NCBI GenBank assembly: GCA_020621965.1
Contig: JAHRYV010000033.1
Span: 1 to 33,695, forward strand
Reading direction: 5' to 3'
DNA length: 33,695 nt
Source: Curvibacter sp.
GTDB taxonomy: Bacteria > Pseudomonadota > Gammaproteobacteria > Burkholderiales > Burkholderiaceae_C
Below are positions 1-33,695 of the stretch, piece after piece. Each line of letters opens with the position of its first letter. The first letter of the stretch is position 1. A model generated the notes under the pieces. That model saw only the letters and a program-made list of their open reading frames with translations, did no database searches and was not told the origin of the DNA. The position numbers were made by a program, and so were the translations under genes.

Positions 1-157
1 GTTCGGCGCCCGGCCGCTCAAGCGCGCCATCCAGCAGCGCATCGAGAACCCGCTCTCCAAGCTGTTGCTCGAAGGCCGATTCGCGCCCAAGGACGTGATC
101 GGGGTGGACGTGGACCCGATCAAGGCGCCGGGGCAGTTCAGCTTCGTGAAGGTTTGA
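1..157 (+). CDS. clpB: ClpB disaggregase, C-terminal end (partial)
   Basis: The reading frame that enters at base 2 encodes about 51 residues and stops at 155-157. The residues [10 protein letters not shown] followed by [12 protein letters not shown] are the conserved C-terminal small domain (D2-small) of ClpB/Hsp100 AAA+ chaperones, which form hexamers and extract polypeptides from aggregates together with DnaK. The rest of the gene lies outside the window. ClpA and ClpC share the same fold, but the short tail after the PLSK segment fits ClpB best. A strong intrinsic terminator follows about 40 bases after the stop, so this is the last gene of its transcript. Confidence 0.85.
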
Positions 158-195
158 TCTCCAAGCCGCGGACCCGCTGAGCACCGAACGATCAG

Positions 196-230
196 CCCGC
201 CTCCTGCGCACGCAGGAGGCGGGTTTTTTT
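196..230 (+). terminator. Rho-independent terminator after clpB
   Basis: A 13-bp perfect stem (CCCGCCTCCTGCG at 196-208 and its complement at 211-223) with a tiny loop is followed by seven T residues at 224-230. It ends the clpB transcript. Confidence 0.93.
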
Positions 231-346
231 CATGCGCCCGCCCAACCCCGGCACCGCAATGTTGCCCACCGCACAAACAGGCGCGCCAGGCACTCGTACA
301 TTGAGTCAAACCGTCCGCGCAGCACGGGCTGACTTGAGAGCTGTTC

Positions 347-727
347 ATGGACAAGCATTTCCCGGATTCCACACCACCGGATGGCAAGGCCGTTTGCATG
401 GCCGCGCTCCGGTTCGACCTGCAGCAGGAGGCGCAGGAGGACAGCCTGTTCGCCAGCGCGAGCGCATCGCATCCACCGCGCTGGCCGCTGATCACGGCAA
501 CCGTGGCCCTGCTCGGCATGCTGCTGGTCTTTCACTATGTCGTGCGCGGGGCCATGCGGCATAGCGAGTTTCGGCACAAGGAGACGGCCTTGAACGCGGA
601 GGCGATCTGGCGCTGCAACAACCTGCAGGGCCAGGAGGCCAGCCACACGTGCCTCTTGCAGGTCAACGCCGAGGCGCGCAAGGCCGCCCTCCTGCGTTCC
701 CAGAAAGCGCCCTGGCGGCACGAGTGA
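347..727 (+). CDS. Small single-span membrane protein of unknown function
   Basis: A 126-residue protein that I do not recognise. It has a polar N-terminal part of about 45 residues, one hydrophobic segment at about residues 47-66 (ITATVALLGMLLVFHYVV), and a charged tail with two cysteines (the C of WRCNN and of THTCLL-like context). This suggests a single-pass inner-membrane protein with a small extracytoplasmic domain. A GAGAG stretch lies 6 bases before the ATG. It ends 12 bases before the quinone reductase/UbiA fusion gene and is probably co-transcribed with it. The size, membrane segment and spacing support a real gene; no function can be assigned. Confidence 0.6.
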   Translation: MDKHFPDSTPPDGKAVCMAALRFDLQQEAQEDSLFASASASHPPRWPLITATVALLGMLLVFHYVVRGAMRHSEFRHKETALNAEAIWRCNNLQGQEASHTCLLQVNAEARKAALLRSQKAPWRHE

Positions 728-739
728 TGTGCATGAACC

Positions 740-2269
740 ATGCGCTGTCTCCTGATCCTGGCCCATCCTCGTCGTGACAGCCTGTGCGGCGCGCTCTTCG
801 ATGCCTGCGTCGATGGCGCGCGGCAAGCCGGTGTCGAATGCCGCGAGTTGATCCTGGGTGAAATGAATTTTGATCCCGACGTGCACGCGGTGTCGCCCGA
901 GTGGCAGCCGCTGGAGCCGGATCTCGTGCGTGCCCAGCGCGACATCGCCTGGGCCCAGCACCTGGTGTTCGTCTACCCGACGTGGTGGGGCACCTTTCCG
1001 GCCCGGCTCAAGGGCTTCCTCGACCGCGTCCTGACCCCGGGTTTCGCCTTTCGCCACGTCACGCACAGCCAGTGGGACAAGCTGCTCGCCGGCCGCACGG
1101 CCGACCTGATCACCACCATGGACACGCCGCCGCTCGTCTATCGGCTCATCTACCGCGCGCCCGGGCAGCAGGCGCTGGCACGTGCCACGCTGGGTTATTG
1201 CGGCCTGCGCACCGCGCGCATCCAGACCTTCGGGCCGGTCGTCGCCTCCAGTGCCGCGCAACGCAGGCACTGGCTGGACCGCGCGCGCAGCAGCGGTGAG
1301 CGTCTGGCCCGCGGCGCATACTCGCCGGCGCAGCAACGCGCACAACGGCTTGTCGCCTGGCTGGCCGCTTTGCGCCTGCAGTTCTACCCGATGACCTGGA
1401 TCGCCTATACGGTCGGCGCGCTGGCCGCCGTCGTGGGCCAGCCGCTGTCCATGGCACCGTACTGGCTGGGTTATCTCACGCTGTTCCTGGTCGAAGCGGG
1501 CACGGTTTTTCTGAACGACTGGTTCGACTTCGACAGCGACCGCCGCAACCGCAATGCCGGCCCATTCACCGGCGGCTCGCGCGTGCTGGTGGACGGCCGG
1601 CTCGAACGCCCGGCCATGCGCTGGGGCATCACCCTGGCGCTGCTGGCCGCCGGCGGGGCGTTGCTGGCCCTGCTGGTGGCCGTTCCGGCGGGTTCGGTCA
1701 TGGCCATCACGGTCCTGTACGCCGTGTTCGCCACGCTGGCGCTGGTCTACACCGTGCCGCCGCTCAAGCTGTCGCACCGCGGCTGGGGTGAGCTCGATGT
1801 GGCGCTCACCCACAGCGCCGGCGCCATCCTGGCCGGTTATGTGGCGCAGGGCGGCGCCTGGCACGACAGCCTGCCGTGGTTGCTGGCCCTGCCGCTGGGT
1901 GTGGCCATCCTGCCGGCCATCTTGCTGGCCGGCTGCCCCGACCGCACGGCCGATCTGGCCGCGGCCAAACGCACGCTGGTGGTTCTGGTCGGCAAACGCA
2001 GCACCGTGCGGCTGGCCATGGCCGGGGCCCTTGTCGCGCCGGCCCTTGCCGCCGCGCTGCCGCTGCTGCTGCCTGCGCTGGCCCCGCTGCTGGGCTGGAG
2101 CGCGGCCGGCGGCGCCCTCCATGGTTTGTTGCTCTGGTGGCGGCTGCGCCGCTTCACGTTCGACCCCATGCCCGAGCGCATCGACGGCGCCATTGTGCTG
2201 GCGCTCACCTTCACCCTTTGGTTCTGCGTGCCGCCGTGGGTCGTGTTGACGCGCATGGCAGGGGCGTGA
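740..2269 (+). CDS. Fusion: flavodoxin-fold NAD(P)H quinone reductase + UbiA-type prenyltransferase
   Basis: A 509-residue two-domain protein. Residues 1-195 are a NQO1/MdaB-like flavodoxin-fold domain: LILAHPRRDSLCGAL near the N-terminus binds the FMN/FAD phosphate, and VYPTWWGTFPARLKGFLDRV (78-97) is the family signature. Residues 205-509 are a polytopic UbiA-superfamily domain. It has the first Asp-rich motif NDWFDFDSDRRN (259-270, with D260, D263, D267), the YTVPPLKL segment (337-344), and the second motif DRTAD (D401, D405) followed by KRTL. UbiA enzymes use these Asp-Mg sites to transfer a prenyl group from a diphosphate to an aromatic acceptor. Reduction of a quinone by one half and prenylation by the other is an attractive inference, but no substrate can be read from sequence. 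The ATG at 740 gives a complete flavodoxin N-terminus. Confidence 0.85.
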   Translation: MRCLLILAHPRRDSLCGALFDACVDGARQAGVECRELILGEMNFDPDVHAVSPEWQPLEPDLVRAQRDIAWAQHLVFVYPTWWGTFPARLKGFLDRVLTPGFAFRHVTHSQWDKLLAGRTADLITTMDTPPLVYRLIYRAPGQQALARATLGYCGLRTARIQTFGPVVASSAAQRRHWLDRARSSGERLARGAYSPAQQRAQRLVAWLAALRLQFYPMTWIAYTVGALAAVVGQPLSMAPYWLGYLTLFLVEAGTVFLNDWFDFDSDRRNRNAGPFTGGSRVLVDGRLERPAMRWGITLALLAAGGALLALLVAVPAGSVMAITVLYAVFATLALVYTVPPLKLSHRGWGELDVALTHSAGAILAGYVAQGGAWHDSLPWLLALPLGVAILPAILLAGCPDRTADLAAAKRTLVVLVGKRSTVRLAMAGALVAPALAAALPLLLPALAPLLGWSAAGGALHGLLLWWRLRRFTFDPMPERIDGAIVLALTFTLWFCVPPWVVLTRMAGA

Positions 2270-2305
2270 CGTGCCGGCCCCCCGCACCATCACACGGAGA
2301 CGACC

Positions 2306-3376
2306 ATGATTGAAATTCGCAAAGGGCAGATCTCGCCATCCATCGGGCGTGCGGAGTTCGGCCTGCGCTTTCGCGCCACCTACGACGATCCGGCCTTTCG
2401 TGCCGAAGAGGCGTCCATCGGGCGGCTGGAAGAAATCGCCTGGGCCGCCTACAGCGAGGGCCGCAAGGCACCCTACACGCAGAAGGCCGGCCCGGGTTTT
2501 GCCGATCCGGATTACCAGCTGTCCACCGAGTGGATCGCTGCCAGCCAGCACATCCATGAAGCCCAGCGCCGCTGGGCCGACCCGGCCAGCACCTCGCGTG
2601 TCCTGCTCATCTGCGGCTCGGCCCGCAATGAGGGCAGCTGCCCCGGGGAGATGTCCAAGAGCTACCGCCTGCTGCAGATCGCGCGCGAAACGCTGGAGGC
2701 CAGCGCCATCGAAACCGATGTGCTGGACCTGAGCCTGCTCACCTCCGACTACGGCCGCAACATCCATCCCTGCAAGGGCTGTGCCTCCACCGCCATGCCC
2801 CTGTGCCACTGGCCCTGCAGCTGCTACCCCAACCACGCCATGAACCAGGCCAACGACTGGATGGCCGAGATCTATGAGCGCTGGGCCGCCGCCCATGGCG
2901 TGATCATCATCACCCCGGTGTACTGGTACCAGAGCCCCAGCCCCTTGAAGCTGATGATCGACCGCCTGGTCTGCGCCGACGGCGGCAACCCGGACCCCAC
3001 CTCGACCTCTGGCAAGAAGGCCAGCAAGGCCAAGGAACTGGAGATGGCCGGATGGGACTACCCCCAGCACCTGGCCGGGCGCACCTACGGGCTCATCGTG
3101 CATGGCGACGTGGCCGGTGTCGACGACACGCGCCGCGCGCTGTCGGACTGGCTGGACTGGATGGGTTTCATCGACGCTGGGGCGCAGGCCCGCCTGGGCC
3201 GTTACATCGGCTACTACGAACCCTACGCCAGCAGCCACGAGGCGCTGGACCGCGATACGGCCGTGCAGGAAGAAGCGCGCCATGTGGCGCTGGCGGTGAG
3301 CAAGGCCGTGGCCGAGTTGCGCGCGGGCCGGCTGCAGGCGGTGCAGCCCAAGCTATCGCGCCCGCGGCCGAAGTAG
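2306..3376 (+). CDS. Flavodoxin-fold NAD(P)H-dependent oxidoreductase with cysteine cluster
   Basis: A 356-residue protein. After about 95 residues of unassigned N-terminal sequence, the segment VLLICGSARNEGSCPGEMSKS (99-119) is the flavin-phosphate loop of NADPH-dependent FMN reductase-like flavodoxins, and IITPVYWYQSPSPLKLMIDR is the second flavin-binding loop. Between them sits a Cys-rich insert with C156, C159, C167, C171 and C173. It recalls the compact clusters of iron-sulfur flavoproteins, though the exact spacing is different. A GGAGA ribosome site lies about 7 bases before the ATG. It starts 36 bases after the quinone reductase/UbiA fusion and likely belongs to the same operon, so a shared redox pathway is plausible. 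Whether the cysteines hold a cluster is unknown. Confidence 0.8.
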   Translation: MIEIRKGQISPSIGRAEFGLRFRATYDDPAFRAEEASIGRLEEIAWAAYSEGRKAPYTQKAGPGFADPDYQLSTEWIAASQHIHEAQRRWADPASTSRVLLICGSARNEGSCPGEMSKSYRLLQIARETLEASAIETDVLDLSLLTSDYGRNIHPCKGCASTAMPLCHWPCSCYPNHAMNQANDWMAEIYERWAAAHGVIIITPVYWYQSPSPLKLMIDRLVCADGGNPDPTSTSGKKASKAKELEMAGWDYPQHLAGRTYGLIVHGDVAGVDDTRRALSDWLDWMGFIDAGAQARLGRYIGYYEPYASSHEALDRDTAVQEEARHVALAVSKAVAELRAGRLQAVQPKLSRPRPK

Positions 3377-3395
3377 GCAGCGCGTCGAGCGCCCG

Positions 3396-4622
3396 CTATC
3401 GGCGCAAGGGCACCTTCAACCAGACTCGCCCGAGCGCCAGCTGCGCCAGCAGCGCGATGACGCCGTTGAGCAGCAGCGCCTCCTGCACACCCAGCAGGTG
3501 CACCGTGACGCCCGTCACCAGGCTGCCCAGCGCCATGCCGCCGCGCATGGAGAACATGAACAGGCTGACGGTCTGGCCGCGTATGCGCGCCGGCGCGCTC
3601 GACTGCAGCATGGCATTGGCCGAGGCGTTGCTGATCGTCATCGAAATACCGGCCAGCACCATCAGCGCGGGCAGGCCCCAGGTCCAGGGGTTGAGCGCGG
3701 CGAGTATCACGATGAGGCCGTAGCCCGCTGCAAACCAGGTGCTGAGCGGTCGCCGGTCATGCTCCGGGTTGACGGCCAGCAGGCCGGTGGCCCCGATCAG
3801 GCCGCCCACACCAAAAGCGCCCAGCGCCGTGCTGAACTGGCTGGCACCACCTTGAAACACGTCTTTCACCAGCACCGGGGCGAAGGTGATCAGTGGCGCA
3901 CTCAGCGAAGCCGTCAGAAAAACCGTGAGCAGCGCGCCGCGCAGCCCCGGCTCATGCAGCACCTCGCGCACACCGGCTTTCAGCTTGTGCCGATCCAGCC
4001 CGCCGGTGCCCGCGGGTGTGGGCGCGCCGCGTGGCAGGATCCACAAGGCCACCAGGATGAAGGGCAGGTACGACGCCGCACTCACCGCAAACGCCCCGGC
4101 TAGCCCCACGCTGGCCATCAAGACCCCGGCCACGGCCGGGCCCAGGATGCGCGAGAGGTTGAACTGCGTGGTGTTCAAGGCGATGCCGGCGGGAATTTGC
4201 TCCCGCTCCACGATGGAGGGCACGATGGACTGGAAGGACGGCATCGACAGCGCGTCGGTAATGCCCACAACGAGCGAGAGCACGATCACGATCCACGGCT
4301 GCACTATGCCGGTGACGATCAGCACCAGCAGCAGTACCGGGCACAGCATCTGGATGGACTGGAAGACCGCAATGATGCGCCGCCGGTCCCCATGATCGGC
4401 CAGCGCGCCGCCCACCAGGATCAGCAGCAGCACCGGCGCGCCCAGGGCAAAGGCATCGAGCCCCAGCAGGAAAGGCGAGGCGCCCAGACTCAGCATCAAC
4501 CAGGGCTGCGCCACCTGCTGCGCCCAGGTGCCGATATTGGCCAGCAGACTGGCAAACCAGAAGGTGCCAAAGCGCCGGCTGCCCAGCAGGCGGAGGGAGT
4601 CTCGGAAGGCGGCGTTGGGCAT
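3396..4622 (-). CDS. MFS exporter, EntS/MFS_3-like
   Basis: About 408 residues with roughly twelve hydrophobic segments. Features include SRRFGTFWFASLLANIGTWAQ near the N-terminus and GGALADHGDRRR between helices 2 and 3, the classic MFS loop motif. FQSIVPSIVEREQIPAGIALN and RILGPAVAGVL are typical of the MFS_3 (enterobactin exporter EntS-like) branch. Transport of a small molecule out of the cytoplasm is expected; the substrate is unknown. The ATG at 4622 is used here. A GTG at 4643 in the same frame would add seven residues, and neither has a strong ribosome site. It is convergent with the flavodoxin gene, with 19 bases between the stops, and it is the last core-like gene before the accessory island. 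Confidence 0.85.
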   Translation of the reverse strand: MPNAAFRDSLRLLGSRRFGTFWFASLLANIGTWAQQVAQPWLMLSLGASPFLLGLDAFALGAPVLLLILVGGALADHGDRRRIIAVFQSIQMLCPVLLLVLIVTGIVQPWIVIVLSLVVGITDALSMPSFQSIVPSIVEREQIPAGIALNTTQFNLSRILGPAVAGVLMASVGLAGAFAVSAASYLPFILVALWILPRGAPTPAGTGGLDRHKLKAGVREVLHEPGLRGALLTVFLTASLSAPLITFAPVLVKDVFQGGASQFSTALGAFGVGGLIGATGLLAVNPEHDRRPLSTWFAAGYGLIVILAALNPWTWGLPALMVLAGISMTISNASANAMLQSSAPARIRGQTVSLFMFSMRGGMALGSLVTGVTVHLLGVQEALLLNGVIALLAQLALGRVWLKVPLRR

Positions 4623-4667
4623 GGCGAAGGGCAAGCCTTGCACAGGTATGCCTGTATAAGCTTACCG

Positions 4668-4778
4668 CAGGCTCAGCCCAATGCAATTGCGAGACAGTTG
4701 AATGAGAGGCCGCGCAAGACGCTCGGCTTTCAAACGCCCGCTGAGATGTTCAGCGAATGTGTTACATCGACCGGTTGA
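4668..4778 (+). pseudogene. IS30-family transposase, C-terminal remnant
   Basis: The plus-strand frame reads QAQPNAIARQLNERPRKTLG followed by FQTPAEMFSECVTSTG and a stop. This is the highly conserved C-terminus of IS30-family transposases (LN-RPRKTLGF-TP-E). Only about 36 residues remain; the catalytic DDE core is absent because the sequence upstream is the MFS gene. The element is dead. It marks the left edge of the region with atypical composition and suggests past insertion-sequence activity at this junction. Confidence 0.8.
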
Positions 4779-5313
4779 ATCCGCCACCCGTTGCGGTCTT
4801 TCGCACCATTGCGGCCGATGACTGCAATGCAGCGAATGCTGCCCGTCACGACGGGATCCGGAACGCGCGGTATCTGCCACATTGCGGTCATCCATGCCAA
4901 CCACAAGCAACTTGAACTAGCGGCCGGAATTAGAGGTGCAGCTAACGAAGTCGGATTTCAGGCTGATTTCGTCAACCCAAATGTCTGTTGCTCCAGGTGG
5001 CCAGTAGGAGGTGCCGATCCCCTGCGGTCCTGCCCACCAATTCACTGAGTTACGCTCTACTGAGCAAACAGACTCTCTGTTTGCTGCCTTGAAATCTTCT
5101 ATATCGGACGACTTGCCACGAGTCCCGTCTGTTGATAGTGCCGGAGCCAATAGGCAGGCAAGTAAGTCGCGAAGCGGACCGGAGCAGATTCAACAAGCAT
5201 TCTGGAGGGCGCACGGGACCACGATGTCTGCCGCCTCGCATTGATCTCGCGTCGCACGCGGCGGATTTTCCAAGGCTGACGCGTTGATCTCCGAACGGTT
5301 TTGACCCGCAAGA
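4779..5313. other. Gene-poor junction between IS30 remnant and ATPase gene
   Basis: No confident gene is seen in these 535 bases. Short open frames exist on both strands. The least implausible is 4917-5150 on the minus strand (77 codons, ending in YWPPGATDIWVDEISLKSD and a Cys-containing tail), which could be the remnant of a secreted protein. It has no ribosome site or recognisable family. The stretch TTGCGGTC/TTGCGGCC recurs near 4792, 4811 and 4883, which looks like decayed insertion-element DNA. Confidence 0.4.
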
Positions 5314-7722
5314 TTAGGCAGTCGTACGTTGCGAGGCAAGCTCCGTCCGATAGATTTCGGGCGCACGAAGAAGGCTTAAGATCTTTGACGCCGCTGTTCT
5401 TACTTCTGGATTGACGTCGAGCAGGCGCTCATCACCGTAAAGATAAGCCTCGTAGGCCGCCCTCAAAGGCCAGTGCCTGTCGCTGGCCCCCGACTCATCT
5501 AGCATACGAATCAGCAGATCGCCCCAGTTTTGTCGTGACGCTTCTCTCAGTAGAAGTAGCAGAAAGCCACGGTAGGTTTCGAAGATTTGTTCATCGTTGC
5601 TTTGGAATACAGCGCTTACGAGGGATAACGCCGTGCCACGATCGCCCTGGCGTATCGAGATAAGCAAGCGCATGAGAGCTTGTCCATGCGGAGGGTGTCG
5701 AGCTATCAGTTCCTCATTGAGTTGCAGCGGTAACGACGCTTGCTCGCTGAAGTAACTCAAGACTGTAAAGTTGCTTAATGCAACGAAGTCCTTTGAATCG
5801 ATGTCGAGACAACGCTTATATAAGCGCAATGCACGATTGAAGTCTTCTAGGATGTACCCAGCAAAGAAGGCGCTCGCTTGCAGACTCTCGGTATCAGCCC
5901 TTGGGGCCAATTTGGCGGCGCGCCGGTAGTAGCTCTCGGCTTCAACGAGTTTCCCCTCTCCCGTGAACAGATCGCCCAAGGCGATCGCGGCTAGATAGAA
6001 GTTCGGCTTAAGTTGCAGGCACGCCAAGTAAATGTTCTTGGCCTCCTCGAACTCACCTGTTTCAGCAAGAGCCATGCCGAGCATGTAGTGCGAGGGGAGA
6101 TCCCGTGGCTTGGCGTCTATTGCATGCCTAAACGCTTCTATTGCACCGCCTGGATTTGCGAGGTCTCCCGCGCGCACGGCTCCGAGGTTGAACCAAGCTG
6201 AAAAATTGGTGGGCTCTTGGGCCAGCGCAGAGAGAAAGGCCGACTCGGCTTCTTTCGCACGTTTAAGGTGTTGTCGAAGTAGATTGCCGTGTCGAATCCA
6301 CTCGGCAGCTGTCTGTGGTCGCGGGACGTCCGAAGGATCAACGATCTCGTCCAGACTTCGTCCGAGAGAGTGTGCGTACTTCTCGAACTCGTCGCGCGCA
6401 TGGTTCTTGAGCACTGCGCGCCAGCCTTCGTCATCGATCGCGTCGCTCAGCGCCAGCAAAAACTGGCCGCCGTCAGCGCCCAGTTCACCATTGGAACTCA
6501 CCAGCGACTTGGCGCGTTCGACTAGCTGAGCGTGCGTGTAGAAACTGCGAAGGAAGACGGTAAGCCAGCGCAGACGACTGCGCTGCCGTCTTGGCCCGTG
6601 CCGCATCAGATACCAAATGTTGAAAAAGCGTTCGCTAATCTGGTAGGCCGATTTGGTGGTCTTCGACACCGCGACCTTCTCGATCACGCCCTCCTTTTGC
6701 AGGCGATCTAGTTGGGAAGACACCAACGTGACCTCAAGGAATGTGGCCGCCGCCACTTCTGCTGCTAGCACCGGGTTCCATGCCAGCGCGACGGCATCAA
6801 GCACTACCCGCGCCTGCGCGGGAAGGTCTTCGACGCGTGCTTTGTATAGGACGGTAACTTGATCCAGAAGTCTTTCCAGGTCACTGAAAACATCGCCTCC
6901 GGAGTCCAGCTCGAGAAGCATGTACAGCAGGGTAAGCGTGCGCGGATTGCCGCCTGTCAGATCATGCAGGGTCCGAATGCGAGCTGCGTCCTTGTCGACC
7001 AGACGCAGGACCTTCGCTCCTTCCTCGCCCCGCGCGAGGGCGAGACTACGAAGACACGCGATCAGCTCTTCCTTGGTCAGCCGGTCTAGATTGATGATTT
7101 GAAAGTACGGGCCAAACTCCGATGCGGGATCCATGATGGCCTCAACATTGGTGGCTGAGCCCCCAGCGATGACAATCCCACCTGGCGTTCGAACGTGTTC
7201 AAGCAGTGCGGCTTGCTCCTTCTTGAGACCGGCGAAGATTAGATCGATGTTGTCTAGGAGCAGCAGTGGACGGCGTTTCTCCTTGTCGATCCATTGGTTG
7301 AAGAGCGCTAGGCTAGCGCCGGATTCCGAAGATAGCGCGGCGACATCGCGGTCAAGTTGATCCGCCTTGGCGTGCTGGCCACTACGGTCGAACCAATCTC
7401 CCAGGGCGTCAAGGCAGTTAGCCCAGAACACGTACATGCTATGCACGTTGTACTGCTCTTCGCGAAAACTCAGAGGAATAAGCACCTTCGCCAAGCGCTC
7501 GTCGGTCATCGCCGCGAGCGCCAGCCGGCGAAGCATGCTTGTCTTCCCCATCCCGCGCTGGCCCACGATCAGAAGATGCTTGGCCACGCTGCGCGGTGTG
7601 ATCTCTGCCAATTGGCCAATCAGTCGGGTTGCGACGTCTTGGCGAGCCACGAAGCCTCGCAGGAAGTCCTCGTCGCTCAAGGACGCAGGGTTGTAGACGG
7701 AAAGATTCAAAAGCTCGCTCAT
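5314..7722 (-). CDS. AAA/STAND-type ATPase with C-terminal TPR-like repeats
   Basis: An 802-residue protein. Residues 22-60 (FVARQDVATRLIGQLAEI, then LLIVGQRGMGKTS) give a Walker A loop at 54-61. LLLLDNID (153-160) is Walker B. AGGSA and GGNPRTLTLLY are the later ATPase motifs, the GGNPR being the GxP element typical of STAND/ORC-like ATPases. A winged-helix-like stretch follows (about 310-380). Residues from about 480 onward hold tandem helical pairs such as FSAWFNLGAVRAGDLANPG, PSHYMLGMALAETGEFEEA and ALGDLFTGEGKLVEAESYYR, which fit tetratricopeptide repeats. The ATG at 7722 has a GGGGA stretch about 4 bases upstream and is preferred to an upstream in-frame start at 7752. STAND ATPases with repeat sensors often act in signalling or phage defence. 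It is divergent from the Ubl operon, so a functional link is suggested but not shown. Confidence 0.82.
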   Translation of the reverse strand: MSELLNLSVYNPASLSDEDFLRGFVARQDVATRLIGQLAEITPRSVAKHLLIVGQRGMGKTSMLRRLALAAMTDERLAKVLIPLSFREEQYNVHSMYVFWANCLDALGDWFDRSGQHAKADQLDRDVAALSSESGASLALFNQWIDKEKRRPLLLLDNIDLIFAGLKKEQAALLEHVRTPGGIVIAGGSATNVEAIMDPASEFGPYFQIINLDRLTKEELIACLRSLALARGEEGAKVLRLVDKDAARIRTLHDLTGGNPRTLTLLYMLLELDSGGDVFSDLERLLDQVTVLYKARVEDLPAQARVVLDAVALAWNPVLAAEVAAATFLEVTLVSSQLDRLQKEGVIEKVAVSKTTKSAYQISERFFNIWYLMRHGPRRQRSRLRWLTVFLRSFYTHAQLVERAKSLVSSNGELGADGGQFLLALSDAIDDEGWRAVLKNHARDEFEKYAHSLGRSLDEIVDPSDVPRPQTAAEWIRHGNLLRQHLKRAKEAESAFLSALAQEPTNFSAWFNLGAVRAGDLANPGGAIEAFRHAIDAKPRDLPSHYMLGMALAETGEFEEAKNIYLACLQLKPNFYLAAIALGDLFTGEGKLVEAESYYRRAAKLAPRADTESLQASAFFAGYILEDFNRALRLYKRCLDIDSKDFVALSNFTVLSYFSEQASLPLQLNEELIARHPPHGQALMRLLISIRQGDRGTALSLVSAVFQSNDEQIFETYRGFLLLLLREASRQNWGDLLIRMLDESGASDRHWPLRAAYEAYLYGDERLLDVNPEVRTAASKILSLLRAPEIYRTELASQRTTA

Positions 7723-7981
7723 AGATCCCCACGATACGCGACGCGGCCGCATGCCAGCATGGCGCGACGAAACATAGTTGTTATATTACAACATTACATT
7801 AAAACAATACCGTTTTAAAACAGTCTTGTTGTGGTATATTTCTCGTCAGTCCAATGCGAAACGCCTGCAGTGCCTTCGTCCAGTTCCAAGTTGCAGTAGT
7901 AAGGGGCTGAGGCGCATCAGCGATAGGCCATAGGGCGGTAATTGCGACAGCTAGTTAACCGATTTTCGAAAGGGGATGACC
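7723..7981. promoter_or_regulatory. AT-rich divergent promoter/operator region with palindromes
   Basis: This is the intergenic region between the ATPase and the Ubl operon. It contains GTTGT-N6-ACAAC at 7777-7792, TTAAAAC-N6-GTTTTAA at 7799-7818, and the perfect palindrome GTTTTAAAAC at 7812-7821, all within 45 bases. TATATT at 7835-7840 is a possible -10 element for the plus strand, but no good -35 is seen. AT content here is much higher than in the genes around it. The symmetric sites could bind a repressor controlling both directions. No regulator gene is next to it. Confidence 0.5.
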
Positions 7982-8146
7982 ATGAGCAAGATGTTGAAGC
8001 CGGGTACGCCAGCGCCGAAGTCCGGGCAGTACAAGAACCAGGGCACCGGAAATGAGGTGACCGGGGTGAAAGGCAAGCCTTTGCCCCCGACGCCCAGGCC
8101 GGGCCAAGCCTATACGCTGGTGGATCCCAGCAAGCACAAACGCTGA
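7982..8146 (+). CDS. Small basic YjzC-like protein, first gene of the Ubl operon
   Basis: A 54-residue protein beginning MSKMLKPGTPAPKSGQY and ending GQAYTLVDPSKHKR, rich in Pro, Gly and Lys. The KPGTPAP-SGQY start followed by a basic tail resembles small YjzC-like proteins of unknown function; this match is from memory and moderate. A strong AAAGGGG ribosome site lies 6 bases before the ATG at 7982. An in-frame ATG at 7976 lies too close to that site. It sits 223 bases upstream of the Ubl gene on the same strand. It may be an operon member, a substrate or an unrelated cargo gene; nothing in it resembles an enzyme. Confidence 0.7.
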   Translation: MSKMLKPGTPAPKSGQYKNQGTGNEVTGVKGKPLPPTPRPGQAYTLVDPSKHKR

Positions 8147-8191
8147 CTCGAGCGAGTCTAGCCTAGTGTTGCCAGGAGAACGGAGGGCTGA

Positions 8192-8360
8192 ATGACGAGC
8201 TGGAAATAGAAAACGGCCGAGAACCGAAGTCCTCGACCGCTGGGTGTACGTAGCTGACGCCACGCACGGTTGGCGCCTGCATTATGTTGGCTACTCACCC
8301 TCGCAGTCAATGGATAACTTTGCCCGACAAGGCCAAGCGGGCGTAATCCAATGTGAGTAA
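8192..8360 (+). pseudogene. Frameshifted small ORF just upstream of the Ubl gene
   Basis: An ATG at 8192 has an excellent GGAGGG ribosome site at 8182-8187 but runs into TAG after five codons (M-T-S-W-K). Dropping one A from the AAA at 8204-8206 opens a 55-residue frame to the TAA at 8358-8360. That frame contains RWVYVADATHGWRLHYVGYS and PSQSMDNF, which looks like folded protein. Its stop lies 8 bases before the Ubl start, as expected for an operon member. It is either a disrupted gene, an assembly error, or a site of programmed +1 frameshifting at AAA-TAG. I do not recognise the family. Confidence 0.5.
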
Positions 8361-8368
8361 AAACCAAC

Positions 8369-8677
8369 ATGGAAAATGCGATTCAGGACGAAAAGGGCGT
8401 CCCTAAAACAACCCTTGTTTTGCGCGTGAAATACGCGCCTGTCAAACAGCCAATGGTGCAGCCGGGTACTGACGGCAACACAACTCTGGCGCAGGTAAAA
8501 GTCCTTGCGCTCGCCTATTTCGGGCTCACCGAAGGTGAGATCCCGGGCGGGAGCAAGACCTATGTCCTGTCCCACGACGGTGTTGAGCAGACGGACTTGA
8601 CTGTCAAGCTCGACAGCTTGGCCGATCACGGCCATCAAGTCGAGCTGCTGCTCTTGGAGCGGTTCATCCAAGGCTAG
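8369..8677 (+). CDS. Ubiquitin-like beta-grasp protein with C-terminal glycine
   Basis: A 102-residue protein. The order strand-strand (LVLRVKYAPVKQPMVQP), helix (TLAQVKVLALAYFG), then strands KTYVLSHDG, LTVKLDSL and QVELLLLERFIQG matches the ubiquitin-like beta-grasp fold. The chain ends in Gly102, the residue through which a Ubl is adenylated and joined to a target. It therefore needs no trimming of a tail. It is followed 5 bases later by the E2-like gene and then by JAB and E1-like genes, which is decisive for the assignment. Its role is taken to be the modifier of the conjugation system, comparable to BilA, although many BilA proteins have two Ubl domains and this has one. The ribosome site is weak, so translation may be coupled to the small ORF just upstream. 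Confidence 0.82.
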   Translation: MENAIQDEKGVPKTTLVLRVKYAPVKQPMVQPGTDGNTTLAQVKVLALAYFGLTEGEIPGGSKTYVLSHDGVEQTDLTVKLDSLADHGHQVELLLLERFIQG

Positions 8678-8682
8678 GCGAC

Positions 8683-9126
8683 ATGGCAACTGAGTTCGAT
8701 CTGATGCTGTTTGACCAGCACCTTGAAGCCGCACTCGAGTCGCCCGCAGCAAAGCGTTGGAACCTCGAGAGGGACCCAAGTGTTCCTCTCGGGGTTCTTT
8801 GCGTGATGCACCCGCGCACCGTACCGACCGAGTTGTTTAAAGCGCGATTGCGCTGGACAGACTACTCCAAACCGCCGTCATTGAAGTTCATCAGCATTGA
8901 AACGGGCTCAGAAACTGACGCACAAGCATGGCCCAACATTGAAGGTAGTCGTGCCACGTCATTTTTCCTATGCGCACCTTGGACGCAGGAAGGAAATTCT
9001 CATCATCCTGAGTGGGCGACGTCACCTGCGGCTCGCTATCCGAATCCAGAGGATCCAGTGGAGTTTGCTTTAACGCAACTCCAACACCTATTCGATAACA
9101 CCTATCAAGGACGGGGAACGCCATGA
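8683..9126 (+). CDS. E2-like (UBC-fold) conjugating protein
   Basis: A 147-residue protein. A helix (about 8-27) is followed by a beta-rich part with PPSLKFISIET (64-74) and AWPNIEGSR (82-90). This is laid out like the PP-v-F and HPNI regions of E2 enzymes. The segment SFFLCAPWTQEG follows, with C97 at the position of the catalytic cysteine of a UBC fold; C40 is the only other cysteine. HPEW (109-112) and a C-terminal helix follow. The usual eukaryotic HPN triad is not intact. It would accept the Ubl from the E1 as a thioester and pass it to a target. The stop overlaps the JAB start (ATGA at 9123-9126), so the two are translationally coupled. Comparable to BilB and other bacterial E2-like families. 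Confidence 0.75.
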   Translation: MATEFDLMLFDQHLEAALESPAAKRWNLERDPSVPLGVLCVMHPRTVPTELFKARLRWTDYSKPPSLKFISIETGSETDAQAWPNIEGSRATSFFLCAPWTQEGNSHHPEWATSPAARYPNPEDPVEFALTQLQHLFDNTYQGRGTP

Positions 9127-9626
9127 GGATTTGGGACCTTCCGCACGATTTACTGATCAAGTCGGTCGAACACATGCAGCCTTACGGAAAGCGTGGCCAT
9201 GAAGGACTGGCATTGTGGTTTGGCAACGAAGTCGACAACATAGTGGCCATCTCCCATCTCGTTGTGCCGTATGGGCCGGGACTTAGAACGCACCCGCTGC
9301 ATCTGAGTCTCTCTATGCGAGCGATGGAGCGCATTACGAATTTGACCGAGGAGTTGGATTGTTACTGGGCGGGGCAGATACACAGCCATCCAGGGACTAT
9401 GGTCGAACTGTCTGAGGTAGACGAGAGAATGGGCATTCACGTACAGGATTACCTGTCGTTCGTCTGTCCGTACTACGCCCAACGCGAGACAAGCGAAATT
9501 TCAGAGTTTGGAGTGCACACGTACGATGGTGGCGCGTACCGACGAGTCTCAGCAACAGAAGTTGCTCGTCGTATCGTACTAAGCAATCGCAGCGTGCAAC
9601 TGGTTCCAGTGGAGGTCCTTCAATGA
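9123..9626 (+). CDS. JAB/JAMM (Mov34/MPN-like) deubiquitinase-like metalloprotease
   Basis: A 167-residue single-domain protein with a complete JAMM zinc site: Glu27 in HEGLALWFG, His87 and His89 in GQIHSHPG, and Asp100 in LSEVDE, ten residues after the second His. This is the E-x(n)-H-x-H-x10-D arrangement of zinc isopeptidases such as Rpn11 and bacterial Cap3/BilD. It is expected to cleave the bond after the Ubl C-terminal glycine. Because the Ubl already ends in Gly, its task here is more likely removing Ubl from targets than maturing a precursor. Both ends overlap neighbours by ATGA, with the E2 before it and the E1 after it. Confidence 0.9.
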   Translation: MRIWDLPHDLLIKSVEHMQPYGKRGHEGLALWFGNEVDNIVAISHLVVPYGPGLRTHPLHLSLSMRAMERITNLTEELDCYWAGQIHSHPGTMVELSEVDERMGIHVQDYLSFVCPYYAQRETSEISEFGVHTYDGGAYRRVSATEVARRIVLSNRSVQLVPVEVLQ

Positions 9627-11179
9627 AGCACGCGACTGACAGAAAGATGGCGGCAAGCCGCCCGATTGGCGTCGCCCAAGGGTTGGGCGCAAAGGATTTA
9701 GACCAGGCGACGGTCTTCTCGAGAATAGCCATCCTTACCGGCGAGAAGGACGCACTTGGAACACGCAATGGTCGCTGGTGTTTCATCAGCGCCCTGAGGC
9801 TGTTGAGCCGAGTCGTTGGAAATCTGCAAGTAGTTCTGCCAGCCAACCTTGCCGAATTTCGGTCCGAGGTTGGTGAATTGGTCCCCCAACTTTGGTCTCA
9901 AGGGCGAGTGGACCTAGTTGAGATGGACGAAGCGTGTTGGGGAGAGGCGACGGCGATTTTGAACGTCGGACATCAGGTCAGAGCGGGTTATCCTTGGACA
10001 TCCATTCTCTCGAATGGCTGGGTCGCACGATGTACATCCGGAACGACACCAATATCTGCGGATTGCGACCAAGCGAATCCCATAGCTGCAATGCTTGCAG
10101 CATCTTTGGGTGTCACAGAGGTATTCAAACGCGTATACGGCGTGCCCGTTGAGAGAGCTGCGCTACTTGATTGCTGTGAGTTCTCACTGTTTGAGTTTAG
10201 TCAGACGCCTCGGGGTCTCGGGCCGATACTGCCCGCGCAGGTTCAGATTCCGAACACCCTGCTACTTGGAGCGGGTGCAATTGGAAACGCGATCGCGTTG
10301 CTGATTTCGCAGCTGCAATTGACCGGAAATCTGACCGTAATCGATAAGCAAGTGTTTGGAGATGAGAATTTTGGCACCTGCGTATTGCTGGACAAGGAAT
10401 CTGCTATCGGCCGGTCGAAGGCAGTTGAGATTGCGGCCTGGTTGGAGAGAACAAACTCCCACATTGATGCAAAGGGGATAGAGTCTGATATCGAGAGCGT
10501 GTTGTCCGGCGACATTCTGCAAGAGAAATTGATTGATGTCGTTATCAATGGATTGGACGATGTTGCTGCGCGCCATGCGGTTCAAAAGCTTTGGCCCAAC
10601 ATCTTGGTCGACGGCGCAATTAACTCGATTGGCAGTAGCGTTGTTACCCACTCAATGGCCCATCGTGAATTTTCTTGTTTGCGCTGCACATTTGAGTTAC
10701 CGAACAAGGACCACCTGAAAGAACAGTCAGAGGCAACAGGTCTGTCACGCGCGTCGTTAGAAGGAGACCAAAATCGTCCAATCTCAGATGCAGACATAGA
10801 TGCGGCAGATGAAGCAAGTCAGCCGTGGCTTCGAGAGCAACAACGCCTTGGCCGTACGATCTGTTCTACCATGCAAGTCGCGCAGATTGAAGGGCTTGGG
10901 CTCAGGCTGAAGAAAGGTTTTTTGCCATCTGTGCCATTCATTGCCTCAGCGGCGGCGGCATTGGTCATGGCGCAAATGTTGCGAAATCTTCTATGGCCAG
11001 ATGAAGAATTTGTCCATCAGTTTCAGTTTCCGAATATGTTTGATGGAGTCGAGAGCGGCCACCGCTTCGCGCGATTTGCATCAAAAAATTGTGAGTGCAT
11101 GCGACATTCAATCTTCATCGATAAAGTCCTCGCAAAAAGGGCGTCGCACTTGAGCGTCCAACTACTTCACAGTCAATAG
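9623..11179 (+). CDS. E1-like Ubl-activating enzyme (ThiF family, two Rossmann halves)
   Basis: A 518-residue protein. The C-terminal half (about 205-518) is an active ThiF/E1 domain. It has the nucleotide loop GAGAIG (216-221), the acidic VIDKQVFGDENFG stretch, KAVEIAAWLE, and VINGLDDVAARHAVQ around the catalytic Asp. Possible zinc ligands are CLRC (352, 355) and CEC (490, 492). Cys414 in GRTICSTMQ, followed by PFIASAAAALVMAQML, is the likely thioester cysteine. The N-terminal half (FSRIAILTGEKDALGTRNGR, then PIAAMLAASLGVTEVFKRV) looks like a degenerate Rossmann half without a glycine loop, giving a pseudodimeric E1. The Arg usually found in the NLNRQ motif is replaced (NFGTC). It starts inside the JAB stop (ATGA at 9623-9626). 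It should adenylate the Ubl Gly102 and load the E2. Confidence 0.88.
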   Translation: MKHATDRKMAASRPIGVAQGLGAKDLDQATVFSRIAILTGEKDALGTRNGRWCFISALRLLSRVVGNLQVVLPANLAEFRSEVGELVPQLWSQGRVDLVEMDEACWGEATAILNVGHQVRAGYPWTSILSNGWVARCTSGTTPISADCDQANPIAAMLAASLGVTEVFKRVYGVPVERAALLDCCEFSLFEFSQTPRGLGPILPAQVQIPNTLLLGAGAIGNAIALLISQLQLTGNLTVIDKQVFGDENFGTCVLLDKESAIGRSKAVEIAAWLERTNSHIDAKGIESDIESVLSGDILQEKLIDVVINGLDDVAARHAVQKLWPNILVDGAINSIGSSVVTHSMAHREFSCLRCTFELPNKDHLKEQSEATGLSRASLEGDQNRPISDADIDAADEASQPWLREQQRLGRTICSTMQVAQIEGLGLRLKKGFLPSVPFIASAAAALVMAQMLRNLLWPDEEFVHQFQFPNMFDGVESGHRFARFASKNCECMRHSIFIDKVLAKRASHLSVQLLHSQ

Positions 11180-11180
11180 C

Positions 11181-11414
11181 TTGCGTGTGAATCGAGTGGG
11201 CCAGGGACTACCGGGCGTACTTCGGCGCACGGTTGACTCGGCTATTGAAAACCAAGACCTTCCGTCACTAGCCGTCCTAGCAGCGACGTCAGAGTTAGTC
11301 AGAACGTTAATCGACCGCATTGCCAGGCCGTCGAGTGAATGCAATGTGTCAGAAGCGCCAGCTTCCGCAGAGCAACAGTTGCCGTTCGATGGGCTGACTA
11401 GGCTCAATCTCTGA
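11181..11414 (+). CDS. Possible last small gene of the Ubl operon
   Basis: An open frame beginning one base after the E1 stop, with TTG at 11181 or GTG at 11187, coding for 75-77 residues. The product is largely helical (AIENQDLPSLAVLAATSELV, then RTLIDRIARP) with a polar tail ending LPFDGLTRLNL. No ribosome site is seen, so translation would depend on reinitiation from the E1 gene. A 9-bp inverted repeat starts at its stop codon. No family is recognised. The non-ATG start and lack of homology knowledge keep the confidence modest. Confidence 0.45.
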   Translation: MRVNRVGQGLPGVLRRTVDSAIENQDLPSLAVLAATSELVRTLIDRIARPSSECNVSEAPASAEQQLPFDGLTRLNL

Positions 11415-11446
11415 GATGTCTGCTTTGGTCGGCTTTACAGACATCT
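11414..11446 (+). other. 9-bp inverted repeat at the end of the Ubl operon
   Basis: AGATGTCTG (11414-11422) pairs perfectly with CAGACATCT (11438-11446) across a 15-base loop and starts on the last base of the small ORF stop codon. No T-run follows, so it is at best a weak or factor-assisted terminator. Confidence 0.4.
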
Positions 11447-11768
11447 AGGGGAAGACGCGAGCAATGACCGGATCGGCGTTGGCTGTCCCCAAGCCGCCAA
11501 TGTTGAGCGGCAGCAACCAGCCTGAAGCTGTCTGTCGGTCGGCAATCCTGACCGTCGGCTCGTGGCCGAGATCGGCCATGCACGGGGGCGGACGGCTCCC
11601 TGCAAGTTAATGGAAAGTTCAGCCTCTTTTCCCGCGCTGGTCCCAACTCAAACATAGCGGCTTGCGCGCACGATCCGCTACAGTTCAAGATCATTATCTG
11701 AGTAGCTGTGCCGTACGTCCGGTGTGACACCGTTGCAGCGCCCGGCCATTCGAGGAAGACACGTTTTC
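11447..11768. other. Right junction of the island, no gene seen
   Basis: These 322 bases hold no convincing gene. Composition moves back from island-like to the GC-rich core. GTCGGTCGGCAATCC and GACCGTCGGC (about 11534-11557) look like decayed repeated DNA. No tRNA, integrase or clear direct repeat to the left junction was found by eye. Confidence 0.4.
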
Positions 11769-12701
11769 ATGAGTACCCTGATCTATACCCACCAAGCCTG
11801 TTTCGACCACAAGCCCGGCCCGCACCACCCCGAATCCCCCGAGCGGCTGGAAGCCGTGCTGGCCGCCCTGAAGACGCCGGCGTTTGCCGACGCCGTCTGG
11901 CGCGACGCGCCCTTGGGAACCTTCGAGCAGGTGCTGCACGTCCACACGCCCGACTATGTGGAAACCGTGCAGGCCGTGTCGCCCATCAGCGGCTACCGCG
12001 CCCTGGACGCGGGCGACACCATCATGTCGCCCGGCACGTTGGAGGCGGTGCTGCGCTGTGTGGGCGCGGCCTGTGCCGGGGTGGATGACGTGGTGAAGCA
12101 GGAAGCCAGGAACGTCTTCTGTGCCACGCGCCCCTGCGGCCACCATGCCGAGGCGGGTGAGGCCATGGGTTTTTGCGTCTTCAACCAGGCGGCCATTGCC
12201 GCGCTGCATGCGCGCGCGCAGCACGGCCTGCAGCGGGTGGCGGTGGTGGACTTTGACGTGCACCACGGCAACGGCACGCAGCACAGCTTCTGGGACGACC
12301 CGGACCTGTTCTACGGTTCCTGCCACCAGGGGCAGTTCTACCCGGGCACCGGTGCGCGCAACGAGACGGGCGTGGCCCACAACATCGTCAACGTGCCCTT
12401 TCCGCGCGGCACGGGTTCGGCCGCCTTCCGCGCGGCCATGTCGGATGTGCTACTGCCCGCGCTGCGCGAGTTCGCGCCGGAGCTGCTCATCATCTCGGCC
12501 GGTTTCGACGCCCACCACCTGGACCCGCTGGGCGGGCTGAAGTTCACCGACGAGGACTACCACTGGATCACGCGCGAGCTGATGCGGGTGGCCGACGAGA
12601 CGGCCCAGGGCCGGGTGGTGTCGGTGCTCGAAGGCGGCTACAGCCTGGAAGGGCTGGCCAGCGGCACCGCGGCGCATGTGCGCGCGCTCATGGGGCGCTA
12701 G
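11769..12701 (+). CDS. Histone deacetylase family (AcuC/HDAC-like) amidohydrolase
   Basis: A 310-residue zinc deacetylase of the usual bacterial size. Family markers in order are HHPESPERL (19-27), RPCGHHAE with His125/His126 as the catalytic pair, DFDVHHGNGTQ with zinc ligands Asp163 and His165, and SAGFDAHHLDPLGG with the third ligand Asp247. A Tyr is present in the final EGGYSLEGLA segment. It removes acetyl or similar groups from lysine or polyamines; the bacterial substrate cannot be told. The ATG at 11769, preceded by GAGGAAG, is chosen over an upstream in-frame start at 11724 because the family fold begins with STLIYTH. Its stop overlaps the convergent SemiSWEET stop. Confidence 0.93.
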   Translation: MSTLIYTHQACFDHKPGPHHPESPERLEAVLAALKTPAFADAVWRDAPLGTFEQVLHVHTPDYVETVQAVSPISGYRALDAGDTIMSPGTLEAVLRCVGAACAGVDDVVKQEARNVFCATRPCGHHAEAGEAMGFCVFNQAAIAALHARAQHGLQRVAVVDFDVHHGNGTQHSFWDDPDLFYGSCHQGQFYPGTGARNETGVAHNIVNVPFPRGTGSAAFRAAMSDVLLPALREFAPELLIISAGFDAHHLDPLGGLKFTDEDYHWITRELMRVADETAQGRVVSVLEGGYSLEGLASGTAAHVRALMGR

Positions 12702-12997
12702 GCGTAGACGACGGCGCCGACGATGACCGCCGCGTCCAGGGCCACCCAGCCGACGCAGGGCAAATAGATGTTCCGGTCGCGTTGCTGGAGTCCGTACCAG
12801 AACCAGAGCACGGCCGAGACGAGGTAGGCACTCCACGACACGACGGATACGCCGGCGGCTTGATGGCCGACCCATATGGTGAGCACCTGCGGGACCGTCA
12901 TGAGCAGGGTGAAGATGGACATGGCGCCCAGCAGGCGGTTCATGACCGTTGGGGATTGCGCCGCGTCGGCGGCGGGTGTCGCGGGGTCGGGTGCCAT
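12698..12997 (-). CDS. SemiSWEET-type sugar transporter
   Basis: A 99-residue membrane protein with three helices, the length of a SemiSWEET. The PQ-loop pair Pro36-Gln37 in MTVPQVLTIW, then GVSVVSWSAYLVSAVLWFWYGL and NIYLPCVGWVALDA, match the bacterial SWEET half-unit that dimerises to carry sugars down a gradient. An AGGAG site lies 6 bases before the ATG at 12997. It is convergent with, and overlaps by a few bases, the deacetylase gene. Confidence 0.85.
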   Translation of the reverse strand: MAPDPATPAADAAQSPTVMNRLLGAMSIFTLLMTVPQVLTIWVGHQAAGVSVVSWSAYLVSAVLWFWYGLQQRDRNIYLPCVGWVALDAAVIVGAVVYA

Positions 12998-13269
12998 GGT
13001 GCTCTCCTGATTGCCGGTGGCGCCGCACGGATGGTCAAGGTCGTAATTCAGGCCCGCACGCCGATCCGCGCCGCAGCGGAGATGATGCGCCTCATCATGT
13101 CGGTGCCGGGGCGGATGGGCATACCGCAAACAGGGTCGGGGTGCCCGCTGGCGGGGCAGTTCCTCGTGGCCCGTTCCGGGCCCGACGCACCGCCGCGGGC
13201 GAGCCGGGTGGGGCGCGCGCGGGCTACACTCGCGCTTCAACGCACCCTGTGCGAGGGACCGCCGGCCGT

Positions 13270-14805
13270 ATGAGATTCCTGCGAACGATTCTGGCAATGC
13301 TGGTGTTGCTGGCCGTCACCCTGCCGGCCACGGGCGCGGCGCTTCATGTCGGCTCCAAGCGTTTCACCGAGTCCTACATCCTGGCCGAGATCGTCCAGCA
13401 GACGGCCCGCACAACGGGCGAAGCCACGGTGACACACGTGCCCGGGCTGGGCAACACGGCGATCCTGCTCAGCGCCTTGCGGGCGGGCCGGATCGACGTC
13501 TACCCGGAGTACACGGGCACCATCGCCCGCGAAATTCTTCATCTCGACCATGTGCCGCCCCTGGCGGAGCTCAACGCCGCGCTGGCGCCGCTGGGGCTGC
13601 GGGCTTCCGTGCCGCTTGGCTTCAACAATAGCTACGCGCTGGCGATGCGCGCCCAGGACGCCGCGGCGCGGAACATCACACGCCTCTCCGACCTGAAGCA
13701 TCATCCGGAATTGCGCTTCGGGCTGTCGCAGGAGTTCATCGGCCGCGTCGACGGCTGGGTGGGACTGAAGCAGACCTATGCCTTGCCTGCGGCCACGCCG
13801 CGCGGGCTGGACCACGGGCTGGCCTACGAGGCACTCGCGCAGCACCAGGTCGACGTCATCGACATCTATTCGACCGACGCCAAGATCGGAAGGTACGGGG
13901 TGCGGGTGCTCGCGGACGACGCGCACTATTTCCCGCGTTACGACGCGGTGCTGCTGCACAAGGTCGATCTGCCGACGCGTCTGCCGCGGAGCTGGGCGGC
14001 CATCGCCAGCCTGGAAGGCCGCATCGGCGAGGCCGCCATGCGCCGCATGAACGCGGCGGCGGAACTGGAGCGCACGACGTTCCAGGACGTCGCCGCCGGG
14101 TTTTTGGCCGGCACCGCGCGAGACCCGGCGCCGCCCCGCGCCGATGGCGCCGCGGCCGGCAGTTTCTGGGACAAACTTGCCGGCCCGGATCTGGGGCGCC
14201 TGACGCTGGAACATCTGGCCCTGGTGTTCCTGTCGCTGGCGGGGAGTGTGGTGGTCGGTGTGCCGCTGGGCCTGCTGGCGGCGCGGCTGGCGGCGGCCGA
14301 AGCCGTCATCCTGGGGGTTACCGGCGTCCTGCAGACCATCCCCTCACTTGCCCTGCTGGCCGTCCTGATCCCCGTCACGGGCAGCATAGGCCTGGTTCCG
14401 GCCTTCATTGCCCTGGCCGTGTATGCGCTGTTGCCCATCGTGCGCAATACCCACACCGCATTGCGCCAGATTCCGCCCGGGATGACGCAGGCGGCACAGG
14501 CCTTGGGCCTGACGCCGTCCATGACGCTGCGCCTGATCGAACTGCCGCTGGCGCGCCGCACCATCATGGCGGGCATCAAGACGGCGGCGGTGATCAATGT
14601 GGGCACCGCCACGATTGCCGCGTTCATCGGCGCGGGCGGTTATGGCGAACGCATCGTCACGGGCCTGGCCTTGAACGACAACGCCACCTTGCTGGCCGGC
14701 GCGATCCCCGTGGCCGTGCTGGCGCTGGCGATAGAGGCCGCGTTCATGCTGGGGGAACGCGGTCTGACGCCCAAGGCGCTGCGTCAGATCACACGCAGCC
14801 GGTAG
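13270..14805 (+). CDS. Osmoprotectant ABC transporter, fused substrate-binding protein and permease
   Basis: A 511-residue protein. A signal-like hydrophobic N-terminus (1-23, ending PATGAA) leads into an OpuAC/OsmF-type binding domain (VGSKRFTESYILAEIVQQ, GLGNTAILLSALRAGRIDVYPEYTG, split here for length, up to about residue 290). The second part (about 305-500) is a BPD-type permease with helices such as LALVFLSLAGSVVVGVPLG. It also has the EAA-like loop QAAQALGLTPSMTLRLIELP that contacts an ATPase. It should import glycine betaine, choline or related quaternary amines. No ATP-binding gene is adjacent in this window, so the ATPase must be elsewhere or shared. GAGGGA lies upstream of the ATG. 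Confidence 0.87.
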   Translation: MRFLRTILAMLVLLAVTLPATGAALHVGSKRFTESYILAEIVQQTARTTGEATVTHVPGLGNTAILLSALRAGRIDVYPEYTGTIAREILHLDHVPPLAELNAALAPLGLRASVPLGFNNSYALAMRAQDAAARNITRLSDLKHHPELRFGLSQEFIGRVDGWVGLKQTYALPAATPRGLDHGLAYEALAQHQVDVIDIYSTDAKIGRYGVRVLADDAHYFPRYDAVLLHKVDLPTRLPRSWAAIASLEGRIGEAAMRRMNAAAELERTTFQDVAAGFLAGTARDPAPPRADGAAAGSFWDKLAGPDLGRLTLEHLALVFLSLAGSVVVGVPLGLLAARLAAAEAVILGVTGVLQTIPSLALLAVLIPVTGSIGLVPAFIALAVYALLPIVRNTHTALRQIPPGMTQAAQALGLTPSMTLRLIELPLARRTIMAGIKTAAVINVGTATIAAFIGAGGYGERIVTGLALNDNATLLAGAIPVAVLALAIEAAFMLGERGLTPKALRQITRSR

Positions 14806-15082
14806 GCTTGGGCAGGCCGCCGTATTTGGTGATCGGTTTCATCGGCCCGGTCATCCAGCGTTTGAAGATATCGCTCTGATCCTCGCCCAGGTACTTGGCG
14901 AACTTGCGGATCGGGGGCACGCTGCCGAATTCCTCGAAATACTCGCGGGCCTTCAGGATCTGGGTCCATTTGGTGTCATCGAGTTCGTAACCGTCGACTT
15001 CGGCCATGGCCAGGCCGATTTCCTGGGTCCATGCGTTCATGTCGGTCAGATAACCATCGCCATCGCGCTCGGGAATATCCAT
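14789..15082 (-). CDS. tusE: TusE/DsrC-family sulfur carrier protein
   Basis: A 97-residue protein of exact family length. Markers are DGYLTDMNAWTQEIGLAMA near the N-terminus and the C-terminal arm GLPKPTGCV with Cys96 as the penultimate residue. It lacks the second arm cysteine of dissimilatory DsrC (the position in MKPITKYGGLPK holds no Cys). The role as a persulfide relay in tRNA 2-thiouridine synthesis (TusE) is therefore likelier than sulfur oxidation. TusBCD partners are not in the window. An AAGGAG site precedes the ATG. Its end overlaps the convergent transporter gene by 17 bases. Confidence 0.88.
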   Translation of the reverse strand: MDIPERDGDGYLTDMNAWTQEIGLAMAEVDGYELDDTKWTQILKAREYFEEFGSVPPIRKFAKYLGEDQSDIFKRWMTGPMKPITKYGGLPKPTGCV

Positions 15083-15248
15083 GTCACGGCTCCTTTCTGG
15101 GTTCGGGTTGAAAAAGGGTCATGCCGGCGGCAACGCCGCCTAGCGTGACACAAGGGGGGCGAGGGCCACTGTAATGGGGAATGCGGCCCTGGACACCAAG
15201 GAGCGCAATGCCCCTGGTCGCAGCAGCGTTGTTGCGGCCGGCGCCGTT

Positions 15249-15719
15249 TCAGTCCACCGCGGCGATCAGGTCGAGCTCGACCGCCGCGTCCTTGGGCAAC
15301 TGCAGCACGCCGACCGAGGTGCGTGTGTGCACCCCGGCTTCTCCCAGTACGCGGAACAGCAGCTCCGAGGCGCCGTCCGCCACTTCGCTGAGTTGCGTGA
15401 AGCCGTCCGCCGCCTGCACGAACACCGTCACGCGCAGGATGCGGCTCACCGGCGCCAGCGAGCCGAGGGACTGGCGCAGCAGGGCCAGCGCGCGCATGAC
15501 GCAGATCCGGGCCGCCAGCTGGGCCTGCGCCAGCGTCACATCGCGGCCCACGCGCCCGGTCACCACCATCTGGCTGCCCACGCGCGGCACCTGGCCGCTC
15601 ACAAAGACCTGGCCGCCATGGCGCACGACGGGCGTGTAGTTGCCGCCCTTCAGGAGCTCGCCGTTGAAGTCATAACCCAGCTCCCGGGCCACGGCCTGGA
15701 ATTCGCGCTCGCGGGACAT
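15249..15719 (-). CDS. RidA/YjgF-family protein
   Basis: A 156-residue member of the RidA/Rid family, with FVSGQVPRVG, the central AALCV-like region reading AQLAARICVMRALALLRQSL, ILRVTVFVQAADGF, and HTRTSVGVLQLPKDAAVELD near the end. The Arg of the TRTSVGV motif corresponds to the conserved Arg that binds carboxylates in enamine/imine deaminases. It is longer than RidA itself and resembles the YjgH/Rid subgroups, whose substrates are unclear. Its start (ATG at 15719) lies 13 bases after the GST stop, so the two form an operon. Confidence 0.87.
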   Translation of the reverse strand: MSREREFQAVARELGYDFNGELLKGGNYTPVVRHGGQVFVSGQVPRVGSQMVVTGRVGRDVTLAQAQLAARICVMRALALLRQSLGSLAPVSRILRVTVFVQAADGFTQLSEVADGASELLFRVLGEAGVHTRTSVGVLQLPKDAAVELDLIAAVD

Positions 15720-15732
15720 CGGCACCACCCGC

Positions 15733-16437
15733 TCAGTCGCGCGCCGGGATGGCCAGGCCGCGCACCACGGCGGGCCGGGCCACGAAGGCCGCCAGCACGC
15801 GCGTGACCTCGGGGAAGTCCTGGATGCCCACCAGCTCGCCCGCCTTGTAGCGTTCGATCAGGTTGCGCACCCAGGGGAAGACGGCGATGTCGGCGATGGT
15901 GTAGTCGTCGCCCATGATCCAGGCGCGGCCCCGCAGGCGCTGGTTCAGCACGCCCAGCAGGCGGCGCGACTCGGCCACGTAGCGTTCACGCGGGCGTTTG
16001 TCGTCAAAGTCCTTGCCGCCAAAGATGGTGAAGAAACCGACCTGGCCGAACATGGGGCCGATGCCGCCCATCTGGAACATCAGCCATTGCAGGGTTTCGT
16101 ACTTGCCGGCGTCGTCCCGGGGCAGGAACTTGCCGGTCTTGCCGGCGAGATACACCAGGATGGCGCCGGACTCGAACAGCGCCAACGGCTGGCCGCCCGG
16201 GCCGTTGGGGTCGATGATGGCCGGGATCTTGTTGTTGGGGTTGAGCGAGAGGAATTCCGGCGAGAGCTGGTCCTCGGATTCGAAGTTCACCAGATGCGCC
16301 TCGTAGGGCAGGCCGGTCTCTTCCAGCATGATCGAGACCTTGACGCCGTTGGGCGTGGGCAGCGAATAGAGCTGCAGCCGGTGCGGGTGCCGGGCGGGCC
16401 ATTTGCGGGTGATGGGGAAGTCGGCGAGTGTGGTCAT
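15733..16437 (-). CDS. Glutathione S-transferase, YfcG/Ure2p-like
   Basis: A 234-residue GST. The N-terminal thioredoxin-like half begins after about 20 residues (LQLYSLPTPNGVKVSIMLEE) and has NPNNKIPAIIDP with the cis-Pro and ALFESGAILVYLA that binds the glutathione gamma-glutamyl group. The C-terminal helical half includes RAWIMGDDYTIADIAVFPW, the N-capping motif of GSTs. The TPNG-K pattern places it near the Nu-class YfcG/YghU enzymes, which show disulfide-bond reductase activity. The RidA-family gene follows directly. Confidence 0.92.
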   Translation of the reverse strand: MTTLADFPITRKWPARHPHRLQLYSLPTPNGVKVSIMLEETGLPYEAHLVNFESEDQLSPEFLSLNPNNKIPAIIDPNGPGGQPLALFESGAILVYLAGKTGKFLPRDDAGKYETLQWLMFQMGGIGPMFGQVGFFTIFGGKDFDDKRPRERYVAESRRLLGVLNQRLRGRAWIMGDDYTIADIAVFPWVRNLIERYKAGELVGIQDFPEVTRVLAAFVARPAVVRGLAIPARD

Positions 16438-16516
16438 GACAAGGTGTGAGGCGTGAAAGTGGCAATGGCATGCACTTTAGCCCAGGCACGCGGCCCGTGC
16501 TGCTGCCGGCCAGCGC

Positions 16517-18694
16517 TCAGATGCGGCTGCGCCGCAGGCGCAAGGCGTTGCCGATCACCGACACCGAACTCAGGCTCATGGCCAGGGCCGCGATCAGGGG
16601 CGACAGCAGCCAGCCGGTCCAGGGGTAGAGCACGCCGGCGGCGATGGGCACGCCCATGGCGTTGTACAGAAAGGCAAACACCAGGTTCTGCTTCATATTG
16701 CCCACCGTGGCCTGCGACAGCGCGCGCGCGATGGCGATGCCGCGCAGGTCGCCCTTGACCAGGGTGATCTGCGCGCTGTTCATCGCCACGTCGGTGCCGG
16801 TGCCCATGGCCACGCCCACGTCGGCCTGGGCCAGCGCGGGCGCGTCGTTGATGCCGTCGCCCGCCATCGCCACCACGCGCCCTTGCTGCTGCAGCCGCTG
16901 CACCAGCAGCAGCTTGTCCGCCGGTTTCACCTCGCCATGCACCTCGTCGATGCCCAGCCGGGCACCCACCGCCCGGGCCGTGGTCAGGCCGTCGCCGGTG
17001 GCCATGATGATGCGCAGGCCGCTGGCTTTGAGGGTGGCCAGGGCTTCGGGGGTGCTCGGCTTGACGGGGTCGGACACGGCCAGCAGGCCGGCCAGCCGGC
17101 CGTCGACCGCCAGGTGCATCACGCTGGCGCCTTCGGCGCGCAAGGCCTCGGCCTGCGCCATCAGCGGGGCGAGCGGGGCGCCGATCTGCTCCATCAGCGT
17201 GGTGTTGCCCAGGGCCAGCTCCAGCCCGGCCACCTGCCCACGCACGCCGATGCCGGAGCCGGACTCGAAGTGTTCCGCCTTGCTCAGTTCCAGGCCACGC
17301 TCGCGCGCGGCACGCACGATGGCCTCGGCCAGCGGGTGTTCGCTGCCCTGGTCCAGGCTGGCGGCCAGGCGCAGCACCTGGTCGGCCGTGAAGCCGGCGG
17401 CGGGCACCACGCGGTCGAAGGCCGGGCGGCCTTCGGTCAGGGTGCCGGTCTTGTCGATGAGCAGGGTGTCGACCTGGCGCAGTTTCTCGATGGCCGCCGC
17501 ATCACGGAACAGCACGCCGTGCGTGGCGCCGCGGCCCGTGGCCACCATGATGGACATCGGGGTGGCCAGGCCCAGGGCGCAGGGGCAGGCGATGATGAGC
17601 ACGGCCACGGCGTTGATCAGGCCGTAGACCCAGCGCGGCTCGGGGCCGAACAGGCCCCAGGCGAAGAAGGTCAGCAAGGCGATGGTCACCACGGTGACGA
17701 CGAAATAACCGGCCACCACGTCGGCCAGGCGCTGCATGGGCGCGCGGGAGCGCTGGGCCTGGGCCACCATCTGCACGATCTGCGCCAGCATGGTGGCCGC
17801 GCCCACGCGCTGCGAGCGCATCACCAGCGCGCCGCCGGTGTTGAGCGTGGCGCCGATCAACGGGTCGCCCACGCGCTTGGTGACCGGCATGGGTTCGCCG
17901 GTGAGCATGGATTCGTCCACCGCGCTGCTGCCTTCGATCACCACGCCGTCCACCGGCACTTTCTCGCCGGGGCGCACGCGCAGCACGTCGTCCACATGCA
18001 CGTGCGACAAGGGCACGTCTTCCTCGGTGCCGTCGGCGCGGATGCGGCGCGCGGTCTTGGGCGCCAGACCCAGCAGCGACTTGATGGCCGCCGAGGTCTG
18101 CGAACGGGCCTTGAGCTCCAGCACCTGACCCAGCAGGGTCAGCGAGATGATCACCGCCGCCGCCTCGAAGTACACCGCCACGCGGCCCATGGAGATGAAG
18201 GAGGCCGGGAACACCTGCGGGGTCACGGTGGCCACCACGCTGTAGACGAAGGCCGCGCCCGTGCCCAGCCCGATCAGCGTCCACATGTTCGGGCTGCGAT
18301 TCACCACCGACTGCCAGCCGCGCACGAAGAAGGGCCAGCCGGCCCACAGGGCGATGGGCAGGGACAGCACCAGCTCAACCCAGCTTTGCACGCCCATGCT
18401 CATCCACTGCAGGCGATGGCCGAACATGGCCAGCACGAAGATGGCGGCCGTCAGCGGCAGGCTCCACCAGAAACGGCGCTGAAAGTCGCGCAGCTCGGGG
18501 TTGTCGTCGTCCAGGCTGGGCAGCACGGGCTCCAGGGTCATGCCGCATTTGGGGCAGCTGCCCGGATGGTCCTGGCGGATCTCCGGGTGCATGGGGCAGG
18601 TGTAGACAGTGCCCGCGGGCGGCGGGGGCTCTGTGGGTGTGGGCGGCATCGCCGGCGGATGATGGCCGTGATGCGGATGTGATTCCATGTCCAT
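16517..18694 (-). CDS. Copper-type P1B ATPase
   Basis: A 725-residue heavy-metal transporting P-type ATPase. The N-terminus is His-rich and carries a zinc-ribbon-like metal site, [10 protein letters not shown] with SCPKCGM (Cys33, Cys47, Cys50), in place of the usual CXXC heavy-metal-associated domain. Later motifs are the TGE phosphatase loop (MLTGEPMPV), the ion-binding [11 protein letters not shown], the phosphorylated Asp in [19 protein letters not shown], and [20 protein letters not shown]. The CPC plus late-helix Asn/Tyr/Met/Ser context fits Cu(I) export across the inner membrane. The start ATG at 18694 lies 10 bases after the stop of the secreted-protein gene, showing a three-gene operon. 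Confidence 0.93.
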
Positions 18695-18704
18695 GGGGCT
18701 GCCT

Positions 18705-19145
18705 CTAGAGCTTCCAGCGGAAGGTGCGGGGCGCGGACTCGCCCGCGCGCACGATCCGCAGTTCCAGCGTGGCCGGTGGTGGCGCTGGCACCTCGAAGAC
18801 CAGCACACCCTGGCGATGGTGACCACCCGGGCCCGCGCCGGTCCAGCTCATGGGCCGGAGGGTGCGGCCGTCACCCGTGGCCAGGGTGGTGCTTTGCAGC
18901 AGATCGTCGCTCAGGTCGGCGCTGTGCGTGTCGAGCACGATGCTGAACTCCCAGCGCTGTTTGCCGGCTCCGATGGGCTTGGGTGTCACCTTGATGGTCA
19001 CGCCGCGCTCGGTCGAGGTCTGGGTGGGCAGGGCCGCGGGACTGGCCTGGGCCATGGCGGTCAGGGGGGCGGCCGCCGTGAGGGCGCTTGCGACGAGCAG
19101 GGCCGAGCCCAGCCAGACGCGCAGGAGGTTTGGATAGTGGCGCAT
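18705..19145 (-). CDS. Secreted protein of copper operon, unknown function
   Basis: A 146-residue protein with a signal peptide (positively charged MRHYPNLLR, hydrophobic [15 protein letters not shown], probable cleavage after the MAQA region around residue 32). The mature part is predicted mostly beta ([35 protein letters not shown]). It contains [14 protein letters not shown], with a His pair that could touch metal. I do not recognise a named family. The ATG overlaps the preceding stop in TGATG, so it is translationally coupled to the membrane-protein gene. Location between that gene and the P-ATPase suggests a periplasmic metal-handling role. Confidence 0.72.
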
Positions 19146-19594
19146 CAGGCGTGCTCCCGGGCGGCTTTCGAGAGCCGGCTGGCGATGTAGATGATGCCGG
19201 CGGCGTTGAAGGCCAGGCCGAGCCAGAAGAACTCGACCTGGTATTGGCTGGCGAAGGTGACCAGGCCGCTGGCCCCGAGCACCGGCGCGATATTGACCAG
19301 GTAGTGGGCGCAGCACGAGACCATGGCCGCGGAGGAGGTGGTGCCCGAGGCGGCCATCATGGTGCGGGCGTGGGTCGAATGGGTCAGCAATTGCCGCAAG
19401 CGGACGTAGAGCGCGACCTGCAGCCCGAACCCCGCACCCAGCGGCACGATGTAGTACCAGAACTCGGCAAACTGGCTCACGGTGAACTGCCAACCCGACA
19501 CCAGGGTGAGCGTGGCGAAATACAGAGCGAGCAGCAGGCCGAATGCCAGCAGGCCGAAGCCGGCCGGTCGCGCGCTGGTCTGGGCCATCAGCAT
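19145..19594 (-). CDS. Four-helix membrane protein with Cys-Cys-His motif
   Basis: A 149-residue membrane protein beginning MLMAQTSARPAGFGLL. About four hydrophobic segments are seen (GLLAFGLLLALYFATLTLV, FWYYIVPLGAGFGLQVALYV, CCAHYLVNIAPVLGASGLV, FFWLGLAFNAAGIIYIASRL). Before the third helix lies TTSSAAMVSCCAHY, a vicinal Cys pair and His that could bind a soft metal. It is the first gene of the copper-ATPase operon. MerT-like or other metal-permease roles are possible but there is no proof. ATG at 19588 is an alternative start two codons downstream. Confidence 0.75.
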   Translation of the reverse strand: MLMAQTSARPAGFGLLAFGLLLALYFATLTLVSGWQFTVSQFAEFWYYIVPLGAGFGLQVALYVRLRQLLTHSTHARTMMAASGTTSSAAMVSCCAHYLVNIAPVLGASGLVTFASQYQVEFFWLGLAFNAAGIIYIASRLSKAAREHA

Positions 19595-19719
19595 GTCAGC
19601 GGTCCGGTAGTTGGGTGCGGCCAACCGCGCGGATGCGCGCCTGGCCGATAACCGGACTCTATACCTCGCCGAGGGCGGCCACAAGCTGAGGGGCTGGGCG
19701 GCGCCGCGCCGCAGCGGCG

Positions 19720-20286
19720 CTACACCGGGGCCGGAGTCAACTCGGCCGCGTGCGGGAAGGGCGCGTGGTATTGGGCGAACAGACGGCCCGCATGCAGGAT
19801 GGGGGTGGCAAGGCCGTCGTGCTGGAAACACGACAGCGCCAGCTGCGCCCAGCAGGGGTTGTCGTCCGGATAGGCGCACATCTGCGTGTCGCTGACGGCG
19901 GTGAACACCGGCAGCGTGGACAGGCCGATGGCGCCGTGGGCCACGGGCTCACCGGCCGCGCCCTGATAGGCCAGCACCAGGGCGTACGGTGGGGCGGTCG
20001 CGCCGACGGTCTGCCCATGCAGCAGCGCGTTCAGGTCGATGACGGGCAGCCATTGCTCACGCCAGGACAGCAGACCGAGCGAGTAGGCGGGGGCGCAGGG
20101 TACGTCGACCAACTCGGGCCGCTCCAGCAGTTCCACCGTGGCCTGCGGCGCGAACGCGACCTGGCGGTGGCGGCCATACGGGATCACCCGCGCGATGGCC
20201 GGCGACAGCGTGCTCTGCCGGGCCACACCCTGCGACGGGTCGGCAGCCGTATCGTCGGCCTGGGGGGAGGCGGTGGGAGTGTCCAT
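19720..20286 (-). CDS. CheW-like protein, last gene of chemosensory operon
   Basis: A 188-residue protein. After a variable start, RVIPYGRHRQVAFAPQATVE, CAPAYSLGLLSWREQWLPVI and DLNALLHG resemble the CheW fold. The GLLSWREQWLPVIDLNALL part corresponds to the CheW core that docks CheA and the receptor. The second half is divergent. It starts 5 bases after the previous CheW-like gene. It most likely tunes the array of the ChpA-like kinase, as second CheW-type proteins (PilI/ChpC-like) do. The family call is moderate, because sequence identity to known CheW is low. Confidence 0.7.
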   Translation of the reverse strand: MDTPTASPQADDTAADPSQGVARQSTLSPAIARVIPYGRHRQVAFAPQATVELLERPELVDVPCAPAYSLGLLSWREQWLPVIDLNALLHGQTVGATAPPYALVLAYQGAAGEPVAHGAIGLSTLPVFTAVSDTQMCAYPDDNPCWAQLALSCFQHDGLATPILHAGRLFAQYHAPFPHAAELTPAPV

Positions 20287-20291
20287 GGGCG

Positions 20292-20768
20292 TCAGTTCGG
20301 CAGGTCCAGCGCGTATTGGCGCAGCTGGCGGGCGTTGCACAGAAAGACCACCTTGCCGCGCAGCTCGGTGAAACGGGTGATCGGCGAGCCGGGGCTGCGC
20401 AGGACCGGGGGCAGGTACTGGGGGCTGATCTCGGACTCGGGCAGGATCTGCACCTGGCTCCAGCACCAGCACAGCAGGTCGTCCTCCTCATGGCCGAGGG
20501 TGGTGTAGACGAAACGTTCAACGGGGAAGTCGGGCATGAGCCTCATCTTCTCGGACAGCGCCACGAAGCGCGAGTGGGCCAGCTTCTCGTCGTTTCTGAA
20601 CAGGAACTGGCCGGGCAGGTCGCCGGCATCCGGCGCCGTTTCGAGATAGGCCAGGGAACCGACTTCATGCTGCGGCAGCAGCAGGCGCAGGTTGTCGGCG
20701 CGCAGCAGCACGTAGTTGCCGTGCAAGGTGGGACGGCTGGAGGCGGGGGTGGAGGAGGGGAAAGTCAA
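20292..20768 (-). CDS. Divergent CheW-like protein of chemosensory operon
   Basis: A 158-residue protein. The frame GNYVLLRADNLRLLLPQHEV and the later PITRFTELRGKVVFLCNARQ recall the two halves of a CheW-like SH3 fold. Between them is an unusual LLCWCWSQVQILPE segment. The canonical GLINLRG-type motif is not intact, so CheA binding would be altered. It follows the hybrid CheA by 19 bases and precedes another CheW-like gene by 5. Homology is inferred largely from context and general pattern. Confidence 0.6.
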   Translation of the reverse strand: MTFPSSTPASSRPTLHGNYVLLRADNLRLLLPQHEVGSLAYLETAPDAGDLPGQFLFRNDEKLAHSRFVALSEKMRLMPDFPVERFVYTTLGHEEDDLLCWCWSQVQILPESEISPQYLPPVLRSPGSPITRFTELRGKVVFLCNARQLRQYALDLPN

Positions 20769-20787
20769 GGACGGCTCCCGGGCGAGT

Positions 20788-23655
20788 TCAGGCCGCCATC
20801 GCGTGCCGGATCTGTTCCAGCAGCGAGTTGTCGGTGTACGGCTTGGTGACGTAGGCGTCCACGCCGACCTCCTTGGCCAGCTGGCGGTGTTTGTCCTGCG
20901 AACGCGAGGTGATCATGATCACCGGCGTGTCCTTCAGCTCCGCGTTTGAGCGGATATGGGAGGTCAGCTCGATGCCGTTCATGTTGGGCATCTCCAGATC
21001 GGTGAGCACCACGTCGGGCTTGAACAGCTTGAGCGCATCGACCGCCTCCAGGCCGTCGCGCGCGGCCTCGGCCCGGAAGCCCGCGTGTTTCATCAGCTGC
21101 AGCAGGGCGTTGCGCACGGTCAGCGCGTCGTCGACGATCAGCACCGTGGGCAGATCCGGCTGCGTCTTCGTGGCCGTTGCATCCGACCGGACTGCCGGCG
21201 CCTTGATCTGGGTCGACAGCAGCTGATTGAGGTCCAGGTTGACGGCGACGCTGCCGTCGCCCAGCAGCGACAGGCCAGCCACGCCGCGCACGCCGCGCGC
21301 GTAGCGCCCGGGACTCTTGACCAGCAGTTCGCGCGCATCCACCAGGCGCGCCACGGCCAGCGCGTGGATCTTGTCGTCGATGTTGACGATGACGGCGTCG
21401 TATTTGTGCAGCGGGATGTCCTGGTCGACGGCCTGGTCCAGCAGGGAAGCCAGGTGGATGGCGCGCATGGTCCGCTTGCCGTGCCGGTAGGTGAAGCGCT
21501 CACCCGAGATCTCGAACTGGCCCACGCCGCGCGGCACCGCCTGCTCGACCTGCACGTAGGGCAGCGCGAAACGCTGGCCGGCGGCGTCCACGATCAGCGA
21601 CTGCACGGTGGAGAGCGAGGCGGCGAAGCGCAGCTCGATGGTGCAGCCGTGGCCGAGCTGGGAGGCGATGCGGATCGAGCCGTTGAGCGTGCTGACCCAT
21701 TCGCGCACGACGTCCAGGCCCACGCCGCGGCCCGACAGCTCGCTGACGGTGTCGCGGGTGGTGAAGCCGGGCAGGAGGATGAGGCGGGCGATCTCGTCGT
21801 CGCTCAGGGTCTGGTCGGCGTTGATCAGGCCGCGCTCGATGGAGCGGCGCCGGATGGAATGCAGGTCCAGGCCACGGCCGTCGTCGTGGCAGAGCAGCAC
21901 GATCTGCTGGGCCTGGCGGGTGAATTCCAGCACGATGGTGCCCGAGCCCGGCTTGCCGGCCGCGATGCGCTCCTGCGGGGTCTCCAGGCCGTGGTCCACG
22001 GCATTGCGCAACAGGTGCAGCAGCGGCTCGGACAGGCGGTTGAGCAGGTCGCTGTCGACCAGGGTCTCGCCGCCCTTGAGGATGAAGCGCGCGTCCTTCC
22101 CGGTGGCCCGGCAGGCGTTGCGCACATTGCGCTGCAGCCGCGACTCCAGCATGCCGACTTCTGAGATGCGGGTGCCGGTGACCAGGTCCTGCATGTCCTT
22201 GTTGAGCCGTTGCTGGCGCGCCTGCAGGCCGCCCATCTGCGACAGGCCCTGCTCCAGCCGGATCGAGAGCACCCGCGCATCGGACGTCTCCTCCGCCAGG
22301 GCATGGGCCGTGCTGTGCAGCTCGTTGTATTGATCCATTTCGAGCGGATCGAACTTCTGGTCCTCGGCGCGGCGGCTGCGCGCGCGCATGGTGCTCAGCG
22401 TCCGCACGTCCACCAGGGTCTCCAGCTCGAACAGCCGCTTTTGCACGCGCAGGTTCTGCGCCAGCAGATCGCGCGCGGTGTCCATCAGCTGCTTGAGGCG
22501 GGTTTCCATGGCCGCGCTGTTGACCGACAGTTCGCCGGAGGTGCGGAACATCTCCGTGATGCGCTCCAGGCTCACGCGCAGCGCGGTGGTCTGGGGCATG
22601 GCCACGCCCGGTGCGGCCGGCCTTTCCTGCGGACGCGGCGCGGCGGGCGCCGGGGCGTCGTCCTGCATGTCGACGGCGGCCTGCGCCGGCAGCACCATGG
22701 TCGTGCCGGTACCGGCGCGGGTGAGAGGGCGTTCCAGCGACTCGCCGCGGTCGATGCGGTTGGCCAGATCCAGCACGCTTTGCAGCACGCCCTGCGCCTG
22801 CAGGGGGGCTTCGTCGTTGCCGCAGATGTGGTCGATCATCTGCTCCAGGCAGTAGGCCGCGTCGAGCAGGGTCTCGGCCGCCTGCCGGGAGATCTGGCTG
22901 CCCTGCTGTTCGAAGTAGTCCAGGATGTCTTCGAGGTGATGCGACAGGGAGACGATGCCGCGCAGGCCCACGATGGAGCCGGAGCCCTTGAGCGTGTGCA
23001 CGATGCGCCGCGCCGCGGTCAGGTCCGAGCTGTCGCCCTCGCCGGCGGCGATGTTGCGCGCGAGAAAGACCAGATGGCGCGCCTGGTCGGGGGATTCGTG
23101 CAGAAAGCCGTCCAGCACCTTGCGGTCCACGTCGTCGGGCAGCTCAAGCGCGACGTCTTCCGGTGTCGCCAGCACCGAGCGCCGTTCCTCCCCGGCGCCA
23201 CCTGCCCCCTGTGGTTCCACCTGCAGCGGCATGGCGCCGAGCATGTGCATGACCTTCAGTCCCTCGACCTCGCTCATCGGGCTGGGCGCGCTCAGCATGT
23301 GGTCGACCAGGCCGGCGGCGGTGGAGGGCTCGCTCAGATTGCGCAGGTGAAAGACGACCAGCGGCGGCCACCCGCGCAGGAAGGTGAGCAGCTCGCCGCG
23401 TTCGGCCGGGGGCAGGGTGGCCAGCAGCAGGCTGTTCTCCAGCACATGGGCGCAGATGGCCTGCAGACCGGGAAACCCGGCCAGCTCGGCGGCTTCCCCC
23501 ATGCGCTGGACCTGGCCGCTGTACTGGTCCAGCGCCTCCATGAAGGCCGGTTCCTCCTCACTGAGGGCCCCCAGCTTCTCCAGATGCCGGTCGAGCTGCT
23601 GGCGTGCCAGCTCCACCTCGTTGGCGAGTGCGGCGACCAAGTCTTTGAGCTTCAT
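20788..23655 (-). CDS. Hybrid CheA histidine kinase (ChpA-like) with receiver domain
   Basis: A 955-residue chemosensory kinase. Residues 1-120 look like a helical bundle with no phospho-His, a degenerate Hpt. The active Hpt lies around RRIVHTLKGSGSIVG with His220. A dimerisation helix pair follows (about 380-500). Next is an ATPase domain with LLRNAVDHGLETPQERI (N-box) and DDGRGLDLHSI (G1), then a CheW-like domain. The C-terminal receiver has acidic pocket VDD and phosphoacceptor Asp886 in VVLTDLEMPNMNG, with Lys in TKPY. The size is smaller than Pseudomonas ChpA with its many Hpt domains. It gets signals from the MCP just upstream and feeds three separate receivers in the same operon. Confidence 0.92.
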   Translation of the reverse strand: MKLKDLVAALANEVELARQQLDRHLEKLGALSEEEPAFMEALDQYSGQVQRMGEAAELAGFPGLQAICAHVLENSLLLATLPPAERGELLTFLRGWPPLVVFHLRNLSEPSTAAGLVDHMLSAPSPMSEVEGLKVMHMLGAMPLQVEPQGAGGAGEERRSVLATPEDVALELPDDVDRKVLDGFLHESPDQARHLVFLARNIAAGEGDSSDLTAARRIVHTLKGSGSIVGLRGIVSLSHHLEDILDYFEQQGSQISRQAAETLLDAAYCLEQMIDHICGNDEAPLQAQGVLQSVLDLANRIDRGESLERPLTRAGTGTTMVLPAQAAVDMQDDAPAPAAPRPQERPAAPGVAMPQTTALRVSLERITEMFRTSGELSVNSAAMETRLKQLMDTARDLLAQNLRVQKRLFELETLVDVRTLSTMRARSRRAEDQKFDPLEMDQYNELHSTAHALAEETSDARVLSIRLEQGLSQMGGLQARQQRLNKDMQDLVTGTRISEVGMLESRLQRNVRNACRATGKDARFILKGGETLVDSDLLNRLSEPLLHLLRNAVDHGLETPQERIAAGKPGSGTIVLEFTRQAQQIVLLCHDDGRGLDLHSIRRRSIERGLINADQTLSDDEIARLILLPGFTTRDTVSELSGRGVGLDVVREWVSTLNGSIRIASQLGHGCTIELRFAASLSTVQSLIVDAAGQRFALPYVQVEQAVPRGVGQFEISGERFTYRHGKRTMRAIHLASLLDQAVDQDIPLHKYDAVIVNIDDKIHALAVARLVDARELLVKSPGRYARGVRGVAGLSLLGDGSVAVNLDLNQLLSTQIKAPAVRSDATATKTQPDLPTVLIVDDALTVRNALLQLMKHAGFRAEAARDGLEAVDALKLFKPDVVLTDLEMPNMNGIELTSHIRSNAELKDTPVIMITSRSQDKHRQLAKEVGVDAYVTKPYTDNSLLEQIRHAMAA

Positions 23656-23707
23656 GGCGTGGTGTTCCGGGTGCGGTGAGGCGCGAGCCTCACCGGTTGG
23701 TCATGAC

Positions 23708-25726
23708 TCAGGCGGCGAACTGCGGCAGCTTGAACACGTTGACGGAGTTCACCAGCAGACGGGCCGAGTCCTGCAGCGTCTGGGTTTCCTCGTTCTGCGC
23801 GGCGATCTGCTGGGCGGTGCGCTCCGCGCTCTGACCGATGCGCTGCACCGCCAGCAGCAGGCCGGAGGACATTTCCTTCTGATGCTCCGAGGCCTGCGCA
23901 ATGCGCTGCACCTGGGCCACCAGGGCGCCGGTCAGCTCCTGCGTGGCGCGCATCTGCTCGCCCGCCTTTTGCGCCTGCTCGGAACCCTGCACCACCTGGT
24001 TGATGGTGCGGTTCACCGTGTTGATGGTTTCGTTGGTCTCGATCTGGATGTTGTTCACCAGCGTGCCGATCTGCTGCGTCGCGTTACGCGAGCTCTCGGC
24101 CAGCCGCTGCACTTCCTCGGCCACCACCGCGAAACCGCGCCCTGCTTCACCGGCCACTGCCGCCTGCATGGAGGCGTTGAGCGCCAGCACGTGGGTACGT
24201 TCGGCGATGGTGTTGATCAGGTCCACGATGCCGGAAATTTCCTGCGAACGCTCACCCAGGCGCTTGATGCGTTTCTCGGTTTCGGCAATCGTCTCGCGGA
24301 TCGACTCCATGTCGCGCACGGTGCCGTTCACCGTGGCCAGCGCGGTGTCGGTGGCCTGCGTGGCGGACGTGGCCGAGCGGTTGGACTGCTCGGCCAGGGC
24401 GGCCACCTGGTTCATGGTCTGCGTCGCGTCGGCCAGCGAGCCGATCATCTCGTCCACGCTGCGGCGCTCGTCCGCGGCGGTCTGGCTCACCAGCTGGGCC
24501 TGGTCTTTCACCTTGCCGCTGGCGTGGGCCACCTGTCCGGCGATCTGGCTCACGCCCTGCAGCACCTTGGAGGTCTCGCCCGCGAGCGCGTTGATCGAGT
24601 CCGAGACCGTACCGATGATGTCGGTCGTGACCGGCGCGCGCGCCGTCAGGTCCCGCTGCGAGAGCTGGTGCACCGCCTGCAGAATCGAGATCACCGAGTT
24701 GTTGAGCTGCTCGTTCTCCGCCTCCGCCTTGCGCTGGGCGACCAGACGGTCGGCCAGTGCCGCGTCGGCAGCTCGCATGGTGGACCACAGCAGGTAGGCC
24801 AGGCCCGACAGCACCGCCATCAGCACCGCGCCCGAAGTCATCAGGGTGCCCTGGGACTGACCCACGGCCACAGTGCGTCGCTCGGCCGAAGCGCTCACGA
24901 TGCCGGCCACCGGTTCCTGCGCGGACTTGGCGACGACGCGGGCGGCGCTCAACGCCTTCTCCAGAGCGTAGGTGCCGGCCACCAGGCCATGGAAGCCTTT
25001 TTCGTAGGCGGCGAGGTCGCGGGTGATCGACTGGCGCGCGCCGCCGTCGATCTTGCTGTTGGCCAGCAGGTGGCGCATTTCCGCCATGTTCTTGTCGAAC
25101 AGCGCCCGGTACTCTTCGCCCTGGCCGTCGGCCGCGCGCAGCAGGAAGTCCTTCTCGTTGCGTCGCAGGGTGAGCAGGGCCGCGTTGAGAGTGCTCAGAC
25201 CGCGTTCGACGATCGACGCCTCCGCGTCGCGTGCGCTCTTGCGCAGGGCCCCTTGCAGGCCGGAGTCTTCGTCCACCCCCAGCTTGATCTGCAGCTCCGC
25301 CGCCTCAAGGAACAGCTTGCGGTAGTTGACGATGTCCGCCCTCAGTGTCTCCAGGGTCTTGAGCTCTTCGCTGGTGGCGTTCGCGTTGGCGCGCGCGTTA
25401 TCCACCATGGCCAGGGCCTTCTCGTAGTTGACCTTGTGGCGATCCAGCTCGTCCTTGTTGCGGTTCTGGAAGAAGTCCTTCTCGTTGTGTCGCATCTCCT
25501 GCAGGGCCTGGCCGGTTTCCAGCGAGGCGACCGCCAGCGCGCCCAGACCGCCCTGGGCGGCGATACGGCCGGAGAGGAAGTAGGACGCGACCAGGTAGGC
25601 GACGGCCACCACGCCGAAGGTCACCAGGGCCAGACGCACCATGGCGGCCAGCCGTTCCGTGGCGGAGCTGCCCAGACCGAGCAGGCGACTCAGCAGTCCG
25701 GGTGAATTTTTACGAGAGGGATCCAT
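23708..25726 (-). CDS. Methyl-accepting chemotaxis protein with HBM-type sensor
   Basis: A 672-residue transducer. TM1 lies around 32-53. A periplasmic all-helical region (about 55-290) contains two copies of an RxNEKDF motif (RHNEKDFF at 79-86, RRNEKDFLL at 188-196), typical of the two bundles of an HBM (helical bimodular) sensor. TM2 lies around 294-314. The cytoplasmic part (about 330-672) includes the conserved hairpin segment [22 protein letters not shown] sensors in known cases bind organic acids such as TCA intermediates, so that class of ligand is a guess here. It sits between cheW and cheA. No CheR or CheB gene is nearby, so adaptation enzymes must be supplied from elsewhere. Confidence 0.92.
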
Positions 25727-25824
25727 GACATTCTTCCTTGGGTTGGTGCGGGTTGATGACAGGGCAAAGGGGTGGTGCTGCCGGGTGTTTCAGGGCGGGC
25801 GCGGACGGTGGCGCTGGTGCGTTT

Positions 25825-26415
25825 TCATGAGGAGGTCTCCATGTCGCGCGCCAGTGTGTCGAGCAGCGCGTTGGCGTCCAGATCGAACCAGGGCTGGTCG
25901 TCGATCAGGCAGGCCCCGCGCAGATAGGGGACCACCTTGGGTGGGGCGGCATCGAGCTGGGTCTGGTCGCCCGGCGCGTAACGCAGACGCCGCGGCAGGC
26001 CGTCGATGACCACGCCGGCCGCGTTGGCGCCGTGCGACAACACGAGCAGCAGGGGGCGTGCCGGCTTCTGTCCGCCCAGGCCGAGGTAGCGCGCCAGGTC
26101 GAAGACGGGGACGAGCACACCCTGCAGGTTGGTGAAGCCGAGAAACCACGACGGCACGTTGGGCAGCCGGTAGATCGTGGGTATCTCGGCCAGTTCGCTG
26201 CCTTCGTCGTACCGGGTCATCAGCCGCAGTCCACCGACCACGAAGCCCTGGCGGCGCTGGTCCTGCGTTGCCTGCGCCGGAGTTCCCGGCAGCAGGCCCG
26301 CAGCGGCGCCGAGGTCGAAGTCGCCGGCCAGCGCCTGCGTCGGCGCCATGGCCAGCGGGGCCGGCACAGTCTGCGCCTGCTGGAAGCTGGGGGGCGCGGT
26401 GGCGGTGTCGTGCAT
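25825..26415 (-). CDS. CheW/PilI-like coupling protein
   Basis: A 196-residue CheW-like protein. Following a Pro/Ala-rich N-terminal 50 residues, FVVGGLRLMTRYDEGSELAE, IYRLPNVPSWFLGFTNLQG and VLVPVFDLARYLGL form the canonical CheW core, with LGFTNLQG-V-PV-DL as the receptor/kinase-binding signature. It links the HBM transducer, encoded next, to the hybrid CheA. It starts 10 bases after the stop of the response regulator gene and is in the same operon. PilI is the closest named role. Confidence 0.88.
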   Translation of the reverse strand: MHDTATAPPSFQQAQTVPAPLAMAPTQALAGDFDLGAAAGLLPGTPAQATQDQRRQGFVVGGLRLMTRYDEGSELAEIPTIYRLPNVPSWFLGFTNLQGVLVPVFDLARYLGLGGQKPARPLLLVLSHGANAAGVVIDGLPRRLRYAPGDQTQLDAAPPKVVPYLRGACLIDDQPWFDLDANALLDTLARDMETSS

Positions 26416-26425
26416 GGCCGCGGCC

Positions 26426-26782
26426 TCAGGCCTTGATCAGATCCAGGATCTGCTCGCGCGTGTAGGGCTTGGGGACATAAGCCTTGGCGCCGAGGATCTG
26501 TCCCCACGCCAGGTCGGCCTTCTGGCTCTTGCCGGTCACGAAGATGATGGGGATGTCCTTGGTTGCGGCGTCCGCCTTGAGCAGACGTGTGGTGGCGTAG
26601 CCATCCATGCCGGGCATGTTGACGTCCATGAGGATGACGTCGGGTTTGTCTTTCTGGGCCCGCTGGATGGCCTGCTCGCCGGATTCCGCCAGCACAGCCA
26701 GGTGGCCGGCGTCGATCACGATGCGCTCCAGGTTCTGGCGGTCCGCCAGGGCGTCGTCAACGATGAGGATTTTGCGTGACAT
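26426..26782 (-). CDS. Single-domain response regulator (CheY/PilH-like), copy B
   Basis: A 118-residue receiver-only protein. The acidic pair in LIVDDA (Asp9/Asp10), phosphoacceptor Asp53 in VILMDVNMPGMDGY, Thr in FVTGKSQ, and Lys in PKPYT are all present. There is no output domain, so it acts by binding a partner, as PilH or CheY does. It is strongly similar to the receiver just upstream (26821-27180), which points to a tandem duplication. Both carry the DLAWGQ/DRAWGQ segment typical of PilH-like proteins. GGAGAC precedes the start. Confidence 0.92.
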   Translation of the reverse strand: MSRKILIVDDALADRQNLERIVIDAGHLAVLAESGEQAIQRAQKDKPDVILMDVNMPGMDGYATTRLLKADAATKDIPIIFVTGKSQKADLAWGQILGAKAYVPKPYTREQILDLIKA

Positions 26783-26820
26783 GGTGTCTCCTTTGGGTAT
26801 GGACTGGCAGAACGGGGTGA

Positions 26821-27180
26821 TCAGAGCGCCCGGACCTGGGCGAGCAGGTCGTCGTCGCGGTAGGGCTTGGTGATGTAGCCGCGCGCGCCGAGCATCTGGC
26901 CCCAGGCGCGATCGGCCTTCTGGTCTTTGGCGGTGACCAGGATGACCGGGATGTCCTTGGTGTCGGCTTCGTTGCGCAGGACGCGCGTGGCGGCGTAGCC
27001 GTCCATCTCCGGCATGTTGACGTCCATCATGATGGCGTCGGGTCGGCTGCGCTTGACCGCGGCCAGCGCCTGGTTTCCGTTTTCCGCCGTGCTGATCTGG
27101 TAGCCGGCGGCGACCAGGATCTTCTCAAGACGGCTGCGGTCGTTCTGGTTGTCTTCAACGATCAGGATGCTTCGTATCAT
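26821..27180 (-). CDS. Single-domain response regulator (CheY/PilH-like), copy A
   Basis: A 119-residue receiver-only protein with SILIVEDN (Glu9/Asp10), phosphoacceptor Asp53 in IMMDVNMPEMDGY, LVTAKDQKADRAWGQ and TKPYRDDD. It lacks an output domain. It is a close relative of the next gene and probably its duplicate, with 38 bases between them. One copy could be the output and the other a phosphate sink, as in PilG/PilH pairs. Sequence alone does not say which. Confidence 0.92.
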   Translation of the reverse strand: MIRSILIVEDNQNDRSRLEKILVAAGYQISTAENGNQALAAVKRSRPDAIMMDVNMPEMDGYAATRVLRNEADTKDIPVILVTAKDQKADRAWGQMLGARGYITKPYRDDDLLAQVRAL

Positions 27181-27232
27181 GGTTGTCTCCTTCAGGGTCG
27201 TGGGGGAACGTGGCGAGCGGGGAACATGGGGC

Positions 27233-28093
27233 TCAGCCCTGCATGGCGGGGCTGTACGGCGCCGGGCGGGGGGTGCCGGGCACTTCCAGACTGACGAAGT
27301 TCGACAGCACCTGGTGCAGATGGGCGGGATCGACCGGCTTGGACAGGTAGTCGTCGCAGCCGGCCATCTTTCCGCGGATGCGGTCGAAGGGGGAGGACTT
27401 GCTGGTCAACATCACGACCGGAGGCGCCTTGCCGCCGGAGTGGGCCGACTTGATCTGGCGGCAGGCTTCATAACCGTCGATGCCGGGCATCATCACGTCC
27501 ATCAGGACGCACGCGTACGGCGTGCTGGCGATGGCTTGCAGGCCGGCCTCGGCGCTGTCGGCCTCGAAGACGGAAAAACCGCGCGGCTCCAGCAGGCCCT
27601 TGAGTTGCACACGCACCGGCAGGCTGTCGTCGATCACCAGAATGCGCCGGTTGGTGCTGCCGGTGCCGGCCGCACCGGGGCGCTTGTGCGGGGCCTGTTC
27701 CAGGGCCTGGTACAGCAGCACCGGCAGCATGGGCCACTGGACCGGGCGCCGGGCGACGGTGTGACCGCGCTGTGTGGCCTGCCCATCGACCCAGATGACC
27801 GCTTTGCTGGCCAGCTCCGCATGACCCTGCGCCCAGGCCACGGCCTGCGGATCGGCGGCGTCGATCATGATGATGTCCGCGTCGGTCGGCTCGCCGTCCT
27901 CCAGCAGGTCCAGGCGCGGCGGGCGGCGCTTGGAGAGAAACACGACGCCCTGCAGCAGCTTGCGCTCGGTCAGATTGAAACCCTTGACCAGCAGCTTGAG
28001 CGCGGCGTGGGCGCTCTCTGGCTGCTTGCCTTCGGTGCCCGTCATGGCCTGCCCAAGTTGCGCTGTGGCTGCTGGTGCCTGCAATGTCGTCAT
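27233..28093 (-). CDS. Response regulator with degenerate N-terminal domain (PilG-like)
   Basis: A 286-residue protein and the first gene of the chemosensory operon. The C-terminal part (about 149-270) is a full receiver: ILVIDDSLPVRVQLKGLLEP, phosphoacceptor Asp199 in CVLMDVMMPGIDGYEA, LTSKSS, and SKPVDPAHLHQVL. The N-terminal 140 residues (LLVKGFNLTERKLLQGVVF, then DADIIMIDAADPQAVAWA) look like a pseudo-receiver with no acidic pocket. This layout is typical of a regulator in Pil-Chp clusters of Burkholderiales. The start ATG at 28093 has a GAGGAGA ribosome site. A much longer upstream extension of the same frame is not coding. Confidence 0.88.
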   Translation of the reverse strand: MTTLQAPAATAQLGQAMTGTEGKQPESAHAALKLLVKGFNLTERKLLQGVVFLSKRRPPRLDLLEDGEPTDADIIMIDAADPQAVAWAQGHAELASKAVIWVDGQATQRGHTVARRPVQWPMLPVLLYQALEQAPHKRPGAAGTGSTNRRILVIDDSLPVRVQLKGLLEPRGFSVFEADSAEAGLQAIASTPYACVLMDVMMPGIDGYEACRQIKSAHSGGKAPPVVMLTSKSSPFDRIRGKMAGCDDYLSKPVDPAHLHQVLSNFVSLEVPGTPRPAPYSPAMQG

Positions 28094-28208
28094 CGTTGTC
28101 TCCTCTCTTTTTTGTTGCGCTCTAACTCCAATTTGCGGCTTGGGGGGATAAGAAGTCTGATCAGGATCAAAGGTTTGGAGCCCGAAGAGCCGCAAAGCGC
28201 ACGAAGTT

Positions 28209-28261
28209 GGTGCGCCCGTGAATTCGTTCACAGCTTTGGTGCGCCCGTGAATTTGTTCACA
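28209..28261. promoter_or_regulatory. Two tandem CRP/Vfr-like sites
   Basis: A 24-base unit (GGTGCGCCCGTGAATT-GTTCACA) occurs twice, at 28209-28232 and 28238-28261, with one difference (C/T). Each contains GTGA-N6-TCAC followed by A (28218-28231 and 28247-28260), which matches the CRP/Vfr consensus TGTGA-N6-TCACA. The sites lie 29 bases apart, between the chemosensory operon (start 28093, minus) and the MFS gene (start 28388, plus). They could act on either. Confidence 0.6.
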
Positions 28262-28387
28262 CTTCTCGTCGAGTGGAGCCTGGCAGCGGCTGTGCGGCAA
28301 GCCGATTTCCCGCTCCGGCGGCGGCGTGCGCGCAGAGGGAAAAGAGCGGTGCCGGTGCGGCACGCCCGAGCTGTTTAACATCGCGCC

Positions 28388-29608
28388 ATGAACACAGCCA
28401 CCCTGAGCGGCGCGAGCGCCACCCCTGTCCCCTGGCGCCAGGACGCCGCCGTCATCGGCCTGGTCGGTCTGGCGCATGCCAGTTCGCACTTCGCGCATCT
28501 GCTGCTGCCGTTGCTGTTCCCGGTTTTCATGCGCGAGTTCGGTCTGAGCTTTTCGGAGCTCGGCTTGCTGATGTCGGTGTTCTTCGTCGTCTCCGGTCTG
28601 GGGCAGGCCAGTGCCGGCTTCGTGGTGGATCGCCTGGGCGCACGACGGGTGCTGTTCGCGGCCGAAGGCCTGTTCATCGCCGCCTGCCTGATGGCCGCGC
28701 TGGCCCAGGGTTATGCCGGCCTGCTGCTGGTGGCCGTGCTGGCCGGCCTGGGCAATGCGCCCTTTCATCCGGTGGACTTCACCATCCTCAACCAGCGCGT
28801 CTCGGCACCGCGCCTGGGCCACGCCTTCAGCGCCCACGGCCTGACTGGCAACCTGGGTTGGGCGGCGGCGCCGCTGTTCCTGGTCGGCCTCGGCAGCGTG
28901 GCCGGCTGGCGCAGCGCCTACGTGGCCGCAGCCCTGCTTTATGCCGCCGTCCTGCTGCTGCTGGTGCTGCAGCGTGACAAGCTGCGCACCGACGTCGTGG
29001 TGCGCCAGCCGCAGCACGCACAGGGGGGCGACCTGGCCTTTCTCAGGCTGCCGGTGGTCTGGTGGTGTTTTGCCTTTTTCCTGCTCTCCACCATGACGCT
29101 GGCGCTGGTGCAGAACTACGCGGTGTCCATCCTGCAGGCGCTGCACGGCGCCAGCCTGCAGGCCGCCACGCTCACGCTCACCGCCTACATGCTGTGCGCG
29201 GCCGTGGGCATCTTCGTCGGCGGCTTCGTGGCGGCCCGCCATTCGGCGCACAGCGACCGCGTGGTGGCCTGGTGCATGGGCGGCGGCGCGGTGCTCATGC
29301 TGCTGTGCGGCAGCGGCTGGCTCGGCGCCACGGGCACCATGGCCGCGCTGGCCGCCACCGGTTTTGCCATCGGCATCGGCGGGCCCTCGCGCGACATGAT
29401 GGTCAAGAAGGCCACACCCAAGGGCGCCACCGGCCGCGTCTATGGCACGGTGTATTCGGGCTTCGACGTCGGCTTTGCCGCCGCGCCGCTGCTGTTCGGC
29501 GCCCTCATGGACCGCGGCCATTTCAACACGACCTTTTTCGTCGCGGCCGCCATCCTGTTGCTGAGCGTGTTCACGGCGGTGGGGGTGGGGCGTCTCGTGC
29601 GGCACTGA
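28388..29608 (+). CDS. MFS transporter, fosmidomycin-resistance (Fsr)-like
   Basis: A 406-residue protein with about twelve hydrophobic segments. HASSHFAHLLLPLLFPVFMR, then FGLSFSELGLLMSVFFVVSG, and NAPFHPVDFTILNQRVS are characteristic of the Fsr-like MFS branch. The loop VDRLGARRVLFAAEG is the MFS motif A. The export substrate is unknown; the Fsr name denotes similarity only. The ATG at 28388 is preceded by CATCGCGCC with no clear ribosome site. The next gene on the same strand starts 33 bases after its stop. Confidence 0.88.
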   Translation: MNTATLSGASATPVPWRQDAAVIGLVGLAHASSHFAHLLLPLLFPVFMREFGLSFSELGLLMSVFFVVSGLGQASAGFVVDRLGARRVLFAAEGLFIAACLMAALAQGYAGLLLVAVLAGLGNAPFHPVDFTILNQRVSAPRLGHAFSAHGLTGNLGWAAAPLFLVGLGSVAGWRSAYVAAALLYAAVLLLLVLQRDKLRTDVVVRQPQHAQGGDLAFLRLPVVWWCFAFFLLSTMTLALVQNYAVSILQALHGASLQAATLTLTAYMLCAAVGIFVGGFVAARHSAHSDRVVAWCMGGGAVLMLLCGSGWLGATGTMAALAATGFAIGIGGPSRDMMVKKATPKGATGRVYGTVYSGFDVGFAAAPLLFGALMDRGHFNTTFFVAAAILLLSVFTAVGVGRLVRH

Positions 29609-29641
29609 GGCCGGCGCGGAGGCAGGGCACAATCAGCGCCC

Positions 29642-31342
29642 ATGAAGACACAGATTGCCGGCCATCTCCTCGTTGAATGCCTCGTGGCCCAGGGCGTGAC
29701 GCATGCCTTCGGCGTGCCGGGCGAAAGCTACCTCGCCGTGCTCGACGGCTTCCACGCCTACCGCGAGCAGATCCAGTTCATCGTCAATCGCCAGGAGGGC
29801 GGTGCCGCCTTCATGGCCGAGGCGCACGGCAAACTGACCGGCCGCCCGGGCGTCTGTTTCGTGACGCGCGGCCCCGGCGCCACCAATGCCTCCATCGGCG
29901 TGCACACGGCCTTCCAGGACTCCACGCCCATGGTGCTCTTCGTCGGCGACGTGGCCAGCGACATGCGTGACCGCGAGGCCTTCCAGGAGGTGAACTACGA
30001 GTCCTTCTTCGGTCCCAGCACCAAGGGTTTTGCCAAGCGCGTGGAGCGCATCGACGATGCACGCCGCATTCCCGAGTACGTGGCGCGCGCCTTCGCCACC
30101 GCCATGAACGGCCGCCCCGGCCCCGTGGTGCTGGTGCTGCCCGAGGACATGCTGGTGCAGGAGGTCAGCGTGGCGCCGCTGCCGCGCGTGGAGGCGGTGC
30201 AGGCCTGGAGCGACCCCGGCGCCCTGCGCAGCCTGCGCGAGCTGCTGCTGGCCGCGCAGCGCCCGCTGGTGGTGGCCGGCGGCGGCGGCTGGACGCCGCA
30301 GGCCGCCCAGGCCCTGCAGCGTTTTGCCGAGAACTGGAAGCTGCCCGTGAGCAACGCCTTCCGTTTCCAGGACACCTTCGACAACCACCACCCGCAGTAC
30401 GCGGGCGACATGGGTATCGCACCCAACCCGAAGCTGGCCCAGCGCATCCAGGACGCCGACCTCATCCTCGCCATCGGCCCGCGCCTGGGCGAGATGACCA
30501 CCGGCGGCTACACCCTGCTGGAGGCGCCGCGCCCGAAGCAGAAGCTGGTGCATATTCACGCCAGTGCCGAGGAACTCAACCGGGTCTACCAGGCCGATCT
30601 GGCCATCCACGCCACCATGAACGCCGCCGCGCGTTCGCTGGAGGTGCTGACTGCGCCCCCCAGCCTGCCCTGGGAGGCCTGGACGCAGGCCGCCCACGCC
30701 GACTATCTGGCCAACCTGGTGCCGCAAGCCCTGCCCGGCGAGATCGACATGCCGGCCCTCATGACCACGCTGCAAAAACACCTGCCGGCCGACACCGTGG
30801 TCACCAACGGCGCCGGCAACTTCGCCAGCTGGGTGCACCGTTACTGGCGCTACCGCGGCCTGGCCCAGGGGGACAAGACCCAGCTGGCGCCGACCAGCGG
30901 GGCCATGGGCTATGGCGTGCCGGCCGGCATCGCCGCGGCCATCACCACGGGGCGCCTGGCCTTCACCATCGCCGGTGACGGCGACTTCCTCATGAACGGG
31001 CAGGAGCTGGCCACCGCCATGCAGTACGGCGCCAGGACCATCATCGTGCTGCTCAACAACGGCATGTACGGCACCATCCGCATGCACCAGGAGCGCGAGT
31101 ACCCGCAGCACGTCAGCGGCTCGCAGCTGAGCAACCCCGATTTCGCCGCGCTGGCGCGTGCCTACGGTTACGCCGGCGTGCGCATCACGCGCAGCGCCGA
31201 GTTCGAGCCGGCCCTGCTGGCCGCGCTGGCGCGCCCCGAGGGAACCTTGATCGAGGTCATGCTCGATCCCGAGGTCATCACCACCCGTGGCACCCTGGGC
31301 GCCATCCGGCAGGCGGCGCTGCAGCGGCAGAACAAGCCCTGA
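29642..31342 (+). CDS. Thiamine-diphosphate enzyme, acetolactate synthase-like
   Basis: A 566-residue ThDP-dependent enzyme with the three-domain layout of acetohydroxyacid synthases and related decarboxylases. The N-terminal PYR domain has GVTHAFGVPGESYLAVLDGF and catalytic Glu52 in NRQEGGAAFMAEAHGKLTG. The middle domain follows. The PP domain has APTSGAMGYGVPAGIAAAI and IAGDGDFLMNGQELATAM with NNGMYGTIRM (the GDG-NN ThDP/Mg motif). Conserved ALS flavin-binding residues cannot be checked here. It may be a true ALS or a glyoxylate carboligase-like or sulfoacetaldehyde-type homologue; the substrate is open. The bidirectional terminator lies 29 bases after the stop. Confidence 0.9.
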   Translation: MKTQIAGHLLVECLVAQGVTHAFGVPGESYLAVLDGFHAYREQIQFIVNRQEGGAAFMAEAHGKLTGRPGVCFVTRGPGATNASIGVHTAFQDSTPMVLFVGDVASDMRDREAFQEVNYESFFGPSTKGFAKRVERIDDARRIPEYVARAFATAMNGRPGPVVLVLPEDMLVQEVSVAPLPRVEAVQAWSDPGALRSLRELLLAAQRPLVVAGGGGWTPQAAQALQRFAENWKLPVSNAFRFQDTFDNHHPQYAGDMGIAPNPKLAQRIQDADLILAIGPRLGEMTTGGYTLLEAPRPKQKLVHIHASAEELNRVYQADLAIHATMNAAARSLEVLTAPPSLPWEAWTQAAHADYLANLVPQALPGEIDMPALMTTLQKHLPADTVVTNGAGNFASWVHRYWRYRGLAQGDKTQLAPTSGAMGYGVPAGIAAAITTGRLAFTIAGDGDFLMNGQELATAMQYGARTIIVLLNNGMYGTIRMHQEREYPQHVSGSQLSNPDFAALARAYGYAGVRITRSAEFEPALLAALARPEGTLIEVMLDPEVITTRGTLGAIRQAALQRQNKP

Positions 31343-31370
31343 GGGGCAGGTACCTGCCGGCGGCGCATAA

Positions 31371-31398
31371 AAAAAGCCGGCTTTGCAGCCGGCTTTTT
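31371..31398. terminator. Bidirectional intrinsic terminator
   Basis: AAAAAGCCGGC (31371-31381), a six-base loop, and GCCGGCTTTTT (31388-31398) form an 11-bp hairpin flanked by A- and T-runs. It serves both the plus-strand ThDP enzyme gene and the minus-strand SWIB gene. Confidence 0.93.
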
Positions 31399-31417
31399 CG
31401 TAAGCGGGGTGAGCCGA

Positions 31418-31894
31418 TTACTTGAGGTGCTTGCCGATCAGGGCCGCCATCTCGAACATCGAGACCTGGGCCTTGTTGAACACGGCCTTGAGCTTGTCGT
31501 CGGCATTGATCATGCGCTTGTTGACGGCGTCTTGCAGCTTGTTCTTCTTGATGTAAGCCCACAGCTTGCTGACCACTTCGGTGCGCGGCAGCGGGTTGCC
31601 ACCCACCACGGCAGCCAGAGCGGCGCTGGGCGACAGGGGCTTCATGAAGGCGGCGTTGGGGGTGCGCTTCTTGGCGGGAGCCTTCTTCGCAGCCTTCTTC
31701 GCGGGGGCCTTCTTGGCAACGGCCTTCTTCGCCGGAGCCTTCTTCGCGGGGGCCTTCTTGGCCGGAGCCTTCTTGGCAGCGGCCTTCTTCGCCGGAGCCT
31801 TCTTCGCTACGACCTTCTTGGCCGGAGCCTTCTTTGCAGCAGCCTTTTTGGCCGGGGCTTTCTTAGCCGGAGCTTTCTTCTTTGCAGTTGCCAT
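31418..31894 (-). CDS. Histone H1-like Lys/Ala-repeat protein fused to a SWIB domain
   Basis: A 158-residue protein. Residues 1-75 are tandem basic repeats of the type APAKKA and AAKKAPAKK (AlgP/histone H1-like). Residues 80-158 form a SWIB/MDM2-like domain: [60 protein letters not shown]. The tail should bind DNA without sequence preference. The SWIB fold is better known from eukaryotic chromatin remodellers and chlamydial proteins; its bacterial partner is unknown. The repeat DNA is prone to length change and assembly error. Its stop lies about 20 bases from the bidirectional terminator. The gene is divergent from the RraA-like gene. Confidence 0.92.
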
Positions 31895-31970
31895 GATTGA
31901 ATTTCCTCTTCTAGAAGTTGATTAATCACCAGCATGGAACTGCTTCCTCGCTGGCAGAGTGGATGCTATA

Positions 31971-32011
31971 GGAGAAAAAACGCATTTCCAAGCGAAAAAT
32001 GCGTTTTCTCC
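31971..32011. repeat. Long near-perfect hairpin between SWIB and RraA-like genes
   Basis: GGAGAAAAAACGCATTT (31971-31987) pairs with AAATGCGTTTTCTCC (31997-32011) with a two-base bulge and a nine-base loop. It is 77 bases upstream of the SWIB start and 124 bases upstream of the RraA-like start. It could be an operator or an attenuator. No T-run of terminator quality follows on the plus strand. Confidence 0.55.
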
Positions 32012-32134
32012 CTCGGAGATGTTGTTTTTTTCATCGCATCGTGCGGGCTGCTACGCTCTGCGAATCGCGTTTTTCCCTCTGGGCAGCCCGTCCGGAGGCA
32101 CTCGATACCCCCTACTACGAGAGGAAAACATCTC

Positions 32135-32656
32135 ATGACGACTCCCGCTTCCCCCTCTGGGCAGACCGCTTTTGCCACCTGCGATCTCTGCGACCAGCAC
32201 AAGAACGACAGCAGCGGCGCCGTGCGCGTGCTGCCCCCGGTGTTCCGCGATTTCGGTGCCGTGCGTGTCTTCTGCGGCCCGGTGGCCACGGTCAAGTGCT
32301 TCGAAGACAACTCCTTCGTGAAGGCGGCGGTCGACTCGCCGGGCCAGGGGCGGGTGCTGGTGGTCGACGGTGGCGGTTCGCTGCGCCGCGCGCTGCTGGG
32401 CGGCAACCTGGGTGCGGCGGCGGCGCGCAACGGCTGGGCCGGCGTGGTGATCGACGGCTGCGTGCGCGACGTGGGCGAGCTGGCCGCGCACCCGGTGGGC
32501 ATCCGCGCGCTGGCCTCCATGCCGCTGCCGACCGAGAAACGCAACGAGGGCCAGCGCGACGTGGCCGTGCAGATCCAGGGCGTCTGGGTGCGCCCGGGCG
32601 ACTGGCTCTACGCCGATGCCGACGGCATCGTGGTCGGCAGCCAGCGTCTGGTCTGA
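32135..32656 (+). CDS. RraA-like protein (RNase E inhibitor / HMG-type aldolase family)
   Basis: A 173-residue protein of family length. Key features are GGNLGAAAARNGWAGVVIDG and CVRDVGEL, holding the GGxxx and RD residues that in RraA-like aldolases bind the metal and oxaloacetate-type substrate. The family covers the RNase E regulator RraA and class II 4-hydroxy-4-methyl-2-oxoglutarate aldolases; sequence alone does not separate them here. The N-terminus has an unusual CDLCDQHKN stretch. GAGG lies about 10 bases before the ATG. Confidence 0.9.
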   Translation: MTTPASPSGQTAFATCDLCDQHKNDSSGAVRVLPPVFRDFGAVRVFCGPVATVKCFEDNSFVKAAVDSPGQGRVLVVDGGGSLRRALLGGNLGAAAARNGWAGVVIDGCVRDVGELAAHPVGIRALASMPLPTEKRNEGQRDVAVQIQGVWVRPGDWLYADADGIVVGSQRLV

Positions 32657-32697
32657 ACCGGGGCGGCAAGCCCCCTGGCACCGCCTTGGAGCCGTTT

Positions 32698-33102
32698 TTG
32701 GACACGCACCCTGGGGCAGCCGCGTCGACGTTGCATGTCTTCGTCTACGGCACGCTGCGCCGGGGCGAGGCCAACGACATCAACCGGCTGTGGCCGGCGC
32801 CGCACTGCCTGGGGCCGGCCCGCATCCGCGGTTGCCTCTACGACCTGGGGCCCTACCCGGGGCTGGTCCTGGGCGGGGCAGGGTGGGTGCAGGGCGAGCT
32901 CTACGCCATCACGGCTGAACTCGAACACCAGCTCGACGTCATCGAGGAAGTGGCGCCGGTGCCCAGCGGCGAATACACGCGCCGTTTCGTTCAGGTCGAA
33001 CTCGACGGCCGGCCGCTCGCCTGCCTGGTCTACGAAATCGCGCCGCAGCGTGTGCAGGGCGTACCCTGCATCGTCAGCGGTGACTGGCTGCGGCGGGTCT
33101 GA
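32698..33102 (+). CDS. Gamma-glutamylcyclotransferase-like (AIG2/YtfP) protein
   Basis: About 134 residues. LHVFVYGTLRRGEAND is the YGTLR signature at the start of the GGCT/AIG2 fold, followed by IRGCLYDLGPYPGLVLGG and WVQGELYAI, and EEVAPVPSGEYTRRFV with a likely catalytic Glu. The family turns gamma-glutamyl compounds into pyroglutamate, or acts on gamma-glutamylamines. No ATG is present in a sensible position; TTG at 32698 has GGAG 6 bases upstream and is preferred. TTG at 32686 and 32731 are alternatives. It follows the RraA-like gene by 41 bases and may be co-transcribed. Confidence 0.82.
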   Translation: MDTHPGAAASTLHVFVYGTLRRGEANDINRLWPAPHCLGPARIRGCLYDLGPYPGLVLGGAGWVQGELYAITAELEHQLDVIEEVAPVPSGEYTRRFVQVELDGRPLACLVYEIAPQRVQGVPCIVSGDWLRRV

Positions 33103-33272
33103 AGCGACCCGCGGGTGCCCAGGCCGGTCGCGCTGGATGAATCCATGAATGCATTTTTCATGATTTGAAATTTGTGAATGGCGCGTCGCAGCAAAATTTC
33201 TCAATACGAGATATTGGATTTCATATCGCAAATCGTGTCTTCTAAGTTATTGATTTGCAATGAGATAAAAAA

Positions 33273-33319
33273 TGTCTTGTATAAGACACAAGAGCTTTTC
33301 AAAGTCTTCTATAAGACTT
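33273..33319 (+). promoter_or_regulatory. Two tandem palindromes upstream of aceA
   Basis: TGTCTT-GTAT-AAGACA (33273-33288) and AAGTCTT-CTAT-AAGACTT (33302-33319) are related inverted repeats with four-base centres, 30 bases apart, ending 80 bases before the aceA start. A weaker similar stretch (GTGTCTTCTAAGTTAT) is at about 33235-33250. They look like operators for a regulator of the glyoxylate shunt; the regulator is not in the window. Confidence 0.6.
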
Positions 33320-33398
33320 AAAGTAGAGCCATCGGTTACCCCAACAGTGCTGCTCGCACGACCGAACGGTTTCATCAATCAGCTCAAGGAGAGAACTC

Positions 33399-33695
33399 AT
33401 GCCGCAGACCCTGACCGAACAGCTCAGCCGCGAACAACAGATCGCCGCCCTGGAAAAAGACTGGGCCACCAATCCGCGCTGGAAGGGCATCGAGCGCGGC
33501 TACACCGCCGCCGACGTGGTGCGCCTGCGTGGCTCCTTCCCCATCGAGCACACCATTGCCCGTCGCACCGCCGAGAAGCTGTGGGACGATCTGCACACCG
33601 AGCCCTACATCAACTGCCTGGGCGCCCTGACCGGTGGCCAAGCCATGCAGCAGGTCAAGGCCGGCGTGAAGGCCATCTACCTGTCGGGCTGGCAG
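33399..33695 (+). CDS. aceA: Isocitrate lyase, N-terminal part
   Basis: The frame begins [20 protein letters not shown] and continues [36 protein letters not shown] and [20 protein letters not shown]. This is the conserved N-terminus of bacterial isocitrate lyase, which splits isocitrate into glyoxylate and succinate in the glyoxylate shunt. The [13 protein letters not shown] segment is diagnostic. A strong AAGGAGA ribosome site lies 7 bases before the ATG. The gene runs off the window end at residue 99. The upstream 296-base gap is AT-rich and holds paired palindromes. Confidence 0.95.

Follow-up and report, generated by a model that had tools for sequence, protein, structure and literature searches.

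Type II CBASS (Cap2/Cap3) systems carry a CD-NTase gene and a fused E2-E1 protein. The Bil systems are closer to the locus described here, and their solved BilABCD proteins (PDB 8tyx-8tz0) presumably come from Ensifer aridi. Sections of a review describe BilA as having two ISG15-like domains and as a precursor that BilC processes to a free Gly; they also give Cys138, Glu144, His146 and His151 as the CEHH motif of BilB, and Cys417 as the thioester Cys of BilD (PMC11354881). Two domains are not universal in BilA, because the solved BilA (8tyx) is of single-domain length.

The stretch of DNA analyzed here, hereafter the window, comprises 33,695 nucleotides from Curvibacter sp. Four plus-strand ORFs encoding a ubiquitin-like protein (Ubl), an E2, a JAB protein and an E1 follow one another with junctions of +5, -4 and -4 bases, confirming the tight packing noted in an earlier sequence-only reading. 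That reading had also proposed a search for the same gene set elsewhere. The search recovered the Ubl-E2-JAB-E1 order at ten loci including the window, from Pseudomonadota, Deinococcota, Actinomycetota and one haloarchaeon, and the arrangement is therefore not due to chance. A truncated relative (L017) carries E1 only, and no E1 relatives were found in phages and viral contigs. In E1 trees, the window falls into one group with Deinococcus, Janibacter and five proteobacterial loci, and both the Bil locus L028 and classical BilD lie outside it. The operon is well supported as a Bil-type Ubl conjugation operon that is distant from known Bil kits. Here the sequence-only reading is supported on the kind of system and not on what sets it apart. 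It took gene order as a departure from BilABCD, but L028, a close match to the solved Bil proteins in its E1, E2 and Ubl, and the classical loci L063 and L064 all run Ubl-E2-JAB-E1 (the JAB genes of L063 and L064 were recognized by eye). A single-domain Ubl is no departure either, since solved BilA (8tyx) is 98 residues long, with the Ubl of L028 matching it along its length.

The Ubl (8369..8677, + strand, 102 aa) is predicted to form a single β-grasp domain, as had been claimed (AlphaFold2 pLDDT 84.1, from 7 rows). Foldseek matched the model to archaeal ubiquitin 6fnn (2.6e-5) and BilA 8tyx (8.4e-4), and also to SUMO, FAT10 and ISG15. The protein is encoded with Gly102 already as its last residue (..FIQG*), unlike a BilA precursor that BilC must process. 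The JAB protein would therefore be unnecessary for maturation and would act as a deconjugase only. A Gln-Gly terminus was found in six of ten aligned Ubls, all from the window's group (window, L014, L015, L016, L025 and L011). The idea that only this group encodes a Ubl with a free Gly at its end was rejected, because both classical BilA proteins (L063, L064) also end in Gly.

The E2 (8683..9126, + strand, 147 aa) gave a model with a pLDDT of 89.5 (AlphaFold2, from 8 rows) that matches UBC folds. The rows listed by Foldseek are by title UBC enzymes or complexes thereof (best E 9.7e-4), and solved BilB is absent among the 50 matches listed. Cys97 is invariant in 11/11 aligned E2s. Relative to the BilB CEHH motif, Cys97, Glu103 and His108 are present and the histidine at the His146 position is absent; the His108 column is not invariant in a second alignment of eight E2s. 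The PADLOC BilB model matches the E2 at 1.6e-4. A profile built without Bil references (A2) retrieved BilB from the PDB at only 0.077, and an unrelated enzyme ranked ahead of it (0.032); both are weak matches. Profiles A8 and A5 include L028, a near-copy of solved Bil, which makes the PDB searches run with them circular.

The JAB/JAMM isopeptidase candidate (9123..9626, + strand, 167 aa) has the Bil metal-site residues Glu27, His87, His89, Ser97 and Asp100, which are invariant in 12/12 sequences. It matches PADLOC BilC (5.8e-8), PDB BilC 8tyx (1.3e-9) and an AMSH-like protease (0.002).

The E1 (9623..11179, + strand, 518 aa) has an N-terminal half that aligns with BilD and a ThiF half (PF00899, 1.5e-14) with a GAGAIGN motif, in which Gly216, Gly218 and Gly221 are invariant in 13/13. 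Residues 36-363 align with 35-351 of BilD 8tyz (1.4e-12), and by alignment the protein has the inactive and active adenylation halves and Cys-bearing insert of a Bil E1. Cys414 is kept in 12 of the 13 aligned E1s, Natrinema being the exception, and shares its column with Cys417 of the L028 BilD; the alignment thus indicates Cys414 as the probable catalytic cysteine. Two further pairs, Cys352/Cys355 and Cys490/Cys492, are also present. The active-site residues assigned earlier to E2, JAB and E1 are accordingly retained among relatives. Against PADLOC BilD, the window E1 scores 80-89 bits (5.6e-26; best stretch 34-330 on 36-327 of 453), and the classical loci match nearly the whole model at 527 (L063) and 490 bits (L064). 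The L028 BilD, which is near solved BilD, scores only 54 bits. The window E1 also matches E1-E2 (Cap2-type) models weakly (2e-7), and the scanned ORFs surrounding it gave no CD-NTase match. Protein conjugation by the operon is likely.

The operon lies within a low-GC insert. Its E1 was found in 0/25 congeners. The insertion site is variable, with other content there in congeners, and horizontal acquisition of the cassette is the best explanation. At the left edge of the insert is a C-terminal fragment of an IS30-type transposase (4683..4775, + strand), which matches 389 plasmid records; among six matches listed, one is annotated as an IS30 family transposase. Two small ORFs flank the operon on the + strand. 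The upstream one (7982..8146, 54 aa) is YjzC-like (PF14168, E 0.097, under cut-off) and matches 36 plasmid records. The downstream one (11181..11414, 77 aa) starts with TTG, lacks a clear ribosome site, shows modest codon bias (z 2.7) and gave no family match; it is a doubtful gene. Using tblastn at E up to 1, no operon-adjacent counterpart of either was detected in the fetched relative flanks; the best hit (0.015) was a 23-residue match away from the operon in L028/L029. Both ORFs are probably outside the conjugation system. A divergent AAA_16/STAND-like ATPase with TPRs (5314..7752, - strand, 812 aa; TPR_8 9e-16; AAA_16 1.7e-6, under cut-off) likewise has no relative beside the relatives' operons, and the earlier inclusion of the small ORFs and ATPase as system parts is therefore not sustained. 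Inverted repeats occur at 7788-7830. Promoter- and terminator-like sites in the window were in no excess over shuffles, and Rfam (gathering scores) and tRNA scans of the window gave no match.

The new observation is a recurrent adjacency of regulator genes whose family includes DNA-damage sensors. An HTH+M78 gene or pair adjoins five of the seven complete operons of the window's group, and one further operon adjoins STAS-wHTH/HATPase-like genes; neither kind of gene is adjacent to the window operon. All five M78 proteins beside operons contain HExxH. In G054 the operon-adjacent M78 protein is the genome's sole PF06114 match, whereas G082 has three such matches, its operon-adjacent protein among them. 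The HTH+M78 genes of L015 and L016 match PD-Lambda-2_B, not CapP, and that of L015 falls slightly short of Pfam cut-offs. Type I restriction, AbiD, integrase and Tn7-like genes also lie near the relatives' operons.

We consider it probable that the locus is a horizontally acquired Bil-type conjugation cassette of a distinct group, likely serving defense. In this scheme, E1 would adenylate Gly102 of the Ubl, hold it as a thioester on Cys414, and hand it to Cys97 of E2, where His108 stands at the place of BilB His151. E2 could then link the Ubl to target lysines without an encoded E3, and JAB would strip it off again. In most relatives, the adjacent regulator, from families with some DNA-damage-responsive members, may turn the operon on; the window copy lacks one. 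The likely benefit is defense against phage or other mobile DNA, an inference to which the genomic setting lends some support. A broader reading, offered tentatively, is that the window's group constitutes a third type of Bil system, found in Pseudomonadota, Deinococcota and perhaps Actinomycetota. It would have a ready-to-use Ubl, a different E2 histidine arrangement, and interchangeable damage-sensing regulators gating expression (mostly HTH+M78, once STAS-wHTH with a kinase-like ATPase), the window's gate having been lost or swapped, perhaps for the STAND ATPase. The match of two among the five HTH+M78 genes to PD-Lambda-2_B instead of CapP makes this reading somewhat less probable.

The same regulators could point elsewhere. 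If DNA damage led to attachment of the Ubl to host proteins, regulating or protecting them, the operon would be a stress-response modifier rather than an anti-phage system. The neighboring gene families reportedly respond to DNA damage itself, and Bub operons with the same regulators are, according to PMC13373217, not shown to be phage-protective. The patchy distribution and the type I restriction, AbiD, integrase and Tn7-like neighbors suit a conflict system better, which leaves the stress modifier somewhat unlikely. We think it improbable that the divergent ATPase is a sensor replacing the missing regulator. It is placed on the side where most relatives have theirs, and on an Agrobacterium plasmid a relative of the ATPase is encoded divergently from an operon that includes a ThiF-family E1 (E1 profile 9.8e-12). 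That is the one E1-profile match at five ATPase-relative loci, however, with 0/5 for the JAB, E2 and Ubl profiles; in the window, 617 bases and the YjzC-like ORF separate ATPase from Ubl. Together with its absence beside relatives' operons, these counts do not support the ATPase as a fixed partner.

Decay would account differently for the absent regulator: the operon may be a passenger with intact reading frames and no expression in its host, as the IS30 fragment at the border and the truncated L017 might suggest. All four genes are intact with every catalytic residue present, and we regard decay as slightly less probable than the ATPase sensor. Least credible is a sulfur-carrier pathway, in which a ThiS/MoaD-type protein works with a ThiF/MoeB-like enzyme plus a JAB protein and nothing is conjugated. 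The E1 does contain a ThiF domain, and JAB-Ubl-E1 sets work in siderophore sulfur transfer, according to portions of one report (PMC1779556). Yet the operon includes an E2 in which Cys and His are conserved, Cys414 is common to the E1 and BilD, no rhodanese or cofactor gene was found among the ORFs scanned, and curated ThiF and MoeB cut-offs are far from reached (41.8 vs 275.25 bits and 32.1 vs 266).

As a Bil-type cassette, the operon would represent a compact ubiquitin-type cascade with a maturation-free modifier, in which JAB deconjugation is separable from processing. With a regulator recurring next to related operons, induction by damage or phage becomes cheaply testable, and the group enlarges the sample bearing on the pre-eukaryotic assembly of the E2 active site and E1 Cys domain.

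Compared with solved-type Bil (L028), the window operon has the same gene order, single β-grasp Ubl, E1 Cys column and JAB metal residues. It differs in its E1, which is 20% identical to that of L028, in its E2, which reads C-x5-E-G-x3-H-x-E-W against C-x5-E-x-H-x4-H in solved-type BilB, and in its Ubl, which ends in Gly and not Gly-Ala. Classical PADLOC-type Bil (L063 in G124, L064 in G284) shares the gene order and a Gly-terminal Ubl, and the second half of classical BilA aligns with the window Ubl profile. Classical BilA is 161-163 aa, with two domains judged from length and the review's account (PMC11354881), whereas the window Ubl has one; classical BilD and the window E1 are distant in the tree and separated on the BilD model (490-527 vs 80-89 bits). 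By description, Bub operons are alike: they are bacterial and ubiquitination-like, and many adjoin CapW, CapH+CapP or CapK+CapS, according to PMC13373217. Type II CBASS Cap2/Cap3 resembles the window operon in E1, E2 and JAB chemistry and in the weak E1-E2 model matches; in contrast, the window encodes E1 and E2 as separate genes and carries its own Ubl.

The four genes are as tightly packed as had been claimed: Ubl (8369-8677), E2 (8683-9126), JAB (9123-9626) and E1 (9623-11179), all on the forward strand, meet at junctions of +5, -4 and -4 bases. In family scans, PADLOC matched the E1 to BilD (5.6e-26), the JAB to BilC (5.8e-8) and the E2 to BilB (1.6e-4), with no match for the Ubl; Pfam found ThiF in the E1 (1.5e-14) and nothing in the Ubl or E2. 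Searches of solved structures paired the E1 with BilD (8tyz, 1.4e-12) and the JAB with BilC (8tyx, 1.3e-9); for the Ubl and E2, single-sequence searches gave no credible match. AlphaFold2 models of these two proteins, built on shallow alignments of 7 rows for the Ubl (pLDDT 84.1) and 8 rows for the E2 (pLDDT 89.5), agreed with the folds first proposed for them. With the Ubl model, 13 Foldseek matches fell below 0.001; these include archaeal ubiquitin, SUMO, FAT10, ISG15, BilA and ESX EccD ubiquitin-like domains. For the E2 model, the best 50 Foldseek rows were all UBC enzymes or complexes with one, as judged by title; a single E-value among them was below 0.001, and solved BilB was absent from these rows.

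The proposed catalytic residues are also conserved. E2 Cys97 was invariant in all 11 aligned E2s, together with His108, Gly88 and Pro65, and Glu103 was nearly so; in a second alignment of eight E2s, Cys97, Glu103 and Gly88 were invariant and His108 was not. JAB Glu27, His87, His89, Asp100 and Ser97 were invariant in 12/12 sequences. The candidate E1 cysteine, Cys414, was kept in 12 of 13 rows (Cys352 and Cys355 in all 13), and shares an alignment column with Cys417 of the L028 E1, which matches 8tyz over its full length (1047.6 bits); a review numbers the BilD cysteine 417 (PMC11354881). The Natrinema E1 (L013, 5932-7365) has no Cys in this column and has another nearby; its thioester site may differ. 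The Ubl ends in Gly in the window and at L014, L015, L016, L025 and L011, in Gly-Ser-Arg at L012, in Gly-Ala at L028 and L026, and in a longer tail at L013.

A search for the same set elsewhere showed that ten of the 13 aligned E1 rows come from four-gene loci of identical order: the window, L014, L015, L016, L025, L011 (Deinococcus aetherius), L012 (Janibacter), L013, L026 and L028. The Ubl profile missed the Ubls of L026 and L028; the latter was confirmed as BilA, and the former is called from position and alignment. L017 carries a truncated E1 and nothing else of the operon; on L027, a contig of 3.35 kb, JAB and E1 are present. At L018, the E2, JAB and E1 were found by profile and a Ubl-like frame was judged by eye. 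This locus (8100-11242) is from a Thaumarchaeota MAG; the Gly of its Ubl-like frame is followed by a short tail, and its E1 joins L028 BilD in the tree with moderate support.

E1 matches at 1e-3 occurred in 10 of 100 relative genomes, the window's own included, and close ones (E <1e-100) in three (its own, G054 and G082), with none at 1e-3 in 25 congeners, several of which are incomplete drafts. Counting its own genome each time, the E1 was found in 4/399 genomes of the order (at 1e-20) and 3/398 of the phylum. Scanning genome contigs for the pattern yielded 43 candidates, of which 5 were confirmed; the L014 contig is identical to that in G054. Three plasmid records carry the E1 (Deinococcus aetherius, Janibacter melonis and Natrinema zhouii); no relatives were found in phages or viral contigs.

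Across 5001-12000, each of the seven 1-kb steps has a GC content of 52-58%, against 62-72% in the remaining steps. The site beside a deacetylase-like gene (4670-11768) is variable, with different contents in three congeners (L051, L054 and L055); both flanks keep the window's arrangement in two of seven fetched congener regions. In congener G024, 1.3 kb separates the same MFS and deacetylase-like flanks, and an ORF within it has a HATPase match below threshold. G025 carries different genes over 7.6 kb at this site, and G004 has, next to its deacetylase-like gene, an unclassified ORF in which a Walker A motif was recognized by eye. A C-terminal IS30 transposase fragment (4683-4775) marks the left insert edge. 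Among related loci, type I restriction genes and PDC-S11 lie near L016, AbiD and Tn7-like TnsB, TniB and TniQ (14395-18301) near L014, an integrase near L015, and Tn7-like TnsD and TniQ (6891-9983) near the L017 remnant.

The window also encodes a divergent TPR ATPase (5314-7752, reverse strand). On Agrobacterium plasmid L066 (283-8192), a relative is encoded divergently from two genes with cyclase domains and an E1 of the ThiF family. At L071 (5537-10828) and L072 (2522-6590), relatives follow a smaller ATPase-like gene (by eye), which suggests a separate two-gene system. The YjzC-like 54-aa protein (7982-8146, forward strand) has matches on 36 plasmid records from several phyla.

The E1 group that includes the window has seven complete operons (the window's own and those of L014, L015, L016, L025, L011 and L012), and in five of them an HTH+M78 gene or pair adjoins the Ubl gene. 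L014 has a pair (7584-8545), with HTH_VI (36 bits) and CapH (27) in one gene and CapP (26 bits) in the other. L015 (7292-8524, 468 bits, just below both Pfam cut-offs) and L016 (7244-8479, 465 bits) have fused proteins of PD-Lambda-2_B type; in the divergent fused proteins of L025 (7345-8409) and L011 (6161-7357), RmrA models score best, then CapP (54.5 and 58.6 bits). HExxH is intact in all five M78 proteins, and regulator and Ubl start lie ~170-360 bases apart (with the Ubl start picked by hand at L014 and L025). As a base rate, the one PF06114 match in G054 is the operon neighbor, and one of three in G082 lies beside the operon; the window genome has one, on a different contig. None of these regulators adjoins the window operon, where the divergent gene is the TPR ATPase. 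Janibacter L012 (5836-7315) has a divergent STAS-like winged-helix protein and a weakly HATPase-like protein, resembling CapS and CapK. Beyond the group, four loci were examined: divergent winged-helix genes occur at L013 and L018, and the single neighbor examined at each of L028 and L063 showed no regulator. One report states that CapH+CapP and CapK+CapS respond to DNA damage, and places capK+capS with five Bil operons (PMC13373217).

The sequence-only reading had also set the operon apart from Bil by gene order and by its single-domain Ubl, and neither distinction survived. The order Ubl-E2-JAB-E1 recurs at L028 and at the classical Bil loci L063 and L064, where the JAB was picked out by motif, by eye; the L028 Ubl, ending Gly-Ala, is likewise of single-domain length. 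L028 matches solved Bil, presumably from Ensifer aridi, in E1, E2 and Ubl. Against PADLOC BilD, L063 reaches 527 bits and L064 490 bits, and their BilA proteins (161-163 aa, start codons chosen by hand) end in Gly. Midpoint-rooted E1 trees, with several long-branched rows, grouped the window with L014, L015, L016, L025 and L017 (99/99 and 99/98), and this clade with Deinococcus and Janibacter (100/98; 87/96 once L063 and L064 were added); the placement of Janibacter is uncertain. Profile A2, an E2 profile built without Bil references, matched the L028 and L018 E2s at 6.3e-7 over the N-terminal part only, stopping before the Cys. Matches to classical proteins were 8e-5 for the E2 profile (BilB), 2e-9 for the E1 profile (BilD) and 3.1e-6 for the Ubl profile (second half of BilA).

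Protein conjugation is the likely activity of the operon, and its family and setting are the basis for inferring an anti-phage role. Among the matches listed from one library, no title or abstract concerned this group; a 2006 survey predicted operons of such kind generally, one type pairing a small Ubl that ends in Gly with a free-standing E2 that has its His downstream of the Cys (PMC1779556). The E2 motif reads C-x5-E-G-x3-H-x-E-W in the window, C-x5-E-x-H-x4-H at L028 and C-x5-E-G-H at the classical loci. Because the window E2 does not match the full CEHH motif of Bil, the operon is not strictly BilABCD; it would work in the manner of Bil and is a sister group to it.
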